From NCBI RefSeq assembly GCF_012910905.1, contig NZ_WTVN01000003.1, positions 62,001 through 126,000 of the forward strand: DNA of 64,000 nt. The letters are read 5' to 3'. Made by a program: the position numbers and the translations under genes. Below the pieces are notes generated by a model that had not been told where the DNA came from, ran no database searches, and saw only the letters and a list, made by a program, of their open reading frames with translations. Of this stretch, positions 1-64,000 are shown piece after piece (position 1 is the stretch's first letter; the number at the start of each line of letters is the position of its first letter). Origin of the DNA: Aromatoleum toluvorans. Its GTDB lineage: Bacteria; Pseudomonadota; Gammaproteobacteria; Burkholderiales; Rhodocyclaceae.

Positions 1-1
1 G

Positions 2-1051
2 GTCGCGGTGTGGGCGTGGAATGCCACGCTCGCCTGGGTGTGCGGCGACAGCGTGGTGTGGAAGCCGTCGGAACGCACCCCGCTCAGCGCCATCGCCTGT
101 GCGGCACTCTTCGAGCGCGCCTGCCGGGGGCTCGGCGAGGCGCCGAACGGGCTGCTCGGCCTCCTGACGGGCGGTCGCGCGCACGCCGAGCTGCTCGCCG
201 ACGACCGGCGCGTCGCGGTGTTTTCCGCGACGGGTTCGTGTGCGATGGGGCGTGCGCTGGCGCCGCGCGTTGCGGCACGTCTCGGTCGCTCGATCCTCGA
301 ACTCGGCGGCAACAATGCGGCGATCGTCTGCCCCAGCGCGGACCTCGCCCTCGCCGAGCGCGCGATCCTCTTCGCGGCTGCCGGCACCGCGGGCCAGCGC
401 TGCACGACGCTGCGGCGGCTGATCGTGCACGAATCGATCGCCGATGCGCTGATCGAGCGCCTGCGCGCCGCATGGCGGCGCATCCCGGTCGGCAATCCGC
501 TCGATGCGACCTCGCTTGTCGGCCCGCTGATCGCGCCGGCCGCGGGTGAAGCGATGGCCGCGGCACTGTCCGAGGCGGCCGCCGCCGGCGCAACGCTGTT
601 CGGTGGCGATCCGGTGACGGTGCACGGCTGTGAAGGCGGCTGCTACCGCCGTCCCGCGCTAGTGGAGATGCCGGCGCAGACCGACCTCGTCCGACGCGAG
701 ACTTTCGCCCCCATCCTGTACGTGCTGCGCTACTCGAGCTTCGACGAGGCGATCGCGCTTCACAACGACGTGCCGCAAGGCCTGGCGTCGTCGGTCTTCA
801 CGCAGGATCTCGGCGAGGCCGAGCGCTTCCTCTCCGCTGCGGGCAGCGACTGCGGCATCGCCAACGTGAATATCGGCCCGTCCGGCGCCGAGATCGGCGG
901 CGCGTTCGGCGGCGAGAAGGATACCGGCGGCGGCCGGGAATCCGGTTCGGACGCGTGGAAGGGCTACATGCGGCGCGCGACCTGCACGATCAACTATTCG
1001 GGCGCCCTGCCCCTCGCGCAAGGCATACGTTTCGGGCTCGACGAGTCCTGA
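2..1051 (+). CDS. Aldehyde dehydrogenase, ALDH7/antiquitin-like (5' truncated)
   Basis: The frame is open from base 2 and the true start lies left of the window. About 349 residues are visible: the end of the NAD-binding domain (VVWKPSE) and the complete catalytic and oligomerisation parts. The general-base Glu is in ELGGNN (about residue 100 of the visible part) and the nucleophile Cys in GQRCTT (about 134). The segment GTAGQRCTTLRR is typical of the ALDH7 subgroup. Its bacterial members oxidise alpha-aminoadipic semialdehyde to aminoadipate in lysine breakdown (known as AmaB or pcd). The family call is firm, the substrate is inferred. The next gene is convergent, so no operon partner is visible. 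Confidence 0.85.
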   Translation, partial: VAVWAWNATLAWVCGDSVVWKPSERTPLSAIACAALFERACRGLGEAPNGLLGLLTGGRAHAELLADDRRVAVFSATGSCAMGRALAPRVAARLGRSILELGGNNAAIVCPSADLALAERAILFAAAGTAGQRCTTLRRLIVHESIADALIERLRAAWRRIPVGNPLDATSLVGPLIAPAAGEAMAAALSEAAAAGATLFGGDPVTVHGCEGGCYRRPALVEMPAQTDLVRRETFAPILYVLRYSSFDEAIALHNDVPQGLASSVFTQDLGEAERFLSAAGSDCGIANVNIGPSGAEIGGAFGGEKDTGGGRESGSDAWKGYMRRATCTINYSGALPLAQGIRFGLDES

Positions 1052-1066
1052 GGTGGCCGTGACGTC

Positions 1067-2374
1067 CTACTGCGCGTGCGGGCCCGGAGCCGCCTCGCGT
1101 GTTACGAGCAGCTGGTCGATCCGGTAGTTGTCGATGTCGACCACCTCGAACTTGTAGCCGCCGTAGATCACGGAATCGGTGCGCTTGGGCACCTTGCGCA
1201 GCGCATACATCATGAATCCGGCGAGCGTCTCGTAGTTCTCGCTGCCTTCGAACTCGTCGATCTCCAGCGCATGCATGACGTCCTCGATCGGCGCGATGCC
1301 GTCGATCAGCCAGGAATCGCCGTCGCGCTCGACGATGAGCTCCTCCTGCAGCGTGCTGCCCAGCTCGCCCATCACGGTGTTCATGACGTCCTGCAGGCTC
1401 AGCAGGCCGACGATCAGCGCGTATTCATTGACGATCAGCGCGAAGTCCTCGCGTGCGGCGCGGAAGCGGTCGAGCGCCTCGAACAGCGTGAGCGTGTCGG
1501 GAATGACGAGTACGCTGCGTACCATCGGGTCCGCGCGCAGCGAGAGTTTCTGCCCCGACAGGATGCGCCCGAAGATGTCCTTCAGGTCCACGTAGCCGAC
1601 CACCGTGTCGATCGTGCTCTCGCACACGGGGAACTTGCCGTGCGGCTGTTCCGTGAGTTTCTTGCGGATGCTCTCGTCCGATTCGCTGAGCGTGAAGAAG
1701 ATGATGTTCTCGCGGTTCGTCATCGCCGACCCCACCGTCCGCGTATCGAGCTCGAACACGTTGGCGATCAGTTCGCGCTCCTGGTTCAGCAGGGTGCCGG
1801 TCGCGGCGCCGGCCTCGGCCATCGCGACGATGTCGTCCGACGTGATGTCCTCCGCACGCACGTTGGGCAGCTTGAAGAGCGCGAACAGGCGGTTCGCCAG
1901 TCCGTCGAAGAACCACACCGCCGGGGCGAAGATGATGAGGAACAGCCGGATCGGCTTGACCACCGCGACGGCGACGCGTTCGGGCGCGACCATCGCCAGG
2001 CGCCGGGGAATGAGGTCGGCAAACAGGATGAAGAGCGAGGTGACGACCGCGAAGGACAGCACGAAGCTGAGCGAGTCGAGCAGCGGCCCGTCATACACCA
2101 GGGCAATCAGCTCTGAGAGCGCGGGCGACAGCGCCGACTCGCCGACGATGCCGCCGAGGATCGCGATCGCATTCAGGCCGACCTGCACGACGGTGAAGAA
2201 GTGCCCCGGGTTCGCCTGCAAGGCCAGCACGCGGGCGGCCTCGGCGTCACCGCTGTCCGCCATCAGGCGCAGCTTGATCTTGCGTGCCGCCGCAAGCGAT
2301 ATCTCGGAGATCGAAAAGAACGCACTCAGCGCGATGAGCACGGCAATGATCAACAACTGATTCGACAAGCTCAC
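1067..2374 (-). CDS. CNNM/CBS domain membrane protein (HlyC/CorC family)
   Basis: Predicted 435-residue inner-membrane protein. An N-terminal CNNM (DUF21) domain with about four membrane segments covers residues 1-190. Paired CBS domains follow at about 210-335 and a CorC/HlyC-type C-terminal domain at about 350-425. E. coli relatives YtfL/PaeA and YfjD act in cation or polyamine export, and CorC in Mg/Co efflux. The old name 'hemolysin' has little support. The start is a GTG at 2374 with GGAG eight bases upstream, and no nearby ATG fits. Transported ion unknown. Confidence 0.85.
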   Translation of the reverse strand: MSLSNQLLIIAVLIALSAFFSISEISLAAARKIKLRLMADSGDAEAARVLALQANPGHFFTVVQVGLNAIAILGGIVGESALSPALSELIALVYDGPLLDSLSFVLSFAVVTSLFILFADLIPRRLAMVAPERVAVAVVKPIRLFLIIFAPAVWFFDGLANRLFALFKLPNVRAEDITSDDIVAMAEAGAATGTLLNQERELIANVFELDTRTVGSAMTNRENIIFFTLSESDESIRKKLTEQPHGKFPVCESTIDTVVGYVDLKDIFGRILSGQKLSLRADPMVRSVLVIPDTLTLFEALDRFRAAREDFALIVNEYALIVGLLSLQDVMNTVMGELGSTLQEELIVERDGDSWLIDGIAPIEDVMHALEIDEFEGSENYETLAGFMMYALRKVPKRTDSVIYGGYKFEVVDIDNYRIDQLLVTREAAPGPHAQ

Positions 2375-2523
2375 GATGAAACTCCGGATTCACCCGCAGC
2401 AGGTCGCGCGCGGCGATGCGCTCGGCGCCCCGTCGCGCCGGCCTTCGTTATCCGACGATACCCACACTCCTTGCTAATGCCAAGCGCTTCGGTCTCATAC
2501 GTGGCGAAATCCGGCCGGGAGCG

Positions 2524-3069
2524 CTAGCTGCGCGCCGACATCAGGCGCTCCGGCTCGACGGCCACCGTTGCGGAGCCGTCCGTGATCCACACCTGCCCGT
2601 CCTGCAGCGTGCATTGCAGCCGCATGCTGCGCGCCGTCAACGCGGCGAGCGCCGGCGGAATGTCGCTGGGCACGTTCAGCACGGTCAGGTTCGTCAGCCG
2701 CGTGAGCTTGTCGCGGATGCCGTTCCACCAGACGTCGGCGGCTCGCCCATAACTGAGCACGACCACCTCGCGCGCGCGCCCGCAGGCCTTGCGGATCCAT
2801 TTCTCGTCCGGCTGGCCGACGTCGATCCAGCGCTCGACGAGGCCGGTCAGGTCCTTCTGCCACAGATCCGGTTCGTCTTCCACGCACAGGCCCTTGCCGA
2901 ACGCCAGCGCCGGATCGGCATACAGCGCGAACGCGAGGATCCGCACCATCATCCGCTCGTCGGTTTCGGAAGGATGGCGCGCGAGCGTCAGATTGTGGTC
3001 GCCGTAATAATTGCGGTCCATGTCCGCGACCGCAATTTCCGCCTTGTAGATGGTTGCCTTGAGGGCCAT
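2524..3069 (-). CDS. yaeQ: YaeQ family protein
   Basis: 181-residue cytosolic protein starting MALKATIYKAEIAVADMDR, the characteristic YaeQ N-terminus, full length for the family. YaeQ has a PD-(D/E)XK nuclease-like fold. The E. coli protein was linked to suppression of RfaH (transcription elongation) loss, but no biochemical activity is established. The ATG at 3069 is chosen because the frame upstream of it lacks family similarity. It lies 43 bp downstream of the gene ending at 3113 and is probably co-transcribed with it. Confidence 0.9.
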   Translation of the reverse strand: MALKATIYKAEIAVADMDRNYYGDHNLTLARHPSETDERMMVRILAFALYADPALAFGKGLCVEDEPDLWQKDLTGLVERWIDVGQPDEKWIRKACGRAREVVVLSYGRAADVWWNGIRDKLTRLTNLTVLNVPSDIPPALAALTARSMRLQCTLQDGQVWITDGSATVAVEPERLMSARS

Positions 3070-3112
3070 GTCGTTGTTTGTCTCGTTGCTGCGGTGGGTG
3101 GTCTCGGGCGAA

Positions 3113-3892
3113 TCAGTGCGTCGAACTGCCGCCCGCACGGCGGGCCTGCTGCCATCCGAGCACGGCCTGCGTCGCATGGGCCATCACGCGGTCGCGGAAT
3201 TGCGCGGGGAGCTCCTTCGCCAGGGCCCCGAACAGTGCCTCGTTCATTTCGCGCGCCAGCCCGTCGGCGGCCAACCCCTCGGCCAGACACTGGATCTGGA
3301 TGTGCGCGAGCGCATCCGCCACGAGACGCCAACCGAGGACCGGCATCATTTCGGTCAGCGCGAACATCATCCCGCCGAGCCGCGTGAGGATCGCCGTCGC
3401 CTGTTCGCGCTCGTCGCTCGCGATCATCGCGTGCCACAGGGCGAGGTGGATGCCGCGTCGCAAGTCGATCTTGAAATCGATCGCATTGCCCTCCGAGGCG
3501 TCGAGGGCGGCGAACTGGCGCTGGAAGCGCGCATCCTGTTCCGGCCCGAGCGCGGTGCGCAACTCCCCCAGCAGTTCCGACAGCCCCGGGATCGCCACCA
3601 GGCCGAAGGCCTGGCTGTACGCGAGGCCCCACTGGTCGAGCCCGGAGACGAGCATCGCGAGGCGCAACGCGCGGGCGTCATCTCCGTCCGCCGCCCGGCT
3701 CCAGTTGCCGAGCGCCGTCGCCAGGGCCTCCACGCCGCGGGCGCGGCCGGCATCGTCTTCGTCGAGCGTCAGGCGAAACACCTGGGCGAAGCCGTCCTGC
3801 GCCATGCGCGCGGCGAGCTTCTGGACGTCGACGGCGGCCAGGGTGGCGAGCGAGTCGGTCGGGATCGATTCGGCGGGGGCGTCTTGCGTCAT
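3113..3892 (-). CDS. Conserved hypothetical protein (about 259 aa)
   Basis: I do not recognise a named family. The predicted protein is 259 residues, largely alpha-helical, soluble, without signal peptide or membrane segments. It is rich in Ala, Leu and acidic residues, with a regular pattern suggesting a helical-bundle or repeat fold. Start at ATG 3892 (MTQDAPAESI); the frame stays open upstream to 4036 but the extra residues look like non-coding translation. It precedes yaeQ on the same strand at 43 bp, so the pair may be an operon. Bases 3915-3945, just before the start, carry short imperfect repeats of GCAAAAGGGT. Confidence 0.7.
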   Translation of the reverse strand: MTQDAPAESIPTDSLATLAAVDVQKLAARMAQDGFAQVFRLTLDEDDAGRARGVEALATALGNWSRAADGDDARALRLAMLVSGLDQWGLAYSQAFGLVAIPGLSELLGELRTALGPEQDARFQRQFAALDASEGNAIDFKIDLRRGIHLALWHAMIASDEREQATAILTRLGGMMFALTEMMPVLGWRLVADALAHIQIQCLAEGLAADGLAREMNEALFGALAKELPAQFRDRVMAHATQAVLGWQQARRAGGSSTH

Positions 3893-4080
3893 GTCTGGTG
3901 TCCGGGCGAGAGGGCCGCAAAAAGGGTCGCAAAAGGGTGCGAAGGGGCCGTATTCTGAGCCGCCCGCGCCCGGACGGCAAATCCGGCCCCATCGATTCAC
4001 GGCGGACGTGACCGCCGCACTTGTGCAATGCGCCATTCCTGACAGAATGCGCCCATCCTGCCCTCGCGACGCCGACGACC

Positions 4081-5073
4081 ATGTCCGACCTCCCCTTTGA
4101 ATCGCTGACCCCCGACCTCATCCTCGATGCCATGGAGAGTGTCGGACTCGGGCCGGACGGCCGCATGCTGGCGCTGAACAGCTACGAGAACCGCGTCTAC
4201 CAGATCGGGATCGAGGACGCCCGGCCGGTGGTCGTCAAGTTCTACCGCGCCGCACGCTGGAGCGACGAAGCGATCGCCGAGGAGCATGCCTTCGTCAGCG
4301 AGCTCGCCTCGCGCGAGATTCCGGTGGTCGCGCCGCTGGTGCTCGCCGGCGCCACCCTGCACCAATTCGCGGACCAGCGTTTTGCCGTGTTCCCGCGCGT
4401 CGGCGGCCGCGCGCCCGAGCTATCCGATCCGGCCACGCTCGAATGGATGGGGCGTTTCCTCGGGCGCATCCACGCCGTCGGCGCGCTGCAGCCCTACCTC
4501 GCGCGCCCGACGCTCGATATCGCCACGTTCGGCGTCGAGCCGCGGCGATACCTGCTCGACAACGGTTTCATCCCCGCCGACCTGCTCGCCGCATGGACCA
4601 GCACCGTCGACCAGGCACTCGACGGTGTGCGGCGCTGTTTCGACCGCGCCGGCTCCGTCGCACACATCCGGCTGCATGGCGACTGCCATGCCGGCAACGT
4701 GCTGTGGAGCGAATCCGCGGACGCTCCGGGGCCGCAGTTCGTCGACTTCGACGACAGCCGCATGGGCCCCGCCGTGCAGGACCTGTGGATGCTGCTTTCG
4801 GGATCGCGCGAAGACATGAGCCGGCAGCTCGGCGACGTGCTGGCCGGGTACGAGGATTTCCACGAATTTTCGCCGCGGGAATTGCACCTCGTGGAAGCGC
4901 TGCGCACGTTGCGCCTGATCCACTATTCGGGGTGGATCGCGCGCCGCTGGACCGACCCGGCCTTCCCGCGTGCCTTCCCCTGGTTCAACACCCAACGCTA
5001 CTGGCAGGACCGCGTGCTGGAGTTGCGCGAGCAGATCGCCGCAATGGACGAACCCCCGCTCTGGTCCGTGTGA
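4081..5073 (+). CDS. srkA: Stress response kinase SrkA/YihE-type (RdoA family)
   Basis: 330-residue Ser/Thr protein kinase of the APH/choline-kinase fold, the length of E. coli SrkA (YihE). The catalytic loop is LHGDCHAGNVLW (Asp201) and the metal-binding loop is VDFDDSRMGP (from residue 221). VVKFYR (51-56) carries the ATP-contacting Lys. SrkA in enterics counteracts stress-induced death, linked to envelope (Cpx) and oxidative stress. ATG 4081 is taken as start; the upstream in-frame codons from 4021 run over non-coding sequence. Single gene, divergent from the hypothetical gene to its left. Confidence 0.9.
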   Translation: MSDLPFESLTPDLILDAMESVGLGPDGRMLALNSYENRVYQIGIEDARPVVVKFYRAARWSDEAIAEEHAFVSELASREIPVVAPLVLAGATLHQFADQRFAVFPRVGGRAPELSDPATLEWMGRFLGRIHAVGALQPYLARPTLDIATFGVEPRRYLLDNGFIPADLLAAWTSTVDQALDGVRRCFDRAGSVAHIRLHGDCHAGNVLWSESADAPGPQFVDFDDSRMGPAVQDLWMLLSGSREDMSRQLGDVLAGYEDFHEFSPRELHLVEALRTLRLIHYSGWIARRWTDPAFPRAFPWFNTQRYWQDRVLELREQIAAMDEPPLWSV

Positions 5074-5099
5074 GCGCCCGAGGACGGCCGGTCGGGCGC
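5074..5099 (+). terminator. Hairpin after srkA
   Basis: Inverted repeat GCGCCCGA (5074-5081) and TCGGGCGC (5092-5099) with a 10-base loop, starting right after the srkA stop. There is no T-run, so it is either a weak terminator or simply an RNA 3'-end structure. Confidence 0.4.
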
Positions 5100-5206
5100 G
5101 AACACAACGCGGTGGGGACAGGGACAGGATCGCGCTATACCATGTAAACTTCGCGCCGCTTCACCTGAAACCGGCCTTTCAACCCCTCGAGGCAGGAAGT
5201 GTCCCG

Positions 5207-5848
5207 ATGAACGACTTCGACGAACACCACCCGCCCTATCCGCGCTGCACCGGCGTCGGCATCCCGCGCAGCGGGCGTTTCGACGCGGCGGCTTTCGAAC
5301 GTGCGGTCGGCGACCTCCTGGCCGCCTGCGGCATCGCGCCCGACACCACCCACATGGGCCGCACCGCGACACGCGTGCGCGAACTGTGGCAGCGCAGGTT
5401 GCTCGGCGGGTACGAGCTCGATCCGGCCGAAGCGCTCGGCGAAGGCTTTCCGGACGAGCGCTCCGACATGGTCGTGATCCGCGGCATCGCCGTGCATGGC
5501 GTCTGCCCCCACCACCTCGTGCCTTTCCGCGGCGTCGCCCATGTCGCCTATCTGCCCGGCGGGCGCCTGCACGGATTCGGCCGTATTGCGCGCCTCGTCG
5601 ACGCGATCGGGCACCGCTTCACCTACCAGGAGTGGATGACCCGCGACATCGCCGACGCGCTGTTGCAGCACGGCCATGCGCGCGGCGCCGCCTGCATCAT
5701 CGAGGCCGAGCAGCTGTGCCTGCTGCTGGGCGAGGATCGGCGCGGCGACGAGCGCGTCGTCACGCAGGCCTTTGCCGGTGAATTCGAGACGCGCGAACAC
5801 CTGCGTGCGGAGTTCCTCCACGCCGTTGCCGGCCGCAATCCACGCTGA
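5207..5848 (+). CDS. folE: GTP cyclohydrolase I (divergent)
   Basis: 213-residue FolE-family enzyme converting GTP to dihydroneopterin triphosphate, the entry to folate and pterin synthesis. Zinc ligands are visible as Cys100 and His103 in GVCPHHLVPF and Cys171 in EAEQLC. Their spacings match E. coli Cys110/His113/Cys181 exactly. Other usually strict motifs are altered: GFGRIARLVD replaces the common GLSKLARIV, and YQEWMT replaces the QERLT segment. This is therefore an atypical or paralogous copy. Start at ATG 5207. An AT-rich stretch with TATACC (5136-5141) lies upstream as a possible -10. Confidence 0.85.
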   Translation: MNDFDEHHPPYPRCTGVGIPRSGRFDAAAFERAVGDLLAACGIAPDTTHMGRTATRVRELWQRRLLGGYELDPAEALGEGFPDERSDMVVIRGIAVHGVCPHHLVPFRGVAHVAYLPGGRLHGFGRIARLVDAIGHRFTYQEWMTRDIADALLQHGHARGAACIIEAEQLCLLLGEDRRGDERVVTQAFAGEFETREHLRAEFLHAVAGRNPR

Positions 5849-5872
5849 CCAGCACTGCTCCGTGCAGGGTGC

Positions 5873-6202
5873 TCAGTGCAGGGTGAAAACCGGCGCCGGC
5901 GGTTGGCCGACTTCGATCATCACGACCTCCTTGCCGCGCAGCATCACCGAGCCGCGCACGCGGTCGTTGCCCGAAACCGAATACTCGAATTCATAGACGC
6001 GCTGCGGGCACAGGCGGCCGTCTTCATCGCGAACGAGCCTGAAGGAACGGCTCGAAACGGTCTCGTCGAGGAACTGCACGCCTTCGCGGCGGCACGCTGC
6101 CCGCGCCGCCTGGACGCCGATTTCCCGGGTTCGCACGCCGTCCAGCCAGAACCAGCCGCACAGGCACAGCAGCATCAGGGCTAACAGTTCGGCGAAGCTC
6201 AT
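5873..6202 (-). CDS. DUF3301-type small membrane-anchored protein
   Basis: 109-residue protein with one N-terminal membrane segment (about residues 3-20, rich in Leu and Cys) followed by a soluble domain carrying VQFLDETVSSRSFRLVRDE and a C-terminal YEFEYSVSG strand region. This layout fits the DUF3301 family found widely in beta- and gammaproteobacteria; function unknown. The start is the ATG at 6202. It lies 41 bp downstream of the phosphate transporter on the same strand, so co-transcription is likely. Confidence 0.75.
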   Translation of the reverse strand: MSFAELLALMLLCLCGWFWLDGVRTREIGVQAARAACRREGVQFLDETVSSRSFRLVRDEDGRLCPQRVYEFEYSVSGNDRVRGSVMLRGKEVVMIEVGQPPAPVFTLH

Positions 6203-6243
6203 CGCAGGGGATTCCGTTGGATTGAATTCGAGCCGCGTCGTGA

Positions 6244-7824
6244 TCAGAGCGCCACGCGGCGCATCACGAAGAAGAACGCGGCACTGAAAAGCGCCGACAG
6301 CGGCACCGTGAGCAGCCAGGCGACCGCGATGCGCATCAGCTGCTTGCGCGTGACGAGTTCCTTGCGATAGACCTCGCGCAGTTCCTTGCGCTCCCGCTTG
6401 GAAAAATTCGCCGGATCCATGTTCTGCTTCGAACGTGCCTTCAGGTCTGCCAGCAAGGCCTTCTTTTCTGCAACGCTGGCGGGCTCGAATCGACGCAGGA
6501 AATCCTCGATTGCCGCCTGGTCCGCTTCCGGATGCTGTGCCTTCATATACACGATCATCCGCTCGTGCTGCCCCTTCAGGTATTCGCGCAGTAAACCGAC
6601 GCCGATGACGGCCCCGACCGCAATATGCGTCGAGCTCACCGGCAGGCCGAGCACGCTGGCGGTGATCACCGTCACGGCCGCAGACAGCGCAACGCTGAAC
6701 GCGCGCATCTGGTCGAGTTCGGTGATCTCCTCCCCGAGCGTGCGGATCACGCGCGGACCGAACAGCGCGAGCCCGACACACAGGCCCAGCGCGCCGATCG
6801 TGAGCGCCCAGAACGGAATCGGCGTCATCGGCGACACCGGTGCCCCCCCACGAGCCAGCGAATCGATGATCGACGCGAGCGGCCCCACCGCGTTGGCCAC
6901 GTCGTTCGAGCCGTGCGCAAAGCACAGCAAGGCCGCGGCAAAGCTCAGCGGGAGGTTGAACAGTCGATTCACGCCGGACTTGGTATTCGCGATGATGTAA
7001 GCCGGACGCGACAGGCCGCGTTGCACGAGGAAGAATACCGGTCCGGCGACCAGGATGCCGCTGCCTGCGGCGACGGGGAAGCCCGCGGCCCAAACGCTTC
7101 CGAAGCCCTTCATCAGCAGGAAGGTCCAGAAGGACCACGCCATGAATGCCACGAGCCCCGGCAAGGTCCGCCGCGCCGCGGCAACCATGTCGGCCTGATA
7201 GGTGATGCGGCGCTTGATCAGGTACAGGAACAGCGCGGCGAACGCTCCGGCGAGGACCGGCGACACCACCCAACTTGCGACGATCGTGCCGACGACCGGC
7301 CAGTTCACGATATCCGTTCCGACCGCCGCGACGCCCGAACCGAGCACGGCGCCGACGATCGAATGCGTGGTCGACACCGGCATGCCGAAAGCCGTCGCGA
7401 CGTTGATCCACAGGCCGCCGGCCAGCAGCGCCGCCATCATCACCCAGACCATGGTGTCGCTGTCGCCGATGTGCGCCGGACTGATGATGCCGCTGCGAAT
7501 CGTCACGATCACGTCGCCTCCGGCGATCAGCGCGCCGGCCGCCTCGAACACCACGGCGAGGCCCAGCGCCCCGACCAGCGTCAGGGCATGCGCACCCACC
7601 GCGGGTCCGACGTTGTTCGCGACGTCGTTGGCGCCGATGTTCATGGCCATGTAGCTTCCGAGAACCGCGGCGATCACCAGCAGGACGCCGCCATCGGGGC
7701 CGCCTTTCACCGCCGCGTACAGCATCACACCGACGACGAACAGCATGGTCGTGCCCAGGCGCAGCAACTCCCCGTGCCCCTGGCGCGTCGCCTTGTCGAT
7801 TTCGTCGATGTGCTTGATTTCCAA
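6244..7824 (-). CDS. pitA: PiT-family inorganic phosphate transporter
   Basis: 526-residue inner-membrane transporter of the PHO4/PiT family, driving metal-phosphate symport by the proton gradient. Both inverted signature repeats are present: GANDVANNVGPAVG near residue 64 and GSNDVANAVGP in the second half. The paired motifs PVSTTHSIVGAVLG and PVSSTHIAVGAVIG are also there. A hydrophilic insertion rich in Lys, Glu and Arg lies before the last membrane helix. The start is uncertain: TTG at 7824 gives a charged cytoplasmic N-terminus, and the first in-frame ATG is residue 27, inside the first membrane helix. Confidence 0.92.
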   Translation of the reverse strand: MEIKHIDEIDKATRQGHGELLRLGTTMLFVVGVMLYAAVKGGPDGGVLLVIAAVLGSYMAMNIGANDVANNVGPAVGAHALTLVGALGLAVVFEAAGALIAGGDVIVTIRSGIISPAHIGDSDTMVWVMMAALLAGGLWINVATAFGMPVSTTHSIVGAVLGSGVAAVGTDIVNWPVVGTIVASWVVSPVLAGAFAALFLYLIKRRITYQADMVAAARRTLPGLVAFMAWSFWTFLLMKGFGSVWAAGFPVAAGSGILVAGPVFFLVQRGLSRPAYIIANTKSGVNRLFNLPLSFAAALLCFAHGSNDVANAVGPLASIIDSLARGGAPVSPMTPIPFWALTIGALGLCVGLALFGPRVIRTLGEEITELDQMRAFSVALSAAVTVITASVLGLPVSSTHIAVGAVIGVGLLREYLKGQHERMIVYMKAQHPEADQAAIEDFLRRFEPASVAEKKALLADLKARSKQNMDPANFSKRERKELREVYRKELVTRKQLMRIAVAWLLTVPLSALFSAAFFFVMRRVAL

Positions 7825-7878
7825 CTGCAGGCCCGTTATGCGCTGGCGGAACTGTTCATTGTAAATGACGATGGCATT

Positions 7879-8235
7879 TCAGAGGCGGTTGTACTTGTCG
7901 GACTTGCCGCGCGCCTTCTCGACCGGATAACGCTGCGCGTTGATCTGCATCTTGCGTCGGGCCGCGTCCGCGAGGTCGATGTCGAGGACGTCGGCCAGGC
8001 GCACGAGGTACAGCAGCACGTCGGCCAGTTCCAGCGAAACCTCGGCGCGCGTCGCCTCCGGCAGTGCCGCCGACTCCTCGCCGCTCAGCCACTGGAAGTG
8101 CTCGATTACCTCCCCCGCCTCGCCGGCCAATGCCATTGCGAGATTCTTGGGTGTATGGAAGCGCTCCCAGTCGCGCTCGCGGGCAAACGCGCGCAGCGCG
8201 TCGCGCAGTGCTTCAAGGCTGTCCTGCCTGCTCAT
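7879..8235 (-). CDS. MazG-like nucleotide pyrophosphohydrolase (dCTPase type)
   Basis: 118-residue all-alpha NTP pyrophosphohydrolase of the MazG superfamily. Metal-binding residues sit in GEAGEVIEHFQW (about 40-49) and in ELADVLLYLVRLADVLDID (69-87), the paired ExxE/ExxD helices. Close relatives (dCTPPase1/RS21-C6 type) hydrolyse dCTP and modified dCTP to the monophosphate, cleaning the nucleotide pool. The ATG at 8235 overlaps the rlmJ stop by four bases (8232-8235), indicating translational coupling. Confidence 0.88.
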   Translation of the reverse strand: MSRQDSLEALRDALRAFARERDWERFHTPKNLAMALAGEAGEVIEHFQWLSGEESAALPEATRAEVSLELADVLLYLVRLADVLDIDLADAARRKMQINAQRYPVEKARGKSDKYNRL

Positions 8236-9077
8236 TCGATGTGATGCTCCAGGTCGAAGCCCGCGTCGTCGCCCTCGCCGAGCGCGCGCACCAGCCACGG
8301 CATCACCGACTCCAGCACCTGCGGCAACACCCACGGCGGATTGATGATATAGAGCCCGCTGCCGAACATGCCGAAACCGTCGCGCGCGGGTTTGCGCACC
8401 GCGAGGCGCACATCGAGCCAGCTTTCCGCACCGAGGTCGGCCAGGCGTTCCGGAAGCTGGCGTGCCTCGGGCCGCGCGAGCATCGGATACCAGACGGCGT
8501 AAGTCCCGCCGGGGAAGCGCCGGATGGCGTCGGCAACGGTATCGACGACGCGCCGGTAATCCTCCTTCACCTCGTAGGGCGGGTCGATCAGCACGACCGC
8601 ACGCCGCGTAGCCGGCGGCAGCAAGCCGCGCAGCCCGCTGAAGCCGTCGGCCTTGCGGATCAGCACACGCTCCGCGTCACGCGCGAAGGTCTGGCCGAGC
8701 AGCGCGACATCAGCCGGATGCAGTTCGAACAGCCGCATCCGGTCCTGCTCGCGCAACTGCGTCATCGCCAGCGCGGGCGAGCCCGGATAGAAGGTCAGTC
8801 GCCCGTGCGGATTGAACTGGGCGACCGCGTCGATGTAGGCGCCCAAGGCTTCCGGCAGGTCATCGCGGCCCCAGAGGCGTCCGATCCCGCCGGCGAATTC
8901 GGCATTCTTGCCCGCCTGTTCGCTGTCGAGCGCATAACAGCCCGCACCGGCATGCGTGTCGATGTACCACCACGGCTTGTCCTTGCGGTTGAAATAACGC
9001 AGCAGTTCGATCAGGACGAAGTGCTTGAGGACGTCGGCGTGGTTGCCGGCATGAAAGGCGTGACGGTAGCTGAGCAT
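8232..9077 (-). CDS. rlmJ: 23S rRNA (adenine2030-N6)-methyltransferase
   Basis: 281-residue SAM-dependent methyltransferase starting MLSYRHAFHAGNHADVLKH, the hallmark RlmJ N-terminus. It methylates N6 of A2030 in 23S rRNA. The SAM-binding segment is YIDTHAGAGCY and the catalytic motif is VVLIDPPYEVKEDY (DPPY). Length matches E. coli RlmJ. First gene of a two-gene minus-strand unit with the MazG-like hydrolase, and divergent from the carbonic anhydrase gene. Confidence 0.95.
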   Translation of the reverse strand: MLSYRHAFHAGNHADVLKHFVLIELLRYFNRKDKPWWYIDTHAGAGCYALDSEQAGKNAEFAGGIGRLWGRDDLPEALGAYIDAVAQFNPHGRLTFYPGSPALAMTQLREQDRMRLFELHPADVALLGQTFARDAERVLIRKADGFSGLRGLLPPATRRAVVLIDPPYEVKEDYRRVVDTVADAIRRFPGGTYAVWYPMLARPEARQLPERLADLGAESWLDVRLAVRKPARDGFGMFGSGLYIINPPWVLPQVLESVMPWLVRALGEGDDAGFDLEHHIE

Positions 9078-9174
9078 GAACGGTGCGGGTCGGGGTCAGG
9101 CGCCGAATGTTAACACCGCCTGCTATGATTGCGGGCTGCCGGCGCGCATCGCCGGCCCAAAGGAGAAAGGAAAG

Positions 9175-9723
9175 ATGGCGATTTACGCTCTGGGCGAACA
9201 CAGCCCGAGCTTCGGCGAAGGGTGCTGGGTAGCGGACAACGCCACGGTGATCGGGCGCGTGGAAGCCGGGTCGAACGTGAGCGTCTGGTACAACGTCGTG
9301 ATCCGCGGCGACAACGACCCGATCACGATCGGCGACAACACCAATATCCAGGACGGCTCCGTCCTGCACAACGACGACGGCGTGCCGCTGAAGATCGGCT
9401 CCGGCGTCACCGTCGGACACATGGTGATGCTGCACGGCTGCACGATCGGCGACGACACGCTGATCGGCATCAACGCAGTCGTTCTCAACCATGCCGTGAT
9501 CGGCAAGAACTGCATCATCGGGGCCAATGCGCTGATCCCCGAAGGCAAGGTCATCCCGGACCGCTCGCTGGTCGTCGGCTCGCCAGGCCGCATCATCCGC
9601 GAGCTGACCGACGAGGACATCGCCGGCCTGCACACGAATGCCGCGAATTACGTGCGCAACTCGCGCATGTACGCCGCCGAGCTGCGCCACATCACGCCCG
9701 ACCTGCCCAAGCGCCGCGACTGA
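9175..9723 (+). CDS. Gamma-class carbonic anhydrase-like protein
   Basis: 182-residue left-handed beta-helix protein of the YrdA/PaaY/gamma-CA family, built from hexapeptide repeats. Metal ligands are His65 (VLHND), His82 and His87 (GHMVMLHGC); the last two have the five-residue spacing of the archaeal enzyme Cam. Family members hydrate CO2 or have lost activity, so catalysis here is inferred. ATG 9175 is preceded by AGGAGAAAGG, a strong ribosome-binding site. Confidence 0.9.
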   Translation: MAIYALGEHSPSFGEGCWVADNATVIGRVEAGSNVSVWYNVVIRGDNDPITIGDNTNIQDGSVLHNDDGVPLKIGSGVTVGHMVMLHGCTIGDDTLIGINAVVLNHAVIGKNCIIGANALIPEGKVIPDRSLVVGSPGRIIRELTDEDIAGLHTNAANYVRNSRMYAAELRHITPDLPKRRD

Positions 9724-9758
9724 CCGGCAGTCGCATCCGGCTCAACGCGCCCGGCAGC

Positions 9759-10643
9759 TTACCCGCGCTGCGTGCCGGCCACGGCTGGCGGGTGCCGCGC
9801 AAGCCAGATCACTGCAGCAAGGATCACGGCCCCGCCCAGCACCTGGTTGGGGTCGATATCCTCGCCGAGGAAGATCGCCGCGAGCACGAAGGTGACGACC
9901 GGTTCGAGCGTCGACAGGCATGCGGCATCGGCCGCGCCCAGCTTCTGCAGGCCGACGAAGAAGCTGACCATCGCAATGACGGTAGACACGATGGCGATCA
10001 GCAGCACGGCCACCCAGCCGGTCACCCCCTGCGGCCAGGCAGGGCCGGAAACGCCGACCAGCCCGCCGAACACCACGGCCGAGGCTGCCATCACCACGGT
10101 CGCACTCGCCAGCGGGGCTTCCTGGCTCATCACGCGGTTGCCCACGAGGATGTAGACGGAATAGATCAGGGCCGCGCTCACGCCGAGGACGACCCCCAGC
10201 GGATGCCCGCTGAGCTCCCCGCCGATCGTCAGCGCCGTTCCCGCCAACGCGGTCAACACGGCCGACACCCGCCCGGCCGTGAGCCGCTGGCGCAGAAACA
10301 CCGCGCCGAGGACCGTGACGAGGATCGGATAGAGGTACAGCAGCAGGGCCACCAGGCCTGCCGAGGCAAAGTTCAGCGCCTCGAAGAACGCATACGACTG
10401 GGCGACGTAGCCGATGCCGCCCATGGCGGCGAGGATTGCCGCATTGCGCGTGGAAGGCCAGCGACGCCCGGTCGCGAGCATCACGGCGGACATGAGTAGC
10501 GCGGAAATCACGAAGCGCAGGAACAGGACGGTCACGACGTCGGCACCACTGTCGCGCGCAAAGCGGGCAAAGATCGCCATCGCCCCGAAGGCCGAAGCCG
10601 ATACCGCCACGTACGCCGCGCCGACGATGCGCTCGTTATGCAT
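9759..10643 (-). CDS. EamA/DMT-family transporter
   Basis: 294-residue membrane protein with ten predicted helices in two EamA repeats (about residues 8-140 and 155-285), the drug/metabolite transporter fold. Proteins of this type export amino acids, nucleosides or other small metabolites; nothing in the sequence identifies the substrate. Starts at ATG 10643 (MHNERIVGAAY). It is divergent from the SIMPL gene across 187 bp in which I see no clear operator. Confidence 0.88.
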   Translation of the reverse strand: MHNERIVGAAYVAVSASAFGAMAIFARFARDSGADVVTVLFLRFVISALLMSAVMLATGRRWPSTRNAAILAAMGGIGYVAQSYAFFEALNFASAGLVALLLYLYPILVTVLGAVFLRQRLTAGRVSAVLTALAGTALTIGGELSGHPLGVVLGVSAALIYSVYILVGNRVMSQEAPLASATVVMAASAVVFGGLVGVSGPAWPQGVTGWVAVLLIAIVSTVIAMVSFFVGLQKLGAADAACLSTLEPVVTFVLAAIFLGEDIDPNQVLGGAVILAAVIWLARHPPAVAGTQRG

Positions 10644-10830
10644 CTACCCACTCCGCAAAAACCGCAAAGCTTGCCGAAGTCAGGCGGGACGGTCAATGAT
10701 GCGGACTTGCTGGCCGCGCCTGCGTGCCCCGGCGATGTGCTTACACACATTTACAACACAACGGCATCGGACGCTTGCCGTCGTGCGCCGGAGCGTTACA
10801 CTGCGCGCCTCGACGCCTTCCACACGGAAT

Positions 10831-11544
10831 ATGCATACCCATCCGGCGATCCGACGCTGCCTCCTGGTCCTCCTCCTGCCGCTGCTTGCCCCCAGCTGGA
10901 GTCATGCCGCCGAGGAAAAGGCGGGCAGCGGCGCGACGACGGTCGAGCTTTCCGCCGACGCCAACCGGCCGGCCCCGAACGACCTGGCCATCGCGACATT
11001 GTATTTCCAGGCGGATGACCGAAATCCCGCATCCCTTGCACGGCAGGTGAACTCGGTGATTGCCGCGGCCGTCGAGCAGGCAAAGGGGTATGCGAACGTG
11101 AAGACGAAATCCGCGGGCACCAGCACCTTCCCCATCTACGGCAAGGAAGGACGACGGATCGAGGGCTGGCGCATGCGCTCGGAGATTCAGCTCGAAGGCC
11201 GTGACCTTCCGGCCATGACCGAACTGGTCGGCAAGCTTCAGGCGACGCTCGCGCTGTCCAGTCTGACGATGCAGCCCTCGCCCGAGACGCGCAAGAGCAC
11301 CGCCGACCTGGCCGCCGCCGATGCGATCCGCGCTTTTCAGGAGCGCGCCCGCAACATTGCCGCCACGCTCAACAAGTCCTGGCGCCTCCGTCACCTCGCC
11401 GTCGCCTATGGCGGCGGCCCGCGCCCGGTCTTCCCGGCGGCACGTGCGGCGACGTTCACCGCCGAGGCGTCACCGATACCCGTCGAGGCCGGCGAAACGG
11501 AAATCGTCGTCACGGTCAGCGGAACGATCGAACTGACGGATTAA
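10831..11544 (+). CDS. SIMPL-domain periplasmic/outer-membrane protein
   Basis: 237-residue exported protein. Signal peptide residues 1-26 (hydrophobic LLVLLLPLLAPSW, cleavage after SHA), then one SIMPL (DUF541, BP26/OMP28-like) domain. Visible family features are VKTKSAGTSTFPIYGKEGR and the conserved C-terminal VVVTVSGTIEL. Such proteins form ring assemblies or are envelope-associated; their role is unknown. ATG 10831 places the signal peptide at the N-terminus, and longer in-frame starts do not make sense. First of three plus-strand envelope genes. Confidence 0.8.
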   Translation: MHTHPAIRRCLLVLLLPLLAPSWSHAAEEKAGSGATTVELSADANRPAPNDLAIATLYFQADDRNPASLARQVNSVIAAAVEQAKGYANVKTKSAGTSTFPIYGKEGRRIEGWRMRSEIQLEGRDLPAMTELVGKLQATLALSSLTMQPSPETRKSTADLAAADAIRAFQERARNIAATLNKSWRLRHLAVAYGGGPRPVFPAARAATFTAEASPIPVEAGETEIVVTVSGTIELTD

Positions 11545-11588
11545 CGCGGCGCGCCAACGGGCACGTCGCTCGATACTGAAAAAAAACC

Positions 11589-11915
11589 ATGCACCTGAAT
11601 CGCCAACTCGCAGCTCTCTCCGCCCTGCTCATCGGTGCCGTCGCGCTCGCCGGCACGGCCTGGACCCGCGATGGCTCGCGTGTCGTCAGCTATGCCTGTC
11701 CCGGCGGAGAACAATTCACCGTCGAGTACTTCGACGCGCACGTCCGCCTGCGAAACGGCGCTGGCGTCTTCGCCCTCTCCGGGCAACAGGTGAGCAGCGG
11801 CGAGAAATACTCGGACGGCTACACGGTGTTCACCGTCAGCGGCAACCGGGCGATGCTCGAACGACCGGGGCTGCCAGAGAGCACCTGCAGCCCCGCGCGC
11901 GGGCCGTCCCTCTGA
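11589..11915 (+). CDS. MliC/PliC-like C-type lysozyme inhibitor family protein
   Basis: 108-residue exported protein with an uncleaved or cleaved N-terminal hydrophobic segment (about residues 8-25). A small beta domain follows, with YACPGGEQFTVEY, an ALSGQQVSSGEKYSDG segment and a final Cys. This is the pattern of MliC-type inhibitors: first Cys in 'YxC', a conserved SG-x-KY turn, and a second Cys near the end. MliC proteins block host or competitor lysozyme in the periplasm. There is no lipobox, so it is probably soluble. Similarity is at motif level. Confidence 0.65.
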   Translation: MHLNRQLAALSALLIGAVALAGTAWTRDGSRVVSYACPGGEQFTVEYFDAHVRLRNGAGVFALSGQQVSSGEKYSDGYTVFTVSGNRAMLERPGLPESTCSPARGPSL

Positions 11916-12011
11916 CCCTCCGGCTCACATGGCGCCGGCTCGCGGGCCGGCATTACTGGACATGCCGCGGCGATTTTCCTATCGTTGTGCGATAACGAGC
12001 GAGGGAGTCCG

Positions 12012-12554
12012 ATGATTGTCCGCAAGCTGCCTCAGGGTCTGACGGGGTTCGCAGTCGCGGCGCTCGTCGCTGCATGCGGCAGCGTTCCTCCCCAGCGGCC
12101 GGACATTCCGTCGATACCGTCTTCGTCGACAGGGCGCGCCACCGCCGACTATTTCTTCCTCGACGATCCCGAGCATTCGCGCGAACTGGTGATCTACGCG
12201 CTTGGCCTGATCGACACCGGCTATCGTTTCGGGGGGCGGAACCCCGAAGCCGGTCTCGATTGCAGCGGCATGGTTTCCTTCATCGTCGAGCAGGTATCGG
12301 GACGCAGGCTGCCCCACAATGCCGCGCAGATCGCGGGCCAGACCCGGCCGGTCAGCGTCGCCGCGCTCCAGCCCGGCGACCTGGTGTTCTTCAATACGAT
12401 GAACCGGCCGTACTCGCACATGGGCATCTACATGGGCGACGGCAAGTTCGTGCATGCGCCTTCGAGCCGCGGGCGCGTCCGCGTCGAACGGCTCGACAGC
12501 CCCTACTTCAGATCGAGATTCGACGGCGCCCGGACCCTGATCGCCGAAAGTTGA
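12012..12554 (+). CDS. NlpC/P60 family lipoprotein (peptidoglycan hydrolase)
   Basis: 180-residue lipoprotein with lipobox LVAAC (Cys22) and a C-terminal NlpC/P60 domain. The catalytic Cys84 is in GLDCSGM, His136 in YSHMGIYMGDG, and the third polar residue is likely His148. The family cleaves D-Glu-mDAP or related stem-peptide bonds. ATG 12012 is used because the upstream in-frame ATG (11985) would bury the signal sequence. The neighbouring MliC-like gene suggests an envelope-maintenance context. Confidence 0.88.
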   Translation: MIVRKLPQGLTGFAVAALVAACGSVPPQRPDIPSIPSSSTGRATADYFFLDDPEHSRELVIYALGLIDTGYRFGGRNPEAGLDCSGMVSFIVEQVSGRRLPHNAAQIAGQTRPVSVAALQPGDLVFFNTMNRPYSHMGIYMGDGKFVHAPSSRGRVRVERLDSPYFRSRFDGARTLIAES

Positions 12555-12596
12555 GGCGGGCAGCGCTCGCAAACCGCGAGGGGCAGCCGACGACTC

Positions 12597-12887
12597 TCAG
12601 TGCTTCTGCTGCGGGGAGTTCTGCGGGGTGTGGACGAAGATTTCGCCGGGCTTGGTCAGCCCGAGTTCGAAGCGTGCGCGCTCTTCGATCGCCTCGTTGC
12701 CGGACTTGAGATCACGCACTTCGGCCTCGAGGCCGGCGTTGCGCTGTTCCAGCGTGCGGTTCTTTTCGCGCTGTTCCTGCAACTGGCGGTCGACGTCCCA
12801 TACGCGCAGCCAGCCGCCCTTGCCCAGCCAGAGCGGGTACTGCAGGACTGCCACCAGCAGGACGAGGATGACCAGGGGCCAACGCAT
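12597..12887 (-). CDS. ftsB: Cell division protein FtsB
   Basis: 96-residue bitopic protein. Cytoplasmic start MRWPL, one membrane helix (about 4-20), then a coiled coil (about 30-70) with the family's Asn/Glu-rich heptads, ending [14 protein letters not shown], the conserved FtsB tail. FtsB joins FtsL and FtsQ in the divisome and helps activate septal peptidoglycan synthesis. ATG 12887 is preferred over a TTG two codons upstream. Last gene of the pyrG-kdsA-eno-ftsB series, separated from eno by a strong terminator hairpin. Confidence 0.95.
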
Positions 12888-12915
12888 ACGCAACCAACCT
12901 TGCCTTAACCAAAAG

Positions 12916-12942
12916 AAGGCCGGCGATTGGTTCGCCGGCCTT
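12916..12942 (-). terminator. Hairpin between eno and ftsB
   Basis: Eleven-base arms AAGGCCGGCGA (12916-12926) and TCGCCGGCCTT (12932-12942) with a five-base loop. Read on the minus strand it is followed by CTTTTGG. It probably attenuates rather than ends transcription, since ftsB follows directly. Confidence 0.75.
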
Positions 12943-12996
12943 TCATGTCGTACTTGTGCGGACGGCCCGCGCAGGCCGTTCCGTGGTGCGTAGAGC

Positions 12997-15181
<2,185 letters not shown>

Positions 15182-15191
15182 CGCAACTCCC

Positions 15192-18065
<2,874 letters not shown>

Positions 18066-18076
<11 letters not shown>

Positions 18077-18614
18077 AGTCGCGATTCACTTCGCGGAAAA
18101 GATCCGTACCGCCGCGCTTCAGCCATTCGAACGCGACCATTTCGCGCGCCACGATCTCGATCCCGTGGCCACGCATGCGCGCGAGCGCGAGCTCGCGGTC
18201 GCTGGCCCGACGCGAGCCGGCAGCGTCGGCGACGACGAACACATCGTGTCCGGCCCAGCGCAGGCCCAGCGCGGTCTGCTGGACGCAGACATGGGCCTCG
18301 GTGCCGCAGACGACGACCTGACGGCGGTCGTCGATGGCGGTGCCCTTCAGGCAGCCGTCCGTTTCGGCGGAGAAGAATTCCTTCGTGACGAACTGCGCGC
18401 CCGCAGCGACCGCAGCGGCCTTCACTTCCGCTACCGTGCTGCCGATCTTCTCCGGAAAGTGCTCGCTTACCACAACGGGCACCCCCATCCGCCCGGCCAC
18501 GCCGGCCAGCCAGGCACAGTTGCGCACGACCGCGTCGCCGTCGTCGATCGCCGGGGCTAGGCGCTCCTGGACGTCGACGATCAGGAGGACGGACTTTTCG
18601 CGGTTCATCAGCAT
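18066..18614 (-). CDS. Isochorismatase-fold hydrolase (YcaC-like)
   Basis: About 182 residues. The cysteine-hydrolase fold is shown by LLIVDVQERLAP (catalytic Asp14) and VVVCGTEAHVCVQQTAL (nucleophile Cys in the second half). Close relatives include E. coli YcaC, of unknown substrate. ATG 18614 has GGAG seven bases upstream; a second ATG two codons on is possible. It faces the pyruvyl transferase gene and overlaps its end. Confidence 0.85.
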
Positions 18615-18683
18615 ATTCGGGCTCCGTTGGGATGTTCCGGCGTGCAGGGCACGATCCGGCGGCAATGACGCAGCAATGATCGA

Positions 18684-19088
18684 TCAGAGCATGCCGCGAA
18701 GTCCATCCGGGATGGGGACGGACTTGTTGGTTGCGACGTCCGTCCATACGACTTTCGAGGCGCCTTCGGCATACAGGCGCTCGTCGCCCTCGACGAAGAT
18801 CTCGTACCAGGTCATGACACTGCTGCGGCCCGGCATGCCGGCATAGACCTTGACGATGACCGTCGCCGGGTAATTGACCGGGAGCAGGAAGGTGCAACTG
18901 GCGTTGATCACGACCGGACCCTCGCCCCGGTTGGGATCCACCGCGAAGCCGAGCGCCTCGATCCACTCGACGCGAGCCTGTTCGCAAAAGCGGAAGTACA
19001 CCGTGTTGTTGACGTGGCCGTAGTAGTCCATGTCGCCCCAGCGCACCGGGATACGGGTGGTATGAACCAGCTTGCGCTCCTGCTCCAT
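18684..19088 (-). CDS. Acyl-CoA thioesterase, 4HBT hot-dog fold
   Basis: 134-residue single hot-dog domain with WGDMDYYGHVNN (catalytic Asp21, His25), typical of 4-hydroxybenzoyl-CoA thioesterase/YbgC relatives that hydrolyse acyl-CoAs. ATG 19088 starts the recognisable domain; the frame upstream (to 19181) crosses the palindromic control region and is not coding. Divergent from the ETF-QO gene, so it may share its control with that beta-oxidation electron-transfer gene. Confidence 0.87.
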   Translation of the reverse strand: MEQERKLVHTTRIPVRWGDMDYYGHVNNTVYFRFCEQARVEWIEALGFAVDPNRGEGPVVINASCTFLLPVNYPATVIVKVYAGMPGRSSVMTWYEIFVEGDERLYAEGASKVVWTDVATNKSVPIPDGLRGML

Positions 19089-19127
19089 TCGATCGCTTCC
19101 TATTGGTTTGGCTCGACAAGGCACTGT

Positions 19128-19147
19128 AACATACGGTACCGTATGTT
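19128..19147. promoter_or_regulatory. Perfect 20-bp palindromic operator
   Basis: AACATACGGTACCGTATGTT is fully self-complementary. It lies between the divergent thioesterase and ETF-QO genes and ends on the first base of a TTGACA -35 element. Size and symmetry fit a TetR-family repressor site. A 17-base core recurs with two mismatches at 36640-36656. Confidence 0.75.
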
Positions 19148-19175
19148 TGACATGGCCGGGGCAATCTATTGGTAT
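19147..19175 (+). promoter_or_regulatory. Candidate sigma-70 promoter of ETF-QO gene
   Basis: Consensus -35 TTGACA at 19147-19152, a 17-base spacer, and a weak -10 TGGTAT at 19170-19175, predicting a start near 19182 and a 70-base leader. The -35 abuts the palindrome, so a bound repressor would block it. Confidence 0.5.
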
Positions 19176-19254
19176 GGGCATGCCGAGGCGTGCATGTATT
19201 AAACTGCAGCCCGCCCAAACAAAACCAAATGCGCGTATTCAAATGGAGAACTGA

Positions 19255-20892
19255 ATGGAACGCGAATCGATGGAATTCGACGTCCTGATCGTCGGCGGCG
19301 GCCCTGCGGGCCTGGCTGCGGCGATCAGGCTGAAGCAACTGGCGGCGGAAAAAGGCAGCGACATCTCGGTCTGCCTGATCGAAAAGGCCGCCGAGATCGG
19401 CGCGCACATCCTCTCCGGTGCGGTCATGGACCCGCGCGCGCTCAACGAACTGATCCCCGACTGGAAGGAACAGGGCGCGCCGCTCAATACTGAAGTCACC
19501 GAAGACCGCGTGATCTTCCTCAACGAAACCGGCGGCCGCAAGGTGCCCAACGGACTGCTGCCGGACTGTTTCCTGAACCACGGCAATTACATCGTGCGCC
19601 TCGGCAACGTCGCCAAGTGGCTCGGCGAACAGGCCGAAGCGCTGGGGGTCGAGGTCTATCCGGGTTTTGCGGGTGCCGAGATCCTGTATGACGACGCGGG
19701 CGCCGTGAAGGGCGTGGCGACCGGCGACATGGGCGTGACGCGCGAAGGCGAACAGGGCCCAGCCTTCCAGCCGGGCATGGAGCTGCACGCGAAATACACG
19801 CTGTTTGCCGAAGGCTGCCGCGGCCACCTGGGCAAACAGCTCGAAGCGAAGTTCAACCTCCGGAACGGCGTCGATCCGCAGACCTACGGCATCGGCCTGA
19901 AGGAGCTGTGGGAAGTGCCCGCCGAGCGCCACGAGAAAGGCGTCGTCGTGCATACGACCGGCTGGCCGCTGCCGTCGGACACCTACGGCGGCGGTTTCGT
20001 CTATCACCTCGAGGACAACCTCGTCTCGATCGGCTATGTGGTCGGCCTCAACTACACCAATCCGCACCTGTCGCCGTTCGAGGAATTCCAGCGCTACAAG
20101 ACGCACCCCGAGATCCGCAAGTACCTCGAGGGCGGCAAGCGTCTCGCCTACGGCGCGCGGGCGATCGCCGCGGGCGGCCTGCAGAGCCAGCCGAAGCTGG
20201 TGTTCCCCGGCGGCGCGCTGATCGGCGACGACGCGGGCTTCCTCAACGCCGCGCGCATCAAGGGCAGCCATGCCGCGATCAAGAGCGGTGCGCTTGCCGC
20301 GGAAGCCGCCTTCGACGCGGTCACGGCGGAACGTCAGCGCGACGAACTCGCCGCCTTCCCCGAAGCCTTCCGCTCAAGCTGGCTGTACGAAGAGCTGCAC
20401 AAGACGCGCAACTTCAAGCCCTACATGAAGAAGGGCCTGTGGATGGGCTCGCTGCTGTTCGGCATCGACCAGAAGGTGTTCGGCGGCAAGGCGCCGTGGA
20501 CGCTGCACAACAGCTCGGACCACGACAAGCTCAAACTCGCCTCCGAGTGTCCGAAGATCGACTACCCGAAGCCCGACGGCGTGCTGACCTTCGACCGGCT
20601 CTCGTCGGTGTTCCTGTCGAACACCAACCACGAGGAAGACCAGCCCTGCCACCTGCAGTTGAAGGATGCGTCGGTGCCGATCGCGGTGAACCTCGCGAAG
20701 TACGACGCCCCCGAGCAGCGCTACTGCCCGGCCGGCGTGTACGAGATCGTGCGCGAGGAAGCGGGCCCGCGCCTGCAGATCAACGCGCAGAACTGCGTGC
20801 ACTGCAAGACCTGCGACATCAAGGATCCGACGCAGAACATCAACTGGGTCGTGCCGCAGGGCGGCGAAGGGCCGATCTACCAGGGGATGTAA
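19255..20892 (+). CDS. etfQO: Electron transfer flavoprotein-ubiquinone oxidoreductase
   Basis: 545-residue membrane-associated flavoprotein passing electrons from ETF (acyl-CoA dehydrogenases) to ubiquinone. FAD-binding GGGPAG is at residues 14-19. The C-terminal 4Fe-4S cluster has ligands in [10 protein letters not shown] and [13 protein letters not shown]. It ends in the family tail [21 protein letters not shown] lies seven bases before ATG 19255. The divergent thioesterase and the palindrome link it to acyl-CoA control. Confidence 0.97.
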
Positions 20893-20933
20893 GCCCGGGC
20901 CGGCTGCGGCGAGTGCGGCAGCCTGGGGTCAGG

Positions 20934-20960
20934 AAAGGGCGGCTTCGGCCGCCCTTTTTG
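20934..20960. terminator. Intrinsic terminator after ETF-QO
   Basis: AAAGGGCGGC (20934-20943), TTCG loop, GCCGCCCTTT (20948-20957), then TT. The A/T flanks make it usable from both sides, ending ETF-QO and the convergent copper operon. Confidence 0.9.
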
Positions 20961-20979
20961 CTGCGCGGCTGCCGATGCC

Positions 20980-21456
20980 TCAGGGGGGCGACTGCAGGCC
21001 GAGCGAGCTGCGCGCGGTCGCCTCGGCGACCACTCCCGACAGGGCAGTCTTGCCGCCCTTTCCATCGAAGAAGTAGGTTCGCGGCAGCTCGCCCCGCCAC
21101 TTCGGGTCAAGCGCATACCCGAGCGCTTCGGGCGATTCCGGCCCGTATGCGAATCGCTGCCCCGGCACGGCAAGACGATCTAGTGGTTCGGCCAATCCGG
21201 CGAACTGCGGCTCCACGGCCACCGTGACCAGCTTGAACCTCCGGTCGGCCTTGGCCATCTCGGCAAACAGCTTCAGGTTCTTCTTGCAGTGAACGCATTC
21301 CGAGGACCACAGCGCGACGATGGTCGGCACGGTGTGAGTCGAAGGATTGACGACCTGCGCGGCAGCTGTCCGGTCCAGCGCCTGGAATTCCGTCGCGCCG
21401 ACCGTGGCAGCGACACAACAGGCCAGGGTCGCGACGATGACTTTGAGTGGTTTCAT
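20980..21456 (-). CDS. Thioredoxin-like periplasmic protein of copper cluster
   Basis: 158 residues: signal peptide 1-21, then a thioredoxin fold with ALWSSECVHCKKN (Cys54 and Cys57, a CVHC redox or metal pair). It resembles TlpA/SCO-type periplasmic thiol proteins that reduce or metallate copper-site proteins. The start ATG overlaps the stop of the upstream gene by four bases (21453-21456). It is the last gene of the overlapping operon and is followed by the terminator at 20934-20960. Confidence 0.75.
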   Translation of the reverse strand: MKPLKVIVATLACCVAATVGATEFQALDRTAAAQVVNPSTHTVPTIVALWSSECVHCKKNLKLFAEMAKADRRFKLVTVAVEPQFAGLAEPLDRLAVPGQRFAYGPESPEALGYALDPKWRGELPRTYFFDGKGGKTALSGVVAEATARSSLGLQSPP

Positions 21457-22667
21457 TCGAGCCAGTACCCCTGCATGCCTTCGTTCTCCGTCCGCCAGAA
21501 GGCGAACAAGCGCTCGCCACGACGAATCACGCGCGGCTGATCCGACGCGCCGCCGGTCGCCGCGAGGGTATGCGCGCTGAAGCTTGCGCCGCCGTCTCCG
21601 GATAGCTCCGCCTGGAGCCGCGTACGTTCGCCGTCGAATTCCTTCCAGACGATCCCCACGCGCGGACCCGCGCTCGCGATGTCGGCATGGGCTGCCTGCT
21701 CGCCGCCGAGGGCGCGCTGCCCTTCCACCCGACCGTCCTTCAGGCGGCCGTAGAAGACGCGCCCTTCCCCGTCCTTTTCGTTGAACCACACCGCATGCCG
21801 AGTGCCGTCGGGAGCGACGGCCAGCGATGGACCATGGTGAGGACAGGCGTCGATGCGCCAGCGGTCGAATGTCGCGCGTGTGACCGCCCCGGGCCGGCCA
21901 TCTGCACCGAGCTTGACCAGCGCATGGTCGCGCTCGTTGGGTTCGAAGACATGCCGCCACATCAGCAGCGGGAGGCCGTCGGTGTCGCCCGTGATCGCGA
22001 TGCGGCAGCATTCGCATGAGTGATCGGCAAGCTTCTGTTCCGGCCGGAAGCTGCGCCCGCCATCGTCGGAGATGGCCGCGTAGATCGCCGCGCCGCGGTA
22101 TTCGCGATTGGCCGTCTGCGCGAGCTCGAGATCGCGCTTGTCGATCCACGCCAGCACGACCTTGCCGGCGCCGGTCACGGCGAGCGACTCGAAGCGGTGC
22201 GTGATCTCCTGGCGGTCGCGATGCGCGGTAAGGGGCGCCGTGAAGTGGCGCCGATCGGCCGCGCGGGCGAAGCGGATCTCGCCGGTGAAGCGCTTCGCCA
22301 GCGGCCTGGTCCACGACACCAAGGCCGCGCCGTCCGCATCGAAGGCGAGCTTGGGGCGATTCTCGCCTTCGGCCGCGATCTGTTCGGGATCCGCATTGAC
22401 GGTGACGGGCGCCTCCCAGCTGCGGCCCTCGTCCGGGCTGCGATGAAGGAGAACGTGCTGGCCGTCCTTCGTCACCGCGTACAGGGTGCCATCGGGGGCG
22501 AAGGCCGCGCTCGTCCCCAGCTCGGGGCGCGCAGCCTTGGCGGCTGCCCCGCCATGCTGGTGCTGAGCCTGTTGGGCTTCGGCCGCGCCTGCGCTGGCGA
22601 CGAGCAAGATCCCGAGTACGGCCAGCATCGCGCGCCGGGTTGCGTTTGATAGCGTCGAACTCACCAT
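21453..22667 (-). CDS. Exported Asp-box (sialidase-like propeller) protein with CxCC motif
   Basis: 404 residues: signal peptide to about residue 31, a short His-rich start (QAQHQHGG), then a predicted beta-propeller. Three Asp boxes are visible: SPDEGRSW 77-84, SDDGGRSF 200-207, SGDGGASF 356-363. The sialidase catalytic Arg triad is not evident. HSCECCR (216-222) and CPHH (275-278) are potential metal ligands. Given the neighbours (TonB receptor, PCu(A)C), a periplasmic copper-binding or handling role is more plausible than glycan cleavage. It overlaps the receptor gene by seven bases. Confidence 0.7.
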   Translation of the reverse strand: MVSSTLSNATRRAMLAVLGILLVASAGAAEAQQAQHQHGGAAAKAARPELGTSAAFAPDGTLYAVTKDGQHVLLHRSPDEGRSWEAPVTVNADPEQIAAEGENRPKLAFDADGAALVSWTRPLAKRFTGEIRFARAADRRHFTAPLTAHRDRQEITHRFESLAVTGAGKVVLAWIDKRDLELAQTANREYRGAAIYAAISDDGGRSFRPEQKLADHSCECCRIAITGDTDGLPLLMWRHVFEPNERDHALVKLGADGRPGAVTRATFDRWRIDACPHHGPSLAVAPDGTRHAVWFNEKDGEGRVFYGRLKDGRVEGQRALGGEQAAHADIASAGPRVGIVWKEFDGERTRLQAELSGDGGASFSAHTLAATGGASDQPRVIRRGERLFAFWRTENEGMQGYWLE

Positions 22668-24766
22668 TTCGCCTCCACTCCGGCGATCACCGTACGCGGC
22701 AGGCCCGGGGAATAGACCGGCGTGCTCCCCGTCGACAGCTGCGCGCTTTCGGCATAGCGCTTGTCGGTCAGGTTATGGATGCTGCCGAACAGCGACCAGG
22801 TCGGGTTGAGGGCGTAATTCCCCCGCAGGTTGAAGAGGTTGTGGCCACCGTACTTCACGGTGTTCGCATCGTCGAGCCAGTACGAGCCGATGCGCAGCCA
22901 TTCGAGCTGCGCCCGAACCGTGCCCGCCGGCGTCCAGGTCAGGCGGGTATTCGACACGAAGCGCGGCGCGCTCGCCTGCTCCCTCCCGCTGAAATCGCCC
23001 TGCGAGGTTTTCCACTCCTCGAAGTCGTGCCAGGCGTACGACATCGACACGTCGAACCTGACGGTGCGATGCAGCGGCGCGCCGAGCCCCAGTTCGACCC
23101 CGCGGTGCCGCGTCCTGCCGGCATTGGTCGTGATCGTCCGGGTCGTCTCGGGATCGCGCTGGCTCACGATGTCGTCGCGCTTCGTCAGGTCATACGCAAC
23201 CAGATCGTAGGACACACCCGCGACCACCCCGCGCACGCCCAACTCGAACTGCTCGGCCCGAATAGCCTCCAGTTCGACCGCCGACTGCGCAAGCGCCAGC
23301 GCAGATGTGCGACTCGTCGCGCGCGACGGGCGGAACAGCTGGGACTCGGACGGTGCGCGGAAGCCCTGGTTGTACGATGCGAACAGGTGGGTGTCCGGCG
23401 TCAGCGCGTACGTTGCGCCGACCTTGGGCGTCGCGCGCTGAAAGCTCACCGTGGTGTCCCCGACCTGCCCGTAGAAGCTGTTTCCCACCCGGACGACGCC
23501 CGCGGCGAAGTCGTTGCGGAAGGTGTAGCGCATGTCGTCGTAGCGCAGGCCTGCGGTCAGGCGCAGCCTGTCGGTGGGGGAGATTTCCCCGTGCAGATAG
23601 GGCGAGATGCCGCGATATTCGACGTCATAGTCGTAGATGCGCGGCCCCAGCGTGTAGGCGATGAATTCCTGGCGCGCACCGCTTCCGCGCGTCGTCGCAT
23701 CGACCCGGTTCTCGCGCCGCGATCCGGGGCTCACGTCCAGGTCGATGCCCGCGATCAGGCGGGCACGCATGGGCGCGAAATCCCGGCGCCACTTCGCCAT
23801 CAGGCCGTAGGACTGGTTCTGCGTCTCGGCCAGGCTCGGGTCGAAACGCAGCGCAAAACTCGCCAGCAGGTCCATGCTGTTGTCGCGCACATACGGCGTG
23901 ATCGACAACAGCGCGTCGGCCGTCTCGTGCTCGAAGCTGCTCGACAGCCGCAGCGCGCTGACCTTGCGGAAAGCGATCGGCAGGTAGTTGCGCGTGGGGT
24001 CGTGGCGGTAGTCCTCGCGGATGAGGGGCGAGTTGGCGCCCGTGTCCTGGTCGATCTCGGAGAACCCGAGGACGGTTTTCACCGAAGTGCTGTCGCCGAT
24101 GAAATGATCCCAGCGCAGCGTGCCGCTCTTGCGGTCGTAGGCGGTGTCGTCGCGCCAGCCGTCCGTCCGGGTGAGGTTCAGGTCGGCGCGGAAGCCGCCG
24201 TTTTCGTAGCCGGAGCCGCCACTCAGGAGCGTGCGGCGCCAGCCGTGTTCGCCCGTCTCGACGGAACCGCCGAGTTCCGTTTTCCGCGGTGGAACCCGTG
24301 TCAGCACGTTCACGACGCCGCCGATCGCCTCGGAACCATACAGCGCCGACGACGGGCCGCGGTTCACCTCGATGCCGCCGGACTGCGGAATGTTGATCTC
24401 GTACAGCGCATTGTGATTGAAGAAACCCGGCGAACGGGAAGGAATGCCGTCCTCGAGGAAGAGGTACACCGGGCTCGTCGTGAAGGGTTGGCGGATCGCG
24501 GTGGTGTGCCCTTCGCCGTTGGTCACCGCGACCGCCGCGCCCGGAATCTGGCTCATGACCTGGGCCGGATGTGCTGGCTTGTCGGCCGCAATCTCCGCCG
24601 CCTTCACCGCTCCGACCGAAGCGGGCGTTTCGACGAGGCGCTCCTGTTCCCGGGTGCCCGTGACGGTCACCTGTTCGAGGATGGATTCGGCTTCGGCGGC
24701 CCAAGCGCCGCCGACTGCGCAGGCGCAGGTCACGGCCACGAGGCTGCGGATGCGTTCAGCGTGCAT
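22661..24766 (-). CDS. TonB-dependent outer-membrane receptor, probably copper
   Basis: 701 residues: signal peptide (1-23), TonB box-like region (ILEQVTVTGTREQ), plug domain (about 45-160, with VEVNRGPSSALYGSEAIGG) and a 22-strand barrel ending in an aromatic residue (VEAKW). Such receptors import metals or metallophores using TonB energy. The copper assignment rests on its position between a PCu(A)C gene (11-base overlap) and the Asp-box protein. Siderophore or heme uptake cannot be excluded from sequence alone. Confidence 0.88.
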   Translation of the reverse strand: MHAERIRSLVAVTCACAVGGAWAAEAESILEQVTVTGTREQERLVETPASVGAVKAAEIAADKPAHPAQVMSQIPGAAVAVTNGEGHTTAIRQPFTTSPVYLFLEDGIPSRSPGFFNHNALYEINIPQSGGIEVNRGPSSALYGSEAIGGVVNVLTRVPPRKTELGGSVETGEHGWRRTLLSGGSGYENGGFRADLNLTRTDGWRDDTAYDRKSGTLRWDHFIGDSTSVKTVLGFSEIDQDTGANSPLIREDYRHDPTRNYLPIAFRKVSALRLSSSFEHETADALLSITPYVRDNSMDLLASFALRFDPSLAETQNQSYGLMAKWRRDFAPMRARLIAGIDLDVSPGSRRENRVDATTRGSGARQEFIAYTLGPRIYDYDVEYRGISPYLHGEISPTDRLRLTAGLRYDDMRYTFRNDFAAGVVRVGNSFYGQVGDTTVSFQRATPKVGATYALTPDTHLFASYNQGFRAPSESQLFRPSRATSRTSALALAQSAVELEAIRAEQFELGVRGVVAGVSYDLVAYDLTKRDDIVSQRDPETTRTITTNAGRTRHRGVELGLGAPLHRTVRFDVSMSYAWHDFEEWKTSQGDFSGREQASAPRFVSNTRLTWTPAGTVRAQLEWLRIGSYWLDDANTVKYGGHNLFNLRGNYALNPTWSLFGSIHNLTDKRYAESAQLSTGSTPVYSPGLPRTVIAGVEAKW

Positions 24767-25211
24767 GGACGGCGTCTCCGATCGTGCCCAGTGGCCGAAC
24801 CGCGGCCGTGACCTCGAGGGTCTCGCGCTTGCCGTCGCGCCCTTCCACGGTCAACACCAGCGGCACGCCATCGCCCGGCTGCAGCGGCTTGCGCAGATCC
24901 AGCAGCATCATGTGGTGCGCCCCCGGCTTGAGTTCCACGGTCTGGCCGGCGGGCAGCGCGATCCCTGCGGTCGGACGCATCTTCATGACGTCCTTGTCCA
25001 TCGCCATCTCGTGGATCTGGACGGTTCCGGCGACCGGCGAACCGGCGGCGACGAGTTTTGCGTCCCGCGACGACGTGAGCCGCATGAAGGCACCGGTCAC
25101 TTTCTGGTTCGGTACGGTCGCCCGCACCCACGGGGCCTCGACCTTGACGTCCGCGTGCGCGGGCAGCGTGAGGGCCAACAGGGACAGGGCTGCTGCAATA
25201 GATGATTTCAT
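24756..25211 (-). CDS. Periplasmic copper chaperone PCu(A)C
   Basis: 151 residues: signal peptide 1-20 (cleavage after AHA), then the PCu(A)C (DUF461) cupredoxin-like domain. Ligands fit the family pattern H-X10-M-X21-H-X-M exactly: His67, Met78, His100, Met102. The protein carries Cu(I) to cytochrome oxidase Cu(A) sites, often with SCO. First gene of the overlapping four-gene unit; the upstream DUF2946 gene is 198 bp away. Confidence 0.95.
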   Translation of the reverse strand: MKSSIAAALSLLALTLPAHADVKVEAPWVRATVPNQKVTGAFMRLTSSRDAKLVAAGSPVAGTVQIHEMAMDKDVMKMRPTAGIALPAGQTVELKPGAHHMMLLDLRKPLQPGDGVPLVLTVEGRDGKRETLEVTAAVRPLGTIGDAVHAR

Positions 25212-25350
25212 GTTTCCACTCCTGCATATCTGGCAATTCGCCGGGCAGGCGCGTGACAGGTCGGCGCCGGCGCGGGACGAATGGCAATACAGCGACGATC
25301 CGCTACCGGGATCGATGCGCCGTAAACGTAGCTGATGAACGATCGGGATT

Positions 25351-25389
25351 CCGCCCCGCGAGGAACCGCGCCGTTCCTGTACGGGGCGG
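25351..25389. repeat. Nested inverted repeat between DUF2946 and PCu(A)C genes
   Basis: Outer arms CCGCCCCG (25351-25358) and CGGGGCGG (25382-25389) enclose inner arms AGGAAC (25361-25366) and GTTCCT (25373-25378). No T-run follows on either strand. It could be a leader structure or a weak terminator that reduces expression of the distal genes. Confidence 0.5.
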
Positions 25390-25409
25390 GCGGGTCGGGG
25401 CGAAGGTGC

Positions 25410-25805
25410 TCAGGCGAGGAGTGGCGGTGCGCGGGGAGGCGACTTGAGCCACGCGAACAGCGGGCGCGGCGCGTGGAAGTAAAGCTGCGGAAATTCGTCG
25501 GCGCTGGCCTGCAGCGCGAAGGGCATCACCTGCGGCGCTGGCAGCGCAGGCGTCCCGCCATGGGTTGCACAGAAGGCGCAGCGCTCGACGGGATGCAGGT
25601 CGGGGTTGCCGCCCTTGTTGTCAGCGGCCGAGCCGTCGACCGCTACCAGCTTGGTGCCGGCGACGGTACACACTTCGATCCAGCGCGTTTCGGCGCCCGA
25701 GAGCCGTGACAGCGCGTGGCTCATCGCGGGCATGACGGCGCCGAGCAGGATCGCAAACAGCGCGATCCATGCCGTCAGGGTGCGAGTCGAGCGCTTGAAG
25801 TGCAT
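25410..25805 (-). CDS. DUF2946 family protein
   Basis: 131 residues with one N-terminal membrane or signal segment (11-30), then a periplasmic part. Potential metal ligands are HPVERCAFCATH (His71, Cys76, Cys79, His82) and Cys46. DUF2946 genes commonly sit beside TonB receptors and PCu(A)C genes, as here. ATG 25805 (MHFKRSTRTL) is chosen since the longer frame has no coding features. Probably the promoter-proximal gene of the copper cluster. Confidence 0.75.
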   Translation of the reverse strand: MHFKRSTRTLTAWIALFAILLGAVMPAMSHALSRLSGAETRWIEVCTVAGTKLVAVDGSAADNKGGNPDLHPVERCAFCATHGGTPALPAPQVMPFALQASADEFPQLYFHAPRPLFAWLKSPPRAPPLLA

Positions 25806-25833
25806 GGGCGGATGGAGGCCTCGTGACACGAGC

Positions 25834-25875
25834 ATTCTAGCCACGAGGCTCCGGATTCCCTTGACTGCAGTCAAG
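25834..25875 (-). promoter_or_regulatory. CRP/FNR-type box and promoter before copper cluster
   Basis: TTGACTGCAGTCAA (25861-25874) matches the FNR/DNR/FixK layout TTGAY-N4-RTCAA and is the core of a 16-bp palindrome (25860-25875). On the minus strand a -10 TAGAAT lies at 25839-25834. Counting seven bases on from it gives a start near 25827, with the box centred at -40.5, the class-II activator position. Confidence 0.6.
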
Positions 25876-25934
25876 CAGAACGGAAAGCCGGCCGCCATCC
25901 GTTCCGCGTGCCGGCAGCCCCTGCATGACGGCGG

Positions 25935-28900
25935 TCAGCCGAGCCAGCGACGTGCGTTGCGGAACATCCGCATCCACGGCGAATCCTCGCCGAGCGTCGC
26001 AGGATGCCAGCTCATCTGGACCGTGCGGGCGGTGCGCTCCGGGTGTGGCATCATGATCGTGAAGCGACCGTCCGCCGTGGTCACGCCGGCGAGGCCGTCG
26101 GGCGAGCCGTTCGGGTTGAACGGGTAGCTCGCGGCCGGTTTGCCGTGGTTGTCGACGTAGCGCACGGCGGTGAGCACCTTGCCATGATCCGTGTCCTTCG
26201 CGAACACCGCCCTGCCCTCGCCGTGGCTGACGACGATGGGCATGCGGCTGCCCGTCATGCCCGCGAAGAGGATCGACGGGCTCTCGGGGATCTCCGCCAT
26301 CACGAAGCGCGCCTCGAACTGCTCGCTGCGGTTGCGATGGAAAGTCGGCCAGTGGTCGGCACCGGGAATGATCGCGGCGAGGTTCGCCATCATCTGGCAG
26401 CCGTTGCACACGCCCAGCGCGAAGGTCTCGCTGCGGCCGAAGAAGGCTTCGAACTGCTCGCGCAGCGCCGGGTTGAACAGGATCGACTTGGCCCAGCCCT
26501 GCCCTGCGCCGAGGACGTCGCCGTACGAGAAACCGCCGCAGGCTGCGAGGCCGTGGAAGTCGGACAGCTGATGACGGCCGGCCTGCAGGTCGGACATATG
26601 CACGTCGAACGGCGCAAAGCCCGCACGTTCGAACGCGGCCGCCATCTCGGCCTGCGAGTTCACGCCCTGCTCGCGCAGGATCGCGATCTTCGGCCGCGCA
26701 CCGGCCGCGATCATCGGGGCGACGATGTCCTCGGCCGGATTGAAGGTCGTGACGACGCTCAGGCCGGGGTTCGAATCGTCGGCCAGCGCTTCGAATTCCT
26801 CGCGCGCGCAGTCGGCATCGTCGCGCAGGCGGGCGATGCGATAGCTGGTCTCCGACCAGGTCTGCAGCAGCTCGGCGCGCCGGGCGTTGAACACCAGCTT
26901 GGCATTGCGCCACAGGCGGATCTCGTCGCGCTCGTTCGGCTCGCCGAGGAAGTGATAGGTCAGCCCGGCCTCGCGCAGCGGCGCCGTAATGCGGGCGCGG
27001 TCGTCGCGGCGGATCTGGATCACCGCGCCCAGCTCCTCGGCGAACAGGCCGCCGAACAGGCGGTCGTTGAGTCGGCCCTTGATCGTGTCGGGCTTCTTGT
27101 CGAGGCCATCGACGTCGTTCATGTACTGGTCGTAGCAGACGGTGTCGAGCACGACCGACAGGCCGCACTTCGACGCGAAGGCCATCTCGCACAGCGTCGC
27201 GAACAGGCCGCCGTCGCTGCGGTCATGGTAGGCCAGCAGCAGGCCGTCCTGGCGGAATTGCTGGATCAGTTTGAAGAAGGCGGCCAACTGCGCCGCATCG
27301 ACGTCCGGCGCGTGCTCGCCGACCGAGCCGAACACCTGCGCCAGCGCCGACCCGCCGAGGCGATTGCGGTCGTTGCCGAGGTCGACCAGCATCAGTTCGG
27401 TGTCTACGCCCTCGGGGAACTGCAGCTGCGGCGTGAGCGTGCGGCGGATGTCCTCGACCGGCGCAAAGGACGTGACGATGAGCGACAGCGGCGCCACGAC
27501 CTGGCGGTCCTCGCCTTCATCCTGCCACGCGGTCTTCATCGACAGCGAGTCCTTGCCGACCGGGATCGACAGCCCCGCCGCCTGGCAGAACTGCGACACG
27601 GCGCTCACGGTGTCGTAGAGCTTCGCATCCTCGCCGCGATGGCCCGCGGCAGCCATCCAGTTGGCGGACAGCTTCACCTTGCCGAGATTGGCGATGTCTG
27701 CCGCAGCGATGTTGGTGATCGCCTCGCCCACCGCCATGCGGCCGGACGCCACGGCGTCGAGGCAGGCGACCGGCGTGCGCTCGCCCATCGCGAAGGCCTC
27801 GCCCTTGTAGCCGTGGAAGCTCATCGCGGTGACCGCGACGTCGGCCACCGGCACCTGCCAGGGGCCGATCATCTGGTCGCGCGCGGTCATGCCGCCGACC
27901 GAGCGGTCGCCGATCGTGATGAGGAAGTTCTTGGAGGCCACCGTCGGCAGGCGCAGCACGCGCAGGCACGCTTCCTTGAGGTCCACGTCGGTGACGTCGA
28001 AGGGCGGCACATGCACGGTGCGGCGCGACACGTTGCGCGTCATCTTCGGCGGCTTGCCGAGCAGGACCTGCATCTCCATGTCGACCGGTTTGTTGTCGAA
28101 GTGGCGGTCGCTCACGGTGAGGTGGCCGTCGGCCGTGGCGGTGCCGAGCACGGCAAACGGGCAGCGCTCGCGCTCGCAGATGGCACGGAATTCGGCGAGG
28201 CTTTCCGGCGCGATCGCGAGGACGTAACGTTCCTGCGATTCGTTGCTCCAGATCTCGCGCGGGCTCATGCCCGGCTCCTCGATGTGCACCTCGCGGAGCT
28301 CGAAATGTGCGCCGAGGCTGGCCGAATCGGCGAGTTCCGGCATCGCGTTCGACAGGCCGCCCGCGCCGACGTCGTGGATCGACAGGATCGGGTTGGCCGC
28401 GCCGCGCTGCCAGCACGCGTCGATCACTTCCTGGCAACGGCGCTGGATCTCCGGGTTGCCGCGCTGCACCGACGCGAAGTCGAGGTCCGCGGTGTTCGTG
28501 CCGGTCGTCATGCTCGACGCGGCGCCGCCGCCGAGGCCGATCAGCATGCCCGGGCCGCCCAGCTGGATCAGCAGCGTGCCGGGGGCGAACTGGATCTTGA
28601 GCGACTGTTGCGCCTGGATGCTGCCGACGCCGCCGGCGATCATGATCGGCTTGTGATAGCCGCGCACCTCGTTCTGCACTTCCTGCTCGAAGGCGCGGAA
28701 ATAGCCGGCGAGGTTCGGCCGGCCGAACTCGTTGTTGAACGCCGCGCCGCCGATCGGGCCCTCGATCATGATGTCGAGTGCGGATGCGATGCGTTCCGGC
28801 TTGCCGTAGGGTTTTTCCCACGGCTGCGTGAATTCGGGAATGTTGAGGTTCGACACCGAAAAACCGGCGAGGCCGGCCTTCGGCTTCGAGCCGCGGCCGG

Positions 28901-29867
28901 TTGCCCCTTCGTCTCGGATCTCGCCACCCGCGCCGGTCGCTGCGCCGGGGAACGGGGAAATCGCCGTCGGGTGGTTGTGCGTCTCGACCTTCGCGAGGAT
29001 GTGGGTTTCCTCCTCGCGGAAGCGCCACTGCCCGTCCGGGTCGGCGTAAAAGCGGTCGACGACGGTGCCCTCGATGACCGAGGCGTTGTCCGAGTAGGCG
29101 ACGACCGTGCCTTCGGGATGGGCCTTGTGGGTCTCGCGGATCATGCCGAACAGGGTCTTGTCCATCGTGCGCGCATCGATGACCCAGTCCGCGTTGAAGA
29201 TCTTGTGGCGGCAATGCTCCGAGTTGGCCTGCGCGAACATCATCAGTTCGACGTCGGTCGGATTGCGCCGCATGCGCGTGAAGTTGTCGACGAGGTAGTC
29301 GATCTCGTCGTCCGACAGTGCGAGGCCCAGTTCGCCGTTTGCGGCAATGAGCGCCTCACGCCCGCCGCTGAGGATATCGACGCTCGTCAGCGGTTTCGGC
29401 TCGTAGTGATGGAAGAGCGCTTCGGCGGCATCGACGCTCTGCAGCACCGATTCCGTCATGCGGTCGTGCAACGCCGGCAGGACGGCGGCAAACTGGCGAT
29501 CGTCCAGACCGCCGCGGACCTCGAGGGAATAGGCAACGCCGCGCTCGATGCGCACGACCTTGTCGAAACCGCACTGGTGCGCGATGTCCGTGGCCTTCGA
29601 GGACCACGGAGAGATCGTCCCCAGCCGCGGCACCACGACAAGCAATGTGCCCGCCGGGGCTTGCGGGGTGGTCGGCACGGCACCGAGCAGATCGACCAGG
29701 CGCTCCAGTTCCATCCCGGTCAGTGGCGCCTTGATCTCGATGAAATACCAGTGCTCGGCTGCGAGCCCCTTCAGTTTGGGCAGCGCGTCGGCAACGGTAC
29801 GCGAGAGCCGCTCCAGACGGGATGAAGAGAGCGCCGCAGCGCCGCGCAGCTTGATGATTTCGGCCAT
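25935..29867 (-). CDS. purL: Phosphoribosylformylglycinamidine synthase
   Basis: 1310-residue large-type FGAM synthase, the fourth step of purine synthesis. It has an N-terminal PurS-like region and tandem AIR-synthase domains ([19 protein letters not shown] in the first). The C-terminal class-I glutaminase has nucleophile Cys in [11 protein letters not shown] and His-Glu in MPHPERT. Length matches E. coli PurL. Stand-alone minus-strand gene with a TATAAT -10 at 29934-29929 upstream. Confidence 0.98.
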
Positions 29868-30176
29868 TTGAGTCGGTACGAAGGGTAAGGAAGGACGCGA
29901 ACGAAGTCCGGCGTACGGAAAAACGGGAATTATACCCGAGGGCCGCGCCCGCTCCCGCTGGTAGTTTCCGTGTGCGGCACGGGGCGACGGCGTGCGCCGG
30001 CAAAAGCCTCGCGCGTCGTTCAGTTCAGGGAGCGTGTGCCGAGATCAGGTAGAATTGCACGTTTTTGTCCAACGCCGCCTGATGATCCCCGCGTCTTCGT
30101 CCCCTTGCTCGCGCGAAAGCCTCTGCCGGATCGGCCTCGCCCCGGCGTCGGGCGGGAGCAACCCCGAGGTGCGCGC
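29868..30176. promoter_or_regulatory. purL / envelope-operon divergent intergenic region
   Basis: This is the only gene-free stretch over 300 bases. On the minus strand TATAAT (29934-29929) is a good -10 for purL. On the plus strand TAGAAT (30050-30055) is a candidate -10 for the envelope operon, giving a leader of about 115 bases. No convincing -35, terminator or operator is seen. Confidence 0.4.
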
Positions 30177-31097
30177 GTGAAGCGGTTGCTGGCGATCGCC
30201 GCAAGCCTGGCACTGCTCGCGTGGTTCGTGAGCGATGCGCGATGGGTCGGCCTGGTCGACGCGTTCGGGCGCTTGAGCGCTCCCGCGCTGGCTGCCGGTG
30301 TCATCGGTTTCGGCGTGAGCTACCTCCTTCGTGCGGGCCGCGTCTACGACGAGTTCCGTCGCGACGCCCAGGGACGGTTTGGCGCCTGTCTGCGCATCGT
30401 CCTGATTCACAATGCAATGGTGAACGTCGTGCCCTTCAGGGGCGGTGAGGCGGCGTTCCCGATCCTGCTTGGACGTAATTTCGGCACGCCGCTGGGCCGG
30501 GCCGTGGCGTCGCTGTTCTGGTTTCGCCTGCAGGATGCGCTGGTGGTCGCCGTGCTTGCCGCGGCCGTCTGGCCGGGCCTTCCGCTGGCGTTGCGGGTCG
30601 CGGGCGTTCTCGCGTTGCTTGCGTTCGCGTGGTACCTGCCGCGCTGGGCACGAGCGCCGCATGCGTGGGCCGAGCGTGGCGGCACCGCCGCGAAACTCGC
30701 CAAGCTGCGCGACGCCTTCGCCGAGTCGACGCGACATGCCCGCTTCGGCTGGCTGTGGACGCTCGCAAACTGGTCCGTGAAGCTCGCGACCCAAGCCTGG
30801 CTCCTCGCCGCCCTTCTCCCGAGCGCCGCTGCCGTCGGAGCCGCCGGCGCGCTCGGCGCGGAACTCGCCGCGATCCTTCCGGTCCAGGGGGTCGCCGGCT
30901 TTGGCACCTATGAAGCGGGCGCTGCAGCGGCCATGCTGCCTCACGGCGTCGTCTTTGCGAGCGCCCTCCAGGCCGCCCTCGCCCTTCACCTTTTCGTTAT
31001 CGCGTGCGCTGTGGTGTCCGGCGCCCTGGGCTGGCTCATGCCGGCCCCGCCGGCTGCCACACCCGCAGATCGCTCGCCTCTTTCCGGAAGAAACTGA
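30177..31097 (+). CDS. LPG-synthase-TM/flippase-like membrane protein
   Basis: 306 residues, about eight membrane helices, with the PF03706-type motif LPVQGVAGFGTYEAG near residue 240. Related proteins act as lipid flippases or aminoacyl-lipid synthases in polyprenyl or phospholipid modification. The start is taken as GTG 30177 (VKRLLAIAAS), preceded by GAGGT; the upstream in-frame sequence is not membrane-like and looks non-coding. First gene of a four-gene envelope operon with GT2, GT39 and PAP2. Confidence 0.75.
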   Translation: MKRLLAIAASLALLAWFVSDARWVGLVDAFGRLSAPALAAGVIGFGVSYLLRAGRVYDEFRRDAQGRFGACLRIVLIHNAMVNVVPFRGGEAAFPILLGRNFGTPLGRAVASLFWFRLQDALVVAVLAAAVWPGLPLALRVAGVLALLAFAWYLPRWARAPHAWAERGGTAAKLAKLRDAFAESTRHARFGWLWTLANWSVKLATQAWLLAALLPSAAAVGAAGALGAELAAILPVQGVAGFGTYEAGAAAAMLPHGVVFASALQAALALHLFVIACAVVSGALGWLMPAPPAATPADRSPLSGRN

Positions 31098-31102
31098 TTC
31101 GA

Positions 31103-32149
31103 ATGAACAAATCGCCCTTGCCGCCGGCCGAACCGCAGATTCCTGCGGACATGCCCGAACATACCCTTTCCGTCGTCGTGCCGATGTACAACGAAGCGGA
31201 AAACGTCGAGCCGCTTCTGGAGCGCGTGCATCTTGCGCTCGGCCCCTACCCGTGGCCGTGGGAGGTCGTGCTCGTCGACGACGGCAGCTCCGACTCGACG
31301 CCTGCCGAACTGGCCCGCTGCGCCGGAAAGTACGGTCCGCACGTGCGCATCGTGGAATTGATGCGCAACTTCAAGCAGACCGCCGCGATGCAGGCGGGCC
31401 TGGATGCGGCGCGCGGCAGCGTCATCGTCACGATGGACGGCGACCTGCAGAACGATCCGATCGACATCCCGCGCATGGTCAACCGTCTGCTGACCGAAGA
31501 CCTGGACCTCGTCGCGGGATGGCGCAAGGACCGGCAGGACGGCCTGCTGCTGCGCAAGGTACCGTCGCGTATCGCGAACCGCCTGATCGCGCGCATGACC
31601 GGTGTGCACCTCAAGGACTACGGCTGCAGCCTCAAGGTTTTCCGCGCGAGCGCGATCAAGAGCGTCCGCCTTTACGGCGAGATGCACCGCTTCATCCCGG
31701 CCTGGCTGGCGACGGTGACGACGCCGCGCCGCATCGCCCAGGAAGTGGTCACGCACCACGCGCGCGTCTTCGGGCAGTCGAAATATGGAATCTCGCGCAC
31801 TTTCCGCGTGGTCCTCGATCTCGTCTTCGTTTACTTCTTCATGCGCTACCGCACCCGCCCCGGGCACTTCTTCGGCGGCATCGGTATCGGGCTGGGCGCG
31901 CTCGGCAGCGTGATCCTCGCCTACCTGCTCGCGCTGAAGGTGTTCCACGGCGACGACATCGGCACACGCCCGTTGCTCTTCGGCGGATTCTTCCTCGTCA
32001 TTGCAGGCGTCCAGATGGTCACCTCCGGCGTGCTCGCCGAACTGCTGGCGCGTGTGTATTACGAATCGGGATCCTCGCGTGCCTATCTGGCGCGTCCGGC
32101 GGGGGCGCTCGACGACTCCGACGGGTGGCACCGGAACGAGGCCCGATGA
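31103..32149 (+). CDS. ArnC-like polyprenyl-phosphate glycosyltransferase (GT2)
   Basis: 348 residues. The GT2 domain has LSVVVPMYNEAENVE, VVLVDDGSSDSTP and the catalytic MDGDLQNDP (DXD-like). Two C-terminal membrane helices (about 240-310) follow, the layout of ArnC/GtrB/DPM1 enzymes. It probably loads a sugar onto undecaprenyl phosphate for use by the downstream GT39 enzyme. GGAAG precedes ATG 31103, and its stop overlaps the next start (ATGA, 32146-32149). Confidence 0.88.
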   Translation: MNKSPLPPAEPQIPADMPEHTLSVVVPMYNEAENVEPLLERVHLALGPYPWPWEVVLVDDGSSDSTPAELARCAGKYGPHVRIVELMRNFKQTAAMQAGLDAARGSVIVTMDGDLQNDPIDIPRMVNRLLTEDLDLVAGWRKDRQDGLLLRKVPSRIANRLIARMTGVHLKDYGCSLKVFRASAIKSVRLYGEMHRFIPAWLATVTTPRRIAQEVVTHHARVFGQSKYGISRTFRVVLDLVFVYFFMRYRTRPGHFFGGIGIGLGALGSVILAYLLALKVFHGDDIGTRPLLFGGFFLVIAGVQMVTSGVLAELLARVYYESGSSRAYLARPAGALDDSDGWHRNEAR

Positions 32150-33714
32150 GCGATTCCGTAGCGCCCCTGCCGCAGCCGCGTTCGTGGCAGGTCATCGCAA
32201 TCTTCCTGCTCCCGCTGGTGGCGTTCTTCCTGCGGCTCGGCGGCGCGCCCCTTTTCGACGTGGACGAAGGCGCGTTCTCCGAGGCGACGCGGGAGATGTT
32301 CGAACGCGGCGATTTCCTGTCGACCTACCTGAACGGCGAACACCGGTTCGACAAGCCGATCCTGGTCTACTGGCTGCAGGCGCTGGGCTATCTCCTGTTC
32401 GGCGCGACGGAGTGGGGGTTCCGCCTGCCCTCGGCCGTCGCCGGGGTGCTCTGGAGCTACGCGACCTGGCATTTCGCGCGCGAGCGCTTTGGCTCCAGCA
32501 CCGCGCTTGCCGCGCTCGCCGTGGCATCGACCGCGCTGGGGCCGTTCGCGATCGGCCGTGCCGCAACCGCTGACGCCCTGCTGAACCTGCTTCTGGCGCT
32601 GGCGCTCTTCGACGCGTGGCGCCATCTCGAATCAGGCCGCCGTGCGCCGCTCCTGCGCAGCTTCGTCTGGATCGGCCTCGGCGCGCTTACCAAGGGGCCG
32701 ATCGCGCTGATCGTGCCGGGAACCGTCAGCCTGCTCTACTGCGCGAGCCGGGGGGAATGGAAACGCTGGGCGCGCGCCGTGTTCGACCCGGCGGGGCTGG
32801 TGATCCTCGCCCTGATCGTCGTTCCGTGGTACGCGGCTGCGCTGGCGATTCATGGCCAGCTTTTCATCGACGGCTTCATCCTCAAGCACAACGTGGAGCG
32901 CTTCACGGGCACGCTCGAAGGGCATGCCGGCAGCCTCTTCTATTACGTGATCGCGGTGCCGCTGCTGCTCCTGCCGTGGACGGGCCCCCTGCTCGCATCC
33001 GTCCGTCAGGTGCGGGGCGATGTGGCGACCGGCGTGCGTCGTTTCCTCTGGATCTGGGCGATCTTCGTCGTCGCGTTCTTCTCGGTCTCCGGCACCAAGC
33101 TCCCGCACTACGTGCTGTACGGATCGACGCCGCTGTTCCTCCTGATTGCCGTCCACCGCAACGAATTGCGGCGCACCGCGCTGCACCTGGCCGCGCCGAC
33201 CCTGTTCCTGGCCGTATTCCCGTTGCTGCCGCTGATCTTCAACGCCCTCTCCGCGAGCGACGCCGGCAGTGCGTACTACCGTGCCCTCCTCCAGCTCGGA
33301 CTCGCGGCGGCCACGCCCGAGTATTACCTGATCACGATCGGCGGCCTGTTCGTGTGGCTGTGGCTCGCCGCGCGCTGGAATGCCGCGGCGTGGATGAAAG
33401 TCGGTGCCGCCGCGGCCATCCAGGTCGTTGTTCTGGCCGGAGTCGTCGTTCCCTGGGCCGGGGCAGTGCTGCAGGGGCCCGTCAAGGAGGCCGGACTGCT
33501 GGCCCGCAAGATGGGCGAGCCGGTCGTCGCCTGGCGCTACTACGCGCCGAGCTTCAGTGTCTATCGGCAAGCCGTGACGCCCGGTCGTGCGCCCGAGGCG
33601 GGAGAGCTGGCGATCACCCGCGCCGATCGCCTTCCGGCCAGCGGCGTGGACGTCCTCTACCGGAAAGGCGGAGTCGCGCTGGTCCGCAAATCGGCCGAGA
33701 GCGAGGCCAACTGA
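32146..33714 (+). CDS. ArnT-like GT39 glycosyltransferase
   Basis: 522-residue polytopic enzyme of the PMT/ArnT class. The conserved first periplasmic loop is FDVDEGAFSEATREMF, followed by DKPILVYWLQA. About twelve helices and a C-terminal soluble tail are present. ArnT enzymes move a sugar from undecaprenyl phosphate to lipid A at the periplasmic face. With the ArnC-like enzyme upstream this makes a donor-plus-transferase pair. The sugar is not evident, and no arnA/arnB genes are nearby. The frame is open far upstream, but ATG 32146 is the true start. Confidence 0.88.
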   Translation: MSDSVAPLPQPRSWQVIAIFLLPLVAFFLRLGGAPLFDVDEGAFSEATREMFERGDFLSTYLNGEHRFDKPILVYWLQALGYLLFGATEWGFRLPSAVAGVLWSYATWHFARERFGSSTALAALAVASTALGPFAIGRAATADALLNLLLALALFDAWRHLESGRRAPLLRSFVWIGLGALTKGPIALIVPGTVSLLYCASRGEWKRWARAVFDPAGLVILALIVVPWYAAALAIHGQLFIDGFILKHNVERFTGTLEGHAGSLFYYVIAVPLLLLPWTGPLLASVRQVRGDVATGVRRFLWIWAIFVVAFFSVSGTKLPHYVLYGSTPLFLLIAVHRNELRRTALHLAAPTLFLAVFPLLPLIFNALSASDAGSAYYRALLQLGLAAATPEYYLITIGGLFVWLWLAARWNAAAWMKVGAAAAIQVVVLAGVVVPWAGAVLQGPVKEAGLLARKMGEPVVAWRYYAPSFSVYRQAVTPGRAPEAGELAITRADRLPASGVDVLYRKGGVALVRKSAESEAN

Positions 33715-33754
33715 GGCCAACCGCGGCCCACGGCATCGCTGATGGAAATATCGC

Positions 33755-34504
33755 ATGCATGAAACCCGCCCTCCCCTTGACCGTTCGGCTGCCGGGCAGC
33801 CCGAGGGCGGGAAGCGTTCGAGCAGGCTGACGCTCTGGATGGTCGTGACAGTGCTGGCGTGTGCGGCGCTATTCACGGTCTTCCCGCAGATCGATCTCGC
33901 CGTGTCGGGGGCGTTCTACGACCCCTTGCACGGTTTTTCCGGCGATCACAATCCCTTTGTCCAGTCGCTGTATCGCGGCATTCCGCTCATGTCGAGGGCG
34001 ACGGTCATCGGCCTCTTCATCGCCCTGTTTGCGTACTCGTTCCAGCGTGGCGCGACCGGCCGCAAGCGGCGCATCCAGGTTGCCTATCTGATTGCCGCGC
34101 TGCTCCTGGGGCCGGGGCTGCTGGTCGACGTCGCGCTCAAGGACTACTGGGGCCGCGCGCGCCCCGTCAAGGTTGCCGAATTCGGCGGCACCAAGACCTT
34201 CACGCCCGCGATGCGGCCATCGGACCAATGCGACAGCAACTGCTCGTTCGTCAGCGGACACGCCTCGGCCGGTTTCTACCTCGTGAGCCTCGGCTTCCTT
34301 GGTGGGGCGGCAGCGCGGCGGCGCTGGACGCTCATCGGTCTGGCGGTCGGGGCGATCTTCGGTATGGGACGAATCGCGCAGGGAGGACATTTCCTGAGCG
34401 ACGTCGTCTTCAGCTTCTACGTGACGTGGTTCGCCGCATGGGCAGCGTGGGCGCTCTTCCGGCGCCTGCGCTGGCTGCAGGGCGAGACGGAGGCCGGCGC
34501 CTAG
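33755..34504 (+). CDS. PAP2-family phosphatase (LpxE/LpxT-like)
   Basis: 249 residues, six membrane helices, all three PAP2 motifs: KDYWGRARP, FVSGHAS and GRIAQGGHFLSD (catalytic His). These enzymes dephosphorylate lipid A, phosphatidylglycerol phosphate or undecaprenyl pyrophosphate in the periplasm. Next to an ArnT-type enzyme it could remove a lipid A phosphate or recycle the carrier lipid. Its stop shares the bases CTAG with the bactofilin stop on the other strand. Confidence 0.85.
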   Translation: MHETRPPLDRSAAGQPEGGKRSSRLTLWMVVTVLACAALFTVFPQIDLAVSGAFYDPLHGFSGDHNPFVQSLYRGIPLMSRATVIGLFIALFAYSFQRGATGRKRRIQVAYLIAALLLGPGLLVDVALKDYWGRARPVKVAEFGGTKTFTPAMRPSDQCDSNCSFVSGHASAGFYLVSLGFLGGAAARRRWTLIGLAVGAIFGMGRIAQGGHFLSDVVFSFYVTWFAAWAAWALFRRLRWLQGETEAGA

Positions 34505-34935
34505 CGCCCCCCGGCTGCCGCAGCCGGACTCGCCAGTTCGATGACGTTGGCGGCCGGTACCTCGTCGCCGAGCTTTTCAAGCTTGCCATCGACGACCGCA
34601 CCGCATTCCATCTGCAGCTGCCGATACACGATGTTGCCGGATATCCGCGCGTTCGACTGCAGTTCGAGGAAATGTTCGACTTCGAGGTCGCCGGTGATGA
34701 CGCCATTGATCACGGCATCGTAGGCGCGCACGCGCCCGTTGATCGACCCCTTCTCGCTCAGCACGAGCAGGCTGCGTTCGCCGTCCTGGTTGATGACGTT
34801 CCCCTGGATGCGGCCATCGACCCTGAGTCCGGCAGAGAACAGCACATCGCCGACAATCTCGAGGTTGTCGGCAACCAGGCTGGAAAGCTTGGTCATCTCT
34901 ATCGTGCGCTTGCGCTTGCGCTTGCGTCCCAGCAT
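34501..34935 (-). CDS. Bactofilin
   Basis: 144 residues with the bactofilin (DUF583) beta-helix at about 15-120 (VGDVLFSAGLRVDGRIQGNV, INGVITGDLEVEH), flanked by a Lys/Arg-rich N-terminus and an Ala-rich tail. Bactofilins polymerise without nucleotide and scaffold cell-wall enzymes. It is the last gene after an M23 peptidase and a coiled-coil membrane protein, a recurring partnership in cell-shape systems. Confidence 0.93.
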   Translation of the reverse strand: MLGRKRKRKRTIEMTKLSSLVADNLEIVGDVLFSAGLRVDGRIQGNVINQDGERSLLVLSEKGSINGRVRAYDAVINGVITGDLEVEHFLELQSNARISGNIVYRQLQMECGAVVDGKLEKLGDEVPAANVIELASPAAAAGGR

Positions 34936-34987
34936 TGGTGTTGCTCCCTGATTGCAGTTCTTGTTTTTACGGCCCCGACGCGCCGAA

Positions 34988-35356
34988 TCACTTCGTCGGG
35001 CCGCGCGCACCCGCCGCTTTCAGGAATGCGAGCTCGTCGCCTACCTGCTTCAGCTGCTCGTTGAGCGTGGCGACCTGGCGCTCCAGTTCGTTCCGCGTGG
35101 CCAGTTCGACTTCGAGTTCGAAGCGAAGCCTGGTTACTTCCTTCTTGAGTTCGACATTCTCGGCGCGCACGTCCGACAGGAACGATGCAGGCGCGAGATG
35201 GTTCTCGAAAAAGCGGAATCCGACCACGGCCAGCAGCAGGACCGCAACGAGCATTCCCAGGAAGAATGCCACCCGCCCGAAACCTCGCGTGCTCGGGCTC
35301 AGTACGTATTCCTTCCGGGTCAGGTCGTGATTCGGCGAATGCGGCGACTGCTTCAT
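34988..35356 (-). CDS. Membrane-anchored coiled-coil protein
   Basis: 122 residues: short cytoplasmic N-terminus, one membrane helix (about 27-48), then a coiled coil of about 60 residues rich in Glu, Leu and Arg. It has no enzymatic motif and resembles DUF6776-type or FtsB/FtsL-like bitopic proteins. ATG 35356 is taken as start, with a GTG three codons upstream as the alternative. Placed between an M23 peptidase and bactofilin, it could link the cytoplasmic filament to the periplasmic enzyme. Confidence 0.75.
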   Translation of the reverse strand: MKQSPHSPNHDLTRKEYVLSPSTRGFGRVAFFLGMLVAVLLLAVVGFRFFENHLAPASFLSDVRAENVELKKEVTRLRFELEVELATRNELERQVATLNEQLKQVGDELAFLKAAGARGPTK

Positions 35357-35365
35357 CGGCGGCAC

Positions 35366-36355
35366 TCAGAAGCGCGCCAGGTAATACGCGGGGTCGACGA
35401 CCAGACCGTCCTTGATGACCTCGAAGTGCAGATGGGAACCGGTCGAGCGCCCGGTCGAGCCGACCTCGGCAATCTTCTGACCCGGGATGACGATCTGGCC
35501 GGGCACCACGACCAACCTGGAGGCATGGGCGTAGCGCGTCACGAGACCGCCGCCATGATCGATTTCCACGGTCTTGCCGTATTCGACGCGATGGCCGGCG
35601 TAGGTCACGCGCCCGCCGCCGCTCGCAACGATCGTGGTGCCGCGCGGGGCGGGATAATCCACGCCGCTGTGAAACGCGAGGCGGCTGCCGAACGGGTCCA
35701 CCCGGTTTCCGAAATTCGAGTTCACCTCCACCTCGGCAACAGGCGCGCGGCCGGGGAAGGCCATCTGCGCAAGGCTGAACGAGGTTGCGAGGTTGTCGAG
35801 ATGGGCGAAGGTTTCGCTCACCCGCTCGATATCGCGCTCCATGCGGGCGAGTTCATCCGAAAGCGAAGCGCTGTCATCACCGCCGGCGTCCAGCGGCGAG
35901 TGCGCCAGCATCGCCACCGGGTCGGCGATCCGCGGCGAGAACGCCGTCGTCGGGCTGAGGAGCGGACCGCCCGACGACGCCGGCGGGGTCTTCGGAACGC
36001 GCCCGGACTTGCTCTCGGCGTCCGCGCTCTCGTTGAGACGGGCTCCGAAGTCCCGGAGAACGCCGATGCGCGTGGCAAGGCCCTTCGCTTCGGCTTCGAG
36101 TTGCACCATGCGACCGGTCAGTTCGCCGAAACGATCGATCAGGAGGCGTGCTTCGGGAGTTTGTGCAGAATCCGAAACGCCGTTCGAAGAGATCGAGGCT
36201 GCTCTCTCGGGCGTCTTGAGAAGGTAGCCCAGGGCGAATCCGCCGCCGAGCGCAGTCAGAACGGCAAGGCCCGCGCCAGCCAGAAACGCGCGTGCACTGA
36301 TCGTACGCACTTTCGACTGGGTGAGCGTTCCGGCGGAAAGAATGACAAAAGCCAT
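35366..36355 (-). CDS. M23-family peptidoglycan endopeptidase
   Basis: 329 residues. N-terminal membrane anchor (about 25-45), coiled-coil stretch (about 65-110 and 155-190), then the LytM/M23 domain with zinc ligands in FHSGVDYPAPRGT and in GSHLHFEV. It cuts peptide cross-links or serves as an amidase activator. ATG 36355 has GGAGGAGG just upstream. Start of the operon with the coiled-coil protein and bactofilin. Confidence 0.93.
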   Translation of the reverse strand: MAFVILSAGTLTQSKVRTISARAFLAGAGLAVLTALGGGFALGYLLKTPERAASISSNGVSDSAQTPEARLLIDRFGELTGRMVQLEAEAKGLATRIGVLRDFGARLNESADAESKSGRVPKTPPASSGGPLLSPTTAFSPRIADPVAMLAHSPLDAGGDDSASLSDELARMERDIERVSETFAHLDNLATSFSLAQMAFPGRAPVAEVEVNSNFGNRVDPFGSRLAFHSGVDYPAPRGTTIVASGGGRVTYAGHRVEYGKTVEIDHGGGLVTRYAHASRLVVVPGQIVIPGQKIAEVGSTGRSTGSHLHFEVIKDGLVVDPAYYLARF

Positions 36356-36639
36356 CCGCCTCCTCCAAGCTGAGACATTGTCCAGACACCGCGCGTGAAG
36401 CTCTGCACGGTGGGCGAAAATGGATCCGGGTCGGGTCCATTTGTACAAGTTCCGAAGGCCGGATCAAGGGCGGCGAATTCTATCACCAAATCAAGACGAT
36501 GCGTCAAGGTTGGCGCTCCGCGGGGCCGCCCGGATCGCTGCCGGAGCGCGCATGACCGGTAGCCGGATCACACCGGAACCGGCGTCGGCCCCCTCTGTTC
36601 CGCAGCCACGCAAGGCACTATCATCGCCCGGAAGGCACA

Positions 36640-36656
36640 ATACGGAACCGTACGTT
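36640..36656. promoter_or_regulatory. Variant of the 19.1-kb palindromic operator
   Basis: ATACGGAACCGTACGTT matches 15 of 17 bases of ATACGGTACCGTATGTT at 19131-19147. It lies 35 bp before the dienoyl-CoA reductase-like gene, just after a possible -10 TATCAT (36619-36624), a repressing position. Confidence 0.6.
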
Positions 36657-36691
36657 CCGGGCCGATGAGACGGACACCCGAGGAGACCTGA

Positions 36692-38716
<2,025 letters not shown>

Positions 38717-38751
38717 GTTCGCGAACGGCCGCCGAACCGCAAATTCAGGAA

Positions 38752-38777
38752 GGCTGGCGCCGCGCGCGGCGCCAGCC
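38752..38777. terminator. Perfect 26-bp palindrome between convergent genes
   Basis: Two 13-base arms with no spacer (38752-38764 and 38765-38777), very GC-rich, between the fadH-like and PNPOx genes. There is no T-run; it is probably a bidirectional 3'-end stem. Confidence 0.7.
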
Positions 38778-38779
38778 GT

Positions 38780-39163
38780 TCAGAGCTGCAGTTCGGCCCG
38801 CTCGACCTTGATCACCAGGACTGCACGCGCCCACGGAAACGATGCCTTGACGCGCTCCAGCGATGCATTGTCCGTCACGATCGATCCGGTTCCATGCAGC
38901 AGGCAGCCCTGGCCCGGGCCGTGACTGCCCTCCACCGAACGCGACGCGGCCAGGATCTGGATACGCGGGTTGCTTCTCAGGTTTTCCTCCGTCTTGCGAT
39001 AGTACCCGGCCGGCAAGACCAGCTTGTCCCCCTCGATCCCGAGACGCCGCAGGTATTCGCCCCAGTTTCCAACCACATGTGCCCCGTCAGGGCCTTCGGT
39101 AACGATCGTCACGAACTCCGTCTTCTCGAGAAGATCCCGCACCGCGCCTTCGATCACACCCAT
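38780..39163 (-). CDS. PNPOx-fold flavin/pyridoxamine oxidase family protein
   Basis: 127 residues with the split-barrel fold of the pyridoxamine 5'-phosphate oxidase superfamily: VTIVTEGPDGAHVVGNWGEY, then LPAGYYRKTEENLRSNPRIQ. It is shorter than true PdxH and lacks its signature, so FMN, F420 or heme binding are all possible. ATG 39163 has AGGAG nine bases upstream; the ATG three codons earlier abuts the ribosome-binding site. An FNR-type promoter precedes it. Confidence 0.75.
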   Translation of the reverse strand: MGVIEGAVRDLLEKTEFVTIVTEGPDGAHVVGNWGEYLRRLGIEGDKLVLPAGYYRKTEENLRSNPRIQILAASRSVEGSHGPGQGCLLHGTGSIVTDNASLERVKASFPWARAVLVIKVERAELQL

Positions 39164-39261
39164 TGTTCGCATCTCCTGTCTGTCGTTGCCATGCGCTTCA
39201 CTGCGCACTCGAGACGGCCTTTGGATTCGGCCACCGTTTCCCGAATTTTGTTTGCTCAAAA

Positions 39262-39303
39262 ATAATAGACCGTGATTAGCATGTCGCAATTGATGCGACT
39301 CAA
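39262..39303 (-). promoter_or_regulatory. FNR-type class-II promoter of PNPOx gene
   Basis: On the minus strand TTGAGTCGCATCAA (39303-39290) keeps the TTGA-N6-TCAA core. A -10 TATTAT follows at 39267-39262. Seven bases on gives a start near 39255, so the box is centred at -41.5, the canonical FNR activation distance. Confidence 0.6.
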
Positions 39304-39339
39304 GAGCGTCAACCGGCTTCGTTGCGAACAGGCAAAAAA

Positions 39340-39361
39340 AACGGCGGCCGAAGCCGCCGTT
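39340..39361 (-). terminator. Intrinsic terminator of ppsA
   Basis: Read on the minus strand: AACGGCGGC, loop TTCG, GCCGCCGTT, followed by a run of T (39339-39334). Strong rho-independent terminator. Confidence 0.95.
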
Positions 39362-39383
39362 CCTCAAGCCGTCGCGAGTGCGA

Positions 39384-41753
<2,370 letters not shown>

Positions 41754-41863
41754 GAATGGCCTTCCGGTTTTGTTGGGGAGAAAGCAAAATGTAATTTTAA
41801 CGAAATTTGCTGCTCTGCCGCACGGCAGGTTTTCCCGTATGTAACGATCTTCGGCCACCAATC

Positions 41864-42697
41864 ATGAGCGAGAATCCCTCCCGGACCGTATTTTTCATCT
41901 CCGACGGCACCGGCATCACGGCCGAAACACTGGGCCACAGCCTGCTCGCACAGTTCCCGAAGTCGGGGCTGCGTCAGGTCCGCATCCCCTTCGTCGATGA
42001 TCTCGACAAGGCACTCGATGCGGCGCGCCTGATCCGTGAGGCGCGTGCGATCGACGGCGTTCGTCCGATCGTCTTCAGCACCCTCGTGAATCCGCACCCG
42101 GAAAGCGGATTGCGCGATGCCGACGCCCTGTTCGTCGACCTCTTCGAGCAGTTCATCGTGCCGCTCGAGGCCGAACTCGGCCAGCGCTCCACGCACACGG
42201 TCGGACGCTTCCACGGCATCGCCGAGAGCCAGGATTACAAGGCGCGCATCGAGGCGATCAACTTCGCGATGTCGCACGACGACGGCGTCTCGTCGGACGG
42301 CGAGCTCGCCGACGCCGACGTGATCCTCATCGGTGTGTCGCGCTCGGGCAAGACCCCCACGAGCCTTTACCTCGCGATGCAGTTCGGCGTGAAGGCGGCC
42401 AATTACCCCTTGATTCCCGAGGATTTCGAGCGCAACAAGCTGCCGGGCGAGCTGCATCGCCACCGCGGCAAGCTGTTCGGGCTGACCATCTCGCCCGAGC
42501 GCCTTGCGCAGATCCGTCAGGAGCGTCGTCCCAACAGCCGCTACGCAGCGATCGACAACTGCCGCTTCGAGATCGAGGCCGCGCAGAAGCTGATGCGCCG
42601 CGAGAACATCCAGTGGCTCGACTCGACGACGAAATCGATCGAGGAGATTTCGGCTACCATCCTGCAGGCCGTCAGGCTCAATAGGCCCGCCTACTGA
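41864..42697 (+). CDS. ppsR: PEP synthase regulatory protein (kinase/pyrophosphorylase)
   Basis: 277 residues, DUF299 family, starting with [20 protein letters not shown], the family signature, and with P-loop GVSRSGKT at 157-164. The protein inactivates PEP synthase by ADP-dependent Thr phosphorylation and reactivates it by phosphorolysis. The divergent ppsA gene is its substrate. Confidence 0.96.
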
Positions 42698-42736
42698 GCT
42701 GCACAGGCGCAGCAACTCCCCCAAACAGGAAATTTC

Positions 42737-43906
42737 ATGAAGAGACCCCGTCAAAAACGCCGTGGTGGTTTGGGCCGCGACGCCGAAAACCTGATCTGGC
42801 TCGCAACGGGCCTGGCCGAATCCGGCAGCCGCGCGGAGGACCGCTACTGGGACCGCCTCCTGTGCGACAACCTCGATCGCATCCTCGAGGAAGGTGGCGA
42901 GGACACGCTGAATTCCGCGCTCGACCATCTCTACGCCGCGGATGCGCGTGCCTATGATGAGCTGGCCGACTACATCGAATCGCGCGCGGAAAGCGCCCCG
43001 GGCGTGTCGCCCGATCACGACGTCCTGCTGATTGCGGCCCCGGTGCTCGCCTGGTCGCGTTACCGCATCCCGTCGAACACGATTCCGTCTGCGGTGCTGG
43101 CCAACCTGCGCGTGCATCTGCAGGCCCATGTGCTCGCGGACAAGGTAAAACTCGCCCTCTCCGATTTCCTCTTCAGCCCCGACCAGTTGCCGCAGGGCTA
43201 CTGCGCGACCGCCGCCTTCGCCGTCGCACTGGGGCGTGCCGCGGTTGCAGGGAAGGATCTGCACATCGAAACGGAGGGCATGCCGGAAACCGCCCAGTTC
43301 CTGTCCGACACCCGTTACATGCTCGCCGCGGTCGCCGTTCCGAAGGGCGAGGCGCTGTTCGCATGGCAGGAAGCCGAGCGCACGCGCGAGCAGTGCGTCG
43401 CGCAATGGCGCATGCAGGGCGGCGCGTGTCTCGCGCCCCTTCTGCCGGGTTGTGCAATGGAAGTGGTGCTGCCGGAAGCCTATTTCGCCGCGAGCCGCCA
43501 AGCCGACAAGGACAGCCGGCCGTATGCGATCCGTGCCTCGGTCGCTTTTCTCGGTGCGGAACTCGATACGCCGGCCGCGAACGTGCGGGCGGTCATCGCG
43601 CCGTTCTATGAACGCGAGCTCGAAGAGTACCGCGTCGGACTGACGCTGAAAGGCAAGGAAGAGGTGGTGCACGGCGTCGTGTGGCCGCTGCTGGGTGCCG
43701 AGGACGAGACGACGGACGCGAACGCCGAGATCGAAGCCGTGCTGCGCGACTGCGGTGTGACGGAAATCGTGAACCTCGAGCACCGTTTTCCGCTCGAATA
43801 CTGCGACGACTGCGGCGCCCCGCTCTACCCGTCCCCCGAGGGCGAGATCGTGCATGCCGAAATGCCCGACGAGCACGGAGAACAGGCTCCTCGCCATCTC
43901 CACTGA
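42737..43906 (+). CDS. DUF2863 family protein
   Basis: 389-residue soluble protein typical of betaproteobacteria, recognised by its basic start ([20 protein letters not shown]) and the [15 protein letters not shown] zinc-knuckle-like end (CxxC). Function unknown. It begins 39 bp after ppsR and is followed 35 bp later by msrB, so the three may be co-transcribed. Confidence 0.8.
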
Positions 43907-43941
43907 CAGTGGCGCGCGCGGCCCGGACGGAGGGCAAAATC

Positions 43942-44358
43942 ATGAGTCGCAAGATCGAAAAGACCGAAGCCGAGTGGCACGCGCAACTGACGCCCACGCA
44001 ATACCAGGTCGCCCGCCAGAAAGGCACCGAGCGTGCCTTTACCGGCGAGTACTGGAACTTCTGGGAGAACGGCGAATACCGCTGCGTGTGCTGCGGCGCG
44101 CCGCTGTTCGACTCGGAACACAAGTTCGACGCCGGCTGCGGCTGGCCGAGCTTCTGGACTGCAGCCACGCCCGAAAACGTGGAGGAGGCCGCGGACCACA
44201 GCCACTACATGCATCGCACCGAGGTGCTGTGCCATCAGTGCGGGGCGCATCTGGGGCATGTCTTCGAAGACGGTCCCGCGCCAACGGGGCTGCGCTACTG
44301 CATCAACTCCGCGTCGATCCACTTCGACCCGCGGCGCCCGGCCGACGAGGCCGGCTGA
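43942..44358 (+). CDS. msrB: Peptide-methionine (R)-S-oxide reductase
   Basis: 138 residues reducing Met-R-sulfoxide in proteins. Zinc ligands Cys48 and Cys51 (CVCCG) and Cys97 and Cys100 (CHQCG). Catalytic Cys120 in RYCINSASI. Full length for a cytosolic MsrB. ATG 43942 follows AGGGC at a suitable distance. Confidence 0.97.
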
Positions 44359-44383
44359 CGCCGCCTGATCGGTCGCGACCGCC

Positions 44384-45067
44384 TCAGGGCGCGTGGTCGT
44401 CGAGCGCGCCGAGCGCCGACGAGGCGAAGTCGCGCCGGTAGAGCACCACCACGACGATCGTCGTCAACGCCAGGAACAGCCATGGCTGGATGAACCAGGT
44501 GACTGCGGCGAGGCCGAAGTAGTACGCGCGGATGCCGCGATTGAACTCGTCGCCGGCCAGCGAGTTCACCAGCGCGACCCGCTGCACCATGCGTTCGCTG
44601 ACGTCGCTCGATGGTCCGGTCGGGCTCGCTCCCATCAGGATCGAGAGCATGTTGAACTGGCGTAGCGACCACGTGAACTTGAAGTACGCGACCACGAAGA
44701 CCGCGAGCAGCAGGAGCAGCTTCATCTCGGCCAGTTCGCGCGAGGTCACGCGCGCAAAGGGCAGGTCCGCGGCAAAACGTATCGCCTGGTCCAGCGCGCC
44801 GAACACGGCGAGCAGGCCGGCGATGATGTAGATCGTCGTGTTCGCGTAGAACGACACGCTCTGCATCAGGTTTCCGACCAGGGCCGCGTCGCTGACGCGG
44901 ATCTCGCGTGCGAGCATCTCGCGCGCCCAGTCGAGCCGATAGCGGTGGCTCACGACCATCAATCCGCGCCGCGACCATCGGCTGTTTTCCGAGAACCAGC
45001 CGTAGCCGGCCCATGCGGCGAGAAACCAGCCCAGCGCCACCCAGTCGAGTGTCGATATGCCGCTCAT
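44384..45067 (-). CDS. DUF599 family membrane protein
   Basis: 227 residues, about four membrane helices, with the family pattern of an early MVVSHRYRLDWAREML amphipathic segment and a NEF-like GDEFNRGIRAYYFG loop. Function unknown. ATG 45067. Convergent with msrB and downstream of the alpha/beta hydrolase (28 bp), likely the same transcript. Confidence 0.82.
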   Translation of the reverse strand: MSGISTLDWVALGWFLAAWAGYGWFSENSRWSRRGLMVVSHRYRLDWAREMLAREIRVSDAALVGNLMQSVSFYANTTIYIIAGLLAVFGALDQAIRFAADLPFARVTSRELAEMKLLLLLAVFVVAYFKFTWSLRQFNMLSILMGASPTGPSSDVSERMVQRVALVNSLAGDEFNRGIRAYYFGLAAVTWFIQPWLFLALTTIVVVVLYRRDFASSALGALDDHAP

Positions 45068-45095
45068 CGGATCCCTTTCCCCGGTGCCGGCGAAC

Positions 45096-46034
45096 TCATC
45101 GTCCGGCCAGGAAGTCGCGCACCAGTCCGATCTGCGCACGGTCCATCAGCACGGGGGCGTGACCGACGCCCGGAATCTCCTCGAGCCGCGCGCGCGGGCC
45201 GGTTTCGCCCATCTGGCGGAAGATCTCCGGCGCGAGCAGGTCGGACTCGGCGCCCCGAATGACCATCGTGGGGCACCGGATCGCCTTGAAGATATCCCAC
45301 AGATCGACATCGACGGCCACCGGCGCTTCCCGGAACACGTCCCCGAGCCCCGGGTCATACACCATCGCGAAGCCCCCTTCCACGGGGCGGACCGAATAGC
45401 GGGTCAGGTGCAGCCACTGCTCGTCGGTGAGCGGCCCGAAAGGAGCACTGACCACCCGGATCCAGGCTTCGGCTTCCGCCATGCTGGAAAATTTCGGCGC
45501 ATTGCCGACATACTCCCCGATGCGCTTCAGCGAAACCGCCGTGATCACCGGGCCGACGTCGTTGAGCACGAGCCGCGAAATGGGCGTGTGGGGCTTGCTT
45601 GCGATCAGCATGCCGATGATCCCGCCCATGGAGGTGCCGACCCAATGTACCGTCTCGGCATCGAGGCGTGCCAGCAGCGTGACCATGTCGGCGACGTACA
45701 CGGGAAACCCGTAATCCGACTTCACGCCCAGCCAGTCGCTGCGGCCGCGCCCGACCACGTCCGGGCAAACGACCCGGTAGTCGTCGGCGAGCGCCTGCGC
45801 GAGAAAGTCGAAATCGCGCCCGTTGCGCGTCAGCCCGTGGGCGCACACGAGCACTTTCCGGCTCGCCGGATTGCCCCATTCGGTGTAGGCCATGCGGTGG
45901 AAGCCGTGCGGGCCGATGCATTGCACGGACTTCTCGCGGACACCATGCCACGGGCGCTCGATTGCGACGTCGGCAGTCGGGGAAGAATACGGTTCCGGTG
46001 GCAACAGACGACGCAGGGAGTCGAGCAGGCTCAT
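45096..46034 (-). CDS. Alpha/beta-fold hydrolase
   Basis: 312 residues with oxyanion segment HGLTRNGRDF, nucleophile elbow GTSMGG (Ser), acidic residue near RGAESDLLAPE and catalytic His in GVGHAPVLMD. The approximately 35-residue N-terminal extension is low in motifs. Substrate not predictable. ATG 46034. It lies downstream of comEC by 52 bp. Confidence 0.85.
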   Translation of the reverse strand: MSLLDSLRRLLPPEPYSSPTADVAIERPWHGVREKSVQCIGPHGFHRMAYTEWGNPASRKVLVCAHGLTRNGRDFDFLAQALADDYRVVCPDVVGRGRSDWLGVKSDYGFPVYVADMVTLLARLDAETVHWVGTSMGGIIGMLIASKPHTPISRLVLNDVGPVITAVSLKRIGEYVGNAPKFSSMAEAEAWIRVVSAPFGPLTDEQWLHLTRYSVRPVEGGFAMVYDPGLGDVFREAPVAVDVDLWDIFKAIRCPTMVIRGAESDLLAPEIFRQMGETGPRARLEEIPGVGHAPVLMDRAQIGLVRDFLAGR

Positions 46035-46086
46035 GGCATGTAGGTCTGGCAGGCAGCGGATTGGCGAAGTGTAACAGGACGACGGG

Positions 46087-48456
46087 CTAGTGCCCGTACC
46101 AGTAGCGCGGCGCAAGCTCGCGCTGGCCCGCGATCGCGACATCGCGCGCGCCAACTTCCACCAGGACCGCACCCTGCCCGTCCGTGCGCCAGTTCGTCGC
46201 GCCGCCGTCGGTCCAGCGCTGCAGGACGGACGGATGCGGGTGATGGAACTGGTTGAGATACCCCGCCGAGTGAATGGCTGCACGCGGCGAAACGGCCGCG
46301 ACGAAGGCATCGCTCGACGACGATTTGCTGCCGTGGTGGGGAACAACGACCACGGTGCTGGCGAGCGCTGGGCCTTCGCTGCCGACCAGTTGCTGTTCCG
46401 TGGCGCGCTCGATGTCGCCCGCGAGCAGCACCGAGCCGCCCGGCGCCGCGATGCGCAGTACGCAGGAGGCGTCGTTGTCCGAGATCTTGCCCAGCACCTC
46501 GGCGCGCGGATGCAGGACACGGAACTCGACGCCGTCCCACACCCACGCCTCGCCGGCCGTGCAAGGTCGCACGGGCGGCTTGCCCTTCCCGTCCGCCTCG
46601 CCTTCCGGTACGAAATTGGCGGCGATGTCGCCCACGTTGGTGCCCCCGAGCACGGACGACATGCCCCCCGAATGGTCGAGGTCGTTGTGCGAGACGACCA
46701 GCCGGTCGATGTGACCGATGCCTGCCGCCTGCAGGTAGGGGACGACGACCCGTGCCCCCGCGTCGCCGCCCTGCCGGTAGGCCGGGCCGGTGTCGTAGAC
46801 CAGTTCATGCCGGGCAGTCTGCACGTGGACGGCGGTGCCCTGCCCGACGTCGAGCACCGTCATCCGGAACGTCCCCGGAGCCGGACGTTCGGGCACCCAC
46901 GCGAGCATCGGCAGGACCATCAGTACCCCTGCGGAGCGGGCCGGCGTGCCTCGCGGCAACATCAGCCACACGACGCCCGCGATTGCGGCGCCGGCGAGTA
47001 TCGCCGGTGGGGCCGCCTGCGACCACATCGCGAAGGGCAAGGCTGCAAGCCACTCCAGGAACACCATGAGGAGGCCGAAAAGCCCGTGCGCCAGATCGAG
47101 CAGTCCGGTCAGGGGCAGGACGATGGCGAGCAGCGTCAGCGGCGTGATCACGAAGCTCACGAGCGGAATCGCCAGCGCATTGGCCAACGGCGATACCAGC
47201 GAGAAGCCGTTGAACAACACGATCAGCGCCGGAATGGTCGCGAGCGTGATGCCGAGCTGGCTCGCCACCGCGGCGCGCCAGCCTTTGGCGGCAGCCACCC
47301 GCCCGCCGAGCAGGAACATCAGGATCGCGACCGCGCCGAAGGACAGCCAGAAACCGGCCGCCAGGACCGCCCATGGATCGAACGCCAGCACGCACAACAG
47401 CGCAAGGCAAAGGACCTGGCTCCCCGACGGCTGACGCCCGCCGAGCAGTGCAAGCGCGACCACGGCGAGCATGATCAGCGAGCGCTGCGTCGGGATTCCC
47501 ATGCCCGCCAGGATCGCATAGGCGGCCGCCGCGACCAGCCCGGCTGCGGCAGCGGCCTTCATCGCGGGAAGACGCAGCATGCGCCGGGACGACCGCCGCC
47601 ACGCCTTGCCGACCAGCCAGGCCACGAGGATCCCGACCATCGAGACATGCAGGCCGGAGATGCTGATGAGATGGCTGATCCCGGTGTTGCGGAACACCGT
47701 CCACTGCTCGTCGGGAATCGCACGCTGATCGCCTACCGCCAGTGCGATCAGGACCCCTGCGTACTCTTTGCCCGGCAGGGCGGCCGAGAAGCGGTCACGG
47801 ATCGCGTCGCGAAGGCGATGGACGAGAATCATGGGCTGGGAAACGAAGCGGTCCAGCAGCGCGGGCGGCGGCCCGCTGCGGACGTTCCCGGTTGCGCGCA
47901 CTCCGCGCTCCAGCAAGGCGGCTTCGTAATCGTAGCCGTTCGGATTCACCAGCCCGTGCGGTCTCTTGAGTCGCACGGTGAAGCGCCAGCGCTCGCCCGG
48001 GCGTACGACGGGCGCCGTCGCCGATTCCGCGCCACGCTCCTTGGCATACCACGACAACAGGATGCGTTGCGGCACGGGGCCTGCCGCCTTCTCCACCTGA
48101 AACACGAATCGGACGCCCTGCTCGGAGGGTTCGGGCAACTCCGCAACGAGGCCGGTGACTTCGACGTCACGCCCCTCCCACGCCGGCGGAAGCTCGTCCG
48201 CGATCCGCCACGCCGCACGCCATCCCGACCATGCAAACCCGACCCCGAACGCCACCAGCAACACAAGGGCACGAAACAGGTTTTCGCGCAGCACGCCCGA
48301 CTTGTACCATTGCAACGCTGCGGCACCGCCGATGGTCAAACCGGTCGTAATCAGGATCAGCGCCGTGCCGGAGAGTAATCGAGGCTGATACTGGGCGATC
48401 CAGATACCGGCGGCGAACGAAATAATTGCCATTTGCATAGACAGGATCATGCACAT
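46087..48456 (-). CDS. comEC: DNA-uptake channel protein ComEC/Rec2
   Basis: About 789 residues. N-terminal helices and an OB-like periplasmic domain (DUF4131 region), the central Competence domain (HLISISGLHVSMVGIL, a hallmark), and a C-terminal metallo-beta-lactamase domain (DVGQGTAVHVQT, SHNDLDHSGG, VPHHGSKSSSS). It moves single-stranded DNA across the inner membrane during transformation. Start uncertain: ATGs occur at 48456, 48450, 48438 and 48432, none with a clear ribosome-binding site. Confidence 0.93.
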   Translation of the reverse strand: MCMILSMQMAIISFAAGIWIAQYQPRLLSGTALILITTGLTIGGAAALQWYKSGVLRENLFRALVLLVAFGVGFAWSGWRAAWRIADELPPAWEGRDVEVTGLVAELPEPSEQGVRFVFQVEKAAGPVPQRILLSWYAKERGAESATAPVVRPGERWRFTVRLKRPHGLVNPNGYDYEAALLERGVRATGNVRSGPPPALLDRFVSQPMILVHRLRDAIRDRFSAALPGKEYAGVLIALAVGDQRAIPDEQWTVFRNTGISHLISISGLHVSMVGILVAWLVGKAWRRSSRRMLRLPAMKAAAAAGLVAAAAYAILAGMGIPTQRSLIMLAVVALALLGGRQPSGSQVLCLALLCVLAFDPWAVLAAGFWLSFGAVAILMFLLGGRVAAAKGWRAAVASQLGITLATIPALIVLFNGFSLVSPLANALAIPLVSFVITPLTLLAIVLPLTGLLDLAHGLFGLLMVFLEWLAALPFAMWSQAAPPAILAGAAIAGVVWLMLPRGTPARSAGVLMVLPMLAWVPERPAPGTFRMTVLDVGQGTAVHVQTARHELVYDTGPAYRQGGDAGARVVVPYLQAAGIGHIDRLVVSHNDLDHSGGMSSVLGGTNVGDIAANFVPEGEADGKGKPPVRPCTAGEAWVWDGVEFRVLHPRAEVLGKISDNDASCVLRIAAPGGSVLLAGDIERATEQQLVGSEGPALASTVVVVPHHGSKSSSSDAFVAAVSPRAAIHSAGYLNQFHHPHPSVLQRWTDGGATNWRTDGQGAVLVEVGARDVAIAGQRELAPRYWYGH

Positions 48457-48562
48457 GGCACGCTGTGCGGGCAAGTGCCGCCGCCCCGCCCTTGCATTGC
48501 CTGATAATGAATGCGCCGCCGTGGCAGGCGCATGAGACCGGAATCCGAGCCCCGCAAACTGC

Positions 48563-49111
48563 ATGCGCAAGACGATCAAGCGTTTCCTGCCGAATCACGA
48601 ATCGGTGCACAACAACCGCTGGCTGCGGCCCTTCGCCGACACTTTGCTGCATCCGCGCCTGTGGCACCTGAACCGCCACTCGGTGGCCGGTGCGATCGCG
48701 GTGGGCTTGTTCTGCGGGCTGATTCCCGGGCCCTTTCAGGCGCTTGCCGCGGCGGCCGGATGCGTGCTGTTCCGCGTGAATCTGCCGCTGGCGGTAGTGA
48801 CGACGCTGTACTCGAACCCGCTCACCATCGTGCCGCTCTACGTCCTCGCCTATGAAGTCGGCAGCCGCGCGTTGGGCCTGGGGCCCAACGGGTTCATCAA
48901 GCCGCCGGAACTGGGCGACTTGGGGCTTTCCGAATGGATGGGCTCCATGGTCGACTGGATGCTGGGACTCGGCAAGCCGCTCGCGCTCGGGCTGGTCCTG
49001 CTCGCGGCGTTCTTCTCGCTGGTCGGCTATGTCGGGGTGAAGGCGGCCTGGCGCGTCTGGCTCGTCCGAACCTGGCACGGCCGCCGTGCGCGGCGCAGCG
49101 CCGGCTCCTGA
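48563..49111 (+). CDS. DUF2062 family membrane protein
   Basis: 182 residues; two or three membrane segments around GLFCGLIPGPFQALAAAAG and VTTLYSNPLTIVPLYVLAYEVG, the DUF2062 pattern. A positively charged N-terminus (MRKTIKRFLPNHE) and an Arg-rich tail. Function unknown; commonly beside comEC and lol genes in this group. Convergent with lolD at 12 bp. Confidence 0.85.
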   Translation: MRKTIKRFLPNHESVHNNRWLRPFADTLLHPRLWHLNRHSVAGAIAVGLFCGLIPGPFQALAAAAGCVLFRVNLPLAVVTTLYSNPLTIVPLYVLAYEVGSRALGLGPNGFIKPPELGDLGLSEWMGSMVDWMLGLGKPLALGLVLLAAFFSLVGYVGVKAAWRVWLVRTWHGRRARRSAGS

Positions 49112-49123
49112 GCGCCAGCCGGC

Positions 49124-49810
49124 TCAGACCAGCCGGCCGTCCTCGAGGCGGAGGGTGCGTTGCGTGCGCCGCGCGAGACCCTCGTCGTGCGTGACGATGA
49201 TGAAACTCGTCGCATGACGTTCATTGAGACTGAGCATCAGGTCGAACACGATCTCCGCGGTCTTGCGGTCGAGATTGCCGGTCGGCTCGTCCGCCAGCAC
49301 GCAGGCGGGCTCGGTCACCAGGGCCCGCGCAATCGCGGCGCGCTGGCGCTCTCCGCCCGACAACTCGCCCGGCGCATGATCGAGCCGGTGGCCGAGGCCC
49401 ACTTCCTTGAGCATCGCCTCCGCGCGCGCCTCGGCCTCGGCGCGATCCAGCCGCCGGATGAAGAGCGGCATGGCAACGTTCTCGAGCGCTGAGAACTCCG
49501 GCAGCAGGTGGTGGAACTGGTAGACGAAGCCGAGCGTCTCGTTGCGCACCCGCCCCCGCTCGGCATCCGACATGCCCGAAAACGCGCGCCCGTTGAGCTC
49601 GACCGTGCCGGAGCCGGGAATATCGAGACCGCCGAGAAGATGCAGCAGCGTGCTTTTCCCGGACCCTGACGCGCCCACGATGGACAGCCGCTCTCCGCGC
49701 TTCACCTCCAGCGTGACGTCGTGCAGCACGCGCACCGCGTCGGCGCCTTCGCGGAAGGTCTTCGACAGGCCGCGGCAGGCCAGTACCGTCTCGTTCATCG
49801 GCTCACTCAT
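49124..49810 (-). CDS. lolD: Lipoprotein-releasing ABC transporter ATPase
   Basis: 228-residue ABC ATPase: Walker [10 protein letters not shown] (46-54), signature LSGGERQR, Walker [12 protein letters not shown]. With LolC/E it extracts lipoproteins from the inner membrane to LolA. ATG 49810 overlaps the lolC/E stop by eight bases; a Met four residues later is a possible alternative. Confidence 0.95.
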
Positions 49811-51056
49811 AACGCAGCGCCTCGGCGGGGTTCACGCGGCTTGCCCGCCAGCTCGGATAAAGGGTCGCGACCAGTGTCAGCACGAAGGACACCGACACGA
49901 TGGTCACGACGTCGGCGGCGAGCACCTTCGACGGCAACTCGCTGATGTAATAGATTTCCTTGTTCCACAGCGTCGCGCCGGTCACGGCCTCGAGCGCGGG
50001 GATCACCACGTCGAGGTTGTTCGCCAGCAGCAGGCCGCCGACCACGCCGCCGGCGAGTCCGACGAGGCCGATGATCGCCCCCTGCAGCACGAAGATGGTC
50101 ATGATCGAGCGCGGGCTGGCGCCGAGCGTGCGCAGGATCGCGATGTCGGCGTACTTCTCCTGCACCGCCATCACGAGCGTCGAGACGATGTTGAAGGCGG
50201 CCACCGCGACGATGAGGAAGAGGATGATCGTCATCATCGTCTTCTCCAGCGCGACGGCGCGGAAGAAGTTCGCATGGCTGCGCGTCCAGTCGCTGACGAC
50301 CAGGTCCGCATCGAGGCGCCCGGTGAGTTCGCGTGCCACACGGGGCGCCGCGAAGAGGTCGTCGAGCTTGAGCCGCACCCCGCTCACGCGGTCGTCCATG
50401 CGATAGAGCACCTGCGCGTCCTGCATATGCACGAGCGCCAGGCCCGAGTCGTATTCATACATGCCCGCCTCGAAGATGCCGACCACCTCGAACTGCTTGA
50501 CCCGCGGCAGCACCGCAGCGGGCGTCACGAGGCCCTGCGGCGCAATCAGCGTCACCTTGTCGCCCACCTGCGCGCGCAGCGCGAAAGCCAGATCGCGGCC
50601 GAGCACGATGCCGAACCGCCCCGGCTGCAGCGCGTCGAGACTGCCCGCCCGCATGTGGCGTGCAAAGTCCGCAACCTTGTCTTCCGAGCCCGGGAGCACG
50701 CCGCGCACGAGCGTGCCGCGCACCGCCTGGTCGAACGAAAGCATGCCCTGCTCCTGAATATAGGGGGCTGCCGCGCGGACATTCGGATGCTGGCTCGCCT
50801 GGTCCGCCACCTGTTGCCACGACTCGAGCTCGCCGCCGGGGCCGGAAATCTGGATGTGCGACGCGACGCCGAGGATGCGGGTGCGCAGTTCCTCCTGAAA
50901 CCCGTTCATCACCGACAGCACGACGATCAGGGCCGCGACGCCCAGGCCGGTCCCCAGCATCGAGACGAGGGAGATGAAGGAGATGAAGCGATTGCGCCCC
51001 TGCGCGCGCTTTCGCGAGCGGGTATAGCGCAGTCCAACCAGTATTTCGTATCGCAT
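49803..51056 (-). CDS. lolC: Lipoprotein-releasing ABC transporter permease
   Basis: 417 residues. One N-terminal helix ([20 protein letters not shown]), a large periplasmic domain (about 50-260) and three C-terminal helices, the FtsX/MacB permease layout. It belongs to the LolC/LolE family. Only one permease gene is present with lolD, so it may act as a homodimer (LolF-type) instead of LolC plus LolE. ATG 51056. Confidence 0.93.
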
Positions 51057-51219
51057 TTGCCTTGGGCGGAAGTTGCCGGCAAAACCGGAAAACCCGGCAT
51101 TGTGCCCCTTGTGCAGCCGCTTGGGGAGTTCGCGCGTCACCCATCCCGCATTCGCTTGCACCCGATGCGCGTGAGCATATTCGGTACGGGTTTTCCCGGA
51201 CAGGGAATACCCCCGTAGC

Positions 51220-51230
51220 TTGTCTGACAA
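51220..51230. promoter_or_regulatory. FadR-subfamily GntR operator candidate (LldR-like)
   Basis: TTGTCTGACAA fits the subfamily consensus TNGTNNNACNA perfectly and is symmetric around the central T. It lies 74 bp before the lactate permease start, where a lactate-responsive repressor would be expected. Confidence 0.5.
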
Positions 51231-51303
51231 CATCTTCGTATCGTACGCAGCGCGCCGGAAATTCCGTGCACGGTTCGACAAACAATTAAGGGGGCACACC
51301 ACC

Positions 51304-52977
<1,674 letters not shown>

Positions 52978-52988
52978 CGCGATGGAAC

Positions 52989-53022
52989 AGGCCGGCGCGT
53001 GCCTTTGCAGGCGCGCCGGCCT
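52989..53022 (+). terminator. Hairpin after lctP
   Basis: Arms AGGCCGGCGCG (52989-52999) and CGCGCCGGCCT (53012-53022), 12-base loop, no T-run. Likely a 3'-end stem between lctP and the universal stress protein gene. Confidence 0.5.
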
Positions 53023-53063
53023 CCGCGCGTAAAGCCTACATCCCGTATCAATCGGAGCATCAC

Positions 53064-53531
53064 ATGTACAAGAGAATCCTGGTCGCCGTCGATGACAGCG
53101 CGACCTCCAACGCTGCGCTTGACGAAGCGATCACGCTCGCCAAGGCCATGGGCGGTGCCCTGCGCATCGTACACGTCGCCGACGAAGCGCCGATCCGCAG
53201 CACGGTCGGGCTCGAGGCATTGCTGGACGTTGCGCAGGTCGAAGAGGCGATGCGCAAGGCGGGCACCGCGCTGCTCGATGCGGCAGCCAAGAAGGCCGCC
53301 GATGCCGGCGTGCAGGCCGAAACGGCGCTGCTCGAAGGCGACGACAAGATCGAGCTCGCGCACAAGCGCGTCGCCGAGTGGATCGTCGAGGGCGCGACCG
53401 CGTGGCAGGCCGATGTCATCGTCGCCGGCACGCACGGGCGCCGCGGGTTCGCGCGCCTCTTCGTCGGCAACGTGGCGGAGGATCTCGTTCGCCTCGCAAC
53501 GACCTCGCTGATCCTCGTCCGCGGGCAGTAG
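53064..53531 (+). CDS. Universal stress protein (UspA family)
   Basis: 155 residues with ILVAVDDSATSNAAL at the start and the ATP-binding loop GTHGRRGFARLFVGN near the end (G-x2-G-x9-G pattern). UspA proteins bind ATP and are induced under starvation or low oxygen. ATG 53064 follows CGGAGC. It may share the lctP transcript through read-through of the intervening hairpin. Confidence 0.93.
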   Translation: MYKRILVAVDDSATSNAALDEAITLAKAMGGALRIVHVADEAPIRSTVGLEALLDVAQVEEAMRKAGTALLDAAAKKAADAGVQAETALLEGDDKIELAHKRVAEWIVEGATAWQADVIVAGTHGRRGFARLFVGNVAEDLVRLATTSLILVRGQ

Positions 53532-53540
53532 CAAGTATTT

Positions 53541-53618
53541 CCGGACGCGCGCAGGCGTCCGGACTCCGAGCACTCGGGCGCCCCGTGGCCATCGTCGATG
53601 GCCGCCGGGCGCCCGAGT
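53541..53618 (+). terminator. Tandem hairpins after universal stress gene
   Basis: First stem CCGGACGC (53541-53548) with GCGTCCGG (53555-53562). Second, longer stem ACTCGGGCGCCC (53572-53583) with GGGCGCCCGAGT (53607-53618) and an inner GGCCATCG/CGATGGCC stem. No T-run, but together probably a transcript end. Confidence 0.6.
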
Positions 53619-53678
53619 CGTTCTTGGCCCGAGACGATCACGGATGAAAGGCGGGGTGGTGCTTTCGATACAATCCTG

Positions 53679-53730
53679 TTGTCATTTAAACATGACAATA
53701 CAATAATATCGATCGCTCAAATATTGAGCG
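53679..53730 (+). promoter_or_regulatory. AT-rich promoter region with two inverted repeats before HiPIP
   Basis: TTGTCAT-N6-ATGACAA (53679-53698) and CGCTCAA-N3-TTGAGCG (53714-53730). TTGTCA at 53679-53684 and AATAAT at 53702-53707 have 17-base spacing and may be the -35 and -10. The second repeat would then sit at the start site. Confidence 0.4.
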
Positions 53731-53748
53731 CAAACACAGGAGAGTCCG

Positions 53749-54012
53749 ATGAATCCGTCTCGCCGCAGCATGCTGAAACTGGGTGGTATGTCGCTCGCCA
53801 TGATCCCGATCGTCGCGTTGGCAGGGAAAAACGATGGTATCCGCAGCTCGATGAAGTACAAGGACGCGCCCGAAGGCGACAAGAAGTGCGCCAACTGCAA
53901 TCTCTTCGTTCCGGGCGCTTCGGCGACCGATCCCGGCGGCTGCAAGGTATTCCCGAACGACACCGAGATCTCGCCGAACGGTTATTGCATGGCCTGGGCA
54001 AAGAAGGGCTGA
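53749..54012 (+). CDS. High-potential iron-sulfur protein (HiPIP)
   Basis: 87-residue precursor. The Tat-type signal SRRSMLKLGG (4-13) ends near residue 26. The mature domain has four cluster Cys at 47, 50, 65 and 80 (C-x2-C-x14-C-x14-C), the HiPIP pattern. It shuttles single electrons in the periplasm, often to oxidases or reaction centres. GGAGAG precedes ATG 53749. Confidence 0.93.
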   Translation: MNPSRRSMLKLGGMSLAMIPIVALAGKNDGIRSSMKYKDAPEGDKKCANCNLFVPGASATDPGGCKVFPNDTEISPNGYCMAWAKKG

Positions 54013-54184
54013 GCCCACGCCGCGCGAGGGTGCGACAGCCTGATCCGTCACGTGACCTCCGCCTCCCGGCGCCCCGTCCGCCGCGGAAGTCGGGAAGCTG
54101 CCGCATCCTCCCCGGCCCGGGGCGCCACCCGGCCGGGCAGTCCCGATGTGCTAGACTCGCTGCCGGATTTTGACCCGGCCCCCC

Positions 54185-55255
54185 ATGCAGATTCATCTCG
54201 TCGTTCCCGGCCTCATCTGGCCGGGCATCTCGGCTCTCGGCCCCGCTTCCGGACTCGAACTGACCTCGCTCGCCTGGCTGCTCGGCCAGGGAAGGCGCCA
54301 TCTCGCGCCTTTCGAGCCGCTCGATACCCAGCTCGCGCGCCTCATGGGCTACACGGACGACGCGTGTGCCGGACCTCTCCCGCTCGCCACCCTGCGCAGG
54401 CTCGGCGAACCAGGTTTGCCCGCCCCGGAGCCGGGCGCCGAGTGGCTCTGTGCCGACCCCGTCAATCTGTCGTTCGCGCGCGAGCACCTGCTGCTGAACG
54501 AATTCCCCGGGAACGAACCCGCGCCGGACGAGGTTGCGGCATTGATTTCGGCGCTGAACGATACGTTCGGCGATCTCGGCACGTTCGAAGCCGCTGCGCC
54601 GAACCGATGGTATTTGCGCGTGGCCGCCCCAACCCGCGCGCGCTTCTTTCCGCTGCACGACGTCGTCGGCCGGCCCGTGCGCGATTTCCTGCCCGAGGGG
54701 GAGGACGCGCGCCTGTGGCAGCGCACGCTGAACGAGCTGCAGATCGTGCTGCACAACCATCCGGCGAACCAGGCGCGCGAAGCGGCAGGACACCGGCCGG
54801 TTAACAGCCTCTGGTTCTGGGGGGGCGGCACGCTTCCGTCGAGCATTCCCCACCCGCACGGCGCGATCCAGACGGATGATCCGCTGATGCGCGGCTTTGC
54901 CATCGCCGCGGGCTGCACGCCGGACACGCCGGATTGCGGCAAGGCACTGGGGCAGGACACCCTCGTTGTACTCGAGGATCTGCTTCTGCCCGCGCGGCAT
55001 CTCGACATCGACAGCTGGAGAGACCGCCTCCAGCAGCTCGAACGCGCCTGGTTCGCCCCGCTTGCGGCGGCGCTGCGAAGCAAGCGATTGAACGAGCTCC
55101 GCATTACCGCAGCGGGCGACCGCGGGACCCTCGAACTGACCGTGCGCGCTACCGACGCCTGGAAATTCTGGCGCAAGCCGTTCTCCCTCGACGTTCTGTT
55201 GAAGTCCTTCGCCCCAACAACCTCTGCCGCGGCCGACGGCGTCGGCCAACGCTAG
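54185..55255 (+). CDS. RpfE-type / phosphoglycerate mutase-like protein
   Basis: 356 residues, starting MQIHLVVPGLIWPG, with NSLWFWGGGTLP in the middle and TDAWKFWRKPF near the end, typical of the 'regulatory protein RpfE type' family. Its fold is related to cofactor-independent phosphoglycerate mutase but metal ligands are mostly missing. Function unknown. It lies 22 bp before recJ, its usual neighbour. Confidence 0.7.
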   Translation: MQIHLVVPGLIWPGISALGPASGLELTSLAWLLGQGRRHLAPFEPLDTQLARLMGYTDDACAGPLPLATLRRLGEPGLPAPEPGAEWLCADPVNLSFAREHLLLNEFPGNEPAPDEVAALISALNDTFGDLGTFEAAAPNRWYLRVAAPTRARFFPLHDVVGRPVRDFLPEGEDARLWQRTLNELQIVLHNHPANQAREAAGHRPVNSLWFWGGGTLPSSIPHPHGAIQTDDPLMRGFAIAAGCTPDTPDCGKALGQDTLVVLEDLLLPARHLDIDSWRDRLQQLERAWFAPLAAALRSKRLNELRITAAGDRGTLELTVRATDAWKFWRKPFSLDVLLKSFAPTTSAAADGVGQR

Positions 55256-55277
55256 CCCTCCTCCCAAGCAGGCCCCG

Positions 55278-56969
55278 ATGACCCGAATCCAGCCGCGGGC
55301 AGTTCCGCCCCGAGCCGTGCAGCGCCTGATCGACGCCGGCACACACCCTCTTCTCGCCCGCATCTACGCCGCGCGCGGGATTGCCCGTCGCGACGAGCTC
55401 GATTATTCGCTCAAGGCCCTCATCCCGCCCGCAGCGCTGAAGGGGGCGCGCGAAGCTGCCGAGCTGCTTGCGGATGCCATCGACGCCGGCGCGCGCATGG
55501 TGATCGTCGCCGACTACGACTGCGATGGTGCAACCGCCTGTGCGGTCGGCGTGCGCGCCCTGCGGGCGTTCGGCGCGGATGTAGGCTACCTGGTGCCGAA
55601 TCGTTTCGAATACGGTTACGGGCTGACCCCTGCCATCGTCGAGCTCGCCGCACGCATGGAGCCGGACGTCCTGATCACCGTCGACAACGGCATCGCGAGC
55701 GTCGAAGGGGTTGCGGCGGCCCGCAGCTACGGCATGGCAACCGTGATCACCGACCACCACCTGCCCGGCGATACGCTGCCGGAGGCCGATGTGATCGTGA
55801 ATCCGAATCAGCCCGGTTGCGATTTCCCGAGCAAATCCCTGGCCGGCGTCGGCGTGATGTTCTACACGATGCTCGCGCTGCGGGCCGAGTTGCGTGATCG
55901 CGGCGCCTTTGCCGGCCGGCACGAGCCGAACCTGGGTGAACTGCTCGATCTCGTCGCGCTCGGCACGGTGGCCGATGTCGTGAAGCTCGATCACAACAAC
56001 CGCATCCTCGTTTCGCAGGGTCTCGCGCGGATGCGGGCGGACCGCATGCAACCGGGTGTCCGCGCGCTGTTTTCGGTTGCCGCCCGCGAGGCCGCCCGGG
56101 CGAGCACTTTCGACATGGGGTTCGGACTCGGTCCGCGGCTCAATGCCGCCGGGCGCCTGTCGGACATGAGTCTCGGTATCGAGTGCCTCATCACCGACGA
56201 CATGGGGCGGGCGCTGAACATCGCGCAGGAGCTCGACCGGCTGAATCGCGAACGGCGCAGCATCGAGCAGGACATGCAGGAAGGCGCCCTCGCCCGCTTG
56301 GCCGGTTTCGAGCCGGGCAATACGGCAACGGTCAGCCTCTTCGAGCCCGACTGGCACCAGGGCGTGATCGGGATCGTGGCCGGGCGGATCAAGGAAAAGC
56401 TGCACCGTCCGGTGATCGCGTTTGCGCGGGGGGACGAAGGACAGCTGAAAGGTTCGGGTCGCTCCATCCCGAACCTGCATCTTCGTGACGCGCTCGACCT
56501 CGTCAGCAAGCAGCATCCCGACCTGATCCTGCGCTTCGGGGGCCATGCCATGGCGGCGGGGCTGACGATCCTCGAGGGCGACTACGATCGCTTCCAGTCC
56601 GTCTTCGAGGAAGTCGTGCAGTCGCTTGTCGATCCGACAGACCTGACCCGCACCCTCGAAACCGACGGCCCGCTCGAAGCCGGATACATGAGTCTGGAGG
56701 CGGCACGCCTGATCGAGCAGGACATCTGGGGCCAGGGCTTCGCGGCGCCACTGTTCGACGATGTATTCCGGGTGGATAATCAGCGCCTCCTCAAGGACAA
56801 GCATCTGAAGCTCCAGCTGTCGAAGAACAACGTCCGCTTCGACGGCATACGCTTCAATTGCGTGGATGGTGCGCCACCGCAAATCCGGGCAGCTTTCCGC
56901 CTTTCGCCAAACGAATACAACGGCGTCACGAGCCTTCAGCTCATGCTGGAGCACTTCGAAGCAGTCTGA
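55278..56969 (+). CDS. recJ: Single-stranded-DNA-specific exonuclease RecJ
   Basis: 563-residue 5'-3' exonuclease for recombination and mismatch repair. DHH-family motifs: VIVADYDCDGA (Asp79, 81, 83), ITVDNG, ITDHHLPG. The DHHA1 motif is GGHAMAAGLT, and a C-terminal OB domain is present. Length matches E. coli RecJ. Followed by a strong intrinsic terminator. Confidence 0.97.
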   Translation: MTRIQPRAVPPRAVQRLIDAGTHPLLARIYAARGIARRDELDYSLKALIPPAALKGAREAAELLADAIDAGARMVIVADYDCDGATACAVGVRALRAFGADVGYLVPNRFEYGYGLTPAIVELAARMEPDVLITVDNGIASVEGVAAARSYGMATVITDHHLPGDTLPEADVIVNPNQPGCDFPSKSLAGVGVMFYTMLALRAELRDRGAFAGRHEPNLGELLDLVALGTVADVVKLDHNNRILVSQGLARMRADRMQPGVRALFSVAAREAARASTFDMGFGLGPRLNAAGRLSDMSLGIECLITDDMGRALNIAQELDRLNRERRSIEQDMQEGALARLAGFEPGNTATVSLFEPDWHQGVIGIVAGRIKEKLHRPVIAFARGDEGQLKGSGRSIPNLHLRDALDLVSKQHPDLILRFGGHAMAAGLTILEGDYDRFQSVFEEVVQSLVDPTDLTRTLETDGPLEAGYMSLEAARLIEQDIWGQGFAAPLFDDVFRVDNQRLLKDKHLKLQLSKNNVRFDGIRFNCVDGAPPQIRAAFRLSPNEYNGVTSLQLMLEHFEAV

Positions 56970-56993
56970 AACCCGCGTCCGGCAACGCAATCG

Positions 56994-57037
56994 GGCCCCG
57001 GTCGACATTCATGATGTCGCCCGGGGCCTGTTTTTTT
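56994..57037 (+). terminator. Intrinsic terminator of recJ
   Basis: GGCCCCGG/CCGGGGCC (56994-57001, 57021-57028) continues across one mismatch into CGACAT/ATGTCG with a five-base loop, then TG and seven T (57031-57037). Its T-run runs into the FNR-type box. Confidence 0.95.
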
Positions 57038-57049
57038 GATCCTCGTCAA
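57036..57049. promoter_or_regulatory. FNR-type box before OmpW gene
   Basis: TTGATCCTCGTCAA matches TTGAT-N4-ATCAA at 9 of 10 positions. It is 95 bp before the OmpW start. A good -10 at the expected distance is not seen, so the role (activation or other) is open. Confidence 0.55.
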
Positions 57050-57143
57050 ACATGCGCGATTTAATTGTGCGATGCACATACCCACTTACAAAAAATGGGT
57101 AATATCACCCACATTCAATCGCGTCATGCAAAGGGAGTATGCT

Positions 57144-57821
57144 ATGAAAAAATCGCTCGTCATCGCCTCCATGCTCGCGCTGGGGGTCGCCAGTCCCGCC
57201 GCGCACGCCTACAAGGCAGGCGACTTCATCGTCCGCGCGGGTGCGGCCAGGGTCGCTCCGGAAATCGGCGAATCGCGCGTGTCGTCGACTGCAACCGGCA
57301 AGATCCCGGGATCCAAGGTGGACGTGAGCGACGATACGCAACTCGGCCTGACGTTCGGCTACATGCTGGCGGATCACGTCGGTGTGGAACTTCTCGCTGC
57401 CACCCCGTTCAAGCACACCGTCAGCGTCGGCGGGCTGCCGGCCGGCCTCAACGGCAAACTCGCCACGATCGAACAGCTGCCGCCGACGGTGACGCTACAG
57501 TACTTCCCGATGGATGCGAGCTCGAAATGGCAGCCGTATGTCGGTGCCGGCATCAACTACACGACCTTCTTCAATGAGCGCCTGACCGACGCACGCAAGG
57601 CGAATGGCTTCTCCGACCTGAATCGGAAACACTCCTTCGGCCTCGCGGTGCAGGCCGGTGTCGACTACATGCTGACGGACCGGATCGTGCTGAATGCGGC
57701 CGTCTGGCGGATCGACATCGACAGCGAGGCGACTGCGCGCCATGCTGCGCTCGGCAAGGTCAAGGTCAATGTCGAAGTCGATCCGTGGGTCTACATGATC
57801 GGCATCGGTTACAAGTTCTGA
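57144..57821 (+). CDS. OmpW-family outer-membrane protein
   Basis: 225 residues: signal peptide 1-22 (cleavage after AHA), then an eight-stranded barrel starting YKAGDFIVRAGAARVAPE and ending IGIGYKF (C-terminal Phe). Conserved LGLTFGYMLADHVGVELLAATPF matches OmpW. The protein passes small hydrophobic molecules. ATG 57144 follows GGGAG. OmpW genes are often controlled by oxygen, consistent with the upstream FNR-type box. Confidence 0.92.
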   Translation: MKKSLVIASMLALGVASPAAHAYKAGDFIVRAGAARVAPEIGESRVSSTATGKIPGSKVDVSDDTQLGLTFGYMLADHVGVELLAATPFKHTVSVGGLPAGLNGKLATIEQLPPTVTLQYFPMDASSKWQPYVGAGINYTTFFNERLTDARKANGFSDLNRKHSFGLAVQAGVDYMLTDRIVLNAAVWRIDIDSEATARHAALGKVKVNVEVDPWVYMIGIGYKF

Positions 57822-57844
57822 TCAGGACACGAAACCGGCACACG

Positions 57845-57870
57845 GAACGGCGACCTGCGGGTCGCCGTTC
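57845..57870. terminator. Intrinsic terminator after OmpW gene
   Basis: Ten-base arms GAACGGCGAC (57845-57854) and GTCGCCGTTC (57861-57870) with a six-base loop, followed by TGCTTTC. Confidence 0.8.
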
Positions 57871-57966
57871 TGCTTTCGGCGTCAAGGAATGGTCTCGTCA
57901 GCGCGCGCGCGATGGGACCCGAACCGGGTATACTTGCCGGTTTCCCAGATTTGCCCGGAGCCTGCC

Positions 57967-59071
57967 ATGGAAGCCGAACGCCTCAACGCCATCGCCCTGA
58001 AACTCGACGACCTGCAGGCCCGCGGTCGCGAACTTCGGAGGTATCTTTGACTACGACGAGAAAGCGTCGAAGCTCGAAGAAGTAACCCGCGCGCTGGAAG
58101 ATCCGGCGGTCTGGAACAATGCCGAAAAGGCGCAGGAGCTTGGCAAGGAAAAGCGCCAGCTCGAAGACATCGTTGTCAATCTGCGCGAGATCGAGCAGAT
58201 GTCCATCGACCTGAAGGATCTGTTCGAACTCGCCCAGGCCGAGGATGACGAAGACACCCTCACTGCGGTCGAGGACGATCTCGCGCCGCTGGAGGCCAAG
58301 GTCCACACGCTCGAATTTCGCCGGATGTTCTCCAATCCGATGGACCCGAACGCCTGCTTCATCGAAATCCAGGCCGGCGCCGGCGGCACCGAGGCCCAGG
58401 ACTGGGCGGGCATGCTCGAGCGCATGTACCTGCGCTACTGCGAGCGCAAGGGCTTCAACGTCGAGGTGATGGAAGAGTCCGAAGGCGAAGTGGCCGGCAT
58501 CAAGGGCGCGACGATCAAGGTCAGCGGCGACTACGCCTATGGCTTCCTGCGCACCGAGTCCGGCATCCACCGCCTCGTGCGCAAGAGTCCGTTCGACTCC
58601 AACGCGCGGCGCCACACCAGTTTCTCGTCGGTGTTCGTGTATCCGGAAGTGGACGATTCGATCGAGATCGACATCAACCCCGCCGATCTGCGCATCGACA
58701 CCTACCGTGCGTCGGGCGCGGGCGGCCAGCACATCAACAAGACGGACTCCGCGGTGCGCATCACGCACGAGCCGACCGGCGTCGTCGTGCAGTGCCAGAA
58801 CGACCGGTCGCAGCACAAGAACAAGGCCGAGGCCATGTCGATGCTGAAGGCCCGCCTGTACGAACTGGAACTGCGCAAGCGCCAGGCCGAGCAGCAGAAG
58901 CTCGAGGATTCGAAGAGCGACATCGGCTGGGGTCACCAGATCCGCTCGTATGTGCTGGATCAGTCGCGCATCAAGGACCTGCGCACCAACCACGAAGTCG
59001 GCAACACGCAGGCCGTGCTCGACGGCGACCTCGACGACTTCATCGCGGCGAGCCTCAAACAGGGCGTGTAA
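57967..59071 (+). CDS. prfB: Peptide chain release factor 2 (programmed frameshift)
   Basis: 367-residue RF2, recognising UGA and UAA stops. It is encoded in two frames: 57967-58047 (27 codons) and, after a +1 shift skipping base 58048, 58049-59071. Motifs are the tripeptide SPF in [13 protein letters not shown] and GGQ in GAGGQHINK. The in-frame TGA at 58048-58050 gives self-regulation: low RF2 lets ribosomes shift and complete the protein. Confidence 0.97.
58037..58051 (+). promoter_or_regulatory. prfB +1 frameshift site
   Basis: GGAGG (internal Shine-Dalgarno, 58037-58041), then TAT CTT TGA C: slippery CTT codon before the stop, the classic RF2 signal. Spacing from GGAGG to CTT is three bases. 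Confidence 0.97.
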
Positions 59072-59093
59072 GCGTCATTCCCGCACGACCCGA

Positions 59094-60401
59094 ATGACGC
59101 CCGATCTCGCCGATTTCCTCGCGCCCGGTGTCGCCGCGGACGACGTGCCCGAACTGGGCGCGCTCGCCGCGGCACGTCCGCTGATCGACGCCTTCATCAC
59201 GCTGTTCCGCGGCTCCGAGGCCGAAGTGCTGCTGCGCCTGCTGGTGCTGCGCGAGATCGGCCAGGAATCGGAGGCGCCGCGCTGGTCGCCGGACGCGCTG
59301 CGCGCGCGTTTCACGTACCTGGATCCGGTGAAGCTGGAAACGGTGCTCAAGCGCCTGCGCGACAATGCCCTCCTCGCCTATGCGGACGACGGCCAGTATC
59401 ACCTGTCGGACCTCGGCCGCAACGCCGTCGCCGCGATCGCGATGCTGCTGCGCTTCTCGGCCGAGGAGGACGCCGAACTGGGGTTCCTCACCGCGCAGCT
59501 TGCCGGCCTGCAGGCGGTCGGCGGCGTTACGCCGGAAGCGCTCGGACACCTGCTGTCGAAACTCAACGACCTCACCTGGCATTTCGAAGAGGCCATCGCC
59601 TCCGGCTCCGAGTTCCGGATCCTCGGCGCGCGCCGGCGGCTTTCCGCGAACGAGCGCTGGCTCGCGCGCGGCACCGAGATCCTGAAGAGCCTGCTGGCCG
59701 ATCCGGAGGTCGACTTCGACATCGCCCGCATTGCCCAACGCATCGGCCTCGCCCAATCGAAACTTGCGCGCGTGGATGCGGGCTTTCAGCGCGCGCTGAA
59801 CAAGATCGAGGCCCAGCGCGTCACGCTGGGCGCGTCGGGGATCTCGTCCTCCGACGTCGCGGCCTGGCTGCGCGGGCTCGATGCCGGGCGCTTCGCCGCC
59901 CTGGCGGAAGGCGCGCTGTTCGTGATACCGGAGGTGCCGTTCCTGGCCGGTGGCCACGAGCTTCTCGACCGGGCGGAGAGCGTGCTTTCCGACGAAGTGC
60001 GTGCGCGCGAATCGGACACCGTGCTTCCGCCGCCGGACGCTGCCGCCGTCAATGCAGCGCCCGAGCACGACGATCTCGCGCTGCTCGAGCATTTCACCCG
60101 GCGGCTCGATGTCCTGCCGGAAGCCGTACCGCTGGAGTCGGTGGTCGGCGGCGGCGGCTTCGCGCCCGCCTCCTACCGTTTGTCTCTCCTCGCACTCCTT
60201 GCCGACGGTGAATCCGCCGGCCCGGCCGACGGCCCCGTAGGCGAATTCATGCGCCTGCCGGTGGACGTGCTGTTCGGCGATACGCTGGTACCGGTTGGCG
60301 AAGACGAGATCGCGGCGATCTCGGACGGCCGCGTCGTCCCGCGCGGTACGCAAGCCGCCCGGCCCGCACCGGCGAACGAGCGCCCCCTCATGGACGCCTG
60401 A
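59094..60401 (+). CDS. Kleisin/MksF-like subunit of SMC complex
   Basis: 435 residues, no membrane segment. Residues 41-118 look like a winged helix (SEAEVLLRLLVLREIG ... LKRLRDNALLAYADDGQYHL). The middle (125-250) is helical, possibly the segment that binds the SMC neck. The C-terminal part (325-420) may be a second winged helix. Length, order and neighbours fit MksF/MukF or JetA kleisins; similarity at sequence level is weak. ATG 59094 lies 22 bp after prfB. The stop overlaps the next start by one base (TGATG). Confidence 0.6.
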   Translation: MTPDLADFLAPGVAADDVPELGALAAARPLIDAFITLFRGSEAEVLLRLLVLREIGQESEAPRWSPDALRARFTYLDPVKLETVLKRLRDNALLAYADDGQYHLSDLGRNAVAAIAMLLRFSAEEDAELGFLTAQLAGLQAVGGVTPEALGHLLSKLNDLTWHFEEAIASGSEFRILGARRRLSANERWLARGTEILKSLLADPEVDFDIARIAQRIGLAQSKLARVDAGFQRALNKIEAQRVTLGASGISSSDVAAWLRGLDAGRFAALAEGALFVIPEVPFLAGGHELLDRAESVLSDEVRARESDTVLPPPDAAAVNAAPEHDDLALLEHFTRRLDVLPEAVPLESVVGGGGFAPASYRLSLLALLADGESAGPADGPVGEFMRLPVDVLFGDTLVPVGEDEIAAISDGRVVPRGTQAARPAPANERPLMDA

Positions 60402-61108
60402 TGGAACACGAACTCAAGACCCTCACCTCGCGCCTGCTGGCCCATCGCTGGCTGCCGCGCAGCGACCGTCTGGTGCGCCGCGCGCTGGTCGACGAAACCT
60501 TTCGCGTCGAACTGGAACACCGCCTGGCCGCGGTCGGCCTGCAATTCCAGGACAACCCCTACGCCGATCACGTCGCGGTGGCGCTCCTTCCCGACATGCT
60601 CGAGCCCGTTTTCGGCGCGCGACGCGAATACGCGGCGAGCAATGCGGGCCTCACGCGCGACGAGATCGCGCTCCTGGTGGTGATCTGGGCCATCATCATC
60701 CTGCCCAAGCGCGAACGCCAGGTGACGCGGCGCGAACTGGCCGACGATGGCCAGGGCGACATGTTCGGCGCGGACAAACCGGTCGCGCATGGCGAAGCCG
60801 TTTCGGGGGCGCTTGCGGAGGCATCGCTGATTGCCGATTTCGGGCCATTGCTGGGCGGCAGGACCAAGGTGAAGAACTTCATGCTCGGCAAGCTGGCACG
60901 CCTGGGCTTCATCGAACGGCGCAACGGCATGCTCCATGAAGGCCCGCTGCTCGATGTCGCGCTCGATTACCGCGTCGTCGCCGACCGCATCATCCACGGG
61001 ACGCTTGCCGATGTGCTGACCCGTGCCGGCCATGCGGTGCCCGAGACAAACGCCTTCGAGGAAGCCGAAGTCCTGTCCGACGCAGGCGACGAGGAGGAAG
61101 ACGCCTGA
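60401..61108 (+). CDS. MksE/KITE-like subunit of SMC complex
   Basis: 235 residues, predicted tandem winged helices: first at about 85-150 (LTRDEIALLVVIWAIIILPKRE ... VTRRELADDG), second near 150-185 (KNFMLGKLARLGFIERRNG). An acidic C-terminal tail (EEAEVLSDAGDEEEDA) follows. This matches MukE/MksE/JetB partners, which bind the kleisin. Start and stop are both in TGATG overlaps with its neighbours, so the three subunits are translationally coupled. Confidence 0.65.
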   Translation: MEHELKTLTSRLLAHRWLPRSDRLVRRALVDETFRVELEHRLAAVGLQFQDNPYADHVAVALLPDMLEPVFGARREYAASNAGLTRDEIALLVVIWAIIILPKRERQVTRRELADDGQGDMFGADKPVAHGEAVSGALAEASLIADFGPLLGGRTKVKNFMLGKLARLGFIERRNGMLHEGPLLDVALDYRVVADRIIHGTLADVLTRAGHAVPETNAFEEAEVLSDAGDEEEDA

Positions 61109-63900
61109 TGTTTCACATCAAGCAGCTCGAACTGGTCCACTGGGACTACTGGCGCCGTTTTTCATTGCCGCTCGATGCGCAGATCATCACCATCGTGGGC
61201 CCCAACGGCTCGGGCAAGACCACGCTGCTCGACGCGTTGCGCACCCTTTTCGCGCTGCGCTGCTCGGGCAAGCGCGACTTCCGCCGCTACGTGCGCCGCG
61301 CCGAGCGCAGTTTCGCGTGGATCCGTGCCGTCGTCGCCAACCAGCCGGGCTCGACCGGCCGCCGCCCCTTCTTCCCCTGCCTGCATGACGAAGTCACGCT
61401 GGCCTGCCGCATCCGCCGTGCCGGCGGCGAATGGACGCGCGACTACATCATCATCGACGGTGACCAGCCGATTGAGGTGCTGGAACAGTCGGAGGACTGG
61501 GTCGGCCTGCGCGACTATCAGAACCGGCTCGCCTGGGGCGGACTCACCCCTGCGATTGCGAAGGTTCTCGCGCTGGAGCAGGGCGACACTGACAAGCTGT
61601 GCGAATACTCGCCGCGCGCGCTGCTCGAGCTCGTGTTCGACGTGTTCGGCGACAAGGAGGTGCTCGACAATTACGAGGCCGCGCGCGAGGAACAGAAAAG
61701 CGCCGAACGCGAACTCGGCGACCTCGGGCTCGATCTCGACCGCCTGCGCGCCCAGGCCGAGACCCGGCGCCTGGAGGCGGACAACTACCTCCAGTGGAAG
61801 CAGCTCGCAGACGAAACGCACGCGCTCGAGGCCGAGATCGTGCCGCGCCTCGAGGCAGCCGAGCTTGCCGCCGAGCTCGCGTCTGAGCGCGCCGAACTCG
61901 CCCGTCAGCGCCTCGAATACGGTGCGAAGCAGTCTGAACGCCGCGCTGCCCGCCTGCGGCTGGACGAAGTGAAGGCGGAGAAGACGGCCGCCGATACCGA
62001 TCGCGTCCGGCTGCGTACCCAGCTGGAAGCCGCCGAAACCTCGCATCTCGCCGCGCATGACGCGGTGCGCGACCTGGAGAAGCTCCTCGCCGAGCGCGAT
62101 ACCCTGCGCGCCCAGCTTGCTGCCGAACACGGCGCCGATGCCGTCGCGCTGGAGGCTCGGCACGAAACGGCCGAAGCGGAACTGCGCGAGCTGAAGGTCA
62201 GGGAACGTGCGTTGGTGGCTGAATTCGAGGACAAGACCACTTCGCTGCGCAACGCAAAAAACCGATCCGGCCCGCCGTCCGACCCCGAGGTCGCGCGCTT
62301 CCGCGCCCTGCTCGACGCCGAGGGCATTCGCCACCGCGGCCTGGCCGAGATCATCGAAGTGACCGACGTGTCGTGGCAGGCGGCGCTCGAAGCCGTGCTG
62401 CGCCCCTATCGGCATGTGATCCTGCTCGAACGCGAATCCGATCGTCACGCGGCCTGGGCCTTGGGTGAGCGCGAGCGATTTCGCCATTTTGTCGTTCCCG
62501 AGCGCGAGGAAGCGCCCCCTCCGGCCGCGCGAAGTCTTGCCGAGGTGGTGCGCTTTTCCGCAGCCGTGCCGCGCTGGCTTGCCGATCTGCTCAACCGCAT
62601 CCGCCGCGTCGATAGCGTGGAAGCCGCGCGCGAACTGCCGCGGGAGATCGAATGGATCACCCGGGACGCTTATCACCGCGAACGCCGGGGCGCGCGCCAT
62701 CTGGGGCGCCCGAACGATTTCCACTTCGGCGAACTCGCCCGCCAGGCGCGCATGGAACAGCTCGAGGGCGATATCCTCGATCTCGACAGACAGCTTCAGG
62801 CACTGCGTCCGAAGCTCGCCGCCGCCACCGAACAGCTCACCGTCCTGCGTCAGCGTCTGCTCGGACTGCAGTCTGCCCAGCTTCTCGCCGCGAAGGCCGA
62901 GGCCTACGCCGAAGCCGACGCCGCGCTGCCCGCCGCACGTGCCACGCTAACCACCGCAATCGGCGAACGTGCCGAGGCCAAGGGCGCGCTCGATCAGATC
63001 GCCGGCAAACTTTCGGGAATCGACATCGAGATCGATCGCCGCAATCGCGAACTGCGTGCCATCGACGCCCGCATTACCGAACTCGACACCGGCGCGGCCC
63101 CGCGCCGCCATGCGCAGGCACTGCGCATCCAGCGCGTGCGATCCCTGCGCCGCGGCATGCCCGCCCATTGGCGCAACCCGGCGGAAATCGCGCTGCTGGC
63201 CGAGCGCTACGAGAACGCGGCGGCAGCCCGGCGCGAGCGCGACCGTCTGCGTGCGCGACTCGACGAAGGCGATTGGGTCAAGGACCCGGCGGTCATGACG
63301 CTCTCCGACCGTCTCAAGGCCGACGTCACGCAGCGCGAGCGCGACTATCTCGACCGCCAGGGCTACTGCGCGACGGCGCGCCGGCTCACCGAGGAGGCGC
63401 GCGCCGCCTACGTCGCCAAGCTGCGCGCGACGGTGCGCCAGTACGGCAAGAACCTCAAGGCGCTCGGAGAACTCGCCGGTGTGGGTGTGGACTGCCCCAC
63501 CCCCGCGCTGGGCGACGATGACCTCTCGCTCTCCCATGCGGGCCTCGAAGTGCGTTTCGACTTCGACCGCAAGGGCGCAGTCGGCCTCAACGACGGCGAA
63601 GCCTCGGGCGGCCAGCAGGTGATGAAGTCGCTGATCCTGCTGATCGCCTTGCTGATGGACGACGCCCGGCCCGGCGGATTCGTCTTCATCGACGAGCCCT
63701 TCGCCCACCTCGATGTGGCCAACATCGACCGCGTCGGCACCTTCCTGCGCGCCACTCGCGCGCAGTACCTGATCACGACGCCGGTCACCCACAACGCGAA
63801 CGTCTTCGCGCCAGCCCAGCTGACCCTGGTCACGCGCAAGAAGAAGCCGGGCGAGGAGTGGGCCCCGACCATCGGCGTTCTGGCACGCGCGACCAGCTGA
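61108..63900 (+). CDS. SMC-like ATPase (MksB-type condensin)
   Basis: 930 residues. Head N-lobe with Walker A GPNGSGKT (31-38) and EQGDTDKLCEYSPRALLEL (158-176). First coiled coil about 185-385. Hinge-like domain about 395-550 (GLAEIIEVTDVSWQAALEAV). Second coiled coil about 550-790. C-lobe with signature SGGQQ (833-837) and Walker B GGFVFIDEPFAHLD (Asp862, Glu863). This is an SMC architecture, and the kleisin/KITE-like genes upstream make a condensin of MksB or Wadjet-JetC type. Its coils are shorter than those of canonical Smc (about 1200 residues). Confidence 0.8.
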   Translation: MFHIKQLELVHWDYWRRFSLPLDAQIITIVGPNGSGKTTLLDALRTLFALRCSGKRDFRRYVRRAERSFAWIRAVVANQPGSTGRRPFFPCLHDEVTLACRIRRAGGEWTRDYIIIDGDQPIEVLEQSEDWVGLRDYQNRLAWGGLTPAIAKVLALEQGDTDKLCEYSPRALLELVFDVFGDKEVLDNYEAAREEQKSAERELGDLGLDLDRLRAQAETRRLEADNYLQWKQLADETHALEAEIVPRLEAAELAAELASERAELARQRLEYGAKQSERRAARLRLDEVKAEKTAADTDRVRLRTQLEAAETSHLAAHDAVRDLEKLLAERDTLRAQLAAEHGADAVALEARHETAEAELRELKVRERALVAEFEDKTTSLRNAKNRSGPPSDPEVARFRALLDAEGIRHRGLAEIIEVTDVSWQAALEAVLRPYRHVILLERESDRHAAWALGERERFRHFVVPEREEAPPPAARSLAEVVRFSAAVPRWLADLLNRIRRVDSVEAARELPREIEWITRDAYHRERRGARHLGRPNDFHFGELARQARMEQLEGDILDLDRQLQALRPKLAAATEQLTVLRQRLLGLQSAQLLAAKAEAYAEADAALPAARATLTTAIGERAEAKGALDQIAGKLSGIDIEIDRRNRELRAIDARITELDTGAAPRRHAQALRIQRVRSLRRGMPAHWRNPAEIALLAERYENAAAARRERDRLRARLDEGDWVKDPAVMTLSDRLKADVTQRERDYLDRQGYCATARRLTEEARAAYVAKLRATVRQYGKNLKALGELAGVGVDCPTPALGDDDLSLSHAGLEVRFDFDRKGAVGLNDGEASGGQQVMKSLILLIALLMDDARPGGFVFIDEPFAHLDVANIDRVGTFLRATRAQYLITTPVTHNANVFAPAQLTLVTRKKKPGEEWAPTIGVLARATS

Positions 63901-63902
63901 AA

Positions 63903-64000
63903 ATGAAGATCGAAGCAGGCAGCAACTTGACGCAGAAACAGGACCTTGCGAAAGGCGCGGAATCGGCTCACACCCCGATGATGCAGCAATACCTCCGGAT
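63903..64000 (+). CDS. mutS: DNA mismatch repair protein MutS (3' truncated by window)
   Basis: The first 32 codons are visible, including HTPMMQQYLRI, the conserved start of the MutS mismatch-recognition domain just before the RMGDFYE region. About 20 residues precede it, longer than in E. coli. ATG 63903 is two bases after the SMC gene stop, so translation is probably coupled. Most of the gene lies outside the window. Confidence 0.85.
   Translation, partial: MKIEAGSNLTQKQDLAKGAESAHTPMMQQYLR

What the first reader, a model, noticed from the sequence alone, without database searches (positions are those of the whole stretch)
59094..63900. Translationally coupled SMC-kleisin-KITE set without a nuclease, next to mutS
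Three genes joined by TGATG overlaps encode a 435-aa kleisin-like protein, a 235-aa tandem winged-helix protein with an acidic tail, and a 930-aa SMC ATPase with hinge, Walker A, SGGQQ and Walker B. MksBEF and Wadjet (JetABCD) systems have this order and these sizes. The following gene is mutS, not the Toprim nuclease JetD/MksG expected in plasmid-clearing Wadjet. This could be a chromosome-organising condensin, or a variant defence system using another effector. The SMC head segment EQGDTDKL resembles canonical Smc/Rad50 more than MukB, so it may be a distinct subfamily.
Basis: partly seen in the sequence, partly recalled or inferred. Interest (0 to 1): 0.62.

Follow-up and report, generated by a model that had tools for sequence, protein, structure and literature searches.

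The report
Nuclease-less SMC complex related to Wadjet
Three linked genes encode a DNA-looping motor of a little-described lineage whose relatives sometimes carry a plasmid-cutting partner; here and in most relatives examined the cutter was not found while the motor is kept, which suggests a defence machine turned to chromosome upkeep.

Summary
K (435 aa), E (235 aa) and B (930 aa) are joined by TGATG overlaps; mutS starts 3 bases after B. B is an SMC ATPase with a hinge. K resembles a kleisin (MukF/JetA) by a weak predicted fold only. E has one confident winged helix; its relatives give weak matches only to Wadjet subunits. The set is not MksBEF, MukBEF or Smc-ScpAB by the tests made, and B forms its own clade. 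The genome also has Smc and ScpA.

Lack of a nuclease is not a family trait. A JetD-like Toprim gene (D) was found in 13 of 63 genomes with E (order sample plus one) and in 19 of 80 of the bacterial family (four of these broken or partial), but not in the window's genome. D is present, broken or absent within single genera, changes state at least 15 times on a tree of B, and was exchanged at least once. Without D the core is nearly always complete and, between congeners, under purifying selection (dN/dS about 0.1).

Best reading: a Wadjet-like loop extruder that repeatedly sheds its nuclease and persists as an accessory condensin. Function is untested. The mutS neighbour is incidental (1 of 133 loci).

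The parts
59094..60398 (+). K: kleisin-like subunit (435 aa)
   Evidence: ORF; conserved with E and B; predicted fold best matched by MukF (Z 10.3) and, in row 7, Wadjet-II JetA (Z 8.2); but model pLDDT 62 and plain Foldseek not significant
59217..59405 (+). N-terminal winged-helix region of K (residues 42-104)
   Evidence: AlphaFold2 model, block pLDDT 74-86
60401..61105 (+). E: KITE-like winged-helix subunit with acidic tail (235 aa)
   Evidence: ORF; C-terminal winged helix in the model; generic winged-helix hits that include JetB and NSE1; weak PADLOC matches of relatives to JetB1/JetB3/JetA3 only, none for the window's own E
60809..60940 (+). confident winged helix of E (residues 137-180)
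61108..63897 (+). B: SMC ATPase (930 aa)
   Evidence: SMC_N E 4.2e-16; aligned to a JetC profile over 869 columns and to the Smc hinge region; own clade in a head tree
61198..61221 (+). Walker A GPNGSGKT (residues 31-38)
   Evidence: G31, N33-T38 invariant in 24 members of A6
61576..61599 (+). Q-loop EQGDTDKL (residues 157-164)
   Evidence: E157 Q158 G159 T161 D162 L164 invariant in A6
62341..62637 (+). SMC hinge (residues 412-510)
   Evidence: Pfam SMC_hinge E 0.0017, below its cut-off; residues 397-652 align to Smc columns 512-772, probability 99.7%
63604..63618 (+). ABC signature SGGQQ (residues 833-837)
   Evidence: invariant in A6
63679..63702 (+). Walker B FVFIDEPF (residues 858-865)
   Evidence: D862 and E863 invariant in A6

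Best explanation
K, E and B form an ATP-driven SMC ring (SMC dimer closed by a kleisin, with winged-helix KITE subunits) that entraps and extrudes DNA loops. It belongs to a Wadjet/Mks-like lineage, found mostly in Burkholderiales, in which the core can carry a JetD-like Toprim nuclease (D) encoded after B. With D it should work like Wadjet: it extrudes a small circular DNA completely and then cuts it. In the window's lineage D is absent, so the core most likely works as an accessory condensin for chromosome organisation or segregation beside Smc-ScpAB, as described for Pseudomonas MksBEF. Shown here: the gene set, the ATPase motifs, homology of B and D to known families, D beside B in some relatives, no D found in this genome, broken D genes in relatives, purifying selection on K, E and B without D. 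Inferred: complex formation, loop extrusion, the order of events (defence first, upkeep later) and the present function.
For: K-E-B collinear in 28 of 28 loci. B: SMC_N 4.2e-16; JetC1 models matched by 24 of 24 members; hhalign B-JetC over 869 columns, 99.8%. K: VIA-align rows 1-7 are all MukF or JetA. D: 7 of 7 proteins scanned match PADLOC JetD1 (best model of each, E 1.2e-21 to 1.0e-10). D found in 13 of 63 genomes with E, in all 13 after E on the same contig; directly after B in the nine loci of these that were read. G000: no D, no JetD_C, but Smc and ScpA. At least 15 changes of D state on a B tree of 104 genomes. Broken or partial D in G863, G839, G965 and G994 and in L009. Without D: dN/dS of K, E and B 0.09-0.14 between the window and four congeners; Walker A, Q-loop, signature and Walker B present in 77 of 77 complete B of the tree set.
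Against: K has no sequence or profile match to known kleisins, and E only the weak JetB matches. The models are weak (pLDDT 62 and 53); plain Foldseek gives nothing at E <= 0.001; the VIA rows for K have large rmsd and the tool warns that Z under about 13 may be chance for helical models. Patchy distribution (83 of 249 genomes of the family; 62 of 399 of the order) is unlike an important housekeeping condensin. No difference in selection between genomes with and without D was shown (p 0.11). D was exchanged at least once, so some states may be gains.
Confidence: 0.57

Rival explanations
1. K-E-B without D is still a defence system: it captures and compacts small circular or phage DNA without cutting it (silencing, or loss at division), or it recruits an unlinked nuclease in trans.
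For: Kinship to Wadjet parts; patchy distribution; variable genes after B in close relatives. A review describes Smc5/6 as restricting circular viral DNA by compaction (PMC10586767, passages).
Against: No second effector candidate stood out beside K-E-B (by eye). No D or JetD_C match in the genome. Nearly absent from the plasmid and viral collections. The locus lies after prfB in 22 of 25 named relatives; the other three begin at a contig end.
Confidence: 0.24
2. It is an ordinary MksBEF or Wadjet system of a known type that profile libraries miss because of sequence divergence.
For: Same order and similar sizes as MksFEB: MksB 917-943 aa and MksE 185-233 aa in L114-L117. JetC1 models match 24 of 24 B. 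E relatives match JetB models weakly.
Against: B scores 92 bits on its best JetC1 model, whereas six type I JetCs score 1023-1651 on theirs. No PF21980 match in this genome. E-MksE and E-JetB give 2.0 and 2.2%, MksE-JetB 93.4%. B is a separate clade at 100/99. Types II and III were not in the tree and are tested only through PADLOC.
Confidence: 0.15
3. It is a decaying remnant: the defence system lost its nuclease and the rest is drifting.
For: D decayed in several relatives. E is interrupted in G388 and in two pieces in G958; L014 and L199 show no B in the fetched flank and L162 only a short B frame.
Against: dN/dS near 0.1 between congeners without D; four ATPase motifs present in 77 of 77 complete B of genomes without D; frame lengths nearly constant.
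Confidence: 0.04

Closest known systems
Wadjet / JetABCD (MksBEFG), types I-III
   Same: Order kleisin-KITE-SMC-(JetD); D matches JetD1 profiles in 7 of 7; B aligns with JetC over 869 columns; K model row 7 is Wadjet-II JetA, Z 8.2
   Different: 29 K proteins match no JetA model at E <= 1 and E only weakly JetB; B is 930 aa against 1107-1180 aa for six type I JetCs and forms its own clade; D not found in this genome nor in 50 of 63 and 61 of 80 genomes with E
MksBEF of Pseudomonas (a condensin; absence of JetD in PAO1 is recalled, and its likely loss is stated in passages of PMC10586767)
   Same: SMC of similar length (917-943 aa in four MksB), F-E-B order, coexists with SMC (PMC7485682, passages)
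   Different: P-loop GPNGSGKT and SGGQQ against NNxGK and no SGG in four MksB; no PF21980 match in this genome; no E-MksE profile similarity
MukBEF of E. coli
   Same: K model best matched by MukF, Z 10.3; gene order F-E-B
   Different: No K-MukF or E-MukE profile similarity; B 930 aa against 1486 aa for MukB
Smc-ScpAB
   Same: Hinge region of B aligns with that of Smc, 99.7%; canonical ABC motifs
   Different: A separate full-length Smc (1040 bits) and ScpA are in the same genome; Smc is its own clade

Membership tests
Wadjet (JetABCD) | SMC subunit JetC | tested here: inconclusive
   JetC1 models matched by 24 of 24 members but far below true JetC1 scores; own clade, with B+JetC neither supported nor rejected (AU p 0.425)
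Wadjet (JetABCD) | Toprim nuclease JetD in the operon | tested here: not met
   No D or JetD_C in G000. Met in some relatives: 13 of 63; 19 of 80, four of them broken or partial
Wadjet (JetABCD) | Kleisin JetA | tested here: inconclusive
   No JetA profile match in 29 members of A4; predicted fold like MukF/JetA in a weak model
Wadjet (JetABCD) | KITE JetB | tested here: inconclusive
   Weak matches to JetB3 (4 of 29, best 0.023) and two JetB1 models (3 and 1 of 29, best 0.0023), none for the window's own E; winged-helix fold
Wadjet (JetABCD) | Restricts plasmids by cutting circular DNA | not testable with these tools
   Needs experiment
MksBEF | MksE family PF21980 | tested here: not met
   No match in G000; 14 of 185 class genomes match
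MksBEF | MksB head with NNxGK P-loop and no SGG signature (as seen in four MksB) | tested here: not met
   B has GPNGSGKT and SGGQQ
MksBEF | Works as accessory condensin beside Smc-ScpAB | not testable with these tools
   Smc and ScpA are present; function needs experiment
MukBEF | Long MukB in place of Smc-ScpAB | tested here: not met
   B is 930 aa; Smc is present
Smc-ScpAB | SMC meets the TIGR02168 cut-off | tested here: not met
   B 101.4 bits against 567.35; another gene scores 1040 bits
SMC-kleisin-KITE complexes in general | Kleisin subunit | tested here: inconclusive
   VIA-align rows 1-7 are MukF or JetA; plain Foldseek MukF at rank 8, E 0.06
SMC-kleisin-KITE complexes in general | SMC ATPase with head motifs and hinge | tested here: met
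   coiled-coil arms inferred from profile alignment only

The most novel reading that the evidence does not exclude
K-E-B-D is a separate lineage of Wadjet-like systems, mostly of Burkholderiales, in which the nuclease is a detachable module. It has been lost, broken, exchanged and perhaps regained many times, and each loss turns a plasmid-cutting machine into a condensin: the step proposed for the origin of MksBEF and MukBEF, caught repeatedly and recently within single genera.
Probability: 0.42. Interest if true: 0.75.

Novelty: new variant of a known kind. Interest (0 to 1): 0.56.

Why it matters
A review suggests that Pseudomonas MksBEF arose from Wadjet by loss of JetD and that MukBEF may share such a history (PMC10586767, passages). 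Here are close relatives with D intact, broken, exchanged or absent beside the same core, which makes that idea testable by genetics in closely related strains. The family is also nearly invisible to current libraries: K has no credible family match, E only weak ones, and RefSeq names for partial copies of B are 'AAA family ATPase' and 'ATP-binding protein'. Inventories of defence systems and condensins in Burkholderiales may therefore miss it.

Tried and rejected
MutS partnership: mutS follows B only in the window's genome, 1 of 133 loci searched (the named and unnamed sets overlap, and in some loci the flank after B is short or B is cut). Rejected.

A fourth gene between E and B: in 11 relatives with a gap there, the genes are trmA-like, PIN-domain-like, TonB-like and others (names by eye), not conserved. 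Rejected.

Identity with MksBEF or MukBEF by profiles: not found. A control limits this for K: MksF and JetA, both known kleisins, do not find each other either (0.7%). PDB sequence searches of K and E: no credible match (best a transcriptional regulator for K, E 0.0019). Pfam on 29 K: 25 scattered families, best E 0.0012, no kleisin. NCBIfam on 29 E: six scattered families, best 0.02. PADLOC on K: JukB in 8 of 29 (best 5.4e-5) and MkoB in 3 of 29 (best 1.9e-4), taken as chance winged-helix likeness, not followed up.

D against three type I JetD by hhalign gave 0.2%. That D alignment was made of stop-to-stop frames with extra upstream residues, so I rely on PADLOC. Against the gene after MksB in L115-L117 it gave 90.5%.

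Heptad periodicity of the arms of B was not above shuffles (152 and 103 of 500 as high). Arms are inferred from profile alignments and low Pro+Gly in arm 1 (3.9%).

Selection with and without D: not different (9 and 34 pairs, p 0.11; at dS 0.2-1, 7 and 26 pairs, p 0.40). Greedy pairing gave some distant pairs with saturated dS (dN/dS up to 1.12 without D, 0.63 with D), so I use the chosen close pairs.

Viral contigs: no relative of E; for B seven short matches at the N-terminal end. Plasmids: partial copies in two Variovorax records.

Dropped rows: the B tree holds 104 of the 143 genomes with E (63, 80); I fetched loci for 28 and 78 of them, and two without a B of 500 aa were left out (L162, L199). 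The D tree and Mantel test hold 20 D genes whose locus had a long D frame and a B over 800 aa; L090, the broken D genes and D genes on contigs not fetched are not in it. G013 (E 2.2e-4 over 57 residues) was fetched as L069 and left out.

Notebook lines that are too broad: entry 1 ('all' 25 relatives with prfB-K-E-B; it is prfB in 22 and B in 24) and entry 5 (not every D ends in EKGEQEG).
Full report
WHAT IS THERE. K, E and B lie at 59094-60398, 60401-61105 and 61108-63897, with TGATG at both junctions. prfB ends 22 bases before K and mutS begins 3 bases after the stop of B. The named relatives of E found are Azoarcus, Aromatoleum, Thauera, Pseudothauera and one unnamed metagenome bin (25 loci), so the window is from that group of Betaproteobacteria (inference). 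The same genome has a canonical Smc (1040 bits) and ScpA.

THE SET IS REAL. In 28 of 28 loci fetched around E, the window's own included, K, E and B follow in this order on one strand. E was found in 62 of 399 genomes of the order, and in 83 of 249 of the family, among them 6 of 8 of the genus; all three counts include the window's genome. Class-wide, with a narrow profile, it was found in 3 of 369: the window's genome, G367 and one weak partial match. Among the 25 named relatives, K-E was followed by B in 24; L014 showed none in its flank.

B. Pfam SMC_N E 4.2e-16; the hinge is below its cut-off, E 0.0017, but residues 397-652 align to the Smc hinge region at 99.7%. Walker A, Q-loop, signature and Walker B are invariant at their core positions in 24 members. 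PADLOC JetC1 models match 24 of 24 members; no JetC2 or JetC3 is among the 25 of 50 families shown. Parts of B also match other ATPase models, such as LmuB and mad3, in 24 of 24. In a head tree with 14 B, 14 Smc, 7 JetC, 4 MksB and 1 MukB, B is one clade (100/99). Its place among the others is unresolved: the best tree joins it to Smc with support 72/0, and B with JetC is not rejected, p 0.425; several long branches meet. Six of the seven JetC were typed by PADLOC, all type I.

K AND E. The window proteins have no family match in Pfam, NCBIfam or PADLOC beyond one chance-level Pfam row for E. The AlphaFold2 models are weak: K pLDDT 62, E 53. For K, VIA-align ranks MukF and Wadjet-II JetA in rows 1-7, best Z 10.3. 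The rmsd of these rows is large (12 to 48), unrelated helical proteins follow at Z about 8, and the tool warns that such Z can be chance for helical models. Plain Foldseek has nothing at E <= 0.001, with MukF at rank 8. For E the hits are generic winged helices that include JetB and NSE1; plain Foldseek has nothing at E <= 0.001. Scanning 29 E proteins in PADLOC gave four families, all JetB or JetA, best E 0.0023; the window's own E had none. I take kleisin and KITE as likely, not shown.

THE NUCLEASE. In 9 of 28 loci the gene after B on the same strand is a protein D of about 390-425 aa, one of the nine cut by a contig end. D was also found in three named close relatives, L011 (with an in-frame stop), L013 and L020. 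Seven of seven D proteins scanned match PADLOC JetD1; four of seven match Pfam DUF2399, three over its cut-off, and one JetD_C. E282, D331 and a C-terminal EQE are invariant in 11 sequences. Genome-wide, D is in 13 of 63 genomes with E (62 of the order sample and G367), and not in G000. In all 13 it lies after E on the same contig at about the length of B (coordinates). Within the family it is in 19 of 80 further genomes: in 14 on the contig of E within about 10 kb, in five on other contigs. Of the 19, G863 has an in-frame stop, G839 and G965 have two pieces and G994 a fragment; G839 is a 79% complete genome. L009, a metagenome assembly with 88-89% identical K, E and B, keeps only residues 45-112 and 388-415, in different frames. 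JetD_C was not found in G000. The genome search scores a limited number of candidates, so a very divergent D could be missed.

COMING AND GOING OF D. On a FastTree tree of B from 104 genomes (23 with D, 3 broken, 78 without) the D state needs at least 15 changes, or 17 if broken genes count as D. Parsimony cannot tell gain from loss; the broken copies show that losses happen. Distances of D and B correlate (Mantel r 0.66, p 0.0002; E and B r 0.95; 20 genomes). One pair with 88% identical B has D genes only 51% identical, and holding those two D together is rejected (p 0.0004; I picked the pair after seeing the identities), so D was also exchanged. D state is mixed inside five genera.

WITHOUT D THE CORE IS KEPT. 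Between the window and four congeners without D, dN/dS is 0.096-0.140 for K, 0.091-0.120 for E and 0.103-0.119 for B. Over all ten pairs without D in that call it is 0.049-0.241; over the six pairs with D, 0.076-0.336. A wider comparison was not significant. Walker A, Q-loop, signature and Walker B are present in 77 of 77 complete B of genomes without D in the tree set; my H-loop pattern misses four of them. Exceptions to an intact core exist: G388 (stop in E), G958 (E in two pieces), L014 and L199 (no B in the flank) and L162 (short B frame, D present). By eye, no other gene recurs directly after B in the 19 of 28 loci without D, and shared neighbours are otherwise housekeeping-like.

HOW IT LIKELY WORKS. 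By analogy with SMC-kleisin-KITE machines: ATP-dependent head engagement, DNA entrapment and loop extrusion. With D, complete extrusion of a small circle would trigger cutting (the Wadjet model, PMC10586767, passages). Without D, the same core could only organise or compact DNA. The review says that P. [quoted passage not shown] PMC7485682 (passages) reports overlapping roles of MksBEF and SMC there. A caution on defence: deleting a predicted type III Wadjet in Cupriavidus necator changed neither electroporation nor plasmid stability under the conditions used (PMC12645576, passages).

IN PRINT. Six searches of open-licence PMC papers (listings) showed no description of this family or of nuclease loss in these genera. 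Papers seen in passages only: PMC7485682, PMC10586767, PMC12645576, PMC10123090, PMC4255302, PMC10512200. The original MksBEF survey was not read, so earlier mention cannot be excluded.

VERDICT. A genuine SMC complex gene set of an under-described Wadjet/Mks-like lineage, without a nuclease here by loss or lineage-specific absence, most likely an accessory condensin.

Noticed in passing
L014 and L199: K and E are present but no B in the fetched downstream flank; B may be moved or lost.
   Followed up: no
L162 (G804): D lies about 1.1 kb after E with only a short B frame (220 aa) found by the script: here the SMC gene, not the nuclease, seems damaged.
   Followed up: no
L197 and L206: B is 88% identical but D only 51%, pointing to exchange of the nuclease gene.
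   Followed up: partly
L115:12599-13459, L116:5410-6273, L117:1177-2007: A 277-288-aa protein with Toprim-like motifs (by eye) follows MksB in these loci; as a group it aligns with D at 90.5%. Possibly a short MksG.
   Followed up: partly
L127:5728-11353: A set in another order, SMC-like (1259 aa) - MksE - 406-aa gene; its SMC-like protein has no PADLOC match at 1e-10.
   Followed up: no
L135:8025-12516 (Variovorax sp. WDL1 plasmid 2): A partial B, annotated 'AAA family ATPase', lies beside an IS1071-family transposase.
   Followed up: no
L071, L074, L091, L096, L097 upstream of K: Here an Obg-like gene (named by eye), not prfB, lies upstream of K; an Obg-like gene was shared by 10 of 28 loci, so the site seems fixed per lineage.
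   Followed up: partly
L016-L023 and L026, between E and B: Different unrelated genes, often trmA-like (by eye), sit between E and B in Thauera relatives, splitting the operon without removing it.
   Followed up: partly
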